A stretch of DNA of 64,000 bases from Pectinatus sottacetonis. Its GTDB lineage: Bacteria; Bacillota; Negativicutes; Selenomonadales; Selenomonadaceae. Shown here piece by piece: positions 1 through 64,000 of the stretch. The stretch lies in the NCBI RefSeq assembly GCF_015732155.1, contig NZ_WIQK01000001.1, forward strand, positions 1,560,001 through 1,624,000. Direction: 5' to 3'. The position numbers and the translations under genes are program-made. Under the pieces are notes generated by a model. The model was not told the DNA's origin. It ran no database searches and saw only the letters and a list, made by a program, of their open reading frames with translations. Within the stretch, counting starts at the first letter, position 1. Every line of letters starts with the position of its first letter.

Positions 1-68
1 CCAATATTAGACAGGCATTATCTATGTATATTTTCATTTTTACGTTATATTAAATAAAGATGAAATGT

Positions 69-1019
69 TTATTTACAACCGGCAATAGCTTTTTTTACGC
101 TGTCGGCAGAATCCATAAGCATTTTAGTTTCTTCTTTGGTTAATTTAACTTCAAAGGATTTTACAACGCCTTCGCCACAAAGCATACGAGGTATACTAAG
201 AGCAACATCATGCAAACCGTATTCGCCTTCAAATACGGCAGACATAGGTAAGATAGTATGTTCATCATATAAAATGGCTTTTATAAAACGGCAGGCTACC
301 ATCGAAATCCCTGTATTCGTCCATCCTTTAAGATTGATTATATCATATGCTACTTGTACAATTTCATCTTCAATAGCCTTGCGGCTGATTTTTTGTGAGA
401 AATTGAAACACTCATCTAAGTGTTCAAGTGGCATCCCTGCTATATTTACAGTACTCCAGGCAGTAAATGCAGTATTTCCATGTTCGCCTAAGATATAACC
501 ATGAATATTTTTGGGATCAACACGATAATGATTAGCTAAAGCACGGCGGAAACGGAACGTTTCCAGCATTGTCCCAGTACCGACAATTCTTTCACGCGGA
601 TAATCAAAATGAGTTGAAATATAATAAGTAGCTACATCAAGCGGATTAGTTATAGCAATTATCATAGCTTCTTTTGTATATTTTGTTATTTCAGACATAA
701 TACTGCCCATAATTTTAGTGTTGGTCTTTGCTAAAATTAAACGATCAGGCTTTTCGCCAGGTTTTATACTGGGACCTGCTGTAATAATTATAATACCCGC
801 ATCTTTGCAGTCGGCATATGTACCTGAATGCACATTAATATTTGTGCTGTAGATACATGATGTTGCATGACTAGCGTCAAGTGCTTCACCTTTTGCTTTA
901 TCTGTATTGATGTCGATTAAAGCAATTTCTGAGGCTAATTGAAAGTCGGTGACTTTGTTCAATATTGCGGAACCTACATTACTGGCTCCAATGATTACGA
1001 TTTTTCCTTTGTTTACCAT
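69..1019 (-). CDS. L-lactate/malate dehydrogenase-family 2-hydroxyacid dehydrogenase
   Basis: A 316-residue NAD-dependent dehydrogenase of the LDH/MDH superfamily, which interconverts 2-oxo and 2-hydroxy acids in the cytoplasm. The Rossmann motif IGASNVG lies at residues 10-16, the catalytic His in GEHGN is H180, and the substrate-binding Arg is R156. Two positions depart from classical LDH. The specificity residue (Gln102 in LDH, Arg in MDH) is Ile85, in a loop two residues longer than usual. The Asp168 equivalent is Glu153 (motif MLETFRF). The true substrate is therefore open: lactate, or a bulkier 2-hydroxyacid such as 2-hydroxyisocaproate. An RBS GGGAGGAG sits 9-10 nt before the ATG, and the leader holds a cobalamin riboswitch. 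Family assignment is firm; substrate is not. Confidence 0.85.
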   Translation of the reverse strand: MVNKGKIVIIGASNVGSAILNKVTDFQLASEIALIDINTDKAKGEALDASHATSCIYSTNINVHSGTYADCKDAGIIIITAGPSIKPGEKPDRLILAKTNTKIMGSIMSEITKYTKEAMIIAITNPLDVATYYISTHFDYPRERIVGTGTMLETFRFRRALANHYRVDPKNIHGYILGEHGNTAFTAWSTVNIAGMPLEHLDECFNFSQKISRKAIEDEIVQVAYDIINLKGWTNTGISMVACRFIKAILYDEHTILPMSAVFEGEYGLHDVALSIPRMLCGEGVVKSFEVKLTKEETKMLMDSADSVKKAIAGCK

Positions 1020-1080
1020 AAAAAAATTCTCCTCCCTATCACTCGTAGGTGCGTCGCATAAATATTTACGACATGGTGAT

Positions 1081-1240
1081 TGCTGAACAGGCAGTTCTTC
1101 TGGCTCTGCTTCATTATAAATTACGCCTTCTCAAGACTCACACTATCTCAATGGACAAATGTAATTTACTCTGCATCACAGCTGCGGGACAGCTCCGGTT
1201 TTTAACGGATTCTCTATTAAGTGGATAACACCTGTTCCTT
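1081..1240 (-). promoter_or_regulatory. Cobalamin (AdoCbl) riboswitch in the leader of the dehydrogenase gene
   Basis: Read on the minus strand, the leader has the conserved cobalamin-aptamer blocks in order: an ACAGGTG box, an AATAGAGAATCC box, the CCGGAGCTGTCCCGCAGCTGTGA core, and the B12 box GCCAGAAGAACTGCC. The closing P1 stem is perfect: GAACAGG (complement of 1231-1237) pairs with CCTGTTC (complement of 1085-1091). About 60 nt separate the aptamer from the RBS of the 69-1019 gene, enough for an expression platform; a GTCG...CGAC hairpin lies in that interval. In this class ligand binding normally turns expression off, so the gene is expected to rise when B12 is low. Confidence 0.9.
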
Positions 1241-1624
1241 TAACGGTAGATAAACTAAACTTATAGTTTAACCCTTTTAAAATATATTATATTTAATTGC
1301 TGGTCAAATATAAAAATTTCATTTATCATTGTTGCACATAGTGATTAAATTGTCAAGATAGCAGACTAGGCATTACATTGTTATTAGAATAATAAAAATT
1401 ATTTATTATTCTAATAACAATGTAATAAATATATAAATGTTTTTGTGTAGTGAGATAATTCATAATCATATGTAATTATGTAAAAAATAGTAAGCATAGT
1501 TTATGACAAAATAATTTAAATATTGCTTAAAAAGTAAAAAATGGTGTAGAATAAAAATATCTGTTAAGGAAGCATTTTATAATTGTTTTATATAGTAAAA
1601 TCTATACGGCATGGAGAAAAAATA
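1241..1624. other. AT-rich intergenic region between divergent genes
   Basis: This stretch must hold the promoter for the riboswitch-controlled gene on the minus strand and the promoter for the ECF ATPase on the plus strand. It contains a long A/T palindrome around 1376-1428 (ATTGTTATTAGAATAATAA... and its complement), which can form a hairpin. No open reading frame of note is visible. Confidence 0.5.
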
Positions 1625-2455
1625 ATGCAAGGAATAGAAGTAAAAAACTTAATATATAGTTATACTGGGGCAGATAACCAGAAGAAAAAAGCTTTGGATA
1701 AGATAAATTTGACTATAAGTAAAGGTGAGTTTATCGCAATTATTGGTATGAATGGCTCAGGAAAATCAACTCTTGCTCGCCAGTTTAATGGGTTGCTACT
1801 TCCAGATGAGGGAAGCTGTATTGTTGATGGGATAAATACAAAAGATGAGAAAACTATTTGGCAGGTAAGGCAAAAGGTAGGAATGGTTTTTCAAAATCCA
1901 GATAATCAGATAATTGCCGCGATTGTTGAGGATGATGTTGCTTTTGGACCGGAGAATTTGGGGATAATGCCTGAGGAAATAAGAAAACGAGTCACTGAAA
2001 GTTTAAAGGTCGTGGCAATGGAACAAAAACGAAAATTTGCGCCGCATCTTTTATCAGGCGGGCAGAAACAATTAATAGCTATAGCTGGTGTACTGGCTAT
2101 GCGGACAGACTATCTGGTATTGGATGAACCGACAGCGATGCTTGATCCTTTAGGGCGACAGGCTGTTATAGAAACAGTACATAAAATACATAGGGAATAT
2201 GGTATAACCATAATTTTAATAACGCATTTTATGGATGAAGCTGTCAGTGCGGGCCGGATAATAATTATGCATGAAGGAAGAATTGCTGCCAATGGAACAC
2301 CTGGGGAAATATTTAATAATCCTGAAAAAATAAAAAAAATGGGACTGGATTTGCCATTAGCATCTCAAATAGCAGGTAATCTGCGAAGAAAAAAACTACC
2401 ATTATCAGAAAATATTTATCAAGATAGAGATTTAATAGAAGCTTTAAAAAAATGA
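1625..2455 (+). CDS. ecfA: Energy-coupling factor (ECF) transporter ATPase, EcfA type
   Basis: ATP-binding subunit that drives ECF vitamin or metal importers. Walker A (GMNGSGKST), the Q-loop region FQNPDNQIIAAIVEDDVAFG with the extended DDVAFGPENLG signature of ECF ATPases, the ABC signature LSGGQ, Walker B LVLDEPT and the H-loop THFMDEA are all visible. I start at the ATG at 1625, preceded by GGAG at 8 nt; an upstream TTG at 1583 would add 14 atypical residues. EcfA normally works as a pair with a second ATPase and EcfT. Neither is adjacent here, and a terminator follows at once, so this is an orphan or the rest of the operon has moved. BioY at 36.5 kb is a possible S-component client. Confidence 0.88.
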   Translation: MQGIEVKNLIYSYTGADNQKKKALDKINLTISKGEFIAIIGMNGSGKSTLARQFNGLLLPDEGSCIVDGINTKDEKTIWQVRQKVGMVFQNPDNQIIAAIVEDDVAFGPENLGIMPEEIRKRVTESLKVVAMEQKRKFAPHLLSGGQKQLIAIAGVLAMRTDYLVLDEPTAMLDPLGRQAVIETVHKIHREYGITIILITHFMDEAVSAGRIIIMHEGRIAANGTPGEIFNNPEKIKKMGLDLPLASQIAGNLRRKKLPLSENIYQDRDLIEALKK

Positions 2456-2489
2456 AATAGTTAAAAAGAAATATTTATTATTGCATTAA

Positions 2490-2546
2490 AAATGCCCTCC
2501 CGTAAATTGAAATTAAAATCTAACTTAATGGGAAGGCATTTTTTAT
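2490..2546 (+). terminator. Rho-independent terminator after ecfA
   Basis: AAATGCCCTCCC pairs with GGGAAGGCATTT (one G-T pair) across a ~28-nt loop and runs into a T-rich tract. It ends the ecfA transcript just before the group I intron sequence. Confidence 0.7.
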
Positions 2547-2566
2547 TTTATTGATTGCAATTTGAT

Positions 2567-2951
2567 TAAATGGGAACCGCACACTCGTGACATTAGTCTG
2601 AGTTAGGCGACCGAATTAGTCAGTATGTATAGAAATATGCATATAGAGATTGGTACAAGACCAGTACAATACTGCCTTAAATGCTGGAAACTCATAGCCA
2701 CAACGCTAAGATGAAACAAGCTCAAACGTGACGGCTGCGAAAGTAAAAAAATATGCTGTATGGTGCAAGGTTAAACCCTAAACACTAGAAAATGGACAAT
2801 CAGCAGGAAAGCTCTGAACAGGAGAATCCCCAACGACTATTTTTCTTGAGGGAAGTACAGCCTAGCGGCTGGAAGTGGGCAGACCTTAACGGATAATGCC
2901 AAAGGACAAGATATAGTCTGTGCTTTATGGAAACATAAAGGAGTTCATAAT
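2567..2951 (+). ncRNA. Group I intron-like RNA (IStron-related), without ORF
   Basis: The conserved group I core is visible: a P-like block ATGCTGGAAAC, a Q-like block AATCAGCAGG (TGCTG pairs with CAGCA, as in P4), an R-like block CCCCAACGACTA, and the diagnostic S block AAGATATAGTC. GACTA at 2835-2839 pairs with TAGTC at 2914-2918 to form P7. A P9 hairpin CTTTATG-GAAA-CATAAAG follows at 2923-2940. The left side abuts TTGAT at 2562-2566, the target motif known for the C. difficile IStron CdISt1. The last 87 bp (2864-2950) recur at 55272-55358 beside a tnpB gene with one mismatch. No transposase or right end is present here, so it is a stripped or truncated IStron. Exact splice sites are not resolved. 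Confidence 0.75.
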
Positions 2952-2970
2952 AATAATTTTAGTAACCATA

Positions 2971-3780
2971 TTATAGAAACGGAATAATTTCTTTTACAGA
3001 ATCAAAAATAAGATGAGGTTTTATTGAAGAGGTTTCCACATCTTCTAATTTTGTTTCGCCGCTTAACACAAGCATACTGTAAAGACCATTATTGACACCG
3101 GCAGCTACGTCGGTATAAAGCCGGTCACCGACCATCATTACTTTATCGCCAGTAGTGTTTAGCCGGGCTAGCATATATTTTATAATATCAGGATTAGGTT
3201 TACCTATAATACGATCGGGATAGCGAAAAGCTGAAGCTTTGATAAATGCGGCAATTGCACCAGAATCGGGAATAAATCCGGTTTTGGTAGGGCAATTATA
3301 ATCTGGATGGGTAGAGATATACGGCAGCCCAGCACGTACAAAATCACAAACTTTACACATTTTATTATAATCTAAGCTTGTATCAAAGGCTGTAACAACT
3401 ATATCAGGTTTTTCTTCATCTAAAATTAGGCCTTCTTCAAGAAATTCTTTTTTCAGTAAAGCATTACCTAAAAGAAAAATTTTTTTATTAGGGTAAGTTT
3501 GTTTTAAATAATAAATAGTTGCTTGCCCTGAAGTTATTATTTGGTTTACATCAATATCAAGTCCCATTTTATGAAGTTTATCGACATAATTTTGTGAACT
3601 TTTGGAAGAATTATTGGTCAGAAAAATAAATTTCCGGCCTGACGATTCTACTTTGTGTAAAAATTCTTTTGCACCATTTATCCATGTTTCGTCGAGGTAA
3701 ATAGTGCCGTCCATGTCAAGAGAAAAAAAATCTATAGTTTTTATTATGTTACTTTTATCTTTGTTTACTTTTGAAATCAT
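2971..3780 (-). CDS. NagD-like HAD-IIA family phosphatase
   Basis: A 269-residue HAD-superfamily sugar/nucleotide phosphatase of subfamily IIA (NagD/AraL type). Motif I is SLDMDGTIYLD near residue 20, motif II is FLTNNSSKS, the conserved GKPNP follows, and motif III/IV is MVGDRLYTDVAAG near residue 215. The substrate cannot be read from the sequence. RBS AGAGGTG precedes the ATG. The gene is monocistronic, and its 3' end lies only ~20 bp from the group I intron copy on the opposite strand. Confidence 0.85.
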   Translation of the reverse strand: MISKVNKDKSNIIKTIDFFSLDMDGTIYLDETWINGAKEFLHKVESSGRKFIFLTNNSSKSSQNYVDKLHKMGLDIDVNQIITSGQATIYYLKQTYPNKKIFLLGNALLKKEFLEEGLILDEEKPDIVVTAFDTSLDYNKMCKVCDFVRAGLPYISTHPDYNCPTKTGFIPDSGAIAAFIKASAFRYPDRIIGKPNPDIIKYMLARLNTTGDKVMMVGDRLYTDVAAGVNNGLYSMLVLSGETKLEDVETSSIKPHLIFDSVKEIIPFL

Positions 3781-4212
3781 TTATTTACACCTCTTTTTGT
3801 TTTTGTATTAATTAATAGTATAATCAATAAACAGGTTAAATGTCAAAGAATTATTAAAAAAACAAGTATTATTTTAAATTTATTTACAATAATTTAGAAA
3901 AAAACTCATCAATAAAGGAATAATAAAAAAGATATATATTATAAAAAAATAAATAAAAAATAATTTTTACTAATTATGAATATTAAATAAAATACAATAA
4001 CATAAAAAATAATTAAATATAACAATAAATAATTATTTTTTAGCAAAATACTTGATTTTTAGAAAAAATTTGCTATAATGAAATTTATTCAGAGGTAATA
4101 AAATATAAACATAAATAAACGATAAGAACAGTATAATTGTTAAAAATATTCTGATTTTATCAATTATACTATGAGTTGAAGATTAAGTACTGAGTAAAGA
4201 AAGGATAATGTT
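3781..4212 (+). promoter_or_regulatory. AT-rich intergenic region with promoter for the sorbitol-PTS operon
   Basis: A 430-bp gap. A credible sigma-70 type promoter is TTGATT at 4052-4057 and TATAAT at 4074-4079 with a 16-bp spacer, giving a ~130-nt untranslated leader before the dehydrogenase gene at 4213. The rest is A/T-rich with no gene visible. Confidence 0.55.
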
Positions 4213-5583
4213 ATGAAGTTAACACCAAAGGTAGTAAAAAAAATGAAGATTAATGAATTTATTGGAAAAAAGTTTTCCTGTGAGTGTGGTCGAGAACATT
4301 ATATGGATATGAATGCAATAGTTATAGAAAATGGTGCAATAAATAAAATAATTGATGTAATAAACAAATATGGCAGTAAATATCCATTAATTATAGCTGA
4401 TTCTAATACATATAAAGTTGCGGGAGAAATGCTTGAATCGTTGCTTGATAGTGAAAATATTGCACATAAGGAAGTTATCTATCAAACGAAGTGTTCTTTG
4501 GTTCCTGATGAGGAAGCCATGGGAAAATTGATTTTAGCAGTGGGAGATAATACAGATTTGCTGATAGCAGTGGGATCTGGCGTATTAAACGATCTCACTA
4601 AATATATAAGCAGGCGTACAGGATTAAAGGCTGTTATTATTGCAACTGCACCATCGATGGATGGGTTTGTATCGGATACATCAGCGCTGACCATTGATAA
4701 TTTGAAAACAAGTGTGTCGTGTGAGCTGCCAAAAGTTGTTTTAGGTGATGTAGATATATTGAAACAAGCACCAGAACGAATGATACTTGCTGGATTAGGC
4801 GATATGATAGGAAAGTATTCGGCACTTACTGATTGGAAATTAAGTGAAATTATAAACAACGAATATTATTGTGCGACAACAGCAACAATTTCTGCTGAGG
4901 CAATTCAAAAATGTGTTGATAATATTAACGGGGTAAAAAAGCGTTCAGATGCAGCTATTGCCAATATAATGGATGGGCTGATACGTACAGGAATTGCTAT
5001 GAGCTATGTAAATAATTCTCGGCCGGCATCTGGCTGCGAACACCATTTATCGCATTATTGGGAAATGATGTTTTTATTTCAGGGAAAAGAAGCGCTTCTT
5101 CATGGAACTAAGGTAGGGATTACAAGTATATTGGCAGGAAAGATCTATGAAACTTTTGCACAAGAAAAAGTTGATTTTACAGCAGCAATAAGGAAGGCAA
5201 GGAATTTTGATGCATCCAAATGGGAAGATAATATAAAGCAATTTTATGGTAAAGCGGCAGCGGGTATATTAAAAGCAGCAGCCACAGATAACAGAAATTG
5301 TATTGAAAAGCGACTGGAACGAATAGAAACAATAAGGACAAATTTTACTGAGATTACAAAATTAGCCAAGACAGCCAAGACAGCTTCTTTTATTGAAAAT
5401 ATAATGAAATGTGCTGGGGCACCGCTTCGTCCGCAAGATGTTGGCGTTGATGAAACAACCGTTCATAATAGTATGCTTATGGCTAAGGAAGTGCGTCAGC
5501 GCTATACTATTTTAAATATGCTTTCTGATTTGGGATTGACAGAAAAATATACAGAAATTATTGATGATTTTATCAAAAAATAA
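4213..5583 (+). CDS. AraM/EgsA-like polyol-phosphate (glycerol-1-phosphate) dehydrogenase
   Basis: A 456-residue member of the sn-glycerol-1-phosphate dehydrogenase (AraM/EgsA) branch of the iron-containing alcohol dehydrogenase superfamily. The NAD-binding segment LLIAVGSGVLNDLTKY and TAPSMDGFVSDTS lie near residues 115-160. Likely metal ligands are the Asp of LGDMIGK, a His in GCEHHLSHYWE and the His of LHGTKVG. RBS AAAGGA precedes the ATG at 4213. It opens a gutM-srlA-srlE-srlB operon that lacks the usual SDR-type sorbitol-6-phosphate dehydrogenase SrlD. I infer that it may oxidise the imported polyol phosphate. Family is confident; that role is inference. Confidence 0.8.
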   Translation: MKLTPKVVKKMKINEFIGKKFSCECGREHYMDMNAIVIENGAINKIIDVINKYGSKYPLIIADSNTYKVAGEMLESLLDSENIAHKEVIYQTKCSLVPDEEAMGKLILAVGDNTDLLIAVGSGVLNDLTKYISRRTGLKAVIIATAPSMDGFVSDTSALTIDNLKTSVSCELPKVVLGDVDILKQAPERMILAGLGDMIGKYSALTDWKLSEIINNEYYCATTATISAEAIQKCVDNINGVKKRSDAAIANIMDGLIRTGIAMSYVNNSRPASGCEHHLSHYWEMMFLFQGKEALLHGTKVGITSILAGKIYETFAQEKVDFTAAIRKARNFDASKWEDNIKQFYGKAAAGILKAAATDNRNCIEKRLERIETIRTNFTEITKLAKTAKTASFIENIMKCAGAPLRPQDVGVDETTVHNSMLMAKEVRQRYTILNMLSDLGLTEKYTEIIDDFIKK

Positions 5584-5609
5584 TATAAAACAAAACAATA
5601 ATTTTATAA

Positions 5610-5698
5610 GGGACTGTGACATAAACTATTGGCTGCATAAAAATGCAGTAGTTTGCTGTTGAATGTGGATTGGAAAAACGTTTAGGTACGGCAGTCCC
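5610..5698 (+). repeat. Dispersed hairpin repeat, copy A (GGGACTGT...GCAGTCCC)
   Basis: Ends are GGGACTGTGACATAAA and TTTAGGTACGGCAGTCCC, with an internal hairpin CTGCAT-AAAA-ATGCAG. Similar ends occur at 25334-25381, 46116-46213 and 50107-50181. It separates the dehydrogenase from gutM. Confidence 0.5.
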
Positions 5699-5713
5699 AA
5701 AAGGATGGTTATT

Positions 5714-6079
5714 ATGGAAAAAATATTATTTCTGGCATTTGTTTTATATGTAGTACAATGTTTTTTTATGTATCTGCAGATGAAGCACTTTAAAAGTATT
5801 GTTAAGGATTTTATGACAAAAGGACATGTAGGTATAGGTGAAAGAAAAAGCAAGTTTTCTGCTGGAAATGTAGTGGTATTAGTTAGTGACGATAACGGCA
5901 TGATCCTTGAAGCAAAACAGATGAAGGGACGTACTTTATTGGCACGATTTAAGAGTATGGGAGTATGGAAGGGAAAAAATATAAATTTTTTAAAGCAAAC
6001 AGCGTTAAAAGAAAAAAAGCAGAACAAAGCTTTATTGCAAGCAATAGATAGTATTGTGGTAAAAAAAGATCTTGTGTAA
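5714..6079 (+). CDS. gutM: GutM-type glucitol operon activator
   Basis: A 121-residue protein with an N-terminal membrane segment (residues ~3-22) and the GutM/SrlM motif KFSAGNVVVLVSDDNGMILEAKQM. In enterobacteria GutM activates the sorbitol operon together with the GutR repressor. I start at the ATG at 5714 (AAAGGA at 8 nt); the upstream in-frame codons lie in the hairpin repeat. It sits between the polyol-phosphate dehydrogenase and the PTS genes, as expected for a sorbitol operon, although no gutR is present in the window. Confidence 0.8.
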   Translation: MEKILFLAFVLYVVQCFFMYLQMKHFKSIVKDFMTKGHVGIGERKSKFSAGNVVVLVSDDNGMILEAKQMKGRTLLARFKSMGVWKGKNINFLKQTALKEKKQNKALLQAIDSIVVKKDLV

Positions 6080-6278
6080 TGTTTTCGGATAAATAGTTAG
6101 AAAATTTATAATACTTATGTTTATTTTAGAAAATATTAATACAAATGGTAGATATATTATTTGTAATTGACGTAATTTTGCGTTTATTTATTTAATAAAT
6201 TTTATATATGACAAATATGAAAGGAGTATAAATCTAGAGCAGTAAAGTGGAATTTTTTATAATTGAGGAGGAAAAAAA

Positions 6279-6816
6279 ATGGGAATTATGCAGCATTTGG
6301 GATTTTTGGCAGCAGGTTTTATTGGCTTATTTCAAGAAGGAGGAAAAAGCTTTGTTGGTATGGTAACAGGCATGTTGCCTACATTGATAGCATTGATTAC
6401 GGCTATTAATGCGTTTATTCATATCATGGGGCAGAAACGTATTAATAAATTAGCACAGCTTACCAGTAGGAACATAATATTACGCTATACAGTATTTAAT
6501 ATAATTTCCATGCTTTTTTTTGGGAAATCCAATGGCTTATACCATGGGGCGTTTTCTTCCAGAAAAATATAAACCGGCTTTCATGGATTCCTGTATAACT
6601 TTTTGTCATCCTATAACAGGGCTTTTTCCTAATGCAAATCCGGCGGAACTTTTTGTCTGGCTGGGAATAGCTAACGGCGTTATGCAGTTAGGACTGCCAA
6701 CTAGTGAATTAGCAGTACGCTACTTTCTGGCAGGCGTAATTGTAATACTTATAAGAGGAATAATAACGGAAAAGATAACTTTGTATATGATGAAAAAAAA
6801 GGGCGTAGAACTTTAA
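6279..6816 (+). pseudogene. srlA: Sorbitol PTS EIIC (SrlA), frame disrupted at a T8 tract
   Basis: Membrane EIIC2-type subunit of the glucitol/sorbitol PTS. The 5' part (MGIMQHLGFL..., with GLFQEGGKSFVGMVTG) and the 3' part (GNPMAYTMGRFLPEKYKPAF..., NPAELFVWLGIANG) together cover SrlA of normal length (~178 residues) but lie in different frames. The break is in a run of eight T at 6514-6521; with seven T the reading becomes MLFLGNPMAY, in line with the family. As written, translation stops at 6572. This could be a real mutation, a slippery tract, or an assembly error. RBS GGAGG precedes the ATG, and srlE follows by 22 bp. Confidence 0.8.
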
Positions 6817-6838
6817 TTGTTGATGGGAGGAAAAAAGC

Positions 6839-7816
6839 ATGGCGAATGCAGTTAAAATAGAAAAAGGGCCTAATGGCTTTGGTGGGCCTCTTACAGTTAA
6901 ATTGACTGGGAAGCGTGATAAAGTCGTATATATAACGGGAGGTGAAAAACCGGCGATTGCCGAAAAAATAGCTCAAATACTGGGAGCAGAATTAGTTGAT
7001 GGTTTTAATCATGGGGTACCAGATGAAGAAATAGCAGTAGCAATTGTTGATTGTGGTGGTACGCTACGCTGTGGGATTTATCCTAAAAAAGGAATACCTA
7101 CAGTAAATTTGACGCCTGTGGGAAAGTCAGGTCCGTTAGCGGCGTTTATTAATGAATCAATATATGTATCTGATGTAAAACCTGAGGGAATAAGTACAGT
7201 CAGTGCAGATGGAGTGATCTCAGACGTTCCTGCGCCGGAATTGAAGCAAACTGCTAAACTTGAAAATATTTCGACAAAAAAGGAAAAGGGAAATATATTA
7301 ATGCGTTTTGGGAAGGCCGCTGGTGGTGTTATTCAGATTTTTTTCCAGGCAGGGCGCGATACTATTGACATGGTGGTAAAAACGATTTTACCATTTATGG
7401 CTTTTGTCAGTATGATCGTTGGTCTTATTATGGGATCAGGATTAGGTGATTTTATTGCGGCGCATTTATCTCCATATGCTGGATCATTACCGGGCCTATT
7501 TATTATATCGGTTGTTTGTTCTTTACCATTCTTGTCACCTATATTAGGTCCGGGAGCTGTTATTGCTCAGGTAATTGGAGTTTTAATAGGGACACAAATA
7601 GGTGCGGGAGCAATTTCACCTGAATTTGCGCTTCCGGCACTATTTGCCATAGATTCGCAGGTTGGCTGTGATTTTATGCCTGTGGGGTTGAGCCTTATGG
7701 AAGCAAAACCAGAAACAGTTGATATAGGTGTACCAGCGATATTGATGTCACGCCAGTTGGGCGGGCCTATAGGTGTTATTGTTGCCTATTTTGTTGGGAT
7801 AGGATTATTTAGCTGA
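6839..7816 (+). CDS. srlE: Sorbitol PTS EIIBC component
   Basis: A 325-residue glucitol/sorbitol-specific EIIB with a membrane domain. The phosphocysteine is probably in [12 protein letters not shown] near residue 72. A linker around residues 140-160 leads into a hydrophobic C-terminal half with several membrane helices ([24 protein letters not shown] and following). It phosphorylates the incoming polyol using phosphate from SrlB. RBS GGGAGG lies 9 nt before the ATG. Length matches enterobacterial SrlE (~319). Confidence 0.9.
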
Positions 7817-7974
7817 GTGTATATGTAGGATAGAGATAATTTGTATTGTGTCGGTAAAATTTTTATATTTTCGAGAAAATGCTATGTGAATATTTTCTTT
7901 AATAAAATGTAATATCTAGGGTATAGGTGCTAATTGGCACAATACGGAAGTAATATGTTTTGGGAGTGATTTAG

Positions 7975-8328
7975 TTGAAATATAGTGTAAAAATAACTAA
8001 TGTAGGGTCAATGGCTAATGATTTGCTTTCAGCAGGAGATATGATTATATTTGAGCAGTGCGAAATGGAAGCTTTGGCTGAGGTATGTTTTATGCATACT
8101 AAAGGTATTTTAAATACTGATATAGTTATTGGCGATAAAGTATTAATAGGTAGCAGTGCTTATATAATAGCAGCAGTAGGAAATGAAGCACAACATACTT
8201 TAAAGACATTGGGACACTGTACTTTTAAATTTACCGATGATATGAAACCACAGCTGCCAGGACATATCAACCTTAAGGGGAATGGTTTACCGGCACCAAA
8301 GATTGGCGATATTATTTCTATTGAATGA
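7975..8328 (+). CDS. srlB: Sorbitol PTS EIIA component
   Basis: A 117-residue cytoplasmic EIIA of the glucitol family. The likely phosphorylated His lies in EVCFMHTKG near residue 42, as in E. coli SrlB (CFIHCHG). It starts on TTG at 7975 with RBS GGGAGTGA at 7962-7969. A 158-bp gap separates it from srlE, but strand and function place it in the same operon. A strong terminator follows at 8465. Confidence 0.88.
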   Translation: MKYSVKITNVGSMANDLLSAGDMIIFEQCEMEALAEVCFMHTKGILNTDIVIGDKVLIGSSAYIIAAVGNEAQHTLKTLGHCTFKFTDDMKPQLPGHINLKGNGLPAPKIGDIISIE

Positions 8329-8464
8329 TAAATATATTCTGCTAGGGTGTAAAGTTGTTATTTCTATATCATAACAGAATATTAATGTTCAAGCGGCGAA
8401 TGTATGCAAAAAAATAGTTTTTTCTATGCTGAAGGTTATTGTTGTTAAATAATAGTGTACTATA

Positions 8465-8510
8465 AACAATGCTCCTCTAAAAACAAGTTTGTTTTTAGAG
8501 GAGCATTGTT
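8465..8510. terminator. Bidirectional terminator between srlB and the HAD hydrolase
   Basis: A perfect 20-bp stem (AACAATGCTCCTCTAAAAAC and its complement) with a 6-nt loop. It lies between convergent genes and has A/T tracts within the stem. Confidence 0.8.
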
Positions 8511-8525
8511 TACGTTTATAAATAG

Positions 8526-9329
8526 TTATTTCAATTTTAAAATTTTGTAAATGGCTTTTGCTACACCATCATTGTTGCAATTATCTGTTGTAAAGGAAGC
8601 AGCTGATTTAGCTTCTTTTATGGCATTGCCTGTAGCAACAGAAATACCAGCATATTTTAACATGGCAAGGTCATTATCACCATCACCGAGAACCATTATT
8701 TCATCTTTCTGTATATTTAAATAGGCGGCGAGCTGTTTTATACCGATAGCTTTATTTATATTAGGCGGGGTAATGTCTATAGTATAGCCGGTATTTTGCT
8801 GAAATTTTATGGCTGATTTATATTTTTCAGCAAGGGACTGTGTTAACTCCAGTGGAATTTTTGTGCTGCTGCGGATAACTATCTGAGTGACATTTTTAGA
8901 GTAGGGTTTATAATTTGCTCCTACTTCGGTTATGTTAAAATTTTTTATAGTGCGGTAGCCGGGAAACATATCCCAGGAAAAAAATGGTGCAAACCGGTTG
9001 TTACCAATATACCAACTACAAAAAATGTTGTTTTCTATAAAAAATGCCAACAGTTCCTCAGTAACAGCATCGTCAATATATTTTTCAAATATAGGTTCAT
9101 TAGTATTAATTGTACGGATCATTGCACCATTGCATGATATTACAGGAACTTTAGTACCAATTATCCTACCAAAAAAAGAAGCGGCAAAATGCATTCTTCC
9201 TGTTGCTATTGAGGAATATATTCCCTGTCGGGAAGCAGCATGGAAAGCTTTGATGTTATTTATACTAATCGTTTTATTATCGTTTAATAAAGTGCCATCA
9301 AGGTCACTGATAATTATTTTTATTGCCAT
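8526..9329 (-). CDS. Cof-type HAD-IIB hydrolase
   Basis: A 267-residue Cof/YidA-like phosphatase. Motif I IISDLDGTLLND is at the N-terminus, a Thr-containing motif II SIATGRMHF follows, and the C-terminal motif is MVLGDGDNDLAMLKYAG near residue 215, typical of IIB HADs. These enzymes hydrolyse sugar phosphates or flavin/pyridoxal phosphates; the substrate is unknown here. I use the ATG at 9329, which has AAAGGA at 8 nt, rather than the ATG at 9338, which overlaps that RBS. Confidence 0.85.
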   Translation of the reverse strand: MAIKIIISDLDGTLLNDNKTISINNIKAFHAASRQGIYSSIATGRMHFAASFFGRIIGTKVPVISCNGAMIRTINTNEPIFEKYIDDAVTEELLAFFIENNIFCSWYIGNNRFAPFFSWDMFPGYRTIKNFNITEVGANYKPYSKNVTQIVIRSSTKIPLELTQSLAEKYKSAIKFQQNTGYTIDITPPNINKAIGIKQLAAYLNIQKDEIMVLGDGDNDLAMLKYAGISVATGNAIKEAKSAASFTTDNCNNDGVAKAIYKILKLK

Positions 9330-9684
9330 ATAATCCATCCTTTACAATTTAGTAAAATAAAATTCATGGGATAATTAAAGTATATGCTGAATAATAAAAA
9401 GGATATATACTAGATAGTTAAATTACTAATTCTACTTGGGTTATTATAACGTATTTGATTGATAAAATAAAGGTAATGGCATGAGGTAAGTAATATTTTT
9501 TAGTTAGGTAATCTTGTAAATATAATGAAATTTAAGGATATAAAAAAATAACAGGATATATAGCGTAAATATTTGCTATAAGATAATAAATACTATAATA
9601 TAATAATGTAACATTTATGTTATTGATTACAAAGTTACAATATAGTAAAATTAAATCGCAAATTAATATTGAATGGATGATTTT
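9330..9684 (+). other. Intergenic region upstream of thiD
   Basis: About 350 bp of A/T-rich sequence between divergent genes. No TPP riboswitch core or other structured leader is recognisable, and no coding sequence is seen. Confidence 0.4.
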
Positions 9685-10512
9685 ATGAAGAAAATATTGA
9701 CAATTGCCGGGTCAGACTGCAGTGGAGGGGCGGGAATACAAGCTGATATTAAGACTATAACGGCCCACAGGATGTATGCAATGAGTGTAATAACGGCACT
9801 TACTGCCCAAAACACTAACGCAGTATATAAAGTTATGGATATTGAACCTGATTTTGTTGCGGCACAGATGGATGCTGTGTTTTCAGATATAAAACCTGAT
9901 GCTGTTAAGATAGGGATGGTTTCTAATGATGCTATAGTAAAAATAATAGCGCGAAAATTGCTTCAATATAATGTCAGTAACATAGTAATAGATCCTGTTA
10001 TGGTGGCAACTTCAGGTAATAAGCTTTTGGATGAGAATGCTGTAAAATCATTATGTGAATTTTTACTGCCGTTGGCCACTGTTGTTACGCCTAATATACC
10101 TGAAGCATCAATATTATGCGGCTTTGAGCCGCATAATATTGATGAGATGGAAAAAGCAGCCATAGTGATCATGAAAAAAATATTTGCCCAGCGTCAAGAT
10201 AAGGATTATGGAGTACTAATAAAAGGTGGACATTCAGATGATAATGCAGATGATGTATTGAGAGATGCACTTGTAACTTATGTATATCATAGCAAAAGAA
10301 TTGATAATCCAAATACACATGGTACAGGCTGTACTTTATCATCAGCAATAGCCTGCAATTTAGCTGGTGGCATGAATTTGCACGACAGTATAAATTATGC
10401 TAAAAAATATGTAGCACTTTTATTAAAAACCCGATTAGACCTGGGTAATGGAAGTGGTCCCTTAAATCACATGGCAGCAAATACATGGATAGCAAAAAAT
10501 ATACTGGACTGA
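9685..10512 (+). CDS. thiD: Hydroxymethylpyrimidine (phosphate) kinase
   Basis: A 275-residue ribokinase-family enzyme that phosphorylates HMP/HMP-P in thiamine biosynthesis; related enzymes accept pyridoxine. N-terminal ILTIAGSDCSGGAGIQADIKT, IDPVMVATSGNKL, TPNIPEAS and the anion-hole motif NTHGTGCTLSSAIA near residue 215 are present. I start at the ATG at 9685, with GGATGA upstream, rather than the ATG at 9673. A perfect 35-bp palindrome lies within the coding sequence at 10108-10142. No other thi gene is adjacent. Confidence 0.88.
   Translation: MKKILTIAGSDCSGGAGIQADIKTITAHRMYAMSVITALTAQNTNAVYKVMDIEPDFVAAQMDAVFSDIKPDAVKIGMVSNDAIVKIIARKLLQYNVSNIVIDPVMVATSGNKLLDENAVKSLCEFLLPLATVVTPNIPEASILCGFEPHNIDEMEKAAIVIMKKIFAQRQDKDYGVLIKGGHSDDNADDVLRDALVTYVYHSKRIDNPNTHGTGCTLSSAIACNLAGGMNLHDSINYAKKYVALLLKTRLDLGNGSGPLNHMAANTWIAKNILD
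10108..10142. repeat. Perfect palindrome inside thiD
   Basis: TCAATATTATGCGGCT, a 3-nt spacer TTG, then the exact complement. The 16-bp arms encode ordinary thiD residues (SILCGFEPHNID), so it may be chance, but it would form a strong hairpin in the mRNA. Confidence 0.9.
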
Positions 10513-10676
10513 TAATTGAACAATAAAGTGTATTGATTATGTCCGGATTTTACTTAATGAGTTCAGATAGGCTGCCAGATGCAAACAAGATAATGGCCGC
10601 ATAGATGACAATTGAGCTAAGGATGATCTTGCGGCAGTATACTATTTGAGGATAAAGCAGTTTTAGGAGTAATAGA

Positions 10677-12281
10677 ATGCTCAATGATATGTTAAAAAAC
10701 AATAAATATAGCTATATAGGATCATCGTTAAGATTAAAAGAAATGCTGACTGTACTGCGCAAATATGATATAGTTCGGGGAATAAATCCGCGAAAGATGC
10801 GGCTTATATTAGAAGCTTTGGGTCCTACTTTTGTAAAATTAGGGCAGGTAATATCTATGCGGCCGGATTTTTTGTCGAGTGAATATATATATGAATTGAG
10901 CAAACTTCAGACACGGGCTAATCCTCTACCGTTTGACGTGATAAAGTCAGTTATTGAAAAGGAATATAATCAAAAGTGGCATGATGTTTTTAGCAGTATT
11001 GATGAAAAAGCACTTGGGTCAGCATCAATAGCACAAGTCCATAGTGCTATATTGAAAAACGGAGCAAGGGTAGTAATTAAGGTTCAGCGGCCAGGAATAT
11101 ATGATGTAATGGCACAAGATATTATATTGTTGAAAAGAATTGTAAAACTTTTGCAGGTATTCAGTAAATCAAGTGATGTTGTTAATTTTATGGCAGTTTT
11201 AGATGAAATGTGGACAATAACAAAACAGGAAATGGATTTTATGATGGAAGCGGACCATATTGATGAATTCCGTCATTTGAATAGTGATGATCCAAATGTA
11301 GATTGTCCACAAGTATATAGAAAATTGACTACTGCCCGTATTTTAGTTATGGAATATATTGATGGAATCCGCATAGATAAAATTGATAAATTAAGAAGAG
11401 CAGGTTATAGTGTTGAGCAGCTGGGACGTAATTTGGGTAAAAACTATATTAAACAAATTATAAAGGATGGATATTTTCATGCTGATCCACATTCAGGAAA
11501 TATATGGGTGAGGGATGGAAAAATAATCTGGCTGGACTTGGGCATGATGGGAAGATTGTCACAACAGGAGCGGGCAGCTTTAAAAAAAGCTGTTTATGCC
11601 CTGGCACATCATGATACCTTTATGATGAAGTCGGCTATCCTATCCCTAGGGATAGCTCGGGGCAGAATAAATCATATTAAATTATATGAAGACATTGATA
11701 TTTTGATGATGCGTTATAATGATCTGCAATTTGGGGAATTAAATCTTGGTCGATTATCACATGATATAATTAAAATTCTACAGCACCATAATATGGGAAT
11801 TATTCCCGGACTTAGCATGTTTGCCCGCGGTATAATGACGATTGATGGTATAATGCAGTTAACCTGTCCTAAGATAAACTTTGTTGATATATTACAAGAA
11901 CAGATGCAAAATGATTTTTCCCGCAACTTTAATTGGCGGGAGGAACTAAAAAAGATGAAGCAGGGAAGTTATTCACTGTTATACCGTTCAATGCAGCTGC
12001 CAGAACAGATTTCTGATATAATTAAAATGACAATGAGTGGTCAGACTAAAGTCAATCTTGATTTAACTGGTTCGGAAGAACCACTTAAACAGATAGATAA
12101 AATGATCAATAAATTAATCATTGGAATAATAAGTGCAGCGCTTTTGCTGGGGTCATCGATCATATGCACTACTAGTATGACACCCAAATTTCTGGAGATT
12201 CCTTTTTTAGGAGTACTAGGATATATGGCAGCCCTTATTCTATGTGTAAGATTATTAATAAGTATATGGCGGCATCGGTAG
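10677..12281 (+). CDS. ABC1/UbiB-family atypical kinase
   Basis: A 534-residue UbiB/AarF-type protein. The KxGQ-containing N-terminal extension is PTFVKLGQVISMRPD near residue 55, the Ala-rich nucleotide loop is ALGSASIAQVH near residue 115, the catalytic loop is HADPHSGN near residue 270, and the Asp motif is WLDLGMMG. Two C-terminal membrane segments lie at ~470-530. In quinone-producing bacteria the family supports quinone or lipid metabolism; its role here is unknown. RBS TAGGAG precedes the ATG. Confidence 0.88.
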   Translation: MLNDMLKNNKYSYIGSSLRLKEMLTVLRKYDIVRGINPRKMRLILEALGPTFVKLGQVISMRPDFLSSEYIYELSKLQTRANPLPFDVIKSVIEKEYNQKWHDVFSSIDEKALGSASIAQVHSAILKNGARVVIKVQRPGIYDVMAQDIILLKRIVKLLQVFSKSSDVVNFMAVLDEMWTITKQEMDFMMEADHIDEFRHLNSDDPNVDCPQVYRKLTTARILVMEYIDGIRIDKIDKLRRAGYSVEQLGRNLGKNYIKQIIKDGYFHADPHSGNIWVRDGKIIWLDLGMMGRLSQQERAALKKAVYALAHHDTFMMKSAILSLGIARGRINHIKLYEDIDILMMRYNDLQFGELNLGRLSHDIIKILQHHNMGIIPGLSMFARGIMTIDGIMQLTCPKINFVDILQEQMQNDFSRNFNWREELKKMKQGSYSLLYRSMQLPEQISDIIKMTMSGQTKVNLDLTGSEEPLKQIDKMINKLIIGIISAALLLGSSIICTTSMTPKFLEIPFLGVLGYMAALILCVRLLISIWRHR

Positions 12282-12323
12282 CATAAAACTGCAATAAATA
12301 CTTTAAAGAAAGGAGAGATTTAT

Positions 12324-12695
12324 TTGCGTGGTATACGTGGCGCAATAACTGTAGAAGTAAATGAAAGTAAAGCTGTTTGTGAGGCGGTTCAAATGTTATT
12401 AAAAGAAATGATGAGTGAAAATTATTTAAGTACAGGTGATATAGGTGCGGCTATTTTTTCGGCTACCAGTGATATAACCGCAGCTTTTCCGGCAGCTGCA
12501 GCCCGTACTCTGGCAGGCTGGGATATGGTTCCTCTTTTTGATGCACAACAGATGGTTGTAGATAACAGCATTAGGAAATGTATAAGAGTATTGCTTTTGG
12601 TAAACAGCAGTAAAAGTCAGAACGAAATAAATCATGTTTATCTACGACGGGCAAAAAAGTTAAGACCAGATATAATAAAAAAAGAAAAAGTATAA
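12324..12695 (+). CDS. aroH: Monofunctional chorismate mutase (AroH class)
   Basis: A 123-residue AroH-type enzyme converting chorismate to prephenate for Phe/Tyr synthesis. Characteristic segments are MRGIRGAITVEVN, ATSDITAAFPAAAARTLAGWDMVPL and KCIRVLLLVN, holding the active-site Arg residues of the trimeric fold. It starts on TTG at 12324 with RBS AAAGGAGAG. It follows the UbiB-like gene by 42 bp, so the two may be cotranscribed. Confidence 0.9.
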   Translation: MRGIRGAITVEVNESKAVCEAVQMLLKEMMSENYLSTGDIGAAIFSATSDITAAFPAAAARTLAGWDMVPLFDAQQMVVDNSIRKCIRVLLLVNSSKSQNEINHVYLRRAKKLRPDIIKKEKV

Positions 12696-12891
12696 TTTTC
12701 TTAAGGTAAAAATATGATTTACATAATAATTGCTATTTAAAATATTGAGGGTTAATGTTCTGGATTTATGTTGAAAATAAGTATAAAAATAGAAAAAAAT
12801 AATATATAAGGTTATTATACTTGACTTAAAGTATTACAATTATATAATTATTTTATAAAATAATATAAATTCAGACTAATGGAGGATTTTG

Positions 12892-13581
12892 ATGATAAAC
12901 TTAAAAATATCTGAACCAAATCCACGAGAATCAGTACGTGAATATGCTTATCGCATATTGAGCGAAAATATATTGGATTTGGTTTTAGTACCAGGGGCTG
13001 CAATATCGGAGAAAGAAATTTCTGATGTCTTGTCCATTAGCCGGACACCTGTTCGTGAAGCTTTTATTCGCCTGTCACAGGAAGGACTGCTGGAAATATT
13101 GCCACAACGGGGAACATATGTATCTAAAATAGACACGGAGCAAATAGCTGAATTTAAATTTTTACGAATAACCTTAGAGCAGGCAGTGATGAAATTAGCT
13201 TGTAGTGATTTTCCTCAAAAACTTCAGGAACAGCTTTGCAACTGTTTGGAAAAACAAAGTATATGTGTGAAAAAAAGAAATCATGAGCAATTTTTCATTT
13301 TTGACAATATGATGCATGACATAATTTTTACTGGCTGTGAGAAATCATATATATGGAAAATAATCCAGGAGGCAAATTTAAATTATGCACGTGCGCGTGT
13401 ATTAGATTTGTCTTCACGGCAAGATGAAATAGAAGTATTGTTTGCACAGCATAAAGAAATAGTTAAAGCGATTATTACGAAGGATACAAGTTTGGGTGAA
13501 AATATAATAGTTCGGCATATAAATAAAGTTATTAGTGATGTTGATGACTTACAAAAACAATATCCAGAGTTTTTTAAATAA
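12892..13581 (+). CDS. GntR-family transcriptional regulator (FCD type)
   Basis: A 229-residue regulator with an N-terminal winged helix (ISEKEISDVLSISRTPVREAFIRLSQEGLLEILPQRGTYV, residues ~35-80) and a helical FCD ligand domain. ATG at 12892 has GGAGG 6 nt upstream; a TTG just before it is less likely. FadR-subfamily regulators respond to small organic acids. Neighbours do not reveal the target: the gene is convergent with the metalloprotease. Confidence 0.85.
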   Translation: MINLKISEPNPRESVREYAYRILSENILDLVLVPGAAISEKEISDVLSISRTPVREAFIRLSQEGLLEILPQRGTYVSKIDTEQIAEFKFLRITLEQAVMKLACSDFPQKLQEQLCNCLEKQSICVKKRNHEQFFIFDNMMHDIIFTGCEKSYIWKIIQEANLNYARARVLDLSSRQDEIEVLFAQHKEIVKAIITKDTSLGENIIVRHINKVISDVDDLQKQYPEFFK

Positions 13582-13588
13582 ATAAATG

Positions 13589-14293
13589 CTAACGTAGTAC
13601 ATGCAGGATAATATCACCATGTTGTCTAAGCCATAGGCGATGTTTTTGAAAATCCGGGTCAAGTCTTTTTACTATTGACCAGAATTTTATTGAATGATTC
13701 ATTTGTAGCAGATGGGCTGTTTCGTGTATGACTAGGTAATCAATTATGTTGTCCGGTGCCATCATAATTCGCCAGTTATAGTTTATATTGTGCAGGCTTG
13801 AACAGCTGCCCCAGCGGCTTTTTTGATCACGGATACTTATACGCGAAACGTAAACAGATAGTTTTTTACTCCAAAATACAGTTCTTTGTGTAAGATAAAT
13901 TTTTGCTTCTTGCTTGTACCAGGGAATAAATAAAGAATCAAGTGGTAAAAACAGTGAGTCAGTGTGAGGAATAATAATATTATTGTTATTTATCATAGGA
14001 AAACTAATGGTTTCATACCGAGAAGCTAATTTTATATGTAATTTTTTTCCTCTGTACAATATGTAAGTGTTATTAATAGGAGGGTCATTTGATAACTGCT
14101 CATAAGCTGAATTTTTTTTGCTTATCCATGTAGAATAACGATGCAGAATTTGTAAAGCTTCTTTGTTAGAAACACTTTGAGGTGTTTTTATTATGATTTT
14201 ACAACAGCTTTTTACGGAAATTGTTATTGTTTTACGTTTTTGTTGTTCATGAATATAAGCAAAATTTTTATTATCAATTTGAATATGCGGCAT
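13589..14293 (-). CDS. YgjP-like M48-type metallopeptidase
   Basis: A 234-residue member of the YgjP/DUF45 family. The zinc motif HETAH (HExxH) lies in YLVIHETAHLLQMNHSIKFW, preceded by RWGSCSSLHNINYNWR, a family hallmark. The third ligand may be the His of NHSIKFW. I start at the ATG at 14293 (AGGAAGG 11 nt upstream). Function in vivo is not established for most members. Confidence 0.85.
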   Translation of the reverse strand: MPHIQIDNKNFAYIHEQQKRKTITISVKSCCKIIIKTPQSVSNKEALQILHRYSTWISKKNSAYEQLSNDPPINNTYILYRGKKLHIKLASRYETISFPMINNNNIIIPHTDSLFLPLDSLFIPWYKQEAKIYLTQRTVFWSKKLSVYVSRISIRDQKSRWGSCSSLHNINYNWRIMMAPDNIIDYLVIHETAHLLQMNHSIKFWSIVKRLDPDFQKHRLWLRQHGDIILHVLR

Positions 14294-14694
14294 ATGGCAT
14301 AATTCCTTCCTAAACAATACATATTGATATAGCAATATAATTTATAAACTCATTTTATGATATCAGGTCATAGAAAATAGTACAATATATCAAATGAATA
14401 TTAGTTGAAATATTTATTTTTAATATGATGGTATGTAAAAAAATACAATGACTATTAGGAAAATACTGATAATTATAATAAAAAATCATATAAATTATTT
14501 ATAAATAAAAGTCATTTAATAGATAGCAAAGGATATAATATAAACTATTTTCTGTTTCATTTATATGCTATAATAAGAAAGTATAAAATATTTAATAATG
14601 ATGTTTTAAACATTATTGAATATGATTAAATATTTTATATTAAGACCTTACCTTAGAAATCAATATGTATTTTATTCGTAGGGGGTAATTTGAG
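14294..14694. other. Intergenic region between divergent genes
   Basis: A 400-bp A/T-rich gap holding promoters for the metallopeptidase (minus) and panE-like (plus) genes; TATGCTATAATAAG at ~14567 contains a plausible -10. No gene is seen. Confidence 0.4.
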
Positions 14695-15618
14695 ATGAAT
14701 TATGTTATTTTAGGAGCTGGTGGGACAGGGGCCTGCATTGGTGGGTTTTTGGCAGCATCTGGTAAGGATGTTACCCTTATTGCTCGTGGGCAGCATTTGC
14801 AAGCTTTGAAAAAAAATGGCTTGATTTTACATTCTGATAAAAAAGGTGAAATTCACTTAAAAAATATAAAAGCAATGGATACAGAAGAGTATAAAAGCAA
14901 GGCCGATGTTATCTTTGTAAGTGTTAAAGGATATTCTCTCCAGGAAGTAATTCCTTTTTTAAAAAAAGTATCAGATCGTCATACAATTATTATTCCTATA
15001 TTAAACATTTATGGGACAGGGAAACTGTTGGCAGCACAGCTGCCTGGAAAGAATGTTTTGGAAGGATGTATTTATATAGTAGCTTGGGTGTCTGCTCCAG
15101 GAGAAATTACACAACGGGGAAATATTTTTAGAGTGGTTTATGGTACACGAGGTGAATCAAGTTTACGAACGCAGCTTGACCAAATAGCCACGGATTTATT
15201 GACAGCAGGGATAGCACCTGTTGTTTCTCAAAATATTGCAGAAGATACATATAGAAAATTTACCTTTGTTTCGCCTATGGCGGCAGCTGGAGCTTATTAT
15301 GATGTACCTGCTGGAAAAATGCAGGAAAGAGGAAAAGAATGTGATTTATTCTGTGCATTAGTTGATGAAGCCATAAAAGTCGGTGAAGCGATGGGGCTTA
15401 AGCTCGATGATGGACTGCGGGAAAAAAATGTGGACATAATGAATGCACTTACACCGGAAACGACTGCCTCTATGCAGAAAGATTTGAAAAAAGGTGGAAA
15501 GTCAGAAATCGATGGACTTGTTTTTGAAGTTGTAAGAATGGCAGAAAAAGTAAATATACCAGTTCCCTGCTATAAAAAAGTTGCAAAGAAATTTGGTTTC
15601 GCCAATAAAAATTCTTGA
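14695..15618 (+). CDS. panE: Ketopantoate reductase family protein (PanE/ApbA)
   Basis: A 307-residue NADPH-dependent 2-dehydropantoate 2-reductase family member, the pantoate step of CoA synthesis. The N-terminal Rossmann motif is VILGAGGTGACIGGFLAASG, the catalytic Lys is likely in YRKFTFVSPMAA near residue 178, and the C-terminal helical domain has a conserved Ser/Asp region SEIDGLVFEVVRMAE. RBS GGGGG lies 9 nt upstream. Paralogs with other substrates exist, and panB/C are not adjacent, so the pantoate role is likely but unproven. Confidence 0.78.
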   Translation: MNYVILGAGGTGACIGGFLAASGKDVTLIARGQHLQALKKNGLILHSDKKGEIHLKNIKAMDTEEYKSKADVIFVSVKGYSLQEVIPFLKKVSDRHTIIIPILNIYGTGKLLAAQLPGKNVLEGCIYIVAWVSAPGEITQRGNIFRVVYGTRGESSLRTQLDQIATDLLTAGIAPVVSQNIAEDTYRKFTFVSPMAAAGAYYDVPAGKMQERGKECDLFCALVDEAIKVGEAMGLKLDDGLREKNVDIMNALTPETTASMQKDLKKGGKSEIDGLVFEVVRMAEKVNIPVPCYKKVAKKFGFANKNS

Positions 15619-16038
15619 TGAAGAGGAAAAATATAAATTAAATATCAAGGCAGCCACTAGATTGGAATATAAGGCTCTAAAAAATATTATAGATACAGTA
15701 TAAGGTGTTATAGTTAACAAAATTTTTTCTTGTAAATGACGTTGCATTAGGCAATAGAAGTAAGTCAACTGCCTTTAGGCATTTTATGCTAATGGCAGTT
15801 TTCTTGTAAAATTTAACATAAAAATAACGTTATTATTAAGCAGAAGTTAAAAATAAGTAATATACTAATAAAGTATTTATAATGTGGATTATATAAGATT
15901 GTGGATATTACAAACTGATATGTACCTTCTGGTTTTGCTTTTATAATAGGAACTTTGAAATAGACATTATTTCTGGAAGAATTAGGACACAAGCTTAAAT
16001 GTGGTAAAATTATTAATTAACAGGAGTGATAAAAAGCA
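15619..16038 (+). other. Intergenic region with a short orphan coding-like stretch
   Basis: Just after the panE-like stop, 15613-15700 reads as a start-less peptide ending IKAATRLEYKALKNIIDTV and a stop, possibly the tail of a lost gene. A hairpin at 15767-15804 (AACTGCC...GGCAGTT followed by TTTTC) looks like a terminator. The remainder has no visible feature. Confidence 0.35.
15767..15804 (+). terminator. Probable terminator downstream of panE-like gene
   Basis: AACTGCC and GGCAGTT form the outer stem, with GGCA/TGC pairs inside, followed by TTTTC. It sits ~150 bp past the panE-like stop. Confidence 0.5.
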
Positions 16039-16836
16039 GTGGAGTTGGCAGTTCTATTTATTATAGGAATTGGGGTTGGTGCTTTTGGCACACTTGTTGG
16101 AATCGGCGGCGGATTGATAATGATACCTTTATTTGTATTGGTTATGACAGGACCTAAAAATGAAGCCCCAGGGTTTTTTAATACATTTCACACAGTTTAC
16201 CAGGCAATAGGTACTTCTCTTTTTGGGGTGTTTTTAAATACTTTATCAGGTACAATTGCATATATAAGACAAAAACGTGTATATTTTGATGCGGCGGTGC
16301 CTTTTGCTATAGCAACACTACCAGGAGCATTTATTGGTAGTTATGTTGATGAATATTTTACAGGTCGTAGTTTTGATTTTGTATTTGGTGTAGTATTAGT
16401 TATTTTATCTTTGATAATGTATTGGAAATCATCGACAAAAAGAGCTACAGCAAATTCTTTTGATCCAAAATCTTTTAAATATCCTAAACGACTAGGGATT
16501 TTCATTAGTGTTTTTGTAGGATTTTTGTCAAGCGTATTGGGAATTGGTGGAGGAATTATTCATGTACCGTTGATGATATATATATTATCATTTCCGCCGC
16601 ATGTAGCGACGGCAACGTCACATTTTGTATTGGCAGTGTCATCATTTACTGGCTGTATTTCTCATTATATGCTGGGGCATATATTATGGAAACCGGCACT
16701 TGGTATCGGGCTCGGGGCTGTTGTCGGAGCTCAGATTGGAGCTAAAATATCGAGTAAAACACGTCCGCATATGATAGTTGTACTATTGTCACTGGCTATG
16801 TGTGTATTGGGAATAAAATTAATTTTAATGTCGTAA
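16039..16836 (+). CDS. TSUP/TauE-SafE family membrane transporter
   Basis: A 265-residue polytopic membrane protein with the two-repeat architecture of TSUP permeases: AFGTLVGIGGGLIMIPLFV near residue 15 and SSVLGIGGGIIHVPLMIYIL near residue 165, each with the GIGGG motif. The family exports or imports sulfite, sulfonates or organic acids. It starts on GTG at 16039 with AGGAG 12 nt upstream. Monocistronic; followed by a terminator. Confidence 0.85.
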   Translation: MELAVLFIIGIGVGAFGTLVGIGGGLIMIPLFVLVMTGPKNEAPGFFNTFHTVYQAIGTSLFGVFLNTLSGTIAYIRQKRVYFDAAVPFAIATLPGAFIGSYVDEYFTGRSFDFVFGVVLVILSLIMYWKSSTKRATANSFDPKSFKYPKRLGIFISVFVGFLSSVLGIGGGIIHVPLMIYILSFPPHVATATSHFVLAVSSFTGCISHYMLGHILWKPALGIGLGAVVGAQIGAKISSKTRPHMIVVLLSLAMCVLGIKLILMS

Positions 16837-16861
16837 AATAATTTATCCATAAAAAAAATAA

Positions 16862-16890
16862 GCATAAAACATTAAAATAATGTTTTATGC
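16862..16890. terminator. Terminator hairpin between TSUP gene and perR-like gene
   Basis: GCATAAAACATTA pairs with TAATGTTTTATGC across a short loop, between convergent genes. Confidence 0.65.
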
Positions 16891-16915
16891 AATAAATACA
16901 TAAGTAATAATGCTG

Positions 16916-17356
16916 TTAGCTTATTTTTTTATTCATTTTTGCCTGACATTCAGGGCATATACCATAAAAATAAAACTGTTGACCGGATAGATCATAGGAT
17001 GTTTTTTCCGCAACTTTTTTTATTGCAGGAGAAAAATCAAAGTCGGGAACATCGTCTACCCGGTTGCATACTGTACAACGGATATGAGGATGTGGTTCGA
17101 CAACAGCATCATATCGAAGACTGTCTTCACCAACATTTATAACCTGGATAAGTCTTATTTCCTTTAAAATATCGATTGTTTTATAAATTGTTGCCAAACT
17201 CATTGTAGGGTAATATGGCTGTAATTTATTAAAAATCATTTCAGCATTTGGGTGGGATTTTGTATTGCATAGGGCATTATATATAGCCAATCGCTGAGGT
17301 GTTACTTTAAATCCTTTTTTACGCAGTAATGCTGTCACTTTTTTTGCGTCCATCAT
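16916..17356 (-). CDS. perR: Fur-family peroxide/metal regulator, PerR-like
   Basis: A 146-residue Fur-family repressor. The DNA-recognition region is LATIYKTIDIL (residues 54-64). The structural zinc site is C94xxC97 and C134xxC137. Regulatory ligands match PerR: His35, His89, His91 and Asp102, where PerR has Asp104 and Fur has Glu. I therefore call it a peroxide sensor, though Zur/Fur roles cannot be excluded. A weak PerR-like palindrome upstream of its own promoter (17409-17423) hints at autoregulation. Confidence 0.82.
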   Translation of the reverse strand: MMDAKKVTALLRKKGFKVTPQRLAIYNALCNTKSHPNAEMIFNKLQPYYPTMSLATIYKTIDILKEIRLIQVINVGEDSLRYDAVVEPHPHIRCTVCNRVDDVPDFDFSPAIKKVAEKTSYDLSGQQFYFYGICPECQAKMNKKIS

Positions 17357-17831
17357 GATATTTATGCGTCCTTTCGTGAATATTAAAATTAATTGTAGGT
17401 AATAGTCATTATTAATAAAATAATACTATGTTAATATTCTAATAAAAACAAGTCAATGTGTCAATGTTTATAGATAAAATTTTATATTGAATAATTATTA
17501 TCCATTAGGATGATGGTCTTGCGGAGAATTTTACCACTGTCAGGGAATGCATTTATTTAGTAATTAATATATTTGCAACTGTGCTGAATATAATGAGTTA
17601 ATTACTGTTAGGGCAGTCCGGTGTTTTCTTATGAAATAATAAGGGAAATTTTTATTTCGCGTGTGATAAAGAATTTATTGAGCAAGTAAAAAAGATAAAG
17701 ATTCTTTATTATCTATCTGAATCATCATAATGCAAATTTTTATATAAGCATTATAAATCATTGACAAATAAATAAAAAAATGATATCCTATATATCGTTG
17801 CTGATGTATAATAACACATTTGAGAGCATTT
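17357..17831. other. Intergenic region between perR-like gene and tRNA-Ser
   Basis: Divergent spacer of ~470 bp. For perR, TTGACT near 17450-17455 and TAACAT 17 bp on (minus strand) form a plausible promoter. TTATTAATAAAATAA at 17409-17423 resembles a PerR box (10 of 14 positions), and AATAATTATTAT at ~17490 is another A/T palindrome. No gene is seen. Confidence 0.35.
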
Positions 17832-17921
17832 GGAGAGTTGTCCGAGTGGTTGAAGGAGCACGCCTGGAAAGCGTGTGTGCGGGAAACTGTACCGAGGGTT
17901 CGAATCCCTCACTCTCCGCCA
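17832..17921 (+). tRNA. tRNA-Ser (GGA anticodon)
   Basis: Class II tRNA of ~90 nt with an extended variable arm. Acceptor GGAGAGT pairs with ACTCTCC, the anticodon loop CTGGAAA gives GGA, the T-arm GAGGGTTCGAATCCCTC is present, and an encoded CCA ends at 17921. A short stem with a T tract terminates it at 17946-17966. Confidence 0.95.
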
Positions 17922-17943
17922 TCTTACATAAATTAATTTTTAA

Positions 17944-17970
17944 ATCTGCGTAAAGCAGTTTTTTTTATTT
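17944..17970 (+). terminator. tRNA-Ser(GGA) terminator
   Basis: CTGC-GTAAA-GCAG followed by eight T, 25 nt after the CCA end. Confidence 0.7.
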
Positions 17971-18050
17971 TACAGAGATATTTTAGAAGGTTATTTGTAT
18001 AAATTTGTTATTCTTATATTATAAAAATAAATCACCTCATAAATATATTA

Positions 18051-18079
18051 TTGCATAATTTTATGCATGATGATATACT
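18051..18079 (+). promoter_or_regulatory. Promoter of the livK-like gene
   Basis: TTGCAT at 18051-18056, a 17-bp spacer and TATACT at 18074-18079. Transcription would start near 18086 and run through the hairpin at 18118-18171 before the gene. Confidence 0.6.
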
Positions 18080-18117
18080 GTGTTTAGAAAAATAAAATAT
18101 ATGTTTTCTGTGCGATG

Positions 18118-18171
18118 AAGCCAATTAACAAAACAACTATTATAAGTGTTAAATTGTTAATTGGCTTTTTT
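18118..18171 (+). terminator. Leader terminator/attenuator before livK-like gene
   Basis: AAGCCAATTAACAA pairs with TTGTTAATTGGCTT and runs into TTTTTT, with the hairpin ending ~10 nt before the RBS. Since the best promoter lies upstream of it, it may be an attenuator rather than the end of another transcript. Confidence 0.55.
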
Positions 18172-18197
18172 GTGCAAATATGGGGGAGTGGTATTTA

Positions 18198-19364
18198 ATG
18201 GGGAAAAAGAAAATTTTTAAGTCAGCGATAATTTCAATGGGAATAATTTTTTCTATACTAGGGGCAGGTTGTGGCAGTAGTAATTCTAACGCAATAAAGG
18301 TAGGCGGGGATCTTGAGTTAACAGGAAATAATGCTTCTTATGGAACATCTGCTGCGAATGGAGCCCAGATAGCTTTTGACGATATTAATGCTGCTGGAGG
18401 GATCAACGGGAAAAAAGTTAAATTTATAAAAGCGGATAATAAGTCGGATCCGGCTGAAGCGGCCAATGCAATAACCAAATTAATAACATCAGATGGGGTA
18501 TCAGTAGTGTTGGGAGCTTGTACTTCGTCAAATACAATGGCAATGGTAAGAATCGCGGAAGATCAAAAAGTTCCAGTGGTGAGTCCATTTTCAACAAATC
18601 CTAAGGTGACTGTAGGTGATAATGGGAAAGTAAATTCGTATATATTCAGAGCATGTTTTATAGATCCTTTCCAAGGTACAGTAATGGGAAATTTTGCCAC
18701 AAAGACATTAAAGGCAAAACGGGTGGCTGTATACATAGATAATAGCTCAGATTATTCTAAAGGGCTGGCACATTTTTTTGAAGAAAGTTTTAAGAAAAAT
18801 GGTGGGGAAATAGTCGATGAAGAAGCTTATTTGCAGAAAGATAGTGATTTCAAAGCTACGTTGACTAAAATTGCTGCATCTAATCCAGATATGATATACG
18901 TACCAGGATATTATGAAGAAGTAGGCAAGATTATTAAACAGGCACGTGATTTGGGAATTACCGTACCTATCTGCGGTGGAGATGGTTGGGACAGCAGCAA
19001 ATTGGTTAAAATTGCTGGAGCGCAAGCCCTCAATAATACTTATTTTACAAATCATTATTCTGTGCAGAACAAAACACCGGAAGCGGATAAATTTATTAAG
19101 GAATATAAGGAAAAATATCAGACAGATCCAGATGCTGCGGCAGTACTAGGCTATGATGCTGCATCCATGATTATTGATGCGGTGAAACGCGCAGGGAGTA
19201 CAGATCCAAAAAAAATAAAAGAAGCAATAGCAGGCATAAAGGATTTGCAGCTTGTAACAGGTAAAATAACCATTGATAAAAATCATAATCCTGTTAAACA
19301 GGCGGTTATAATTGAATTTAAAGATGGAAAACAGATATTTAAACAGGCAGTCAATCCTCAATAA
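18198..19364 (+). CDS. livK: Branched-chain amino-acid ABC transporter substrate-binding lipoprotein
   Basis: A 388-residue periplasmic-binding protein type I (LivJ/LivK family). The N-terminal signal ends in a lipobox, SILGAGCGSS, so the mature protein is a lipoprotein. The family segment IKVGGDLELTGNNASYGTSAANGAQIAFDDINAAGG follows, then PVVSPFSTNP and GYDAASMIIDA. I use the ATG at 18198 with RBS GGGGGAG; an ATG at 18180 would place the RBS inside the gene. No permease or ATPase genes are adjacent, so it stands alone. Ligand could be Leu/Ile/Val or another amino acid. Confidence 0.87.
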   Translation: MGKKKIFKSAIISMGIIFSILGAGCGSSNSNAIKVGGDLELTGNNASYGTSAANGAQIAFDDINAAGGINGKKVKFIKADNKSDPAEAANAITKLITSDGVSVVLGACTSSNTMAMVRIAEDQKVPVVSPFSTNPKVTVGDNGKVNSYIFRACFIDPFQGTVMGNFATKTLKAKRVAVYIDNSSDYSKGLAHFFEESFKKNGGEIVDEEAYLQKDSDFKATLTKIAASNPDMIYVPGYYEEVGKIIKQARDLGITVPICGGDGWDSSKLVKIAGAQALNNTYFTNHYSVQNKTPEADKFIKEYKEKYQTDPDAAAVLGYDAASMIIDAVKRAGSTDPKKIKEAIAGIKDLQLVTGKITIDKNHNPVKQAVIIEFKDGKQIFKQAVNPQ

Positions 19365-19425
19365 GATAAATTTGCAAAGTACAAAACTATAAAAAATTAT
19401 GACCAAAAGCAGGACATAATATGAA

Positions 19426-19471
19426 AAAAAGAGAATGTACACTACAATTAGTAGTGTACATTCTCTTTTTT
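19426..19471 (+). terminator. Terminator after livK-like gene
   Basis: Perfect stem GAGAATGTACACTAC / GTAGTGTACATTCTC with loop AATTA, flanked by A and T tracts. Confidence 0.85.
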
Positions 19472-19639
19472 GTGATCATTCCAGCGAAGGGGATGTTTTT
19501 ATTGAAAAATAAAGCTATTATAACAAAGGGTCCAACTATATTTTATTGACGAACTGTGATTTGTATAATTGCTATAATCTATAGGGGTAATAGTACTAAA
19601 AAATATATAAGGTTCTTTAATGCATATTGCAAAAACATA

Positions 19640-19668
19640 TTGATAATTATTATCAATTATGCTATATT
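19640..19668 (+). promoter_or_regulatory. eno promoter overlapped by a Fur-type box
   Basis: TTGATAATTATTATCAA (19640-19656) is a perfect 8-1-8 palindrome containing TGATAATTATTATCA, an exact match to the 7-1-7 Fur box consensus of Bacillus. Its left half supplies a -35 (TTGATA, 19640-19645) with TATATT at 19663-19668 as -10 and a 17-bp spacer. A bound Fur-family repressor would cover the promoter. Confidence 0.65.
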
Positions 19669-19748
19669 AGAACCAGAAAGAAAATTGTTATTTATTAATA
19701 ATTTCTTAACAGGTTCGCTAAGTTAATTCACAAAGGGAGATGCAATGA

Positions 19749-21053
<1,305 letters not shown>

Positions 21054-21068
21054 TAAAATATAATAAAT

Positions 21069-21126
21069 AAAAATACTCTCTTGTAGTATACTAATAAAAT
21101 CATGTATACAATAAGAGGGTATTTTT
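21069..21126. terminator. Terminator between eno and the amino-acid permease
   Basis: AAAAATACTCTCTTGT...ATAAGAGGGTATTTTT, with an inner GTATAC pair, between convergent genes. Confidence 0.7.
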
Positions 21127-21155
21127 AAATTTCACTAGTTGATTAGTAAAAAAAT

Positions 21156-22517
21156 TTATTGGCGTGAATTTTTTTTTCGGTAATATAATTTATACCAGAG
21201 CATAGGAATTATTATCATAGGAATTCCAACATAAAATACAGAGCGAAGCTCTTTGGTAAATGCCATGACACTCAGGCATAATATTTGTATCCATATGCCA
21301 AATAAAGTCAGATAAGGAAAGAAAGGGGTTTTGTATTTTAATAAGGACACAAGATGTTCTTTTTCCATCTTACGGCGAAATTTATACTGACTCCAGCAGA
21401 TTGATATCCATGCAACAGCACCTGTAAAACCAGATACAGCCAATAAATATGTGTAAGCCAGTGAACTGGTATCATAGGTATATAGAAAAATGATTAGCCA
21501 GCAACCGATTATTGAAACGAAGACAGAGTTCTGTGGCATACCATTTTTGTTGAGTTTTCCCAGCCATTGAGGAGCCATACCTAATTTGGCTAGAGCCTGT
21601 AAAGCACGTCCGCTTCCATAGAGGCCTGAGTTAGAACATGAAATAGCAGCAGTAAGAATAACAAAAGCAAAACAGGCTGCCAGATGATTAAAGCCATATT
21701 CGTGTAAAGCAGCAGAGAAAGGACTTTCCTGTAAACCGGCATGGTTCCACGGAAGAATAGAAATAAGCAAAGATACTGGGATTATATATAGGGCAATTAT
21801 GCGCCAGCAGACATTTCTAACGGCAATAGGGATACTTTTTTCTGGATTTTTGCATTCGCCGGCAGCCAGACCAATGATTTCGGAACCTTGAAAATTGACC
21901 AGAATAATTATCATTGTCATAAAAATTGCCCAGTACCCTTTGGGCGCAAATCCTCCATTATGCAGTAGAATCTGCGTGCCAATATAGTGATTGCCCCAGG
22001 TACCAATACAAATTGTAAAAGCCGTTATACTAAATACTATAAGTGCGATAACTTTTATGAGAGAAAGCCAGAATTCACTTTCACCAAATTTATCTACACT
22101 AAAAATGTTTATAAATGTAATTATTAAACCAAAGAATATTGCCCAGCTTACTTGTCCGACACCAGGAATAAAGTTATGCATTATAATTCCGGCTGCGATC
22201 ATTTCAGAAGGGACATAAGCAATCCAATTAAGCCAATAAGCCCAGCCTACCCCGCAAGCCCATATAGGCGAAATGAATTCGTTGGCATAATTTACAAATG
22301 AGCCTGATATGGGTTTAGCTACAGCTAATTCGGCCAAACACAGCATAACACAGAATACAATTAGCCCCCCCAATAAATAAGCTAAAATGGCAGCCGGACC
22401 AGCTTTTTCCAATATGTAGCCTGTACCGAGAAAATAACCACTGCCGATAATCCCTCCCAAAGAAATTAACTGTAAATGTCTGGCTTTTAGTCCACGATGC
22501 ATAGTCGGTTCAGTCAT
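21156..22517 (-). CDS. APC-superfamily amino acid permease (AAT family)
   Basis: A 453-residue, 12-helix amino acid/H+ symporter. The N-terminal signature LKARHLQLISLGGIIGSGYFLGTG and the helix-3/4 segment PISGSFVNYANEFISPIWACGVGW are typical of the LysP/AnsP/ProY group, as is FQGSEIIGLAAGECKNPEKSIP. The substrate cannot be assigned. It is transcribed alone and convergently with eno. Confidence 0.87.
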   Translation of the reverse strand: MTEPTMHRGLKARHLQLISLGGIIGSGYFLGTGYILEKAGPAAILAYLLGGLIVFCVMLCLAELAVAKPISGSFVNYANEFISPIWACGVGWAYWLNWIAYVPSEMIAAGIIMHNFIPGVGQVSWAIFFGLIITFINIFSVDKFGESEFWLSLIKVIALIVFSITAFTICIGTWGNHYIGTQILLHNGGFAPKGYWAIFMTMIIILVNFQGSEIIGLAAGECKNPEKSIPIAVRNVCWRIIALYIIPVSLLISILPWNHAGLQESPFSAALHEYGFNHLAACFAFVILTAAISCSNSGLYGSGRALQALAKLGMAPQWLGKLNKNGMPQNSVFVSIIGCWLIIFLYTYDTSSLAYTYLLAVSGFTGAVAWISICWSQYKFRRKMEKEHLVSLLKYKTPFFPYLTLFGIWIQILCLSVMAFTKELRSVFYVGIPMIIIPMLWYKLYYRKKNSRQ

Positions 22518-22772
22518 TATTACTACACGATCCTTCCGAGTAGATTAAAAAATATAAAATTAAATTGCAAATGAATTATAATTATAAAGTACAATTGAGA
22601 TGATACTACAAAAGTATAAAATTTGCTATAAAAATTTATGTTTATTACGGGACTTTATTTTTTTGTAAAATTTGCTATAATTATAAACTATGGCAATTTT
22701 TTATACAGGGAAAATTGTTCGTAGATATTATTAATTGAAATTTTTCATATATTTAAATGAATGGAGACGGAT

Positions 22773-23408
22773 ATGCTGAAGTATAAAACAATAGATTCGT
22801 GTATGATTGCTGATTATAACATTAATAAATCACGTTTTATAGCACATGTAAAACGTACTACGACAGAAGAACATGCGGAAGAATATATTGAACAACTAAG
22901 AAAAAAATATTGGGATGCCAATCATAATTGTGCAGCATATATCATTGGAGGAGAAAAGGAAAAGCAGAAGGCTTATGATGACGGGGAGCCTTCAGGTACT
23001 GCCGGTATGCCGATACTTGATGTTTTACAAAAAAAAGATCTGTCAGATATTACTGTAGTGGTAACGCGTTACTTTGGTGGAATTAAACTGGGCGCAAGCG
23101 GATTGATACGGGCATATGGACATAGTGCCTCTTTAGTGTTATCAAAGGCACTTATTGTTGAACGTACACCATTCGAAAAAATAAAGATAAATTTTAAGTA
23201 TTCCCTTTTAGGGGCAATGGAAAATTATTGTCATAAAAATAATATACGTATACTAAATAAAATTTATAGTGATGGTGTAGAATTCACTATTTTAGCTATT
23301 ACAGAAAATTATGAAAATATTACCCAATCTGTATTGGATATAGCAGCAGGTACTTGCAGGATTATTAAGCTAGGCGAATTTTATTTTGATGTACCTGTCG
23401 CTGAATAG
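22773..23408 (+). CDS. YigZ/IMPACT family protein
   Basis: A 211-residue YigZ-type protein with the UPF0029 N-terminal domain: NKSRFIAHVKRT, NCAAYIIGG, DDGEPSGTAGMPIL and VVVTRYFGGIKLGASGLIRAY are family hallmarks. A C-terminal DUF1949-like ferredoxin fold follows. The eukaryotic relative IMPACT regulates GCN2; the bacterial role is unclear. I choose the ATG at 22773, which has GGAG upstream, over 22761, which overlaps that RBS. Confidence 0.9.
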   Translation: MLKYKTIDSCMIADYNINKSRFIAHVKRTTTEEHAEEYIEQLRKKYWDANHNCAAYIIGGEKEKQKAYDDGEPSGTAGMPILDVLQKKDLSDITVVVTRYFGGIKLGASGLIRAYGHSASLVLSKALIVERTPFEKIKINFKYSLLGAMENYCHKNNIRILNKIYSDGVEFTILAITENYENITQSVLDIAAGTCRIIKLGEFYFDVPVAE

Positions 23409-23413
23409 ATATA

Positions 23414-23449
23414 AAAAACGGAACTGTCATATGTAACAGTTCCGTTTTT
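23414..23449. terminator. Bidirectional terminator after yigZ-like gene
   Basis: AAAAACGGAACTGT pairs with its complement across a 7-nt loop and has A and T tracts on both sides. Confidence 0.8.
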
Positions 23450-23469
23450 AGTGCATTTAAAAGTTGTAA

Positions 23470-23967
23470 CTAGTCTTCATAAGCCGCTTTGATTTCAGCA
23501 AAATACATAGTATGCCAGTCATTATCCTTATACCAGCGGGCAGCTTCTCCCACATCCATTTTTTCTGGCAGCATATTCTGCTTGTAAAGAACAGTGCATT
23601 CTAAATGAAGGCCAGCTCCAGCAATTACTGGTGTATTAATTTTTTGTCCGTTTTGTGCAGATAATCCAGCAGCCTTGAACTTGTCAAGATCCCGGCCTGA
23701 TTTTGTGCCGCACAAACTCAGCGCGGTTTTCATATCATGTGTAGGGATACTTATAGTAAATTCATTACTTTTTTCTAGAAGTGACCATGTGTAGCGTGAT
23801 TTTCTTACCATAGCAGTAAAAACAGGCTTGGACCACATAACACCTATAGAACCCCAGCCAATAGCCATAGTATTAATTTTACCATCATATGCGGTAGTTA
23901 AAAATACACTGGGAGGGAGAGCCTGGGTGATTTTGTCTGCAATTTTCAGTGGATTTACAGGTTTCAA
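23470..23967 (-). CDS. Flavin reductase-like FMN-binding split-barrel protein
   Basis: A 165-residue flavoredoxin/flavin reductase-like protein. The FMN-binding split barrel is marked by SVFLTTAYDGKINTMAIGWGSIGVMWSKPVFTAMVRKSRYTW and NEFTISIP. Members bind FMN and transfer electrons or reduce flavin; partner unknown. It is separate from serC by ~120 bp. Confidence 0.83.
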   Translation of the reverse strand: MKPVNPLKIADKITQALPPSVFLTTAYDGKINTMAIGWGSIGVMWSKPVFTAMVRKSRYTWSLLEKSNEFTISIPTHDMKTALSLCGTKSGRDLDKFKAAGLSAQNGQKINTPVIAGAGLHLECTVLYKQNMLPEKMDVGEAARWYKDNDWHTMYFAEIKAAYED

Positions 23968-24086
23968 AATAATAACATCCTTTCATTACTAATAAACGAT
24001 ATAAAATAATAGTAATATAAATTAATTCTAATAATTTATATTACTATTATTATAACATTTATGTCTAGAATCATAAAAAAAATTTT

Positions 24087-25175
24087 TTAGTTGTTTTTTT
24101 GAAATTCAACCATGAAATCTGCCAGACATTTTACGCCTTCATAAGGCATTGCATTATAGATAGAAGCGCGCAGGCCGCCAACAGACCGATGTCCCTTTAT
24201 ACCACATAATTGTTTTTCTTTTGCTTTGGCAATAAATTTAGCTTCTAATTCTTCTGAAGGCAAGCGGAAAGTGACATTCATGAAGGAACGGCTGTCTTTT
24301 TCGGCGTGGCCTCTGTAGAAATTATTACTGTTATCAATGATATCATATAATAAAGCAGCTTTTTTGGCATTCTTTTCCGCCATAACAGATAATCCACCTT
24401 GTTTTTTTATCCAGGCAGCTACTTTTCCTACGAAATAAATACCAAATGCAGGAGGAGTATTATATAAGGAATTCTTTTTGCTGTAAGTATTATAGCGGAA
24501 CATAGTAGGAATATTCTCCGGACTGTTTTCTATAAATGATTTTTTAACTACAACTAAGGCGACTCCGGCAGGACCAAGATTTTTTTGAACACCGGCATAG
24601 ATAAGGGAAAATTTGTTGAAATCCAAAGGACGAGAAAGCATATCAGAGGACATATCCGCGATGAGCGGAATACTGCTAGTTTCCGGAATATAATGATATT
24701 CCGTGCCATAAATGGTATTATTATAACATATATGAAGATAGGCAGCATCATCACCTAGTTTAATGTCAGACTGTTTAGGAATATTACGGAAGTCATTTTC
24801 TTTACTGGAAGCAGCTATGGCACCAACACCTTGTATTTCGGCTTCTTTAAAAGCTTTAGTAGAAAAACTGCCTGATAGAACATAATTTCCCTTTTTACCA
24901 TTTAAAGCGAAATTCATAGGAACCATAGCAAACTCAGTACTGGCTCCACCCTGAATGAACAAAACATCATAATCATCGCCTAGCCCCATAAGCTCTTTTA
25001 TATCGGCTTTAGCCTGATTGTGAACTTGTTCGTATTCTTTGGAGCGATGACTTATTTCAATGATGGACATTCCGCTGTTGTCAAAATTTAAGAATTCTTT
25101 TTGTGTTTCCTTTAATACTTCCAAGGGCATAGTTGCAGGCCCTGGATTAAAATTGTATACACGATTTGCTTCCAC
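24087..25175 (-). CDS. serC: Phosphoserine aminotransferase
   Basis: A 362-residue PLP enzyme of serine (and pyridoxine) synthesis. N-terminal VYNFNPGPATMPLEVL, the FIQGGASTEFAMVPMN block, and the PLP lysine in LIYAGVQKNLGPAGVALVVV are diagnostic; C-terminal CGIKGHRSVGGLRASIYNAMP matches too. I start on GTG at 25175 with GGAGG at 8 nt; the TTG at 25190 overlaps the RBS. serA is not adjacent. Confidence 0.93.
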   Translation of the reverse strand: MEANRVYNFNPGPATMPLEVLKETQKEFLNFDNSGMSIIEISHRSKEYEQVHNQAKADIKELMGLGDDYDVLFIQGGASTEFAMVPMNFALNGKKGNYVLSGSFSTKAFKEAEIQGVGAIAASSKENDFRNIPKQSDIKLGDDAAYLHICYNNTIYGTEYHYIPETSSIPLIADMSSDMLSRPLDFNKFSLIYAGVQKNLGPAGVALVVVKKSFIENSPENIPTMFRYNTYSKKNSLYNTPPAFGIYFVGKVAAWIKKQGGLSVMAEKNAKKAALLYDIIDNSNNFYRGHAEKDSRSFMNVTFRLPSEELEAKFIAKAKEKQLCGIKGHRSVGGLRASIYNAMPYEGVKCLADFMVEFQKNN

Positions 25176-25333
25176 TAAAAAAACCTCCAAATAATTCCAT
25201 CTAAAAAACGAAAAGTTAAAATTAACGAATTTATCAATACATAATTTTACGCTAATAAAGTAATATCGTCAAGAAAAAGAACCAAGTGTGTTTTTTATAT
25301 CGCATTTTAATATAAAACACCTTATAATAATGG

Positions 25334-25381
25334 AAGGGACTATTATGAAGCATAATGGTAATATGCCTCATACAGTCCCTT
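25334..25381. repeat. Dispersed hairpin repeat, copy B
   Basis: AAGGGACT...ATTATGA pairs with TCAT.ACAGTCCCTT around an inner GCATAATGGTAATATGC hairpin. Shorter than copies A, C and D but with the same GGGACT/AGTCCC ends. It lies between serC and queF and could serve as a leader hairpin or terminator. Confidence 0.5.
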
Positions 25382-25469
25382 CTGAATATAATTATATTAT
25401 GGATATGCAGTACACAGATAAGTGAATAAAGAACAATATAGATATAATCTGATAGGAGTTGTTATAAAA

Positions 25470-25958
25470 ATGACAAAAGAAACAAATTCTCTGACACTGC
25501 TAGGAAAGAAAAATGTAAAATACGGCTATAATTATACTCCTGAAGTATTGGAAACTTTTGCCAATAAACATCCTGACCGTGATTACTGGGTAAAATTCAA
25601 TTGTCCTGAATTTACAAGCCTTTGTCCTATAACAGGACAGCCGGATTTTGCGACTATTTACATTTCATATATTCCTGATAAAATTATGGTAGAGAGCAAG
25701 TCATTAAAACTTTATTTAGTCAGTTTCAGAAATCATGGTGCATTCCATGAAGACGTGATAAATATAATAATGGATGACTTAATAGATTTGCTGCAACCAA
25801 GATATATAGAAATATGGGGCAAATTTCTGCCACGCGGTGGTATTTCAATAGATCCATATGTAAATTATGGACAGGTTGACAGCAAGTATAGTGAAATTGC
25901 TAAACAGCGGTTTATACAGCATGATCTGAATGGAATGGATAAAATTGATAATAGATAA
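25470..25958 (+). CDS. queF: NADPH-dependent 7-cyano-7-deazaguanine reductase (preQ0 reductase)
   Basis: A 162-residue unimodular QueF that reduces preQ0 to preQ1 for queuosine tRNA modification. The catalytic Cys52 and Asp59 lie in [13 protein letters not shown], matching B. subtilis Cys55/Asp62, and the QueF motif [20 protein letters not shown] follows. I start at the ATG at 25470 (AGGAG upstream) rather than an upstream start at 25422. No other que gene is adjacent, and no preQ1 riboswitch is recognisable in the leader. Confidence 0.93.
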
Positions 25959-25994
25959 TAGAATATCTATTATTACAGAACATACCAAACCGAT

Positions 25995-26027
25995 AAATGC
26001 GTTTGCCATTGCTGGGGAAACGCATTT
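25995..26027. terminator. Terminator between queF and HD-GYP gene
   Basis: AAATGCGTTT...AAACGCATTTT hairpin between convergent genes. Confidence 0.6.
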
Positions 26028-26033
26028 TAATCG

Positions 26034-27107
26034 TTATTTGGGATTGTATTCTATTATTTTGACATTGTTGTTCCCATGTTCTTCGTTTAGATTTAATACG
26101 GTATTATCATCTATCCTGATAATGGGCAGAGACGAATAGCCAGCTGGATAATATACAACGCGACCCCGCCTGCCATCATTAAGGCCAACCATAGAACCTA
26201 GAAAGGAATTTTGAATATTGGAAATAAATGGGACACAGACCTGAGCATCAAGGGTAGAGAACATATTATTACCAATTATGCCAACTGCATCAAAAGGGGT
26301 TTGCTTTACTTCGCCTTCGCGTTCTGTAGTAATATTGTCATATAAGTTGGCAATCATTATAATGCGGGCATATTCATGTATTTCACTACCGCTGATGCCG
26401 AAAGGTTCACCCGTTCCATCTATTGATTCGTGATGCTGCAGGGCAGCCGCCCGGACACCTTCTGAAATATTGCTTTTACCAGACAGTATTTTTTGGCCAT
26501 TTATTGTATGCTGTATATATATTTCATATTCTTCTGGGGTTAAAGACTGGGGGCGTCTGTTAATAATTTTTTTCGGTAACATCGTTTTCCCTATATCATG
26601 TAAAAAACCTGCCAATATAAGATCGTTGATTTTATTTTCACTGAAACGCAGCCATTTACCAATTACTCCGGCCATTATAGAAACACGGACAGAATGATGA
26701 TAAATGTTATCACTCATATTGCTTAAAGTATATAGATAATCGATGACACCGCTTTCCTTAATTATGGGCATTAAAGAATTTTTTACTTCTTTACTTGTCG
26801 ATTCAATTGACTTGTCCTTGCCTTGAGCAATGTTGTTGAAAAGTTCAGTAGCTTCTGCAATAATATCATTGTATTTTTTTACAAAAGCATTTTCTTTGTT
26901 GAACATTATTTCTACAGCACGGTAGTTATTGCTTAGGTCAAAGCCATCTCTTACATAGGCAAAAGGAATATTTAAATATTTCAATCGGGTTATATGGGCA
27001 TGAGTCAGCATGGTTCCACCTGATAAAATTACTACCATTTTATCATTAAGAATCGTTTGACCTAGAGTCATCCCTGGCAGTAATTGGTCGATAGATATCT
27101 TTTTCAC
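26034..27107 (-). CDS. HD-GYP-type signalling domain protein (variant GYP motif)
   Basis: A 357-residue protein with a C-terminal HD-GYP domain (residues ~120-310), the c-di-GMP phosphodiesterase family. Visible motifs are HSVRVSIMAG, FLHDIGKTMLP (HD pair plus GKTMLP), QHTINGQKIL, and ALQHHESIDGTGEPFG. The canonical HHExxDGxGYP reads GTGEP, with Glu for Tyr. Metal ligands appear intact, but activity and nucleotide specificity are uncertain. The N-terminal ~110 residues resemble the leader domain of many clostridial HD-GYP proteins and carry no recognised sensor. RBS AGGAGG. Confidence 0.85.
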   Translation of the reverse strand: MKKISIDQLLPGMTLGQTILNDKMVVILSGGTMLTHAHITRLKYLNIPFAYVRDGFDLSNNYRAVEIMFNKENAFVKKYNDIIAEATELFNNIAQGKDKSIESTSKEVKNSLMPIIKESGVIDYLYTLSNMSDNIYHHSVRVSIMAGVIGKWLRFSENKINDLILAGFLHDIGKTMLPKKIINRRPQSLTPEEYEIYIQHTINGQKILSGKSNISEGVRAAALQHHESIDGTGEPFGISGSEIHEYARIIMIANLYDNITTEREGEVKQTPFDAVGIIGNNMFSTLDAQVCVPFISNIQNSFLGSMVGLNDGRRGRVVYYPAGYSSLPIIRIDDNTVLNLNEEHGNNNVKIIEYNPK

Positions 27108-27240
27108 TTATATACCTCCTTGTGTAGTCATTCGATATCCGAATGTATATATTATATATTCTTTGTATAATTTTTAAATCCTACTTTAAAAAAAATTAAA
27201 TCTTTTGCTTGATAAAATAATTTAGATAGGGAGTGTTGAT

Positions 27241-27813
27241 ATGTTACAAATATATACGGGAAATGGAAAGGGAAAAACAACAGCAGCAATAGGATTGTCA
27301 ATAAGAGCAATTGGTGCGGGAATGAATGTTTATTTTGCCCAGTTTATGAAAAGCCTTGCATATAGTGAACAGAAAATTTTGCAGAAATTACCGGGAATAA
27401 CATTAAAAACAAGTGGAAAACCATATTTTATAGCCGAAGAAGGAATGGTGGATAAGGAAAAAATAAAAAAAGAGTGGGGTGAGGATATTGTTGTATTTCC
27501 TAAAAATAATCCACCAGCAGATTACATTAAATTAGTCAGAAATGGTATAGATGAAGTAAAAAAAGCTGTTTTATCTTCTAAATATAATCTTATCATTTTG
27601 GACGAAATTAATGTGGCATTATTTTTCGGTTTAGTAAATCAGGCAGAAGTTGAACAATTACTGAATAGTATTCCCCATAATATAGAAGTAGTGTGTACAG
27701 GAAGAAATGCACCGGATTGGCTTATACAAAGAGCAGATTTGGTTACAGAAATGAAACTAGTAAAACATTACTTTGACAAGGGCATTATGGGACGAAAGGG
27801 TATTGAAGACTAA
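27241..27813 (+). CDS. cobO: Cob(I)alamin adenosyltransferase (CobO/BtuR type)
   Basis: A 190-residue P-loop enzyme that adenosylates corrinoids to make coenzyme B12. The nucleotide-binding loop YTGNGKGKTTAAIG (residues 5-18), LIILDEINVALFFGL and VVCTGRNAPDWLIQRADLVTEM are conserved CobA/BtuR segments. RBS GGGAG precedes the ATG. The enzyme would supply AdoCbl, the ligand of the riboswitch at 1081-1240. It is unlinked to cbiDET at 40-42 kb. Confidence 0.87.
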   Translation: MLQIYTGNGKGKTTAAIGLSIRAIGAGMNVYFAQFMKSLAYSEQKILQKLPGITLKTSGKPYFIAEEGMVDKEKIKKEWGEDIVVFPKNNPPADYIKLVRNGIDEVKKAVLSSKYNLIILDEINVALFFGLVNQAEVEQLLNSIPHNIEVVCTGRNAPDWLIQRADLVTEMKLVKHYFDKGIMGRKGIED

Positions 27814-27840
27814 ATAGGCAGTATATTTTCCCTAAAACAA

Positions 27841-29133
27841 TTAAAATACCAGGATTTTTTGTAAATCAGGCTGTAGTTTTATACTGTTATATAAAACTGC
27901 TTCGACTGGAGTAAGTGATACTGTATTAGTTGCCGCAGAAATAACAGTTATGAGCCGATTGGTATGGGTATTGTATATAGTATAGGAAATTGATGTGTAA
28001 TAGCTGTTTTTCACATATTTTTGCCGGGCTATGACAATGTCTGTATTGACTATATATTTGCAGCTGAGGGGGAGGATAAGGGGCGTTTTTCCACTTGTCC
28101 AGCAGGAACCCTTGATATAGTGATGGGTAGTGTCTGCGAGAGCCAAACATATATACTTATCTATGTTTTCTTTATATTGTTCGGTAGAAATATGAAACGA
28201 TGGGGCAGTATAAATGACCTTAGCTGTAGATAATAAATCATTTAAGGGAGGCTTCTGTTTATTTTGATAATATCTACGCAGGGCCATATCTACATACAGG
28301 AGAATTCGGTGGTGCAGTTTATTATCATATGATTCTACGGGAAAATATTTTATTTCCCTGCCGAAAAGTTTATAATGTGAATTAAATATCTGGGCTAGAT
28401 TTCGTACGGAATCACCTGACATGACAATTCTTAATAAGTTTATTTTTGAACCGTAAATTTTGGCAAACGCTTCATTGCCGATAGCTGGGGAACCAAAAGT
28501 AATAACACTTATTTGGGTCGGACTTATTCCTAAATTGGTGAGTTTGACAGCAGTAAGTATTGCAGCGGCACCGCCAAGACTATGCCCGGTGATATAAAGA
28601 TGGGCATTGTGGTCTTTTTTTAGCAAATGCACTAATGATTGTCCTAACGTTTTCCCTTGAAATTTTTCGGTAAAAAAAGCTTCATCCACATATTTATTAA
28701 AGCCACTATGCACCATAGGAATAACAGCATCTTTTTGCTGCTTATTTAAAACAGCTGATGTTGATTTTTTATTTTGCGGAAAAGGTATAAGCGATATTTT
28801 TATATCACTTGTTATATCATTATAATCACTGGTACCTCTTATTGCTAATATATAGGAATTTTCGTTCTTTTTAAAATTATTATTATAGGCCAGGAAAAAC
28901 TTTTGCGAAAGATTATTTCCTGGTTTATCAAATGATTCAAAATGCCAACCATAAACAGATAGTGTTTTTTTGGCAAGACTGCTGAATTCGTCATCATAGG
29001 CAGCCATGGACATCAAAGAACATATGTATTGTGCTTTATAGCTGACGTGGTTTTGGGCAGATGTATACTTGGGAATAATGAGCAACAGAAAAATAATTAT
29101 GGGATTAGCAAATAAACATTTCTTTTTTAGCAT
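27841..29133 (-). CDS. Secreted class-3-like lipase, alpha/beta hydrolase
   Basis: A 430-residue protein with an N-terminal signal sequence (hydrophobic residues ~11-21, TSAQ cleavage-like site), so exported. The lipase class 3 domain has the nucleophile elbow GHSLGG (Ser185), a likely Asp241 in SGDSVRN, and His274 in NKLHHR, a complete triad. The C-terminal ~130 residues are not recognised. It is convergent with cobO, with a 27-bp gap. Confidence 0.82.
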   Translation of the reverse strand: MLKKKCLFANPIIIFLLLIIPKYTSAQNHVSYKAQYICSLMSMAAYDDEFSSLAKKTLSVYGWHFESFDKPGNNLSQKFFLAYNNNFKKNENSYILAIRGTSDYNDITSDIKISLIPFPQNKKSTSAVLNKQQKDAVIPMVHSGFNKYVDEAFFTEKFQGKTLGQSLVHLLKKDHNAHLYITGHSLGGAAAILTAVKLTNLGISPTQISVITFGSPAIGNEAFAKIYGSKINLLRIVMSGDSVRNLAQIFNSHYKLFGREIKYFPVESYDNKLHHRILLYVDMALRRYYQNKQKPPLNDLLSTAKVIYTAPSFHISTEQYKENIDKYICLALADTTHHYIKGSCWTSGKTPLILPLSCKYIVNTDIVIARQKYVKNSYYTSISYTIYNTHTNRLITVISAATNTVSLTPVEAVLYNSIKLQPDLQKILVF

Positions 29134-29316
29134 AAGTTCACCCCTTACTATAAGAATATTCTAACATATATTATTATTTTGGGAAATAGATTGTTGCAGT
29201 TCGAGTAATGTAATGATATAATACGTATGAATAAATAATCATATGTTTATATGAAAAAATATGTAATTGTTGCTGGTTAATTTTATTATTACAAGGAAAA
29301 ATAAGAGGTGACGATT

Positions 29317-31275
29317 GTGCTGAAAAATACGGATATTAATGAAAACGGCATGTATCTTTCAACAGAAGAAAGTATGACAGCCTGTTCATGTTGCTGTCAT
29401 GGTGGGCATAATCATGACAGCAGGGTATTAAAATGGTATAAGAGTAGAGATTTTCGGGAAATAATGCTGGGAGCCATATTATTTGCTGTTGCAGTTTTTA
29501 TACCAGAATATAAATTGCTATTTTTGGCAGTTGCTTATATTATATTAGGCAGGAATGTTTTATATAATGCTTTTCGCAATATATTAAAAGGACAAGTATT
29601 TAATGAAAATTTTTTAATGAGTATAGCTACATTGGGAGCGATGGCAATAGCCGAATATCCTGAAGCAGTGGGAGTAATGCTGTTTTTTAGAATAGGAGAG
29701 TTTTTTGAAGAAAGAGCAACAGGAAAAAGTCGTCAACAGATAATAAAAGCTATTGATATGCGTCCAGAAAGTATATTGTTATTAAACGGTGATGAGATTG
29801 TTTCTGTCCCCGCAACACAGGCCCGGATAGGTGATGTTATTCTGGTACGTCCTGGAGACAGGATACCGCTGGATGGCATTATAGTAGAGGGAAGTAGTCA
29901 GCTTGACACGTCACCACTTACAGGAGAAATCATGCCAGTAAATGTAACGGAAGGCAGAGCAGTATTATCAGGTTGTATAAACAAATCAGGGGTAATAAAA
30001 ATACGTGTGGATAAACCATTATCACAGTCCATGGTATCAAGAATACTGTCTGCTGTACAGAGTGCTGCGGCTGATAAACCACATATACAGCGATTTATCA
30101 ACCGGTTTGCGCGGATATATACACCCGTTGTAACAGGAGCAGCACTATTGATTGCCATTGTTCCTCCTTTGGCAACAGGACAGTGGCATGCGTATATATA
30201 TGCGGCTTTAACGTTTTTAGTCATAAGTTGTCCTTGTGCTTTGGTGCTAAGTGTGCCTTTAGCTTTTTTTTCAGGGATAGGAACAGCATCAAGGCAGGGA
30301 ATATTATTTAAAGATGGAGCCGCACTTGAAGCCTTGGCACAAGTTAAAGTAGCAGCTTTGGATAAAACAGGTACACTTACGCAAGGCGTTTTTGCTATAC
30401 AGCAAATAAAAAGCAAAAATGGTTTTTCTCAGGCGGATATATTACGAATATGTGCTGCATTGGAACGTACTTCTGCACATCCTATAGCTGTCAGCATAGT
30501 GAAAAAAGCAGAAAAAGAACAGCTGACTATTCCCAAAGCCGTTGAAGTAGAGGAGAGTCCTAGCAAGGGAATGACAGCTGTAATAAATGGTAAAAAAATA
30601 ATTTGTGGGAATCAAAGATTTATGAATGAAAACAACATCATAATAGAAAAAGCGATGGGAACAACCATTTATCTGGCAGTTGAGGAAAAATATGCTGGTT
30701 GTATTGTAATGGGGGATACATTGAAAGGTGATGCTCTGTTGGCGGTAAACAGACTAAGGAAACAAGCAATAAAACCAGCACTTCTGACTGGAGATTCTAC
30801 AGAAAGCGCGGTAATCACGGCAGAAACATTGAATATAAAGGAAATCTATACCGGGCTTTTGCCTGAAGATAAATTGAAAATTCTGCAGAAATTGCGTGGT
30901 AAACATGGAAAAATACTGTTTACCGGTGATGGAATAAATGATGCTCCGGTATTGGCTAATGCAGATGTAGGTGCAGCTATGGGATCAGGTTCCGATGCAG
31001 CTATAGAAGCAGCGGATATTGTTTTTATGACATCGAAGGTTGAATCCATAGCAGATGCTGTAGATATAGCAAAAACAACACGTAATATAGCGATGCAAAA
31101 TGTTATTTTAGCTCTGGGAATTAAATCTGCGGTCATGGTAATGGGGCTTTTAGGACACGCATCTTTGTGGAGTGCTGTTTTTGCCGATACAGGAGCAGCA
31201 GTATTGTGTATAATGAATTCTATCCGTTTTTTATATCTGCCGAATAAATGGCGACAATGGAAATTAATGGCTTGA
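29317..31275 (+). CDS. Heavy-metal P-type ATPase (Zn/Cd/Pb type)
   Basis: A ~652-residue P1B-type exporter. Membrane metal site CPC in VISCPCALVLSVP, phosphorylation motif DKTGTLTQG, nucleotide-site SAHPIAVS, GDGINDAPVLANADVGAAMG hinge and the TGE of the actuator (LTGEIMP) are all present. A CPC motif with this overall sequence points to the ZntA/CadA class. There is no ferredoxin-like HMA domain; instead a short N-terminus carries CSCCCHGGHNHD. I use the GTG at 29317 after AGAGGTGA; a GTG at 29308 is possible. No metalloregulator is adjacent. Confidence 0.9.
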   Translation: MLKNTDINENGMYLSTEESMTACSCCCHGGHNHDSRVLKWYKSRDFREIMLGAILFAVAVFIPEYKLLFLAVAYIILGRNVLYNAFRNILKGQVFNENFLMSIATLGAMAIAEYPEAVGVMLFFRIGEFFEERATGKSRQQIIKAIDMRPESILLLNGDEIVSVPATQARIGDVILVRPGDRIPLDGIIVEGSSQLDTSPLTGEIMPVNVTEGRAVLSGCINKSGVIKIRVDKPLSQSMVSRILSAVQSAAADKPHIQRFINRFARIYTPVVTGAALLIAIVPPLATGQWHAYIYAALTFLVISCPCALVLSVPLAFFSGIGTASRQGILFKDGAALEALAQVKVAALDKTGTLTQGVFAIQQIKSKNGFSQADILRICAALERTSAHPIAVSIVKKAEKEQLTIPKAVEVEESPSKGMTAVINGKKIICGNQRFMNENNIIIEKAMGTTIYLAVEEKYAGCIVMGDTLKGDALLAVNRLRKQAIKPALLTGDSTESAVITAETLNIKEIYTGLLPEDKLKILQKLRGKHGKILFTGDGINDAPVLANADVGAAMGSGSDAAIEAADIVFMTSKVESIADAVDIAKTTRNIAMQNVILALGIKSAVMVMGLLGHASLWSAVFADTGAAVLCIMNSIRFLYLPNKWRQWKLMA

Positions 31276-31791
31276 TTCTATGGAAGAATGATAATTAACA
31301 TTATGGGCTAATTTGTATATCACGTTTTTGGCTACAATGACAGATGCGATATGATCATGTCCTGAATATGGGCGTAGTTGAAAATTGTGGTGTTGATTAT
31401 TATCATAGGATAAATTTCCAGTGCCATCATCAACCATAATTACGTATTCCTCAGGGAAATTGTATTGATTGTTCCAATGCAGCTCATATAAATCATATTC
31501 ACCGTTGAAGTCCGCAGTATGCTTTATAGTATCTTCTTTAATGATAGACCAGTTTTCTGTATGAGAATTTTTGCCGTAAACATGTACGCTGGTATTTTTA
31601 TTTTTTATATTAGTTGCAATATAAATATCGAGAAAATCACCGCCGTCACATCTTCCAGCTACTGGAGGTCCCCAATTATAATTGGCAGTAAGCTGCATGA
31701 CCGGCTGCTTTATTGCTATGTTGTTAAAAATATCTAAAAGTATTGTCTGAGCCTTATCAGCGGTTTTTTTACTGGCATTTTTTTTACCCAT
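31264..31791 (-). CDS. Uncharacterised protein, possible carbohydrate-binding fold
   Basis: A 175-residue protein with no signal peptide. The N-terminus is basic (GKKNASKKTADKAQ). The core is rich in aromatic and Asp/Asn residues (NYNWGPPV, GDFLDIYIATN, VHVYGKNSHTENWSIIKED, YDLYELHWNNQYNFPEEYVIMVDDG), which resembles beta-sandwich starch-binding modules of the CBM25/53 type, but I cannot assign it. Its 3' end overlaps the ATPase gene by 12 bp in convergent orientation. Confidence 0.6.
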   Translation of the reverse strand: MGKKNASKKTADKAQTILLDIFNNIAIKQPVMQLTANYNWGPPVAGRCDGGDFLDIYIATNIKNKNTSVHVYGKNSHTENWSIIKEDTIKHTADFNGEYDLYELHWNNQYNFPEEYVIMVDDGTGNLSYDNNQHHNFQLRPYSGHDHIASVIVAKNVIYKLAHNVNYHSSIESSH

Positions 31792-31903
31792 TGAAGTATT
31801 CGCTCCTTTTTATTAAAAAATAAATTTATCCAATTAAGGGAACATTCTATAAAATACGGTAAATACCTTCATTAATGACAAAATGTTTATAAAATTTTTA
31901 TAT

Positions 31904-32011
<108 letters not shown>

Positions 32012-32137
32012 TAATACAGGCTTATTTTATGGCATTTATAGTCCTTTTGACAGCCTGCCTTTCTCATTTTGTTAAAAACTAATAATTTTTTTATTATATA
32101 TCGTTGCATATATTTGTATATTTTTTTTGGCAGGCTG

Positions 32138-32465
32138 TCAAATTATCTTTGGCTGTTTGTTAAGAAAGTCTACTATTTCTTGCTGCATTTTTTCAGTGTT
32201 ATGCGCATATTGTGTTAACGTGAAAGTAGGTGTTGAATGGCCTAATCTTATTTGAATAGCCTTAATAGGGATACCAGATTCAACAAGCATTGTTGTGTGA
32301 GTATGCCTAAATGAGTGAAAAGTTATTGCCGTTTTTATGCCAGCGGCTTTTTTTGCACGTCTAAAAATATGCGTAAGCCCATTAGGGGTGATCATAGTTT
32401 TAAAATTAATTTCTGATGTGAATACAAAATCTAAATCAGTAGCTTTTGTACCATTTTTTAATTTG
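32138..32465 (-). pseudogene. Tyrosine integrase, C-terminal remnant
   Basis: About 108 codons of a phage/ICE-type tyrosine recombinase lacking its N-terminal and core domains. The catalytic HxxR block is TFHSFRHTHTTMLVESG, then IQIRLGHSTPTFTLTQYAHN holds the second His and the nucleophilic Tyr. Upstream codons remain open (KATDLDFVFTSEINFKTMITPNGL) but end abruptly near 32465. Inverted copies of TTTGACAGCCTGCC at 32046-32059 and 32130-32143 flank the 3' end and look like integrase arm sites; related sequence GCAGGCTGTCAAAA recurs near 33667. Confidence 0.85.
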
Positions 32466-32719
32466 AAGATTGTTTTAATGATATCAGTTCTTTTAAACTC
32501 AATATAGCAAATGTTTTATTTGATGAACTATTCATTTCAGATATTTTTTTACAGAATTCAAATAATCCTAATGATAATGAAATTTTAGATGAGAAATATA
32601 ACGCTCTTGGGAATAATATATTTGATATTATTCTTTTAAAAATAGAAATATATGCTTTAAAAAAAGGTTATAAATATATCGGATTAAGTGCTGCAAACGA
32701 GACATTAATGGGTATTTAA
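32459..32719 (+). pseudogene. Start-less coding remnant in the island
   Basis: About 86 codons open on the plus strand with no start codon, beginning where the integrase remnant breaks off. It ends with LKIEIYALKKGYKYIGLSAANETLMGI and a stop. The sequence looks protein-coding (acidic and hydrophobic patterning), perhaps the tail of an acetyltransferase-like protein, but I do not recognise it. It appears to be a deletion junction product. Confidence 0.5.
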
Positions 32720-32930
32720 AAAAAAAGAGTCTTTACTATCGAAAATAACTCAGTTGGTAAATCAGCAAAAAACAGTAAAAGAGCATATCCAATGACTAAA
32801 AATTTATTCCAGGAATAACTACTGTATTTTATATGCTATACTATAGAAAAGTGAAGAGTAACACACAGCCGAAACCGAGAGGTGAGCGGTTTTTTAATGC
32901 CTTTATTTCGATATTTTTTGATAAATTCTC

Positions 32931-32959
32931 TTTACTAATACGTAAAATACGTATATAAT
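32931..32959 (+). promoter_or_regulatory. hicAB promoter with operator palindrome
   Basis: TTTACT (32931-32936), 17-bp spacer and TATAAT (32954-32959). ATACG-TAAAATA-CGTAT (32938-32954) is an inverted repeat filling the spacer, well placed for HicB autorepression. Confidence 0.65.
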
Positions 32960-32987
32960 AAAATTAATGAGAAAGGATGAGTACTAA

Positions 32988-33167
32988 ATGACGGGAAAAG
33001 ATATGCTGAAATTACTGAAACAGAATGGCTGGGAACTTGATAGAATAGCTGGGAGCCATCATGTTATGATAAAAAGCAGCCAGACAATAGTTGTTCCAGT
33101 ACATGCTAACAGGGATTTAAGCAAAGGTACTCAGGAAAAGATATTGAAAGATGCAGGACTGAAATAA
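32988..33167 (+). CDS. hicA: HicA-type mRNA interferase toxin
   Basis: A 59-residue dsRBD-like toxin that cleaves mRNA. It carries the family pattern TGKDMLKLLKQNGWELDRIAGSHHVMIK, with the catalytic His in GSHH (His24/25 region), and VPVHANRDLSKGTQEKILKDAGL at the C-terminus. RBS AAAGGA precedes the ATG. It is intact and followed at 23 bp by hicB, the canonical toxin-first order. Confidence 0.92.
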   Translation: MTGKDMLKLLKQNGWELDRIAGSHHVMIKSSQTIVVPVHANRDLSKGTQEKILKDAGLK

Positions 33168-33190
33168 GTCATGCGAGGAGGCAAAAGATT

Positions 33191-33568
33191 ATGAAAAATA
33201 TTTTTCCAGCAATTTTCAGAATTGATGAAGATAATATTTATACTGTAGAATTTCCAGACTTAAAAGGTTGTGTTTCTGATGGTGAAAATTTACAGGATGC
33301 GATGGATATGGCAGCAGAAGCATTAAGTGGATATTTAGCAAGCTTACTTGACCGTGGTATTGATATTCCTGAACCGTCAGATATTAAAACAGTTAAAGTC
33401 ACAAATGGTTTTTGCAGTTATATCAAAGGAAATCCAGAGCAATACCAAAGAAGGAATAGAGCAGTAAAAAAGACTCTTTCAATTCCTGAATGGTTGAATG
33501 ACGCAGCAGAAAAAAAACATGTTAACTTTTCGTCAGTGCTTAAAGAAGCGTTGATTGAAAAAATCTAA
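33191..33568 (+). CDS. hicB: HicB-type antitoxin
   Basis: A 125-residue antitoxin. The N-terminal partially degraded RNase H fold binds HicA (IFPAIFRIDEDNIYTVEFPDLKGCVSDGENLQDAMDMAAEAL), and the C-terminal LSIPEWLNDAAEKKHVNFSSVLKEAL is a ribbon-helix-helix DNA-binding segment, so it should repress the pair. RBS GCGAGGAGG. With hicA it is the only intact cargo of the island and may stabilise it. Confidence 0.92.
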   Translation: MKNIFPAIFRIDEDNIYTVEFPDLKGCVSDGENLQDAMDMAAEALSGYLASLLDRGIDIPEPSDIKTVKVTNGFCSYIKGNPEQYQRRNRAVKKTLSIPEWLNDAAEKKHVNFSSVLKEALIEKI

Positions 33569-33575
33569 ATTTATC

Positions 33576-33600
33576 AAAGCATCCTCCGGGGTGCTTTTTT
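33576..33600 (+). terminator. hicAB terminator
   Basis: AAAGCATCC-TCC-GGGGTGCTTTTTT, a compact stem with a T tract just after hicB. Confidence 0.75.
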
Positions 33601-33700
33601 ATGTGCAGGATTTATTTTTCACCCAAAAAGTGGAATAATTTTTACAGTAAAATCAAAGCAAAAGTGCAGGCTGTCAAAATAAGCTGTCAGAAGTCACTGG

Positions 33701-33838
<138 letters not shown>

Positions 33839-34211
33839 TTACAATGCTTAATTATTATAGCAAGTAATGAAAATGTTGTCAAATTTTACAGTATATTAAT
33901 TTTAAACTTATTGACTTCTATTATACCATGGGGTAATATTTTAATGGATCAGTTTATAGATGGCAGTTGTCTGTTAAAATAATATTAGATTTTCAGATGT
34001 GTCAGTCTGAATAGAACTACTTTTATTGATATTTAATAAAAAATCAATAAAAAGCTGCTTGATTGTCTGATAAAAGAAAGAGGCGGGAAATATGGATGCA
34101 GACCATCCACGACATTGTTTTTTTACAATAAAATGTAATAGGAATTTGCGCCATATATCCTTGCGGTTTATGACGTAAATTTTCTACGGAAGGGAGAATT
34201 TGTCATAGACT
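33839..34211. other. Intergenic region between tRNA-Ser and corA-like gene
   Basis: A 370-bp divergent spacer. It must hold the tRNA and corA promoters. No Mg2+ riboswitch core (M-box) or other conserved RNA is apparent, and no gene is seen. Confidence 0.4.
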
Positions 34212-35165
34212 ATGCTCAAAATATATAAATCCCTGGAATCAGGGCCTTTAAAGGAATTAAGTTTAAAAACTTTGGAAAAAGGTGCATGGATAAATATAGT
34301 GGCACCTACACCATATGAATTAAAAGTGGTAAGTAATTTAACTGAAGTTGAACCGGATTTTCTTCGCTCAGCACTTGATAACGAAGAACGTTCCCATATA
34401 GATGTTGAAGACAATTCTATTATGGTATTAACAAATCTGCCTGTAGTATGCGGACCGGAAATGTATGATACATTGCCATTGGCAATCATACTGACTACAG
34501 AATATATTATTACTGTTTGTCTGGAAGAAACACCATTAATTTCTGAATTTAATCAGCAGACAAGTAATTATTTTAGAACATTTAAAAAAACACGGTTTTT
34601 ACTGCAGTTGTTATATAAATCAGCTACCTATTATCTTAGATATCTTAGACAGATAGATAAGTTGTCCGATGAAATAGAAATAAAACTGCGTGAATCTCTT
34701 CAAAATCGTGAAATATTGCGTTTATTAGAACTACAAAAAGGGCTTACTTATTTTAATGCATCACTTAGATCTAATGCTGCAGTGTTGGATAAGCTTATGC
34801 GCATACGCTCTAATCATAACATCCAGAATATAATAAAAGTGTATGAAGAAGATGAAGACTTGTTGGAAGATGTCATTATAGAAAATAAACAGGCACGGGA
34901 AATGGGAGACATGTATAGTACTATATTATCAAGGATGGCAGATACCTTTTCTTCAATAATGTCTAATAATCTTAACTTAGTAATGCGTTTTTTAACGGCA
35001 GTAACAATTATATTGGCAATACCAACGGCTATTTCCGGATTTTTTGGCATGAATGTACCTATTCCTTTTGCTGATAATCCTATGGGTTTTATATATATAT
35101 CACTCATATCTGTTTTTATGGCTGCCGGCTGTGCAATATTTTTATGGCGAAGAAATATGTTTTGA
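34212..35165 (+). CDS. corA: CorA-family divalent metal (Mg2+) transporter
   Basis: A 317-residue CorA-like channel. A long cytoplasmic N-terminal domain is followed by two C-terminal membrane helices (residues ~258-278 and ~290-311) with the signature GMNVPIP between them. The MPEL-type loop reads IPFADNPMG. It forms pentamers passing Mg2+ or Co2+/Ni2+. The start at 34212 has GGGAG only at long distance, so the start is less certain than the identity. Confidence 0.88.
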   Translation: MLKIYKSLESGPLKELSLKTLEKGAWINIVAPTPYELKVVSNLTEVEPDFLRSALDNEERSHIDVEDNSIMVLTNLPVVCGPEMYDTLPLAIILTTEYIITVCLEETPLISEFNQQTSNYFRTFKKTRFLLQLLYKSATYYLRYLRQIDKLSDEIEIKLRESLQNREILRLLELQKGLTYFNASLRSNAAVLDKLMRIRSNHNIQNIIKVYEEDEDLLEDVIIENKQAREMGDMYSTILSRMADTFSSIMSNNLNLVMRFLTAVTIILAIPTAISGFFGMNVPIPFADNPMGFIYISLISVFMAAGCAIFLWRRNMF

Positions 35166-35181
35166 ATGAGGAGAAATATTT

Positions 35182-35412
35182 ATGCCTACAATGATAGAGG
35201 CTGCTTTAAAAAACGGAATCATATATGGAGATAATGTTACTGCTGAATATGTATATATGCCGGCTTCAGAGATAGGCATAGATCCTCCTATATGTATATT
35301 TGAAAAAAATAACGAGCGAGATGATATTAGTTTATCCAAGGCTATTGAACTTGTCAGAAAATTAAGTTTGAGGCCGACGCGTCATCCTGCTTTGGGAAAA
35401 AGTTCTTGTTGA
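35182..35412 (+). CDS. Small uncharacterised protein
   Basis: A 76-residue protein, MPTMIEAALKNGIIYGDNV..., not recognised. It has a strong RBS (AGGAG, 7-8 nt) and lies 17 bp after corA and 18 bp before an antitoxin-like gene, so it is almost certainly expressed in this operon. No signal peptide or membrane helix; the C-terminus is basic and ends KSSC. Confidence 0.6.
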   Translation: MPTMIEAALKNGIIYGDNVTAEYVYMPASEIGIDPPICIFEKNNERDDISLSKAIELVRKLSLRPTRHPALGKSSC

Positions 35413-35430
35413 GTTGAAAGGAAGAAAGTT

Positions 35431-35637
35431 ATGAAAGTTGTTTCCTCTTCTGATTTTTTACGTGAATTTACCATTTATGCAGAACAGACAGTTGATGAAA
35501 AAGATCTTTTAGTAGTACAAAGAGGCAATGGAAAAAATTTGGTAGTCATGTCAATGGATAAATATAATGATATTAATAAAGAACTTTTTTTATTAAAAAA
35601 TAAGGATGATGAGCATAATGAAAAACAAAGAGAGTGA
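35431..35637 (+). CDS. Phd/YefM-like antitoxin-type small protein
   Basis: A 68-residue protein. VVSSSDFLREFTIYAEQTVDEKDLLVVQRGNGKNLVVMSMDKYNDI resembles the Phd/YefM DNA-binding domain of type II antitoxins. No toxin gene follows; the next gene is a CsoR-like regulator overlapping its end by 20 bp. RBS AAAGGAAG. It may be a lone regulator. Confidence 0.6.
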   Translation: MKVVSSSDFLREFTIYAEQTVDEKDLLVVQRGNGKNLVVMSMDKYNDINKELFLLKNKDDEHNEKQRE

Positions 35638-35974
35638 GGGATATATTGGTTTGTTAGAATGTGACAGTTACGAACATGAGCATGGAAATGAACATTCACA
35701 TAGTCATATACATGCACATACACAGACAAAGGCTGTTTTAAATCGCATGGCACGGATAATAGGACATATGAATGCTGTAAGAGGTATGGTCGAAAGTGGT
35801 AGAGACTGCAGTGATGTTTTGATACAACTAGCAGCAGTTAATGCAGCCGTTACCAATGTGTCTAAACTTATATTAAAGGATCACATGGAGCATTGTATAG
35901 TTGATGCAGTAAAAAATAATGACATGGAAACAATAGAAAAATTAAAGAGTGCTATTGACAAATTTATTAAATGA
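35618..35974 (+). CDS. CsoR/RcnR-family metal-sensing repressor with His-rich N-terminus
   Basis: A 118-residue all-helical regulator. The Cys64-His89-Cys93 triad (GRDCSDV, KDHMEHC) matches the Cu(I) ligands of CsoR. The N-terminal extension holds about ten His within 18 residues (EHEHGNEHSHSHIHAH), suggesting added metal binding, as in Ni/Co sensors. I favour the ATG at 35618; an ATG at 35606 adds four residues. It lies in the corA operon, so metal transport control is plausible; the metal is not determined. Confidence 0.82.
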   Translation: MKNKESEGYIGLLECDSYEHEHGNEHSHSHIHAHTQTKAVLNRMARIIGHMNAVRGMVESGRDCSDVLIQLAAVNAAVTNVSKLILKDHMEHCIVDAVKNNDMETIEKLKSAIDKFIK

Positions 35975-36477
35975 TATAAACAGGGACAGGTGTTTTTTTA
36001 TCCGATTTGTGAGTAAGTTGCGATTTTTTATATAATAATATAATTAAAGGACTGGCTATAAAAATTTTATGGCTGGTTTTTTGTTTTTTATTTTAAATTT
36101 AGTAATGCGAAATATATTTTGTAAGAAATTGTTTAAATATAAATACTTTTACTCGTGTATGAGTATCATTGTTTCCTCATTACAGAAATTATATAAAAAT
36201 AAAAAGGATGTTTTTATTGGTAAAAAATGCGTTCTTGATTTTGTGTTTTATCTCTCCTGCTTGAGAAGTAAACTAATTGACTATATAATTATATATAAAT
36301 TCGTATTATGCGGAGAGAAAAGTGTGTACATTATTATTTGTTCTTAAAAGAGTAAATATAGGATGGAATATGGTGAGCGGCATAATATAAATTGTTGCTG
36401 TTTTGGCAGGTAATATTAGTTATTAAGACTGCTAAAAAATTCAATATAAAATTATTTATAAATGGGAGATGAGTATT
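35975..36477 (+). other. Intergenic region before bioY
   Basis: About 500 bp. It opens with the terminator at 36052-36081. The rest is A/T-rich; an open stretch at 36069-36347 has no RBS or recognisable features and is not called. I found no convincing BirA operator upstream of bioY. Confidence 0.4.
36052..36081 (+). terminator. Terminator of the corA-csoR-like operon
   Basis: CTGGCTATAAAA pairs with TTTTATGGCTGG (with G-T pairs) and runs into TTTTTTG. Confidence 0.6.
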
Positions 36478-37029
36478 TTGAACAGTGGATCAGGACAAAT
36501 AAGGGATTTTATATATGCAGCATTATTTGCGGCACTTATTATTGTGTTGGGATTTATTTCTATTCCTATTGGACCGGTACCTATTTCCGGTGTCAGTCTT
36601 GGAGTGATGCTGGCGGGCAGTATATTATCGGTAAAGAGAGCCCTTTATAGTGTATTAACGGTAATTTTTTTAGGGGCTGCCGGCCTGCCTGTTTTTTCTG
36701 GTTTTACCGGAGGGATGGGTGTATTGCTGGGACCACGTGGAGGTTACTATGCAGGTTTTCTGTTGGGAGTAGCAGTGATTTCTTTTGTAATAGGTGATAG
36801 CAATAATACATTTAGAATAGGTGCGGGAATTTTTTTGGGTGGTATTGTAATAGAATATATTGTTGCAATAGCCTGGCTTCTATTTATTACACAAATGAAT
36901 ATGAAACAGGCGATAACAGTAGGAATGCTGCCATTTATTCCTGGTGACCTTTTAAAGGTAATACTAGCCGTATTTATAACGAAAACATTGCATAAAAATA
37001 TTCCTGGATTAAGGAGAGATAATGTTTGA
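36478..37029 (+). CDS. bioY: Biotin ECF transporter S-component BioY
   Basis: A 183-residue membrane protein of the BioY family, which binds biotin and works alone or with EcfA/EcfT. IYAALFAALIIVLGFISIPIGPVPISGVSLGVMLAGSIL and GPRGGYYAGFLLG are typical. It starts on TTG at 36478 with GGGAG 9 nt upstream; the ATG at 36469 abuts the RBS. It opens an operon with thiolase, acyl-CoA ligase and hotdog genes, overlapping the thiolase by 8 bp. The same bioY-yhfS-yhfT association occurs in Bacillus. Confidence 0.9.
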   Translation: MNSGSGQIRDFIYAALFAALIIVLGFISIPIGPVPISGVSLGVMLAGSILSVKRALYSVLTVIFLGAAGLPVFSGFTGGMGVLLGPRGGYYAGFLLGVAVISFVIGDSNNTFRIGAGIFLGGIVIEYIVAIAWLLFITQMNMKQAITVGMLPFIPGDLLKVILAVFITKTLHKNIPGLRRDNV

Positions 37030-38170
37030 AACCTGTTTAATAGATGGAGCCAGGACAGCTATTGGAAAAAGAAATGGGATATTTAAAAATATCCTGCCGG
37101 AAAAATTAGCGGCAGTCGTTCTTAATGAAATTATAAATAAAAATAATTTGCAGCCGGAGAATATTGATGCTGTTGTTATGGGAAATATCATAGGACCAGG
37201 TGGAAATATAGCGAGAGTTTCTGTATTAGAAGCAGGCTGGCCTTATGAAATACCGGCATTTACTATAGATGTACAGTGCAGTTCTGGGTTGACAGCTGTT
37301 GATATGGCGGCAGCAATGATTGTGTCGGGCAGGGCCGATTTAGTTATTGCTGGCGGTGTGGAGAGTACATCTTTGGCTCCCAGGAGATATTTTAGTGATA
37401 GAGATCCCCGTAAGAAAAATGATGGTTTTTATGAACAGGCACCATTTTCACCTGAATGGGTAGGTAATCCTGATATAGGTATGGCAGCGGAATTTCTGGT
37501 GGATAAATTTAATATATCCCGTGAGCAGATGGATGAGTTGGCTTTGAAAAGCCATCAAAAAGCCTGTGTGGCAGAAGACGGTTGTCTGCGCTCGTTGATT
37601 GTGCCCGTATGGAATAACGGACATTGTTTTAGTAAGGATGAAGGTCCTAAAAAAAATATGAGTATGAAATTATTATCAAGGTTAAGTGGTGCATTTAAAG
37701 AAAATGGTAATATTACGGCAGGAAATTCATGTTTGAAACATGATGGTGCTGCCTTGCTGCTTGTTGCGTCACAAGCAGCTGTAAAAAAATATGGACTGGT
37801 ACCGCAGGCTCTTTTATATCCAGCAGTAAATGTGGGATGTGATCCCAATTTTTTCCCGCTGGGACCAATAAATGCCATAAAAAAACTGCAGCATATATAC
37901 AATTTTAAGATGGAATGTGTAGAAGCAGTAGAAATAAATGAAGCATTTGCAGTACAGATAATAGTATGCTGTAAAGCTTTAAATATACCATTGGACTTAG
38001 TAAATCAAATGGGTGGTGCTATTGCTTTTGGGCATCCTTATGGGGCATCAGGAGCGATAATATTACTGCATTTGTTAAGAACATTGAGAACAAAACAAAA
38101 AAAGATGGGCATTGCTTCTATTGGAGCAGTGGGGGGATTAGGTACAGCAATATTAATGAAGGGATTTTGA
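37022..38170 (+). CDS. Thiolase-family protein (YhfS-like)
   Basis: A 382-residue acetyl-CoA acetyltransferase-like protein. The nucleophilic Cys is in IDVQCSSGLTAVDMA near residue 88, and the catalytic His region GGAIAFGHPYGASGA and NEAFAVQ are present. The second active-site Cys, normally in a CIGGG motif, is replaced: the sequence reads SIGAVGGLGT. Condensing activity is therefore doubtful. RBS AAGGAG. In the bioY operon it presumably acts on an acyl-CoA linked to biotin supply (inference). Confidence 0.83.
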   Translation: MFETCLIDGARTAIGKRNGIFKNILPEKLAAVVLNEIINKNNLQPENIDAVVMGNIIGPGGNIARVSVLEAGWPYEIPAFTIDVQCSSGLTAVDMAAAMIVSGRADLVIAGGVESTSLAPRRYFSDRDPRKKNDGFYEQAPFSPEWVGNPDIGMAAEFLVDKFNISREQMDELALKSHQKACVAEDGCLRSLIVPVWNNGHCFSKDEGPKKNMSMKLLSRLSGAFKENGNITAGNSCLKHDGAALLLVASQAAVKKYGLVPQALLYPAVNVGCDPNFFPLGPINAIKKLQHIYNFKMECVEAVEINEAFAVQIIVCCKALNIPLDLVNQMGGAIAFGHPYGASGAIILLHLLRTLRTKQKKMGIASIGAVGGLGTAILMKGF

Positions 38171-38172
38171 AT

Positions 38173-39489
38173 ATGTTGATATCAGATCTGTTAAGACAGC
38201 AGCCGAAAAAGAAAGTCTGCCTGATTTATAATAATAAAAAAATAACTTATGGGCAGTTAGAAGAAAAAAGTTCAGAAATGGCTTTTGCCGCAGAGTTTAT
38301 AAAAAAAGGAGAAATGGTATTTTTACAGGAAAAAAATCCGGTCAAATTGTTATTAGGTTTTTTTGCAGTGATCAAAGCTGGTGGAATATGTGTGCTGGCG
38401 AACAGTGAGATGCCAGAAAAAGTTTGTGATGAATTAATGAATAAATATCAAATTAAAGTGAAAGTAGCTTTTAGTGATTTTTGGGGAAACCATAAAAAAT
38501 CGCTGCCTAATATAATAGCTGATGATATTTTTCTCGGGGCAATGAGTTCAGGATCTACTACAGGAACTCCAAAGATTATTTTACGAGATCATCGCAGCTG
38601 GATGGAGGCATTTCCCTGGCAGAGTAAATTATTTCACATAAACAGTGAAAATAATGTATATTTAGTTGGAGATTTGTCCTATAGTGCTAATTTAAATGCC
38701 TGTATACACACATTTTTTGCCGGGGGATGTGTGATCATTGCCAAAAACAGATTACCGCAGACATGGCTGGCAGATATGGATAAATACAAGGTAAATGCTA
38801 TTTTTATGGTGCCGGCTCATTATAGTATGCTGTTGAAAATGGTAAAAAAAATTAATAAGAAAGTAACGTCATTGGTTACAGGCGGAGCAAAAATAAGTAT
38901 AGATGTCGTACAACAGCTAAAAAAATATTTTCCTATGGCAGCTATTGTAGAATATTATGGAGCCAGTGAATTGGGGCATGTAAGTTATGCTGGTTTAGAT
39001 GATTTATTAAAAAGACCGGAAAGTGTAGGGAAATTATTTCCCCAAGTAAAAGCAGAAGTTATAGATGGTGTTGTATGGGTAGAAAGTCCTTATATTATCC
39101 CCGCACAGAGACCAAGAGCAAGTGCGGGAGATCTGGGGAAAATTGATGATGAAGGATACCTTACGTTATTTGGTCGTAAAAATGGGACAATAAATGTTGG
39201 TGGAGTAAAAATACAGCCGGAACAGATGGAAAAAGTTCTTAAAAAATATCCATTTGTAGAAGAGGCAGCAGTTTTTTCTGTACATGATAAAATACGTGGT
39301 GAAAAGATCATAGCAGCCATAGTAAGTAAATCAGCTGCTGTTAAGGCAAAAGATATATTCCATTATTGTATGCAGAACATGGGTTATCGTCCGCATAATG
39401 TTGTTTTTTTGAATAAACTGCCGCTAAATAGCAGCGGTAAGGTAGACAAAATAAGCTTGAAAAAGCTGGCAGAAGAAAAGAATTTATGA
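38173..39489 (+). CDS. Acyl-CoA ligase / AMP-binding enzyme (YhfT-like)
   Basis: A 438-residue ANL-superfamily ligase, shorter than typical 500-residue members. The P-loop is GAMSSGSTTGTPKIILRDH near residue 118, with VEYYGASELGHVSYA, a GDLGKIDDEGYLTLFGRKN hinge and the C-terminal Lys motif NSSGKVDK. It activates a carboxylate as acyl-CoA through an adenylate. ATG at 38173 with AAGGG upstream; a TTG at 38167 is possible. It overlaps the next gene by 4 bp. Confidence 0.85.
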   Translation: MLISDLLRQQPKKKVCLIYNNKKITYGQLEEKSSEMAFAAEFIKKGEMVFLQEKNPVKLLLGFFAVIKAGGICVLANSEMPEKVCDELMNKYQIKVKVAFSDFWGNHKKSLPNIIADDIFLGAMSSGSTTGTPKIILRDHRSWMEAFPWQSKLFHINSENNVYLVGDLSYSANLNACIHTFFAGGCVIIAKNRLPQTWLADMDKYKVNAIFMVPAHYSMLLKMVKKINKKVTSLVTGGAKISIDVVQQLKKYFPMAAIVEYYGASELGHVSYAGLDDLLKRPESVGKLFPQVKAEVIDGVVWVESPYIIPAQRPRASAGDLGKIDDEGYLTLFGRKNGTINVGGVKIQPEQMEKVLKKYPFVEEAAVFSVHDKIRGEKIIAAIVSKSAAVKAKDIFHYCMQNMGYRPHNVVFLNKLPLNSSGKVDKISLKKLAEEKNL

Positions 39490-39905
39490 TGGAAATAGAA
39501 AAATTATTACCACAACGTCCCCCATTTTTATTTGTTGACAAAATAATAAAGGCTCAGCCAAATATGATTATTGGAGAAAAAAGTTATAATGGCGATAATA
39601 TATTTTATTCTACTATAGATGGAAAAAAAATTATTCCCAGTACAATATTAGTTGAATCACTTATGCAGTGCGGCGGTGCTGGTGTAAAAATGCTGGATTT
39701 GGTAGATGGCAATATCATGGCAGTAATTTCCATAGATAAGGTCATTGTAAAAAGGATGGTAGCAATTCCTAATACAGTTATTATGCAGGTGGAAAATCTT
39801 CGGGTACATAGAAAAATGCTTCACCAAAAAGGCCATGTAAGTCTCCTTGGTGAAGCTGTTTTGAGTGCAGAATGGTGCTGCATGGCGGGAAAAAATAATA
39901 TATAA
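39486..39905 (+). CDS. FabZ-like hotdog protein lacking the catalytic His
   Basis: A 139-residue hotdog-fold protein resembling 3-hydroxyacyl-ACP dehydratase FabZ (LLPQRPPFLFVDKII, PSTILVESLMQCGG). The conserved Glu is kept (Glu57), but the GHFPG segment with the catalytic His reads FYSTIDGKKIIPS, so the dehydratase His is missing. It may be a thioesterase-like or binding protein. It is the last gene of the bioY operon and is convergent with cbiT. Confidence 0.72.
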   Translation: MMEIEKLLPQRPPFLFVDKIIKAQPNMIIGEKSYNGDNIFYSTIDGKKIIPSTILVESLMQCGGAGVKMLDLVDGNIMAVISIDKVIVKRMVAIPNTVIMQVENLRVHRKMLHQKGHVSLLGEAVLSAEWCCMAGKNNI

Positions 39906-40011
39906 AGTTATTAAAGATGAAAATATTACCTTATTGTTAGATTTGCCATTAAGGAAGATTGTTTTTGAGTTAAAGCCATCTGTACAGGCACAAATTATTT
40001 TTGAAAAACAT

Positions 40012-40593
40012 TTATTTTACACAGCAGGTAATTATATAGACAGGGTTAAGCCCGATCATCATATCATATGGGCCGGCTTTTTTTAGCCGACTGGTTTGTA
40101 TTAGTACGGCATCGTAACTATACATATCATTTTGCTTCATATAGTCCAATATAATATTGACGTTTTGCAGTGTTATAGCATTAGCGACAATTGTACCTCC
40201 GACATTTATATGGGCACTGACAACATCAAGTATCTCGGGAAGATTACCACCGCTGCCGCCAATGAAAACCACATCATAATTATCAATGTCATTTAATGCG
40301 TCAGGTGCTGTTCCTTCAATAATGGAGATTCTGTCGGTCACAGCAAATTTAGCAGCATTTTGCTTTATGAGTCCGATGGCAGCAGGATTTTTTTCTACTG
40401 CATATATATGTCCTTTTTCAGTCATGAGCGCGGCTTCAACCGATAGCGATCCCGTACCAGCACCTATATCTAAAACGGTATTTTCTGGTTTTATACGGGC
40501 CTTACATAAAGTAATAGTACGAACCTCTTCCTTAGTCATAGGGACGTTGCCACGGATAAATAGATCATCTTTTATACCTGGTATATGTATCAT
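40012..40593 (-). CDS. cbiT: Cobalt-precorrin-6B (C15)-methyltransferase, CbiT
   Basis: A 193-residue SAM-dependent methyltransferase of the anaerobic cobalamin pathway that methylates C15 and decarboxylates. IPGIKDDLFIRGNVPMTKEEVR at the start is characteristic, followed by the SAM loop VLDIGAGTGSLSVEAA and VFIGGSGGNLPEIL. I start at the ATG at 40593, which overlaps the cbiE stop codon (TAATG), over an upstream ATG at 40617. Last gene of cbiD-cbiE-cbiT. Confidence 0.9.
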   Translation of the reverse strand: MIHIPGIKDDLFIRGNVPMTKEEVRTITLCKARIKPENTVLDIGAGTGSLSVEAALMTEKGHIYAVEKNPAAIGLIKQNAAKFAVTDRISIIEGTAPDALNDIDNYDVVFIGGSGGNLPEILDVVSAHINVGGTIVANAITLQNVNIILDYMKQNDMYSYDAVLIQTSRLKKAGPYDMMIGLNPVYIITCCVK

Positions 40594-41219
40594 TATCCTA
40601 ACACCACCATTATACAATGACGTACAGCAGGTTCAGCTGTTGCTCTTATGAGCGTGGTATTAATTATTTTTTCATCGGGATAAGAAAGCCGTGAACATAT
40701 ATATATATTGGTGTTTTGCGGCCAGCCGGCGTCAAGTAGTAACATTGCTACTCGCTGTGAGTTATGTTCTGCATCTGTAAGCATCCCGATAATACGATCT
40801 TTTTCATATGCCAGAGAAGCATAATCAGGAAGTCTGCCGTGCAGACTCATTAAGTCCGCATTCTGCCATGGGAAGCTAATGCGGGAAAATGCCAATTGCA
40901 TGGAGCTTATTCCCGGGATAACATCCAGGCATGAAGGCTCGAATTCAGTTCGTAATGCCGCTAACAACGAGTAATAGCCGGGATCACCCGATACCATGAC
41001 GACAACATTTTCGTTAGATAATTCCTGCCGAATAAAAGCCATAGCTGCCTGAATATCAGCGGTAATAGGGGCCGTTTTTTGTTTTTCAGAAGCATAGTCA
41101 GCTAACGCACGGCTGCTACCAACTAATATGTGTGCTTCGTTAATTTTTTTGAGGGCAATAGGCAAAATATAATCTTTACTACCAGGGCCTATGCCAACTA
41201 CTGTTATTTTGTGTTCCAA
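40593..41219 (-). CDS. cbiE: Cobalt-precorrin-7 (C5)-methyltransferase, CbiE
   Basis: A 208-residue tetrapyrrole methylase. The N-terminal ITVVGIGPGSKDYILPIA, VVMVSGDPGYYSLLAAL and GISSMQLAFSRISFPWQ blocks are typical of CbiE. It methylates C5 of the corrin ring. It overlaps cbiD by 16 bp, consistent with translational coupling. In many genomes CbiE and CbiT are fused as CobL; here they are separate. Confidence 0.9.
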   Translation of the reverse strand: MEHKITVVGIGPGSKDYILPIALKKINEAHILVGSSRALADYASEKQKTAPITADIQAAMAFIRQELSNENVVVMVSGDPGYYSLLAALRTEFEPSCLDVIPGISSMQLAFSRISFPWQNADLMSLHGRLPDYASLAYEKDRIIGMLTDAEHNSQRVAMLLLDAGWPQNTNIYICSRLSYPDEKIINTTLIRATAEPAVRHCIMVVLG

Positions 41220-42307
41220 TGTAATTCCCTGCCTATCTTTTTAGCGTTTTCATCCATCCCTAATATGGTTCCTTTTAATGTTACCATAATTGTACCTACT
41301 GTCAAATCATTATATACATGCTGCATAGAACGAAAGCTGGCCCTCTGACATAATAATGGATAAAGCTTATCATCTAATTTATAGTCAGAGATTATAGGCA
41401 TAACTGCTTCAGTGGTTACGCAGGAAAAGATTTTTTTTATGCCGGACTGATCCATGCCTAAAAGAGCGGAATAAGCAGCAAGTGTTTCCAGTCTGGCATC
41501 AGAAATTTTGCTGTGTGTGTGAAAATTACCGGCAGCTACTTTTACCAGTTTACCAAGATGACCAACCAATAAAACACTTTTCAGTTTTTTTTGGGCGGCG
41601 TAATCAAGCATATGACCAATAAAATTACTGGTCTGGATTATTGCCTGTTTGGGAAGACCCAGCTTTATGGCAATATTTTCACCAATTTTCCCTGGGACAA
41701 AGACTTGGTTGAAAAGGCCGGCGGCATATGCCACATCTATTTGTGGCGTAAGCGAATTTTTAAACCCTTCTTCTGACATAGGACGAACTATACCACTTGT
41801 GCCTATTACGGAAATACCGCCTTTTATTCCCAATACAGGATTTAAGGTGCGTTTAGCTAGTTCAACACCAGCAGGAATAGATATGGTTATGTCACAGCCC
41901 TGATTTTCCGGCAAAAATTCACGGATTACATTCGTTATCATTTTGCGCGGACCGAGATTTATTGCCGGTTCACCAACAGGGATAGACATTCCTTCCCGGG
42001 TAATTGTTCCAATGCCCTTGCCACCAAAAAAGGAAATATTTCCGGTATCATTTAAATGTAATTCTGTGAAAATAGAAACGCCGTTAGTTATGTCGGGGTC
42101 ATCACCGGCGTCTTTTATTACCTCGGCACATGCTCCGCCGGCTAAGGGAGTCAGTCTCTTTATCGGGATAGATAGCTTTTCGCCGCTTAAAGCATTAAGT
42201 GATACGCTGTTGCTGATAATGTTTTTTTGTAAATATAAAAGAACTGCCTTGGTGCCGGCTGCAGCACAGGAACCTGTAGTATAACCACTTCGCATATTTT
42301 TTGTCAT
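41204..42307 (-). CDS. cbiD: Cobalt-precorrin-5B (C1)-methyltransferase, CbiD
   Basis: A 367-residue CbiD. MRSGYTTGSCAAAGTKAVLLYL at the N-terminus and IGTITREGMSIPVGEPAINLGPRKMI are family signatures; GHLGKLVKVAAGNFHTHSKISDARLE is the conserved C-terminal block. It methylates C1 in the anaerobic B12 route. No cobalamin riboswitch is recognisable in the 135 bp upstream. First gene of cbiDET. Confidence 0.93.
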   Translation of the reverse strand: MTKNMRSGYTTGSCAAAGTKAVLLYLQKNIISNSVSLNALSGEKLSIPIKRLTPLAGGACAEVIKDAGDDPDITNGVSIFTELHLNDTGNISFFGGKGIGTITREGMSIPVGEPAINLGPRKMITNVIREFLPENQGCDITISIPAGVELAKRTLNPVLGIKGGISVIGTSGIVRPMSEEGFKNSLTPQIDVAYAAGLFNQVFVPGKIGENIAIKLGLPKQAIIQTSNFIGHMLDYAAQKKLKSVLLVGHLGKLVKVAAGNFHTHSKISDARLETLAAYSALLGMDQSGIKKIFSCVTTEAVMPIISDYKLDDKLYPLLCQRASFRSMQHVYNDLTVGTIMVTLKGTILGMDENAKKIGRELHWNTK

Positions 42308-42441
42308 AGTAAGTCCTATCTTTATAAAAATAAATTATTCTGTCAAATAAATTATAAAACATAGTTTTAAAGGGTGCAATATAATTAAAATAGTCTGCCA
42401 GAGATTGAGTAAATAACCTGTTATGAAAAAAGCCCCTGCTG

Positions 42442-42834
42442 TTATTTGTCTAAATTATGTTTTTTTTTAGGATTCTTTGTCTTTTTGTTTTTATCATCGT
42501 TGTAACAATACAAAAGTTCAATTAATTTTGACAGACGTTCTTTGTCTTTATCTGAAACTATTTTTCCATATAAAGTATAATTTTCTTCTTTTATAAAACT
42601 TAATAATTCTTTAGGTTTTGTTTCTGGGGAAGAATATTTTTTGTCAAAACCACTTAAATATTCAGGTGTTGTATTTAGAATACGACATATTTTTTCCAGT
42701 ATTTCATAAGCCGGTCGGACATTTTTAAGTTCGTATTTACCAATAGTTGTTCTGTTAACACCTACTAAATCAGCCAGTTCTTTTTGGCTTATGTTTTTCT
42801 TTATTCTAAGATTGCGTAATCTTTTACCGAGCAT
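42442..42834 (-). CDS. XRE-family transcriptional regulator
   Basis: A ~130-residue regulator with an N-terminal helix-turn-helix (KRLRNLRIKKNISQKELADLVGVNRTTIGKYELKNVRPAYEILEKICRIL). A C-terminal tail of about 70 residues ends in a Lys-rich stretch and may mediate oligomerisation. ATG at 42834 with AGAGGTGA. The promoter on the minus strand is near-consensus: TCGACA, 17 bp, TATAAT at about 42880-42854. Divergent from a second XRE gene. Confidence 0.87.
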   Translation of the reverse strand: MLGKRLRNLRIKKNISQKELADLVGVNRTTIGKYELKNVRPAYEILEKICRILNTTPEYLSGFDKKYSSPETKPKELLSFIKEENYTLYGKIVSDKDKERLSKLIELLYCYNDDKNKKTKNPKKKHNLDK

Positions 42835-42904
42835 ATAATTCACCTCTATATTAAATTATAAGAGCAAAAATTTCTCTTGTCGATGGGAAAAATTCTCTAA
42901 GGCA

Positions 42905-42955
42905 TTGACAAAGAGAATATATTCTATATAATTATACTTATGAGAATATATTCTC
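42905..42955 (+). promoter_or_regulatory. Promoter and paired palindromic operators between the XRE genes
   Basis: TTGACA (42905-42910), 16-bp spacer, TATAAT (42927-42932) drives the rightward gene. Operator 1, GAGAATATATTCT (42913-42925), fills the spacer, and operator 2, the perfect palindrome GAGAATATATTCTC (42942-42955), lies downstream of the -10. Half-site-like AGAGAA/TTCTCT words also occur at 42862-42900 towards the leftward promoter. Confidence 0.75.
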
Positions 42956-42978
42956 TAAAAAGTAAGGAGTGAAAAACA

Positions 42979-43197
42979 ATGAATGTTATTGAACAAAAAA
43001 GAATAAGATTGGGACTTACGCAAAAACAATTGGCTAATATGATAGGTGTAGATAGAACTACTGTCGGCAAATGGGAACTTGGTATTTCAATTCCACGAGT
43101 TAATAAGCTGCTAATTTTGGCTAAAATTTTAAACTGCTCAATCGAAGATATTTATTCCTGTAAGAGGAAAAAGACTATGAATTCCCCACAACAATAA
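42979..43197 (+). CDS. Small XRE-family regulator
   Basis: A 72-residue Cro-like protein consisting almost entirely of one helix-turn-helix domain (EQKRIRLGLTQKQLANMIGVDRTTVGKWELGISIPRVNKLLILAKILNCSIEDIYS). RBS AAGGAG precedes the ATG. With the longer divergent regulator and shared operators it resembles a CI/Cro-type switch, but no phage genes lie nearby. Confidence 0.87.
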   Translation: MNVIEQKRIRLGLTQKQLANMIGVDRTTVGKWELGISIPRVNKLLILAKILNCSIEDIYSCKRKKTMNSPQQ

Positions 43198-43700
43198 AAG
43201 AGAATCCATAAATATTTATATATGGTTTTTTTGCTGAACAAGTTAATTTTTAATACGCAATCATTAAACAATAATATTTTTTGAATATAATTTACTCTGA
43301 AACTCAATATACAATATCTAATAAAAATGAAAATTCGCAGAAATATTGAAAAATTATAAATAAATATGGGAGATATTTTTGCTTTGGACATGTTCAAGGT
43401 TCCATGCTTTTAGTCATGGATAGTTTATAATATATAGCTATAATGATAAATATTAGTATAGTTTGTATGTGTTATCAATACTCAGAAAAGGGTTTTGTGT
43501 TATAAAAATGTAAAAAAATTGATAAATATAAAAGCCATTAATTAGTATATACAAATTAATGGCTTTTTGTAGTATTAAATTATATAAAATAGGCAGAATA
43601 AAAAATATATAAATAATACTTTATTTAATATCATTATTAGTATATACTATATACATGAAAAAAATATAAAGTATATATTTTATTATGGAGGGATAATATT
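43198..43700 (+). other. Intergenic region upstream of ppsA
   Basis: A 500-bp gap. A terminator (AAAGCCATTAATT...AATTAATGGCTTTTT) lies at 43531-43568. Near ppsA the word AGTATATA recurs: AGTATATACTATATAC at 43639-43654 and AAGTATATATTTT at 43669-43681. These are candidate operators for the CcpN-like regulator encoded downstream, but this is not verified. No coding sequence seen. Confidence 0.4.
43531..43568 (+). terminator. Terminator hairpin upstream of ppsA
   Basis: AAAGCCATTAATT pairs with AATTAATGGCTTT over a 9-nt loop, followed by a T tract; it lies ~330 bp after the small XRE gene. Confidence 0.65.
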
Positions 43701-46082
43701 ATGCAGAAGGAGAAAGCTTTATTACTTTGGTTTGAAACAATTGAACGGAACGATGTACCTGTTGTGGGGGGAAAATCAGCATCACTGGGAGAATTAACTT
43801 CCAAAACTAATGTTCCAGTTCCTTATGGTTTTGCAACTACAGCATATGCATATCGGTATTTTATTGAAAAAAGCGGATTAAATGAAAAAATAACAGCGTT
43901 ACTGGCGCAGATTGATGATGTAGAGAATGGTATAGTATTACGCAAAATAAGCGCTGCAATTCGTGATACGATAATGAAAGCTGATATGCCAGCTGATTTA
44001 GCAGCTGCTATTCGTGATGCATATAAAAAACTCGGAGAAAAAGCGCAGACGGAAGCTCCTTTTGTTGCTGTCCGCTCCAGTGCAACTGCTGAAGATCTAC
44101 CGGATGCTAGTTTTGCGGGACAGCAGGAAACTTATTTAAACATAAAGGGTGCTGACGAAGTAATCGCTAAAGTAAAAGAATGTTTTGCGTCTACATATAC
44201 TGATCGTGCTGTCTATTATCGGGCCAAACAGGGATTTGATCATATAGATGTTGCTCTGAGCGCCGTTATCCAGATGATGGTATTTTCCAAGGCTGCTGGA
44301 GTTATGTTTACTGTTAATGTTGCAACGGGTGATGATACTCATGTGATGATTGAGGGAGCATGGGGTTTGGGAGAATATATTGTTCAGGGTATTGTTACAC
44401 CGGATAGTTATTTAATTGATAAAAAAACACTGAAAATAGATAAACAAATAATTAATGAAAAAAGAATTAAGTATGTAAGAATGCCAGGGGGCGGTTGTGA
44501 GGAAAAAGCTGTTCCGGAAGCGTTAGTAAATAAATCTGTTTTAACGCCGGAACAACTGCGTCAGCTGGCCGGTTATGCCCTAAAGATAGAAAAACATTAT
44601 GGTTGTTATATGGATATTGAATGGGGCATAGATGAACGTACTGATAAATTGTGGATATTACAGGCGCGTCCTGAAACGGTGTGGTCACGCCGTAATAAAG
44701 AAAAATTAACTGATGCAAGTATAAAAGGAAAAGAAACTAATATGGATAAATGCGAAGTTGTAGTAAAAGGAATGCCAGCAAGTCCTGGTATGGTTTCAGG
44801 GATTGCTAGGGTTATAAATTCTCCTGATATGATAGACCAGTTCAAAGCTGGTGAAATTTTGATTACAGAAATGACGGCACCTGATTGGGTACCGGTTATG
44901 AAAAAGGCTAAAGGAATTGTCACTGATGCCGGTGGAATGACCTGCCATGCTTCAATTGTAAGCCGTGAACTGGGAATTCCCTGCATAGTTGGAACAAAAA
45001 GCTGTGGAAAAGCAGGCACAACAATTATAAAAAATGGTACTGTCATCACTTTGGATGCTTCGCATGGAATTGTTTATGCAGGAAATATGCTAAGAGATAA
45101 TTCAAAAAATGATAAAAGAAGTAATTATAATCCAGTGACAGAGATATTCCCTGTGACTGGGACTAAAATTTATATGAATCTTGGCGATCCAGAATTAGCC
45201 GAAAAATATAGTAAATTACCTTGTGATGGAATAGGTCTTATGCGTGAGGAATTTATCTGGACAACTTATATTCACGAACATCCTTTATATATGATTGCCA
45301 ATAAAAGAGCCGAAGAAGTTGTTCAAAAATTGTCAGAGGGCATAGGCAAAGTTTGTCAGGCTGTTTCCCCTCGGCCGGTAACTTTGCGCTTTAGTGATTT
45401 TAAGTCTAGTGAATATAGGGACTTAAAAGGCGGGGAAGCTTATGAACCACATGAACCAAGCGCATTATTAGGCTGGCGGGGAGCTTCCCGTTATTATGAC
45501 CCTAAATATATTGAAGCCTTTAAGTTAGAAATTAGGGCAGTTAAAAAGGTAAGAGAAGAATATGGTTTGAAAAATCTTAATGTAATGATTCCTTTTTGCC
45601 GTTCTGTTGCTGAAATAAAAAAAGTCACGGCAATAATGAATCAGGAAGGATTATACAGGGGGCCTGATTTTAAAGTATGGCTCATGGCAGAAATTCCGGC
45701 TAATATTATTCTTGCTGATGAATTCAATGAATTTGTTGATGGGTATTCTATTGGTTCAAATGATTTGACAATGCTTATTTTGGGGTGTGACCGCGACAAT
45801 GATACAGTAGCGCATATTTTCGATGAAAGAAATACAGCAGTGAAAAGGGCTATAAAACATTTGATTAAGACCGCACACAAAGATGGCAAAACTGTTTCCA
45901 TCTGTGGGCAGGCGCCGAGTGTATATACGGATTTTGCTGAATTTTTGGTACGGTGTGGCATAGATTCGATTTCAGTTAATCCTGATATGGTTGGGTTTAC
46001 CAAAAAAAATGTGGCTCAAATTGAGCAACGGCTGATACTAGATTCCTTAAGGAATTTGTCTAAAACAGAAAATAATAAATAA
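43701..46082 (+). CDS. ppsA: Phosphoenolpyruvate synthase
   Basis: A 793-residue pyruvate, water dikinase making PEP from pyruvate and ATP in gluconeogenesis. The ATP-grasp N-terminal domain starts VGGKSASLGELTSKTNVPVP. VAVRSSATAEDLPDASFAGQQETYLN follows, then the phosphohistidine in GGMTCHASIVSRELGIPCIVGT near residue 420, and the C-terminal PEP/pyruvate barrel with IGSNDLTMLILGCDRDN and the acid/base Cys in VSICGQAPS. RBS GGAGG. Two regulators follow, one resembling CcpN and one PpsR, a coherent gluconeogenesis unit. Confidence 0.95.
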   Translation: MQKEKALLLWFETIERNDVPVVGGKSASLGELTSKTNVPVPYGFATTAYAYRYFIEKSGLNEKITALLAQIDDVENGIVLRKISAAIRDTIMKADMPADLAAAIRDAYKKLGEKAQTEAPFVAVRSSATAEDLPDASFAGQQETYLNIKGADEVIAKVKECFASTYTDRAVYYRAKQGFDHIDVALSAVIQMMVFSKAAGVMFTVNVATGDDTHVMIEGAWGLGEYIVQGIVTPDSYLIDKKTLKIDKQIINEKRIKYVRMPGGGCEEKAVPEALVNKSVLTPEQLRQLAGYALKIEKHYGCYMDIEWGIDERTDKLWILQARPETVWSRRNKEKLTDASIKGKETNMDKCEVVVKGMPASPGMVSGIARVINSPDMIDQFKAGEILITEMTAPDWVPVMKKAKGIVTDAGGMTCHASIVSRELGIPCIVGTKSCGKAGTTIIKNGTVITLDASHGIVYAGNMLRDNSKNDKRSNYNPVTEIFPVTGTKIYMNLGDPELAEKYSKLPCDGIGLMREEFIWTTYIHEHPLYMIANKRAEEVVQKLSEGIGKVCQAVSPRPVTLRFSDFKSSEYRDLKGGEAYEPHEPSALLGWRGASRYYDPKYIEAFKLEIRAVKKVREEYGLKNLNVMIPFCRSVAEIKKVTAIMNQEGLYRGPDFKVWLMAEIPANIILADEFNEFVDGYSIGSNDLTMLILGCDRDNDTVAHIFDERNTAVKRAIKHLIKTAHKDGKTVSICGQAPSVYTDFAEFLVRCGIDSISVNPDMVGFTKKNVAQIEQRLILDSLRNLSKTENNK

Positions 46083-46115
46083 GTGGTATAAGTGAAAAAA
46101 TAAAAGTTTAATGTT

Positions 46116-46213
46116 AAAGGGACTGTTATACGCGGAATCTTTGAATAAAAATACAAATATAAGCAGAAGATTGTATTTTATTTCAATCATACAGTGCGTA
46201 TGGCAGTCCCTTT
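46116..46213. repeat. Dispersed hairpin repeat, copy C
   Basis: Ends AAAGGGACTGTTATACGC and GCGTATGGCAGTCCCTTT are inverted repeats (16 of 18; the other two can form G-U pairs in RNA). The internal ~60 bp are A/T-rich. It lies between ppsA and the CcpN-like gene and could act as a terminator. Confidence 0.6.
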
Positions 46214-46284
46214 GCAGTCGAATATTAAGAGCAAATATGTTATTATAAGAATAAATCAAAATTAATTTTAAGGGGGGAGCAGGT

Positions 46285-46938
46285 ATTTCACTAACAAAAA
46301 GGCAACGGGCCATTGTAGAGATAGCTAAAAATGAGGAACCTGTTACGGGAGAAAAATTAGCAGAAAAAATGCATGTCACACGTGCAGCTTTACGGGCTGA
46401 TTTAGCGGTTTTGGTAATGAGCGGATTGCTCGATTCTCGTCCTAAGGTTGGCTATTTTTATACAGGGAAAAGTCTATTGTCATTTTTTACAGATGAGTTA
46501 AATTCTGTTTTAGTAAAAGATATTCAGTCGGTACCAGTAGTCCTGGCAAAGACAGCAAATGCATATGATGCCGTGGTAACAATGTTTTTAGAAGATGTTG
46601 GCAGTGTTTTTATAGTTGAAGAGAAAAAAAGCACTCTGGCGGGAGTAGTCTCACGTAAGGATTTGTTGAAAGCATCACTGGGACCAGGTGATAATTTAGC
46701 TAAAATACCCGTACAGATGGTAATGACGCCGCTGACTAAGCTTATTGTTACAGAACCTAATGAATCTGTTGTCACAGCAGCGCAAAAAATTATAGCAAAT
46801 GAAATAGATGCTTTACCAGTAGTCAAGATTTTGTCGATAAAGGACAGAATTTATGAAATCGTGGGACGTTTAACTAAAACTAATTTGACCCGATTGATAG
46901 TAGATCTGGCCGAAGGCAGGGGGAGGAGTTCATCATAG
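46285..46938 (+). CDS. ccpN: CcpN-like HTH/CBS-domain regulator, apparent AUU start
   Basis: A ~217-residue repressor with an N-terminal winged helix (LTKRQRAIVEIAKNEEPVTGEKLAEKMHVTRAALRADLAVLVMSG) and a tandem CBS pair (VPVVLAKTANAYDAVVTM..., VQMVMTPLTKLIVTEPNESVVTAA...). It matches CcpN, which represses gluconeogenic genes in Bacillus. The family N-terminus is encoded from 46285, but there is no ATG, GTG or TTG in frame upstream of the ATG at 46369. The codon at 46285 is ATT, 5-6 nt after GGGGGGAG. Starting at 46369 would cut the helix-turn-helix, so I take AUU as the start. Confidence 0.82.
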   Translation: MSLTKRQRAIVEIAKNEEPVTGEKLAEKMHVTRAALRADLAVLVMSGLLDSRPKVGYFYTGKSLLSFFTDELNSVLVKDIQSVPVVLAKTANAYDAVVTMFLEDVGSVFIVEEKKSTLAGVVSRKDLLKASLGPGDNLAKIPVQMVMTPLTKLIVTEPNESVVTAAQKIIANEIDALPVVKILSIKDRIYEIVGRLTKTNLTRLIVDLAEGRGRSSS

Positions 46939-47753
46939 GCGAATTACCTATTATTTATATTGTATCTGAATCTCTGGGAGAAACAGCTGGAACTGTTGTG
47001 AGATCAGCTATCAGCCAATTTGATTCGGGAAATTTTGATATTGTGAGGGTACCATATATTGATTCTATTGAGCAGATAGAAAGTGTTCTGGAAGAAGTAA
47101 AAAAACGTCATGCTTTTGTATGTCATACACTTATATCACCGGATCTGCGCAAGGCTTTTAATAAAAGAGCTGAAGAATGCAATGTTATAGCTGTTGATAT
47201 TTTAGGTCCAGTATTGTCAGCAATAGAAAATCTTTCAGGACTTGCACCTAAAAACCAGCCTGGGCTGACACATATGCTGAACAGGGAATATTTTAAGAGA
47301 ATAGAAGCTATAGAATTTGCAGTGAAATATGATGATGGTAAAAATCCGCTGGGATTGTTGAAGGCTGATATAATACTTATCGGAGTATCACGAACATCAA
47401 AAACACCTTTAAGTATGTATCTGGCACATAAAGGACTTAAAGTTGCCAATATTCCTTTAATTCCGGGAATTACACCGCCGGAAGAGTTGTTTAATATTAA
47501 ACCGCAGAAAATTATTGGCTTGATTGTTGATCCGGCTAAACTCAACGAAATTCGTGCTGAGAGGTTGAAGGCAATCGGTCTTATGTCAGATGCCAGCTAT
47601 GCAAAAATATCATGTATTTCTGAAGAAATAGAATATTCAAAGGCTGTTATGCGTCAGCTTAACTGTCATGTTATTAATGTTTCTAACCGGGCGATAGAAG
47701 AAACGGCCCATATGGTGCTGGAACATTATTTCAAGGTTTTTGGCAGCAATTGA
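46932..47753 (+). CDS. ppsR: PEP synthase regulatory protein (kinase/pyrophosphorylase), apparent AUC/AUA start
   Basis: A ~273-residue DUF299 protein that inactivates and reactivates PEP synthase by ADP-dependent phosphorylation. The P-loop-like motif is GVSRTSKTPLSMYLA near residue 155. The family N-terminus PIIYIVSESLGETAGTVVRSA is encoded, but the only standard start in frame is GTG at 46998, inside it. In frame after GGGGGAGGAG lie ATC (46932) and ATA (46935), overlapping the stop of the upstream regulator; one of these is probably the start, coupled to ccpN translation. Confidence 0.87.
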   Translation: MIGELPIIYIVSESLGETAGTVVRSAISQFDSGNFDIVRVPYIDSIEQIESVLEEVKKRHAFVCHTLISPDLRKAFNKRAEECNVIAVDILGPVLSAIENLSGLAPKNQPGLTHMLNREYFKRIEAIEFAVKYDDGKNPLGLLKADIILIGVSRTSKTPLSMYLAHKGLKVANIPLIPGITPPEELFNIKPQKIIGLIVDPAKLNEIRAERLKAIGLMSDASYAKISCISEEIEYSKAVMRQLNCHVINVSNRAIEETAHMVLEHYFKVFGSN

Positions 47754-47767
47754 GAAATAGTTGATGG

Positions 47768-47835
47768 TTTACAAATCAGAATAATAAAAAGCTTCACGTG
47801 TTATCGTGAAGCTTTTTATTATTCTGATTTGTAAA
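47768..47835. terminator. 68-bp perfect inverted repeat after ppsR
   Basis: Arms of 31 bp (TTTACAAATCAGAATAATAA...GCTTCACG and exact complement) around a 6-nt loop TGTTAT. The inner GCTTCACG/CGTGAAGC plus TTTTTATT would terminate transcription; the full arm is far longer than needed. It ends 24 bp before rpiR. Confidence 0.8.
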
Positions 47836-47858
47836 ATGATGAACGAGGAGATAATCAT

Positions 47859-48629
47859 ATGAAACTGGACAATCTTGTAAGTAGTAATTTGAACAAATTA
47901 AATCCCACAGATTTGATTGTATGGCAGTATATTTGTAAAAACAAGAAAAAATGTTGTCATATTTCTATATATGATATTGCAAAAGAATGTAATGTATCAC
48001 GCACAACGGTGCTGCGTTTCGCCAAAAAAATCTCATTGGATGGTTTTTCTGATTTAAAAATGATGTTAAAAATGGAGTTAGGCAAAGAAGGCGAGGATTC
48101 CTCTGCTGATATAGCAAAGGCAGCAGTTAATTTATGTAAAAGAGTAGGGGAAGAAGTTGCCGGACAGGATTTTACCAGTGCTAATAAGCTTATGTATAAT
48201 GCTAAAAGAATATTTGTTTATTCATCAGGGTATGTGCAGGAAAATGTTGCAAACGAAATGAAACGGCTTTTTCTCAGCTGTAATTTACTAATTTATGAGA
48301 TAAAAGGTATTGACGAATTTGAGCGAATGTTAAAAAATATAGATAAAACAGATCTATTTATAATTATATCGTTAAGCGGGGAATCAGCACATGTTGTTGA
48401 ATTTGCGAGAAAGCTGCATATGTATGGAGTCCCGTTTATTTCAATGACGCGTTTAAAAAGTAATACACTGGCAAGTTTGAGTGCGGAACATTTATATATA
48501 ACACCAATAGCATTGCCAACAGCTGTGGATGATAATTATGAATCAATGCTGATGTTCTTTTTAGTTGTAGAAATATGGTATGTAACATACAGTCGCTATT
48601 TAATGGAGCAAGGCATAGATGACATGTAA
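47859..48629 (+). CDS. RpiR-family regulator with SIS domain
   Basis: A 256-residue regulator. The N-terminal helix-turn-helix (ISIYDIAKECNVSRTTVLRFAKKISLDGFSDLKMML) and a C-terminal sugar isomerase (SIS) domain (residues ~105-240, with LFIIISLSGESAHVVEFARKL) are typical. SIS domains sense phosphosugars. Immediately upstream of glvA and the PTS gene, it is the probable regulator of the alpha-glucoside operon, parallel to GlvR of Bacillus. RBS GAGGAG. Confidence 0.9.
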   Translation: MKLDNLVSSNLNKLNPTDLIVWQYICKNKKKCCHISIYDIAKECNVSRTTVLRFAKKISLDGFSDLKMMLKMELGKEGEDSSADIAKAAVNLCKRVGEEVAGQDFTSANKLMYNAKRIFVYSSGYVQENVANEMKRLFLSCNLLIYEIKGIDEFERMLKNIDKTDLFIIISLSGESAHVVEFARKLHMYGVPFISMTRLKSNTLASLSAEHLYITPIALPTAVDDNYESMLMFFLVVEIWYVTYSRYLMEQGIDDM

Positions 48630-48656
48630 TATATCACAAGAAAAGTGATATATTAC
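48626..48656. promoter_or_regulatory. 12-bp inverted repeat at the rpiR 3' end
   Basis: GTAATATATCAC-aagaaaa-GTGATATATTAC, a perfect palindrome without a T tract, overlapping the rpiR stop codon and ~100 bp before glvA. It is a candidate operator for the SIS-domain regulator. Confidence 0.45.
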
Positions 48657-48683
48657 TATATAGGGTGAAATAGTCCTTAAAGG

Positions 48684-50091
<1,408 letters not shown>

Positions 50092-50106
50092 TTCAAGGAT
50101 AAAAAT

Positions 50107-50181
50107 GGGGGCTGTAACATATAAATTTTTCTTTATAATGCTGTGGTACTATGAAGGTGATATTATTTATGTGGCAGCCTC
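50107..50181. repeat. Dispersed hairpin repeat, copy D
   Basis: GGGGGCTGTAACATATAAAT at the left and ATTTATGTGGCAGCCTC at the right are imperfect inverted repeats with the same plan as copies A and C. It lies between glvA and the PTS gene. Confidence 0.45.
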
Positions 50182-50292
50182 GATAAATATACAGCAATTA
50201 CAAATTATGGCGCAAAGTATATTTTTAGAAAAATTTGATAATAATATATAATAAGAAAATGTTGAAATAATTATGGAAAGGGGCAATGCAAT

Positions 50293-52347
50293 GTGATTAT
50301 TAGTAAGGATATAGTAATGCAGAAAGTGCAGCGTTTTGGCGGGGCTATGTTCACCCCGGTATTATTATTTACTTTTTTTGGGATAATGGCGGCTTTATCA
50401 ATATTATTTAAAAATACAGCAATTATGGGAAATATTGCTGATAAAGGGACTATTTGGTATGATATATGGTTTATAGTTGAAAAAGGGGCATGGACTGTTT
50501 TTGCTCAATTGCCATTGTTATTTGTGGTAGGGTTGCCGATAGGTTTGGCTAAAAAGGATTCTGGCCGGGCAGCTATGGAAACTTTAGTTATTTATCTAGC
50601 AGCTAATTATTTTATAGCAGGTTTTTTAGAGTTATGGGGACCATTTTTTGGCGTTGATTATAGTCAAAAAGCAGCTGCTGGCTCAGGGTTAGCCATGATA
50701 GCAAATATAAAAACGCTTGATATGGGAATGCTGGGAGCTATTTTTATAGCGGGGTTAAGTGTCTATCTGCATAATAAACTATCCGATGTAGATTTACCGG
50801 AAATAATAGGAATATTTCGCGGTTCAGTATTAGTAGTAGCAGCTGGTTTTTTTATCATGCTGCCAGTAGCACTGCTTTTGTGTTTCGTATGGCCTAAAGT
50901 ACAGCTGGCTATTTTATCATTGCAAGGGTTTATGAAAGCAAGTGGTCTGTTGGGCGTTTGGTTGTATACTTTTTTAGAACGTATATTAATTCCTACAGGA
51001 TTGCATCATTTTATTTATATGCCGTTTATTTATGGGCCGGCAGTTGTGGATGGAGGAACAAAACAATATTTTATTCAGCACATTCCAGAATTTTCCACAT
51101 CAGCACATACTTTAAAAGAAATGTTTCCCCAAGGGGGATTTGACCTTACATCTATGTCCAAAATGTTTGGCTGTCCTGGAATAGCATTGGCTATTTATGC
51201 GACAGCTAAAAAAAGCAAGAAAAAGATTATTGCAGGACTGTTAATTCCTGCTGTTTTAACGGCTATCTTATGTGGAGTTACAGAACCACTGGAATTTACA
51301 TTTTTATTTATTGCCCCGATGCTGTTTGCTGTTCATGCCGTATTAGCTGGATTAATGGCAATGACTGCTTATGCTTTTGGTGTTGTAGGTGCTTTTGATG
51401 GGGGCTTGATCGAATGTGCTGTAGAGAACTGGATACCATTGTTTAAATATCATTCGACTACGTATATAATACAATTTGCAGTAGGCTTTGTCTTTACAGC
51501 AATTTACTTTTTTGTTTTTCGCTGGCTGATAATTCATTTTGATTTCAAGACCCCGGGACGTGGCGATGATTCAGAAGACAAATTATATACAAAGGCTGAT
51601 TATAAAGCAAAGAAAAATGGTGATGAACGTGATAAAAAAGCTGCTGCATTTTTATCTGCATTAGGCGGAAAGGACAATATTGCCGATGTTACCAATTGTG
51701 CAACAAGATTACGTGTAAATGTCAAGGATGACAGCATGGTAAAAAATGCTAATGTTTTTATTGCTGCTGGGGCGCATGGACTTGTTCATAACAAAAATGC
51801 TATACAGGTTATTGTAGGACTTTCTGTACCACAGGTACGTGAAAGATTTGAAAATCTTTTGCAAAGTGGCAGTGATACGGAGCCTAAAATTACTGAGCCG
51901 GTGTTAAAAGCATTTGCCACTGGACAGGTTGTAAAGCTCGAAGATGTTCCTGATGCAGCTTTTTCAGAAAAAACAATGGGCGATGGACTGGCAATAATTC
52001 CTCAATATGGAATTATTACGGCACCTGCAGATGGCACTGTAATGATGATAATGGATAAAACAGGACATGCTGTCGGTTTACGGCTTAATACAGGAATGGA
52101 GATACTTATTCATATAGGAATAGATACCATAAATCTGAATGGAAGTGGTTTTGAAATACTTATAGAAGCAGAACAGGCAGTAAAAACAGGAGATAAGCTG
52201 ATCAAATTTGATATTGAAAAAATAAAGCAGTCAGGATTGAATCCTATTACGATGATGGTTATAACAAATTTTGATCAATATACAGCACTGAAATTTAAAC
52301 AAGTAAATATGGTGGAAGCGGGCAAAACAACAATTGCTATATATTGA
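50293..52347 (+). CDS. glvC: Alpha-glucoside PTS transporter, fused EIICBA
   Basis: A 684-residue PTS permease. The membrane EIIC (residues ~1-430, FGGAMFTPVLLFTFFGIMAAL... TGLHHFIYMPFIYGP... EFTFLFIAPMLFAVHAVL) is followed by EIIB (~455-540, phosphocysteine in VTNCATRLRVN) and a C-terminal EIIA-Glc domain (~560-684, His in EILIHIGIDTINLNG). It imports and phosphorylates maltose-like alpha-glucosides. Bacillus GlvC lacks the EIIA domain. GTG start at 50293 with AAAGGGG; an ATG at 50317 is an alternative. Confidence 0.92.
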   Translation: MIISKDIVMQKVQRFGGAMFTPVLLFTFFGIMAALSILFKNTAIMGNIADKGTIWYDIWFIVEKGAWTVFAQLPLLFVVGLPIGLAKKDSGRAAMETLVIYLAANYFIAGFLELWGPFFGVDYSQKAAAGSGLAMIANIKTLDMGMLGAIFIAGLSVYLHNKLSDVDLPEIIGIFRGSVLVVAAGFFIMLPVALLLCFVWPKVQLAILSLQGFMKASGLLGVWLYTFLERILIPTGLHHFIYMPFIYGPAVVDGGTKQYFIQHIPEFSTSAHTLKEMFPQGGFDLTSMSKMFGCPGIALAIYATAKKSKKKIIAGLLIPAVLTAILCGVTEPLEFTFLFIAPMLFAVHAVLAGLMAMTAYAFGVVGAFDGGLIECAVENWIPLFKYHSTTYIIQFAVGFVFTAIYFFVFRWLIIHFDFKTPGRGDDSEDKLYTKADYKAKKNGDERDKKAAAFLSALGGKDNIADVTNCATRLRVNVKDDSMVKNANVFIAAGAHGLVHNKNAIQVIVGLSVPQVRERFENLLQSGSDTEPKITEPVLKAFATGQVVKLEDVPDAAFSEKTMGDGLAIIPQYGIITAPADGTVMMIMDKTGHAVGLRLNTGMEILIHIGIDTINLNGSGFEILIEAEQAVKTGDKLIKFDIEKIKQSGLNPITMMVITNFDQYTALKFKQVNMVEAGKTTIAIY

Positions 52348-52360
52348 CGATTGTATAAAA

Positions 52361-52404
52361 AACAGGGAAGGCACATTTTAAATGATGCCTTCCCTGTCTT
52401 TTAT
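52361..52404. terminator. Bidirectional terminator after the PTS gene
   Basis: AACAGGGAAGGCA...TGCCTTCCCTGT with a T-rich tail, between convergent genes. Confidence 0.8.
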
Positions 52405-52409
52405 ACGGA

Positions 52410-53552
52410 TTATGCTTCTTTTTTTTCAAAGACAGCAGTAACTTTTTTTAGCCAGCTGGTGATGTCTATATGCTGAGGACACATTTTTTCACATTGTTTA
52501 CAGTTTATGCAGTCAGAAGCCTTGCCAAATGTTTTAGTATAATTGTTATAGTATACATTTTCAATACGAAATCCGGGTTTATTACCCATGAGAGTATGCT
52601 GATGCATTGTGTTGTAAAGGGCAAAATAATTGGGAATAGCAATATTTTTTGGACAGCCTTTTACACAGTATTGGCAAGCTGTGCATGGAATAGCAATCGA
52701 TTCATTGATGATAGTAACAATTTTGTTGATTATTGCATATTCATCCTGATTTAACGGAACAAAATGTTCCATGTAACTGGTATTGTCTTCTAGTTGTTCT
52801 AAAGCAGACATACCGGAAAGAACCATCATAACATTTTCCTGGCTGGCAGCAAAACGGATGGCCCATGAGGGAATCGATAAATCCGAATGATAATCAAGGA
52901 GAGCTTTTGCGGCCTTATCAGGAATATTTGCCAGCATCCCGCCTTTTATCGGCTCCATTACAATGACAGGTTTGTTATGTTTTTGGGCAACTTTATAACA
53001 TTTACCTGATTGAATACTTTCGCTGTTCCAGTCAAGATAGTTGATTTGCAGCTGTACAAAATCAACTTCGGGATGGGCCGTCAAAATTTCATCCAGTAAG
53101 TCAGCCCGGTCATGGAAAGAGAAGCCTATTTTTTTTACTTTTCCCATTTTTTTCTTTTCAGAAATAAAGGCAAAACTATTATATTTTTGCGCAGTTTTAT
53201 AGTTTTCGGAGCCAAGATTATGCAATAAGTAATAGTCGAAGTACTGAACACCGCACTTTGTTAGTTGTTCATTGAAAATAATTTCCTGTTCTTCAGCTGA
53301 TTTGAGCATCATTGTAGGCAGTTTATCTGCTAAGGTGAACTGATTACGGGGGTATCGTTTTACCAAGGCTTCACGCAGGACCATTTCACTTTTAAAAGCA
53401 TGATACATCCATGCTGTATCAAAATAGGTGAAACCTCTTTGTAAAAATAGATCGACCATATGGTTGATTTGAGGTATGTCAAAACTTGTTGGTTCATCGG
53501 AATTAGTTAAGGGCAGGCGCATAAAACCAAAACCTAATTTTTTTGCTGTCAT
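52410..53552 (-). CDS. Aldo/keto reductase with C-terminal 4Fe-4S domain
   Basis: A 380-residue protein. The AKR barrel starts [12 protein letters not shown] and contains [37 protein letters not shown] and [11 protein letters not shown]. Its C-terminus (~290-380) carries two ferredoxin-like clusters, [12 protein letters not shown] and [12 protein letters not shown]. These clostridial-type oxidoreductases are annotated by family only; substrate unknown. ATG at 53552 with AAGGAG; upstream in-frame residues are poor. Confidence 0.88.
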
Positions 53553-53706
53553 AATATTCTCCTTGTGTGTATCATATAAAATCGACTGATCAGTAACAGG
53601 CAAAATGATCGTAATATATTATATAAATAATTCTATCACATAAAGTTGACTTTATGCCAATACGTATAAGGGGGAAATGAAATTAATATTTTAGTTTGGC
53701 ATGCAG

Positions 53707-53865
53707 TTATATAATCCAATAATTATCATTGAATATTATATAACGCCATTTAGTGCAGTCCAGCCATTTATTCCAAAAAGAAGCCTGTAATTTATCAGTT
53801 AAAAATTCCTGATAAAATTTATTGTAGTCAGCTTGGTTTTGGATATTTATAGCAAAACCGCGGCT
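53707..53865 (-). pseudogene. C-terminal fragment of an interrupted gene beyond the TnpB element
   Basis: Read on the minus strand, the ~52 codons past the element's right end are open (SRGFAINIQNQADY..., ending FNDNYWII and stop) with coding-like composition but no start. It appears to be the tail of a gene split when the element inserted. It does not look like the lost end of cysA, and I do not recognise the family. Confidence 0.55.
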
Positions 53866-53990
53866 CTGAACCTCCCACGACTAAAGTCGCGGGGTTCCTG
53901 CTTCATAGATAGTTGCGCCAAAAGCACGTCTTACATTATCTCCACAGGCTATCCCCGTAGTTCCTACGGTTCTTATATATGTTATTACGC
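53866..53990 (-). ncRNA. Probable TnpB omega-RNA (reRNA) scaffold
   Basis: Overlaps the 3' end of tnpB on the same strand. Contains hairpin CCGTAG-GAA-CTACGG (53955-53969) followed by GGATAGCC, then the terminal stem CCGCGAC/GTCGTGG (53875-53892), as in IS200/IS605 omega-RNAs. The guide would be the ~16-20 nt past the right end, beginning GAGCCGCGGTTTTGC (complement of ~53866 downward). Confidence 0.7.
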
Positions 53991-55094
53991 TGTTATGTTT
54001 AATATTCTTAGTCCTTCATTGCGAATGTTTATGGCGGCATTTATATCTCTGTCATGCTGGGCTTTACAGTTAGGACATTCCCATTTCCTTATAGTAAGGT
54101 CTTTTATTTCTTTGTTCTGGTAACCACAATTATGGCACAGCTGGCTTGATGGATAGAATTTGTCTATTTGTACTATTCCTTTGCTATACCACTGGGCTTT
54201 ATATTTTAGCTGGCGGGTAAATTCTGACCAGCTGGCATCTATAATACTTCGGGCAAGTTTGTGGTTTTTCAGCATGTTATTTATTTGTAAGTCTTCTAAG
54301 CAGATAACATCGTAGTTTTCTATAAGTTTATGAGATAGTTTATGCAGCATATCTTTTCGCTGATTTGCAATACGTGCCTGCAGCCTTGCTACTTTGATTC
54401 TTGCTTTGTTCCTGTTTGAGCTGTCCTTTGTTTTTCGGGACAAGCTTTTTTGCAGTTTGGCAAGTTTTCGTAGTGACTGTTTCAGGTATTTGTGATGGGG
54501 ATGTTTATCGCCATCGGAGGTGATTGCAAATTCTTTTAGGCCAAGGTCGATACCGACATAGTTGTCAGTACGATTAAAAACAGGTTTTTCTATTTCTGTA
54601 CAGCATAGGGATACAAAGTATTTACCATCAGGGGTTTGTGATATTACTGCGTTTAAGATTCTGCCCTGCGGTACTTGTTTATCTCTTATTTTTACTTTAC
54701 CTAGTTTGGGAAGTTTTATTTTTGTTCCCAGAAATTCAATGTTGCTATTGGTAAAGTTTGTTTTGTAGGATTTATGCCTGTTTTTTTTGGTCTTGAATTT
54801 AGGAAAGCCAACTTTTTTATGTTTAAAGAAGTTCTGGTAAGCTGTATCGAGGTCTTTTAACGCGTTTTGTAAGGAACATTTATCTGGTTCTTTTAACCAG
54901 GTGTTTTCTTTTTTCAACTGCGTTAAATTACTGGAACATTTGGTATAGGTAAGTGTGGTTTTATCATTATTGTATGCTTTGATTCGCATGTCGAGATAGT
55001 GATTAAAAACATATCTTACGCAGCCAAATGTTTTTTGCAGCAGTAGTTCTTGTGTTTTGTTGGGGTATATCCTAAATTTGAAGGCTTTTTCCAT
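53985..55094 (-). CDS. tnpB: TnpB RNA-guided endonuclease (IS200/IS605 OrfB)
   Basis: A 369-residue TnpB with every expected part: N-terminal helix-turn-helix/wedge (FKFRIYPNKTQELLLQKTFG), RuvC residues Asp183 (VGIDLG), Glu267 (CLEDLQ) and Asp350 (HDRDINAA), and a zinc finger Cys320/Cys323/Cys340/Cys343. It should be an active, omega-RNA-guided nuclease that cuts the empty donor site and helps retain the element. No Y1 transposase accompanies it. The spacer upstream and the group I intron fragment make it IStron-type rather than a simple IS605 relative. Confidence 0.93.
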   Translation of the reverse strand: MEKAFKFRIYPNKTQELLLQKTFGCVRYVFNHYLDMRIKAYNNDKTTLTYTKCSSNLTQLKKENTWLKEPDKCSLQNALKDLDTAYQNFFKHKKVGFPKFKTKKNRHKSYKTNFTNSNIEFLGTKIKLPKLGKVKIRDKQVPQGRILNAVISQTPDGKYFVSLCCTEIEKPVFNRTDNYVGIDLGLKEFAITSDGDKHPHHKYLKQSLRKLAKLQKSLSRKTKDSSNRNKARIKVARLQARIANQRKDMLHKLSHKLIENYDVICLEDLQINNMLKNHKLARSIIDASWSEFTRQLKYKAQWYSKGIVQIDKFYPSSQLCHNCGYQNKEIKDLTIRKWECPNCKAQHDRDINAAINIRNEGLRILNITA

Positions 55095-55258
55095 GATTGC
55101 TCACTTTTCTTTTTATCTTTACAAGATTATTGCCTGATTATTTTAAAATTAACATGCAGGCTTTAGAAAAGCAAGTTCTTTGCAGTAACATATATAAGAA
55201 TCGTAAGTTCTTTTTTAGTCGTATGGGGGAGGTGTCGTTCACACGGGCTCGCTGCTTC

Positions 55259-56308
55259 CTATGCGGTTCTCTTATGAACTCCTTTATGTTTCCATAAAGC
55301 ACAGACTATATCTTGTCCTTCGGCATTATCCGTTAAGGTCTGCCCACTTCCAGCCGCTTCTAGAAGACCATTTTCTATGGGCCAGGTCGTTTTCAATATA
55401 GTGTTTTTTACTTTTAGGGTTACATCCAGATAAGAACCGCGAAAAATAATATTTTTTATGACAGCTGGTTCAATAGAATAAGGAGGTTGGCAATGGTTAT
55501 ATCTTTTTAGTATGGAAATAAATTCAGGACGGATGATAGCAGCTGTAAAATTCGGCTGATAATAAAAACCTTTAAATTGTCCATAATTTTTTACTAAGGA
55601 ATTGTTACCGATGAACTGAGCAACAAAGGGAGTTTGTGGATTTTTATAGATACTTATGGGAGGACCACTTTGTTCGATATGGCCTTTATTGACAATAAGT
55701 ATTTCGTCAGCAATTTCATTGGCTTCATCTTGATCATGTGTGATAAAGATGCTGGTAATATGTAGTTCTTTTATAGTTCTTTTTAGCCATTGGCGTAATT
55801 CCTGGCGGATTTTTATATCTATGGCGGCGAATGGCTCATCGAGCAAAAGTACTTTAGGCTCAGGGGCAATGGCACGGGCGAAAGCGACTCGCTGGCATTG
55901 TCCTCCTGATAACTGAGCCGGATAGTGGCTGGCAAAACTTTCCAAACCAATAAGTTCTAAAAGTTCTTTAACACGTGCGATTTTTTTTACGGAAGGAACA
56001 TTTTTTATTTCCATGCCGAAAGCTATATTTTCAGAAATTGTCATATAGCGGAATAAAGCATAATTTTGGAAAACAAAACCTATTTCTCTTTGGGATGGCG
56101 GAATGTCGTTGACGCACCGGCCGTCAATAAAAACACGGCCAGTGTCAGGAGTTTCAAGGCCGGCCAAAATGCGCAGTATGGTTGTTTTTCCGCTGCCGGA
56201 AGGTCCTAAGAGTGCTGATAGTGAGCCTGCGGGTAAAGAAAAATTCACATTATCGGAGATTTTACAGTTATTATATGATTTATTTATGTTGCTGAAAGTA
56301 ATATACAT
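55259..56308 (-). CDS. cysA: Sulfate/thiosulfate ABC transporter ATP-binding protein CysA, C-terminus derived from a mobile element
   Basis: A 349-residue ATPase energising sulfate import through CysT/CysW. Walker A GPSGSGKTT, signature LSGGQCQRVAFARA, Walker B VLLLDEPFAAID, H-loop ITHDQDEANEIAD, and a C-terminal TOBE-like region (IIRPEFISIL... IIFRGSYLDVTLKV). The last ~30 residues (about GSGQTLTDNAEGQDIV... to RTA) are encoded by the group I intron fragment and replace the normal end of the TOBE domain. The ATPase core is intact, so activity is plausible. Confidence 0.9.
   Translation of the reverse strand: MYITFSNINKSYNNCKISDNVNFSLPAGSLSALLGPSGSGKTTILRILAGLETPDTGRVFIDGRCVNDIPPSQREIGFVFQNYALFRYMTISENIAFGMEIKNVPSVKKIARVKELLELIGLESFASHYPAQLSGGQCQRVAFARAIAPEPKVLLLDEPFAAIDIKIRQELRQWLKRTIKELHITSIFITHDQDEANEIADEILIVNKGHIEQSGPPISIYKNPQTPFVAQFIGNNSLVKNYGQFKGFYYQPNFTAAIIRPEFISILKRYNHCQPPYSIEPAVIKNIIFRGSYLDVTLKVKNTILKTTWPIENGLLEAAGSGQTLTDNAEGQDIVCALWKHKGVHKRTA
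55272..55358 (-). repeat. Group I intron 3' core fragment (copy 2)
   Basis: Identical to 2864-2950 except one base (A at ~2901 in the first copy is G here on the sense strand). Includes the S block AAGATATAGTC and P9 hairpin CTTTATG-GAAA-CATAAAG. Its partner R strand and all upstream intron parts are absent. It is translated as the end of cysA. Confidence 0.92.
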
Positions 56309-56331
56309 TGTCAGTACTTCCTTTAATGAAG

Positions 56332-57147
56332 TTATTTTGCGGCAATAAAACTTTTAAGAAGTAATAAAAGTAAAGCCAGAAAAACCAGAATAGTTGATAC
56401 AGCAAAAGCATCAGACATTTGAAAGTCATTATATAAAATTTCTATGAGCAGAGGCAGTGTATTTGTTTTCTCTTGAAGATGGCCGGATACTACGGAAACA
56501 GCACCAAATTCACCCATTGCCCGTGCGGCGCATAGTATAATGCCGTAAAACAGTGGCCATTTTATATGGGGAAAAGTTATTTTACGAAAAATAGTGAAAC
56601 CATCTGCGCCCATAAGTGAAGCAGCTTCTTCTTCCTGTATGCCGCGAGCTATCAATACAGGCATTACAGTCTGTATAATAAAAGGCAGAGTTACAAAAAT
56701 GGTTACTAAAATAACAGCAGTGATGGTAAACAGGAGTTTTATATGTATAATTTCTAACAGAGGGTGTACCCAGCCACTTCGTCCAAACGTCATTGAAAAA
56801 ATAAGGCCGGCTATTACAGGGGATATAGTAAAGGGAATATTGATCACAGCAGATAAAAGCCTGTTGTATTTATGCTGGAAACGTGTTAAAGCCCATGCAG
56901 CATAAAGACCGAAAACTGTATTACAGAAGACCGCAGTAAAAGCTGTCAGCAGAGTTAGTTTCAAAGCGTGTAAGGTAAATTTATTGTTTAGTGCGGCTAT
57001 ATAAGACAATAATCCGTGTTTAAAGGCTTCATGCAAAATTACGGACAGCGGCATTACCAACATAATAAAAACAAAGGCCATACTCAAAGTTAACATAATG
57101 TATTTAACATAATTTATTTGTCGTGGCAGGATATTTGAAAAAGCCAT
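56332..57147 (-). CDS. cysW: Sulfate ABC transporter permease CysW
   Basis: A 271-residue inner-membrane permease with six predicted helices and the EAA-type loop EEAASLMGADGFTIFRKITFPHIKWPLFYG followed by RAMGEFGAVSVVSGHLQEKTNTLPLLIEILYNDF, typical of CysW. It starts one base after the cysT stop region and is followed 23 bp later by cysA. Forms the membrane channel with CysT. Confidence 0.9.
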   Translation of the reverse strand: MAFSNILPRQINYVKYIMLTLSMAFVFIMLVMPLSVILHEAFKHGLLSYIAALNNKFTLHALKLTLLTAFTAVFCNTVFGLYAAWALTRFQHKYNRLLSAVINIPFTISPVIAGLIFSMTFGRSGWVHPLLEIIHIKLLFTITAVILVTIFVTLPFIIQTVMPVLIARGIQEEEAASLMGADGFTIFRKITFPHIKWPLFYGIILCAARAMGEFGAVSVVSGHLQEKTNTLPLLIEILYNDFQMSDAFAVSTILVFLALLLLLLKSFIAAK

Positions 57148-57148
57148 T

Positions 57149-57991
57149 TTAATTTTTTCCTCCGGTAATGATTTTCTGATAATAAATTTGCAGTGAATTT
57201 AATATAAACATGACTATGAAGGATAATAGCAGCATTACTATAGCAATAGAAGTTGCCTGTGGATAATTAAACTGTTCAAGTTTTATCATTATCAATAAAG
57301 GGACAATTTCGGTTTTATAGGGCATATTGCCAGCTATAAAAATAACATTGCCATATTCTCCCATGGCACGGGCAAAGGCTAAACCGCCGCTCAGTAGCAG
57401 CGTGGGAAAAATTTCCGGGAAAATAATTTTGCGTATTACCGTAAATTGTCCGGCTCCAAGAGTAAATGCAGCTTCTTTGAAGGCGGGGTCTATATTCTGC
57501 AGGACAGGCTCAATAGTCCGTACGACAAAAGGGATGGTCACAAAAATAAGGGCGATTGTTATGCCGGCTTTGCTATAAGCAGGATATAGTCCCCATGTTG
57601 CAGCTATTTTACCAATATAGCCGTTAGGGGAATAAAGTGCAGCCAGGGAAATACCGGCTACTGCGGTGGGAATGGCAAATGGAAGCTCAATCATACTATC
57701 AATGATGGTTCTGCCAGGAAATTTATAATAAACCAGGATACAGGCCAAGATAGTCCCAAAGAAGCAATTAATGACAGCAGCTGTCAGAGAGCAGATAATA
57801 CTTATTTGAAAGCTGGCAAGTACACGTTTATCAAAAATAACGGCAGTGAACTGTGTCAAGGTCATATGGGACGTTGTTATGGACATAGAAATAAGCGGTA
57901 ATAAAATAATAAAACTAATATAAAAAATAGTAATGCCGATGGATAGGTTATAGCCGGGAATAATAGTAATATGGTTGTTATTTACAGACAT
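57149..57991 (-). CDS. cysT: Sulfate ABC transporter permease CysT
   Basis: A 280-residue permease. PFAIPTAVAGISLAALYSPNGYIG and the EAA loop KEAAFTLGAGQFTVIRKIIFPEIFPTLLLSGGLAFARAMGEYGNVIFIAGNMPYKTEIVPLLI are CysT signatures. Six membrane helices. It lies 15 bp after the sbp-like gene and directly before cysW in a sulfate uptake operon. Confidence 0.92.
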   Translation of the reverse strand: MSVNNNHITIIPGYNLSIGITIFYISFIILLPLISMSITTSHMTLTQFTAVIFDKRVLASFQISIICSLTAAVINCFFGTILACILVYYKFPGRTIIDSMIELPFAIPTAVAGISLAALYSPNGYIGKIAATWGLYPAYSKAGITIALIFVTIPFVVRTIEPVLQNIDPAFKEAAFTLGAGQFTVIRKIIFPEIFPTLLLSGGLAFARAMGEYGNVIFIAGNMPYKTEIVPLLIMIKLEQFNYPQATSIAIVMLLLSFIVMFILNSLQIYYQKIITGGKN

Positions 57992-58006
57992 TATGCCAGC
58001 TTCCTT

Positions 58007-59028
58007 TCACTTAAAATTTTTTTTGTATATCTGGTCGAAAATGCCACCATCTGAAAAATGTTTTTGCTGGATATTTACCCAGCCGCCAAACATAGGATCA
58101 GTAATTTTTACAAGATCCATCTGTAGGTTAAAAATATGGGAATATTTTGTAAAATCAGTTTGTTTGCTGGACGGTAAAAATTTTCAGCAGCTATTTTTTG
58201 TCCAGTGGGGGAATAGAGATATTTTAAATAAGCTTCAGCGATAGTATGGATGTTTTTATAAGTGGTGGTTTTATCAACTAAAGCTACAGGTAGTTGTGCC
58301 AAAATACTGATAGCAGGTGAAATTATTTCAAATTTGCCAGGATATTTTTTTGTTATCAAATGTGCTTCATTTTCCCAACTTATAAGGACATCACCTTGGT
58401 TGTTTTCGACAAAGGAAGTGGTAGCACTGCGGACACTCGAATCGAGAGTCAAAACATTAGCAAACAATTGCTGCATGAAATTTTCTATAAAGAATTCATT
58501 GCCATTATATGTTTTATAGGCATAAGCCCATGCGGCCAGGTAATTCCAGCGTCCTCCACCTGATGTTTTGGGATTGGCTGTTATGATGTGAATGTGCTTT
58601 TTTATGAGATCATGCCAGGAGTGAATGGATTTGGGATTGCCCTCACGGACAAGAAAAATTACTGTTGAAGTATAAGGGGTACTCTGCTGCGGCAGACGGG
58701 ATACCCAGTTATCATTTATCAGCTGGTGACTGGCAATGACAGAAATATCATAGGCACTGGCAAGTGTAACTACATCAGCGTCATTACCCTCGATGACTGA
58801 ACGGGCCTGAGAACTGGAACCACCATGTGACTGAATAATATTAATCACCTGGCCTGTTTTGTTTTTCCAGTATATGCTGAAAGCTTCATTGTATTGTTTA
58901 TATAATTCTCGCGTGGAATCGTATGAAACATTTATAAGTTCGATATGTTTGTGTTGTTGTTCAATGGTATATATGGCAATAGTCAGGAAAACAAGGAAAA
59001 ACAATAGCAGGATAATATTTTTATTCAT
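58007..59028 (-). pseudogene. sbp: Periplasmic sulfate-binding protein, single-base frameshift near the C-terminus
   Basis: N-terminal signal segment, then SYDSTRELYKQYNEAF, QSHGGSSSQARSVIEGNDADVVTLA and ANPKTSGGGRWNYLAAWAYA, the sulfate-binding loops of the Sbp/CysP family. In the first frame it ends at 58108 with FYRPANKL..., atypical. A -1 shift near 58165-58180 restores the expected ending: KQTDFTKYSHIF..., FGGWVNIQQKHFSDGGIFDQIY and a stop at 58007. The repaired length is ~340 residues, the family norm. Real mutation or sequence error cannot be told apart here. Confidence 0.87.
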
Positions 59029-59090
59029 GGTGGGTTCCTCTAATGATTTTTATTAAAAACAATATTAATATGGTATGAAATTAACACAAA

Positions 59091-59138
59091 AAAAGGCCAG
59101 ACAATAAATATAAGAGTAGTATTTATTGTCTGGCCTTT
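59091..59138 (-). terminator. Terminator of the arn operon
   Basis: AAAGGCCAGACAATAAATA and its near-complete complement form a long stem. It lies ~120 bp past the arnD stop and before the sulfate operon on the same strand. Confidence 0.75.
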
Positions 59139-59256
59139 AGTTTTCTAATCAGCCATATCGTAATAAAATATGTGGATATTAAGATTTTCTGCAAAATTAT
59201 AAGTAATATGATAACATATAGATTTTATGGCGTCAATGGATATATTTTTATCGGTA

Positions 59257-60150
59257 TTAATTTATAGGATCACTTTGGCGTGCTACAGTGCCAGCACGTC
59301 CAGGTAATGTACCGGTGTAAACGCGGCATTTTTTTATGTTAGGAACTTTTTTACCTTCTTTTAGAAGAACAAATTCAAAGTTCTGTTGTTTAGCTTTGAC
59401 AATAAATTCTTCAAGAATGGAGAGTTTTGATAGTCCCTCCATTTCAGCATGGATGGTAAAAACATTCCACAGTTTATCACAATTTTTTAGCCAGTAATCA
59501 ACAATATTTTCATCAGTTACACCCATTATTCCCAAGACTTCATCCATAGTCAGCAATGTGCCGGGGATTTGTATGGGCGAAAAGTCTTGTCCATTCATAA
59601 CTGGATAAAAAGGATAGTAGCCACGTACATCAGAACAAAAATCAAAGCCGAATTCCTGTTGAACTTTTAAGCTGGCTGGTGTTACCTGCCACCCCGGCGC
59701 ACCACAGAAATGGGGCTTTTGATGAGCTGTTTTTTCAAACAGGCTGCACGCCATAGTCAAATGTTGACGAATTTTATCTTCGCTTAAATGGGGTAGTTTA
59801 TCCTGCCAGTATACGTGGTCCCAGCAGTGGATACCACAGTCATGTCCGTCTTCCAGGGCACGCAGTAGTGGAGCTGGATTAGGTTCAACAATGTATGGAG
59901 CAGGCAGCAGTGTTCCATACAGCATTGTTTTTAGTCCATAAGTTGCCGGTGCTTTTGTGCGCAGCATTTTACTTAAAAAACCTTTACGGAAAATGCGTCG
60001 GATGGCTTTGCCAGAATTATCAGGTCCCATGGAAAAGAAAAATGAAGCGTGTATATTATATTTTTGGAAGATGTTGAGCATGTTAGGCACACCCTGTTCA
60101 TAGCCTCGTTTGGTATCAACATCTATTTTTATAGCAATTTTCTTAGACAT
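59257..60150 (-). CDS. arnD: 4-deoxy-4-formamido-L-arabinose-phosphoundecaprenol deformylase ArnD
   Basis: A 297-residue NodB-type polysaccharide deacetylase. AIKIDVDTKRGYEQGVPNMLNIFQKYNIHASFFFSMGPDNSGKAIRRIF is the ArnD N-terminus; DCGIHCWDHVYWQDKL holds metal His residues, and HFCGAPGWQVTPASL and FCSDVRGYYPFYP follow. It removes the formyl group on undecaprenyl-P-Ara4FN at the membrane. Last gene of the arn set. Confidence 0.93.
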   Translation of the reverse strand: MSKKIAIKIDVDTKRGYEQGVPNMLNIFQKYNIHASFFFSMGPDNSGKAIRRIFRKGFLSKMLRTKAPATYGLKTMLYGTLLPAPYIVEPNPAPLLRALEDGHDCGIHCWDHVYWQDKLPHLSEDKIRQHLTMACSLFEKTAHQKPHFCGAPGWQVTPASLKVQQEFGFDFCSDVRGYYPFYPVMNGQDFSPIQIPGTLLTMDEVLGIMGVTDENIVDYWLKNCDKLWNVFTIHAEMEGLSKLSILEEFIVKAKQQNFEFVLLKEGKKVPNIKKCRVYTGTLPGRAGTVARQSDPIN

Positions 60151-60154
60151 TAAA

Positions 60155-61189
60155 TCATAAATCCTTTAAAGTATTTGCTGCATGAAAGTCAAGCGTTTGT
60201 TTTATAGCTTCACGTAAAGATGTTTTTGGCTGCCAATTCAACAAATCTTTTATTTTTTGAATAGATGGAACACGATCCTGCATATCATCATAATTTTTGC
60301 CATAATATTTGGCTGCAGGAATATCCACTAGTTTTACTTTAGCAGCTTTGTCAGCAAATTGAGGATAATTTTTCATTTCGTCGATGATCATAATAGCTAA
60401 TTCCTTTATAGAATAGTGATTATTGGGATTGCCAATATTGAAAATTTCACCGGCAGCTTTATTATTTTCATTCTTTATTATGGTTAAAAGTCCGTCTATT
60501 CCATCACCAACCCAGATAAAAGAACGTTTTTGTGCGCCGCCGCCAACAAGGTTTATTTTACCAGTGTATAAAATGTCATAGATGAATTGGGTAATAGAAC
60601 GGGCTTTATGTTCGGAGGCGTCTTTAAAAGTATCAAGTCCGGGGCCTACCCAGTTAAACGGACGGAAAATAGAGAATGGCATATTTTCTTCCTGACCGAA
60701 AGCAAAAATTACACGATCCATCATTTGTTTACTGCAGCTGTAAATCCAGCGGGATTTTTTTATTGGACCAAGGGTCAGCGTGCTTTCATCTTCTATCATT
60801 ATGCGGCTGTTTTCTGTAGGCATGCCGTATACTTCAGAGGTTGAAGGGAAAATGACGCGCTTATGGTATTTGGCACAATTCCGCACGAGTTTTAAATTTT
60901 GTTCAAAATCTAGTTCAAAAGTCCATAAAGGATGGGTTATGTAATAAGCTGGACGGGCAATACCGGCCAATGGCAGAATTATATCATTATCCTTTACAGC
61001 TTGTTCCAGCCAGGCGGATTCTTTAAAGATATCACCGACTTTCATTGAAAAACGCGGATTATCTTTAAATTCATCTAAGTTATTATCATGTAGATCAAAT
61101 CCCTGAACCTGCCAGTCTGTTTTATATAAGATGGCACGTAATAGATGAGAACCGATAAATCCATTAATGCCGGTTATGAAAATTTTCAT
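60155..61189 (-). CDS. arnA: UDP-glucuronate decarboxylase, ArnA C-terminal-type as a separate protein
   Basis: A 344-residue extended SDR. N-terminal KIFITGINGFIGSHLLRAIL, the catalytic YSCSKQMMDRVIFAFG (YxxxK), and FRPFNWVGPGLDTFKDASEHKARSITQFIYDILYTGKINLVGGGAQKRSF, matching the dehydrogenase half of ArnA, which oxidises and decarboxylates UDP-GlcA to UDP-Ara4O. In E. coli this domain is fused to a formyltransferase; here the formyltransferase is the neighbouring gene. Confidence 0.92.
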   Translation of the reverse strand: MKIFITGINGFIGSHLLRAILYKTDWQVQGFDLHDNNLDEFKDNPRFSMKVGDIFKESAWLEQAVKDNDIILPLAGIARPAYYITHPLWTFELDFEQNLKLVRNCAKYHKRVIFPSTSEVYGMPTENSRIMIEDESTLTLGPIKKSRWIYSCSKQMMDRVIFAFGQEENMPFSIFRPFNWVGPGLDTFKDASEHKARSITQFIYDILYTGKINLVGGGAQKRSFIWVGDGIDGLLTIIKNENNKAAGEIFNIGNPNNHYSIKELAIMIIDEMKNYPQFADKAAKVKLVDIPAAKYYGKNYDDMQDRVPSIQKIKDLLNWQPKTSLREAIKQTLDFHAANTLKDL

Positions 61190-61216
61190 TAAAGCATATC
61201 TCCTTTATAATTGATT

Positions 61217-62191
61217 TCAACCTAATTGATTCCCTGTTTTGAATATTGCCGAAAAAGCTTTGCTTGTGGGCAGGCAATCAATATCATGAGGGTGGGCGAC
61301 TGTTTTTAATAATAAATAGCCATGCTGGCATTTTATTATTATTTTATTATTTGTATTTATTATATCACCTGATTTATATTCTAATTTATTTTTTGCTCCT
61401 TGTACACCGGGAAGAGGAATAAATTCTTTTTCATCTAAAGGAACAGCCCACCAGATAAATATTTTTTTTCCCTTGTAAAAAGTAAAAGCACCAGGAAAAG
61501 GATGGGTTACAGAACGGATAAGGTTATAAATATCAATAACATCACTGTCCCAGTTGATAATTCCATCAGCAGGACGCCGTCGGCCAAATTTTGTAGCCTG
61601 TGATTCATCCTGAGGAAAGTGGGGTGCAGTGCTGCTTTCAATCAGCGGCAAGTAATTTTTAATGATGTTTTTTACTGTCTGGCTGGTTTTTAGAAATATA
61701 TCATGCCCTGTATCGGTAAATTTTATAGGAAAAGCTTCTTGGGCAATAATATCTCCTTTATCTGCTCTGTTTGTCATTACGTGCATAGTAACACCAGTTT
61801 GCTTTTCTCCTTTTAAGACAGCCCAGTTTATGCAAGCCCGTCCTCTGTACTTAGGAAGAAGGGAACCATGCAGGTTATAAGCACCAAGGCGCGGTGTAGT
61901 AAGAAAACTGTCAGGGATTATGGCGCGATAATATGCTGATAAAATAATATCGGGAGAAGCCTGTTTAAAAAGTTCCAGAGCAGCAGCATCAATTTTATTG
62001 GAACGATAAACTGTTATATTATTTTTTTGTGCCAGGGAATAAACGGAATCGAACCAGATTTCTTCATCAGGAGCATCTATATGAGTAAAGACAATAGAAA
62101 TATTAGCTTTGAGTTTAATCAGTTCTTCAAGACAGGCAAATCCTGGCTGGCTGTATGCGAATAAAGCTATACGGGGCCGCTGGTTAGTCAT
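61217..62191 (-). CDS. arnA: UDP-Ara4N formyltransferase, ArnA N-terminal-type as a separate protein
   Basis: A ~324-residue formyltetrahydrofolate-dependent transferase. IALFAYSQPGFACLEELI, FTHIDAPDEEIWFDSVYSLAQ, the catalytic triad in LGAYNLHGSLLPKYRGRACINWAVLKGEKQTGVTMHVM and DKGDIIAQEAF are ArnA/FMT signatures. It N-formylates UDP-L-Ara4N. ATG at 62191, overlapping the arnC stop; a GTG at 62200 is possible. Separate from the decarboxylase gene that follows by 27 bp. Confidence 0.9.
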   Translation of the reverse strand: MTNQRPRIALFAYSQPGFACLEELIKLKANISIVFTHIDAPDEEIWFDSVYSLAQKNNITVYRSNKIDAAALELFKQASPDIILSAYYRAIIPDSFLTTPRLGAYNLHGSLLPKYRGRACINWAVLKGEKQTGVTMHVMTNRADKGDIIAQEAFPIKFTDTGHDIFLKTSQTVKNIIKNYLPLIESSTAPHFPQDESQATKFGRRRPADGIINWDSDVIDIYNLIRSVTHPFPGAFTFYKGKKIFIWWAVPLDEKEFIPLPGVQGAKNKLEYKSGDIINTNNKIIIKCQHGYLLLKTVAHPHDIDCLPTSKAFSAIFKTGNQLG

Positions 62192-63137
62192 TTTTATCAC
62201 CGGAATCCTTTTTTTCCCAGATGTCTTTTATTACAAAACGCGGGCGTTTTTGTATTTGTTTGTAAATACGGCCGATATATTCACCAATAATACCAAGACT
62301 CATTATGGAAATACCAGTAAGAAAGAATTGAATTGCCATTAAAGTAAAAAGACCATCTGCTTCAGAACCGATTATAAAACGGCGGATAAGCATATAAGCA
62401 ACTAGGATAAAACTTAATATGCTTATGCCCATACCGCTCATAGTGACCCACTGGAGCGGTGACAGAGAAAAGCTGGTCATAAGATCAAAGTTAAGCCTTA
62501 TAAGACGAAACATACTGTATTTTGAAGTACCAAATTCGCGTTCACGATGGTTGACAGGAATCTCGATAGGATTTACAGCATATTTCTGTCCTAAAGCAGG
62601 AATAAATGTTGTTGATTCGTTACTATGGGCTATTATATCAACAATCCTTCGACTGTATCCACGCAGCATACAGCCATAATCATTAATATGAAGACCGGTT
62701 ATATTATTAGTTATTTTATTTACTACTTTTGATGCTGCTTTACGAAATACAGGATCATGACGGTTCTGCCGATAGGTACCAACAACATCATGGCCGGCAT
62801 CCATTTGTTGTACTAATTTTGGTATTTCTGCCGGAGGATTCTGCAGATCAGCATCTAGTGTGATAATATATTTGCCTCGTACATGTAGAAAGGCGGCCAT
62901 AATTGCCATATGCTGACCAAAATTACCATTAAAATCAATAAACCGGACTGTTTCAAGATGCTTTTTTTGAAAATCATATAAAAGGGAAAATGATTTATCA
63001 TGGCTGCCGTCATTGACAAAAATAATTTCGTAACTTCTATCTAGTTTATCCATGACAGGATATAATTCGTCAAATAAACGTGGCAGAGATTCCTCTTCAT
63101 TGTATACAGGGATTACTATTGAAATTTCAGGAGACAT
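62184..63137 (-). CDS. arnC: Undecaprenyl-phosphate 4-deoxy-4-formamido-L-arabinose transferase ArnC
   Basis: A 317-residue GT2 glycosyltransferase. ISIVIPVYNEEESLPRLFDEL at the N-terminus, the DXD-type TLDADLQNPPAEIP near residue 95, and two C-terminal membrane helices (~230-255, 265-290). It moves Ara4FN from UDP to undecaprenyl phosphate at the inner membrane. I start at the ATG at 63137, preceded by GAAAGGTGA, over an upstream in-frame ATG at 63167. Order arnB-arnC-arnA. Confidence 0.92.
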   Translation of the reverse strand: MSPEISIVIPVYNEEESLPRLFDELYPVMDKLDRSYEIIFVNDGSHDKSFSLLYDFQKKHLETVRFIDFNGNFGQHMAIMAAFLHVRGKYIITLDADLQNPPAEIPKLVQQMDAGHDVVGTYRQNRHDPVFRKAASKVVNKITNNITGLHINDYGCMLRGYSRRIVDIIAHSNESTTFIPALGQKYAVNPIEIPVNHREREFGTSKYSMFRLIRLNFDLMTSFSLSPLQWVTMSGMGISILSFILVAYMLIRRFIIGSEADGLFTLMAIQFFLTGISIMSLGIIGEYIGRIYKQIQKRPRFVIKDIWEKKDSGDKND

Positions 63138-63157
63138 TGTTTCACCTTTCAGAAAGT

Positions 63158-64000
63158 TTATTTGCAAATATTTGTAACAGCTTCGATTACGTCGGTGATA
63201 TCTTCATTTGTCATTGCCGGGAATAATGGCAGGGATACTATTTTTTCCCCAATTTCCTCGGCAACAGGCATATCACCTTTTTTTAGACCGGTTATTTTAG
63301 CATAACCGCTGAATAAATGCAGTGCCTGATAATGATATGCTGTACCTATATTATATTCTTTCATTTTTTCCATAAATTCATCGCGGGTAAAACCAAGCTT
63401 TTTACTATCAAGCAGAGGGGTATATATGTGCCAGGAGTGAACACAGCCTTTTTCTATTGGTGCAGGCAGGGTAAGTCCATCTATACCGGCAAATGCTGTA
63501 TTATATTTTTCTATTATTTCAGTACGCCGCTTGTTAAACTTTTCCAAATATTTTAATTGATCGCGGCCGATAGCTGCCTGTATATCCATCATCTGATATT
63601 TTAGTCCAGGAATAAAAATGTCGTAATGGCTTTTCCCTTTTGCGCCAAAACGATTCCAAGCACCTTTGTCCATACCATTTTGACGCTGAACAGACATTTG
63701 ATCAGCAGCTTTTTCATCATCGGTAGTTATCATACCACCTTCACCAGTAGTGATGTTTTTGGTAGGATGGAAGCTGAATACAGCAATACGGCGAGGACCT
63801 TTTCCACTGCCGATTTTTTTCCCGTGATAGCTGGCACCTAGGGCATGGGCACTGTCTTCAATTATAGCAAGATTGTGTTCCTGGGCAATTTTTTCAATAG
63901 CATCCATGTTGCAGGGACGGCCAGCAAAATGTACAGGAATAACAGCCTTGGTTTTGGAGGTTATTTTTTCTGCTATTTTTTTAGGATCTATATTTAAAGT
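63158..64000 (-). CDS. arnB: UDP-4-amino-4-deoxy-L-arabinose aminotransferase ArnB, partial
   Basis: The 3' 281 codons of a DegT/DnrJ/EryC1-type PLP aminotransferase; the 5' end lies beyond the window. Codons stay open to base 64000 (VIPVHFAGRPCNMDAIEKIAQEHNLAIIEDSAHALGASYHG). The PLP lysine is in FSFHPTKNITTGEGGMI. It makes UDP-L-Ara4N from UDP-Ara4O. An internal ATG at 63907 is not the start. First visible gene of the lipid A Ara4N operon; arnT is not in the window. Confidence 0.92.
   Translation of the reverse strand, partial: TLNIDPKKIAEKITSKTKAVIPVHFAGRPCNMDAIEKIAQEHNLAIIEDSAHALGASYHGKKIGSGKGPRRIAVFSFHPTKNITTGEGGMITTDDEKAADQMSVQRQNGMDKGAWNRFGAKGKSHYDIFIPGLKYQMMDIQAAIGRDQLKYLEKFNKRRTEIIEKYNTAFAGIDGLTLPAPIEKGCVHSWHIYTPLLDSKKLGFTRDEFMEKMKEYNIGTAYHYQALHLFSGYAKITGLKKGDMPVAEEIGEKIVSLPLFPAMTNEDITDVIEAVTNICK

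Follow-up and report, generated by a model that had tools for sequence, protein, structure and literature searches.

A predicted cobalamin riboswitch upstream of the L-lactate dehydrogenase gene in Pectinatus

Cobalamin riboswitches are typically found ahead of genes for B12 synthesis, B12 uptake, B12-dependent enzymes and B12-free isozymes. In the translational forms, such as the E. coli btuB and env8 types, the ribosome site is located beside or inside the regulatory hairpin. Pectinatus species, the bacteria considered here, are brewery-spoilage organisms that form propionate. In a reporter study in Bacillus subtilis, 38 of 86 cobalamin riboswitches repressed the reporter and 48 gave no response; the Veillonella parvula mutA riboswitch is among the repressing ones with dose curves (PMC9600662). 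A terminator was predicted for 37 of the 38 working riboswitches, and terminator-free leaders are therefore barely represented in that part of the study. For Xylanibacter ruminicola, PMC11575231 describes four riboswitches, none of them near propionate genes, and a mutase that rises with B12. Full-text literature searches, conducted mostly outside subscription papers, brought up no paper that describes a lactate dehydrogenase gene (ldh) under a cobalamin riboswitch. With a fermentative dehydrogenase, the class would gain a new type of target.

We analysed a stretch of 64,000 nucleotides from Pectinatus sottacetonis (contig NZ_WIQK01000001.1, positions 1,560,001 to 1,624,000 of the forward strand), referred to as the window. 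A cmscan search of the whole window returned a full-length match to RF00174 (Cobalamin) on the minus strand, with an E-value of 5.6e-18 and a score above the gathering threshold of 31.5 bits (Table 1). The aptamer blocks that an earlier, sequence-only reading of this DNA had placed at 1081-1240 lie inside this match. The perfect P1 stem of that reading was recovered as well: it consists of seven pairs, and 97.1% of its cells were paired in the leaders of five Pectinatus species. Judged by its sequence, the element before ldh is an ordinary cobalamin riboswitch on an unusual, conserved target, and we infer that it binds the ligand.

The gene that follows the aptamer had been described as a member of the lactate/malate dehydrogenase family, and its product indeed exceeded the cut-off of the equivalog model TIGR01771 (L-LDH-NAD; 353.8 bits, cut-off 303.55). 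The two closest PDB chains, at 491 and 488 bits with the next at 219, are both named L-lactate dehydrogenase, and we take them to be from Selenomonas ruminantium. The product scored below the cut-off of the LDH subfamily model NF000824 (293.1 bits, cut-off 339). A malate dehydrogenase identity was rejected on four models, all of which remained below their curated cut-offs (NF004863, 238.8 bits against 283; TIGR01763, 173.9 against 351.85; NF041314, 164 against 550; TIGR01772, 56.9 against 273.05). The broader label of lactate/2-hydroxyacid dehydrogenase can thus be narrowed by TIGR01771 to L-lactate dehydrogenase, and its open 2-hydroxyacid part is dropped. A terminator-like hairpin 3' of ldh indicates that the gene is probably monocistronic. 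Divergent from ldh, at 1583-2455 on the plus strand, is a gene for an ECF-type transporter ATPase (TIGR04520, above cut-off); the frames listed beside it are not obvious T or S components. Control of this gene by the riboswitch was rejected because the aptamer is on the opposite strand.

Table 1. Coordinates of the ldh leader and of the related loci discussed in the text (window coordinates unless a contig or another genome is named).
Feature	Coordinates	Strand	Basis or remark
20-bp terminator-like hairpin 3' of ldh, part inside the window	1-29	minus	L089 7983-8030; continues past the window start
ldh, NAD-dependent L-lactate dehydrogenase, 316 aa	69-1019	minus	ORF, TIGR01771, Pfam Ldh_1_N and Ldh_1_C
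Shine-Dalgarno AGGGAGGAG, purine strand of the conserved 3' module	1029-1037	minus	9 nt before ATG
Hairpin CCUA/UAGG of the 3' module	1035-1049	minus	4 pairs, unchanged across 5 sequences
Variable 6-bp stem-loop between aptamer and module	1053-1072	minus	alignment of 5 Pectinatus
Cobalamin riboswitch aptamer	1073-1250	minus	RF00174, 79.6 bits, model positions 1-189 of 189
P1 stem, 3' strand CCUGUUC	1085-1091	minus	aligned leaders
P1 stem, 5' strand GAACAGG	1231-1237	minus	aligned leaders
Promoter-like site TTGACA-17-AACAAT	1328-1356	minus	consensus scan, upstream of aptamer
mut riboswitch of P. sottacetonis	C1:328005-328183	minus	locus L082
Propionispira raffinosivorans riboswitch	4341-4522		L239
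Propionispira raffinosivorans terminator-like hairpin	4578-4601		L239
Propionispira raffinosivorans ldh	4720-5682		L239

The two best promoter-like sites on the minus strand, at 1356-1328 and 1314-1286, match 10 of 12 consensus positions each and both lie upstream of the aptamer. The former has an extended -10 element, and its TTGACA is the same in all six Pectinatus ldh leaders aligned, one of which lacks an aptamer. Single matches of this kind mean little, since a 1600-base stretch contained 12 of them against 7.9 +/- 2.4 in shuffles. A promoter between aptamer and gene that bypasses the riboswitch had been named as fatal to the original proposal; the minus-strand scan listed no promoter-like site in this 53-nt gap. 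By these consensus matches, the aptamer occupies the 5' leader of ldh with a promoter upstream and none in between, the arrangement of a cis-acting riboswitch.

The gap contains two further elements. The variable stem-loop next to the aptamer carries changes on both sides in three of its six pairs, and 96.7% of its cells were paired in the five Pectinatus species. Its covariation score was 0.247, compared with at most 0.082 for slid versions; among 500 shuffles, the count of doubly changed pairs was reached in 97 and the covariation score in 25, so that covariation support is modest. The conserved 3' module forms the hairpin ACCUACGAGUGAUAGG, whose purine strand continues into the Shine-Dalgarno sequence; its 3' arm covers the first 3 nt of the latter, which is identical in all five aligned Pectinatus leaders. 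We propose this hairpin as the OFF-state sequestering element. Because it is invariant among the ldh leaders, they provide no covariation for it. In a CCY/RGG form, the module was present at 69 of 74 cobalamin riboswitch loci (51 from five Pectinatus and 23 from five other genomes; 5 not counted), two having U for the second C. Its third pair was UA in 28 cases, UG in 27, CG in 14 and CA in none, with a script whose scoring favoured CC, GG and 3' purines and not the third pair as such. At riboswitches elsewhere in the P. sottacetonis genome the module is leader sequence, whereas in the ldh leader it is the Shine-Dalgarno sequence itself.

No hairpin followed by a U-run was listed in the ldh leader of P. 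sottacetonis or P. brassicae, and the sole ones listed for P. frisingensis and P. haikarae fall inside the coding sequence; the ldh leader is thus not of the terminator type. The genome's 12 other cobalamin riboswitches are each followed by at least one such hairpin. That of the riboswitch at 1947889 is weak and overlaps the module, and the first one behind a tandem, degenerate riboswitch at 216429 is 149 nt away. The ldh riboswitch is likely to be a translational OFF switch. Separately, a general antiterminator role of the module's purine strand, in which it would pair with the terminator's 5' side, found no support among 42 riboswitches (51, less 5 degenerate and 4 ldh ones; regions were miscut for several, the mut riboswitch of P. 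sottacetonis included): 4 of the 42 fell within the best 10 of 200 shuffles, which is near chance, and the mean duplex energy was -5.8 compared with -5.3. An antiterminator-like stem can be fitted to the mut leaders of all five species, without compensatory change.

Taking these elements together, we lean towards the following mechanism. The ldh mRNA would start at a promoter upstream of the aptamer. When adenosylcobalamin or a related corrinoid is ample, the aptamer would fold and the 3' hairpin with the ldh Shine-Dalgarno sequence would be held closed, keeping LDH translation low; when B12 falls, the Shine-Dalgarno sequence would open and LDH would be made. In the open state, CACCU of the module may pair with the P1 5' strand; part of this strand forms such an alternative helix in the unconstrained minimum-energy fold of the P. 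sottacetonis leader, the only one of the five to do so. As to the physiological reason, a mutase stalled without B12 would presumably leave pyruvate and NADH in need of another outlet, and the logic first put forward for this locus, lactate when B12 is short, is plausible.

The OFF direction is drawn from the riboswitch class and from the reporter study (PMC9600662). Folding as such did not discriminate direction: the mean unpaired probability of the Shine-Dalgarno sequence was 0.35-0.53 in the whole leader and 0.32-0.65 in the tail alone, with no clear difference. This would also allow an ON switch, in which B12 raises LDH. We disfavour an ON switch as very unlikely, given that the 38 riboswitches scored as functional in PMC9600662 were those that repressed, V. 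parvula mutA included (a count that would miss ON switches), and that the 3' module is common to riboswitches before TonB-receptor and cobalt-chelatase-like genes of the same genome.

We compared the P. sottacetonis genome (2.69 Mb, 13 cobalamin riboswitches) with those of P. haikarae, P. brassicae, P. cerevisiiphilus and P. frisingensis. A riboswitch lies directly upstream of ldh in four of the five genomes (P. sottacetonis, P. brassicae copy 1, P. frisingensis and P. haikarae), with scores of 79.6-100.3 bits and 51-54 nt between aptamer and ATG. P. brassicae has a second ldh copy without a riboswitch. In P. cerevisiiphilus, the Rfam match near ldh sits downstream of the gene, before another gene set. 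With an nhmmer model trained on 46 of the 51 Pectinatus riboswitches, an aptamer relic was detected before ldh in this species (E 7.6e-15), a relic that gave no Rfam match even at E 10; its core is deleted, and stem, module, Shine-Dalgarno sequence and start are retained. The nhmmer model was used in place of a regular-expression screen, which was too loose (43 of 51 known riboswitches recovered, with many matches elsewhere).

Control of ldh may be weak or dispensable, since the P. sottacetonis aptamer scores lowest and one species has lost its aptamer. Carried further, the riboswitch might be an insertion that is passive or in decay and hardly regulates the gene, a reading to which the decayed P. 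cerevisiiphilus aptamer, the riboswitch-free second ldh of P. brassicae and the score of the P. sottacetonis aptamer (95.4-100.3 bits in the other three intact ones) would all be suited. Such an insertion is nevertheless unlikely in view of the intact aptamers in four species, the compensatory changes in the adjoining stem, modest as they are, and an apparently independent second capture in Propionispira (see below).

The P. sottacetonis genome contains a methylmalonyl-CoA mutase operon, mutA-mutB-meaB, in line with the B12-dependent propionate route invoked by the sequence-only reading. A separate cobalamin riboswitch lies ahead of this operon, with two terminator-like hairpins behind the riboswitch. 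A cobalamin riboswitch precedes mutA in all five Pectinatus genomes and, by coordinates, in two other genomes of the family, one of them an uncultured Selenomonas. Since mutAB is under its own riboswitch, ldh and mut are wired in parallel and not reciprocally. If both are OFF switches, LDH and the mutase rise together, and any toggle between lactate and propionate would come from a mutase without its cofactor and not from opposite control of the genes. CbiC, a marker of B12 synthesis, is encoded in the genome. The window also holds a corrinoid adenosyltransferase-like gene at 27241-27813 on the plus strand (cobA models just below cut-off), with no cobalamin riboswitch listed beside it in the window scan.

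To place the ldh arrangement in the family, we examined 151 genomes and found a close LDH in 87 of them (E no higher than 1e-120). Of the ldh loci, 20 of 25 further ones taken from this search and 20 of 80 named ones were scanned with Rfam, and the nhmmer model, which was calibrated without Selenomonas riboswitches, was run on all 80 named loci and on L030-L054. Among the ldh orthologue loci examined, a cobalamin riboswitch was found at ldh in Pectinatus and Propionispira only; a few named loci cut close upstream of ldh (e.g. L131 and L202) are outside that count. A survey of the Negativicutes for the same arrangement had been suggested; the arrangement recurs in these two genera and is not general among the family ldh orthologues examined. 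In Propionispira raffinosivorans, the riboswitch, a terminator-like hairpin, ldh, mutA, mutB and meaB follow one another on one strand, with 26 bases between the longest frames of ldh and mutA and overlaps between the later ones. MutB and MeaB exceeded their model cut-offs; the MutA-like proteins of P. raffinosivorans and Pectinatus are methylmalonyl-CoA mutase homologues below the small-subunit cut-off. P. arboris has the same order of riboswitch, ldh, mutA and mutB by coordinates. In Propionispira, ldh thus belongs to the methylmalonyl-CoA mutase operon.

Since cobalamin riboswitches precede both ldh and mut, and a single one serves both in Propionispira, the two are not under opposite control. 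The main rival of our proposal is that LDH and methylmalonyl-CoA mutase are co-regulated as one lactate-to-propionate (or balance) pathway, in which the riboswitch matches the module to its cofactor and LDH is no bypass. The single riboswitch ahead of ldh-mutA-mutB-meaB in Propionispira argues for a joint pathway, as do the separate cobalamin riboswitches of mutAB and ldh in Pectinatus. However, the ldh product is an NAD-dependent LDH, an enzyme that is usually reductive in fermenters. Lactate could instead be oxidised by a separate two-gene pair, which we label tentatively as GlcD-like (543 bits against a cut-off of 568) and, more distantly, LdhH-like (337 bits against 800), and repression at plentiful cofactor would be hard to explain. 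We therefore regard joint control of the pathway as doubtful and retain repression of LDH synthesis by ample B12 as the preferred reading.

In a protein tree of 31 rows (every third row of other Selenomonadaceae included), calculated without an outgroup, the LDHs of Pectinatus and Propionispira were joined (100/98); rooted on the LDH2 paralogue, the two were not together. In an aptamer tree of 52 rows, the four Pectinatus ldh aptamers and the relic formed one clade (100/99). Nearest to it (93/88) was a group of six other Pectinatus aptamers; by Pfam, two of these lie ahead of TonB-receptor genes. The Propionispira ldh aptamer was placed in a group that includes two of the three other Propionispira aptamers (100/97). 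That the LDHs are joined but the ldh aptamers fall in different clades suggests two captures, and by these trees the riboswitch was probably acquired separately in Pectinatus and Propionispira, although the columns are few (172) and aptamer exchange inside one genome could produce the same pattern.

The genome also contains riboswitches with no obvious target gene. One of them, without a gene behind it and convergent with the acetolactate synthase gene alsS (C1:1093687-1094099; L087:688-1100, plus strand), has equivalents in the four other Pectinatus genomes. Behind its terminator is a block of ~110 nt that is 86-94% identical between P. sottacetonis and these four genomes, matched nothing in the 146 remaining family genomes searched, contains a CU-rich stretch and ends in a second terminator. 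A 1-nt indel in P. brassicae breaks its sole obvious reading frame. By its sequence, the block is a candidate B12-gated small RNA. Complements of the CU-rich stretch were not enriched in the genome (with up to 2 mismatches, 50 matches forward and 53 reverse, compared with 52 and 80 for the reversed pattern), and no target was found; the sole exact match of the stretch was its own locus. A search of plasmids with the small RNA's DNA sequence gave no match. A second orphan riboswitch (C1:1236564-1236741; L083:565-742, plus strand) is followed by a terminator-like hairpin, and in the next kilobase only frames of 67 and 65 aa lie on its strand. Furthermore, tandem cobalamin riboswitches at L081:8440-8621 and 8930-9104 (minus strand; the upstream one divergent, 70.4 bits) lie ahead of an OmpH-like gene and of one whose product has stretches resembling autotransporters and TonB receptors. 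Pairs of neighbouring riboswitches in which one is weak are likewise seen in P. cerevisiiphilus and P. frisingensis.

A wider hypothesis can tentatively be built on these loci, in which B12 would be read at the pyruvate branch point, independently in two sister genera: in Propionispira through a terminator on ldh-mutAB-meaB, and in Pectinatus through a 3' hairpin strand serving as the ldh ribosome-binding site, with the alsS-side small RNA possibly extending control in trans.

The window further contains a group I intron at 2575-2950 on the plus strand (RF00028 core 2619-2940, 60.7 bits, cut-off 50), which the default-filter Rfam scan had missed. P. sottacetonis has 11 near-full copies among 15 matches and P. 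brassicae 23 matches; the other three Pectinatus genomes gave none. Ten P. sottacetonis copies had their flanks inspected: in five, a 369-aa frame that we take to be TnpB-like lies ~560 bases behind the intron start, and in one there is a 138-aa, presumably TnpA-like frame. These frames suggest that the element is probably what we take to be the IStron type. No such frame was found behind the window copy. A fragment of the same element at 55272-55358 (minus strand) matches the final 87 bases of the 376-base query at 99% identity.

If the preferred reading of the ldh leader is true, cofactor status would set the fermentation end-product, lactate or propionate, directly at the RNA. Compared with RF00174 riboswitches in general, the ldh leader is the same in its full-length match and closed P1, and differs in its target, a fermentative L-lactate dehydrogenase in place of a gene for B12 synthesis, uptake, a B12 enzyme or a B12-free isozyme. 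Like the E. coli btuB and env8 types, it has its ribosome site next to or inside what would be the regulatory hairpin; the difference is that the other riboswitches of the P. sottacetonis genome have terminator-like hairpins, and that the module strand used here as Shine-Dalgarno sequence is leader elsewhere. The Pectinatus and Propionispira pair suggests how a terminator-type riboswitch may turn into a ribosome-site type. On the side of function, a parallel is the metE riboswitch, for example of Priestia megaterium, which represses a B12-independent alternative when B12 is present (PMC9600662). MetE shares the reaction of MetH, whereas LDH would replace at most the electron-outlet role of the mutase. 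In pathway, there is a likeness to the mutA riboswitches of Veillonella parvula (PMC9600662) and Propionibacterium freudenreichii (PMC5644110), which place the same class on a propionate-fermentation locus. Those riboswitches precede the B12-dependent mutase, whereas the Pectinatus target is ldh, and in Propionispira ldh is the first gene of the mutase operon.
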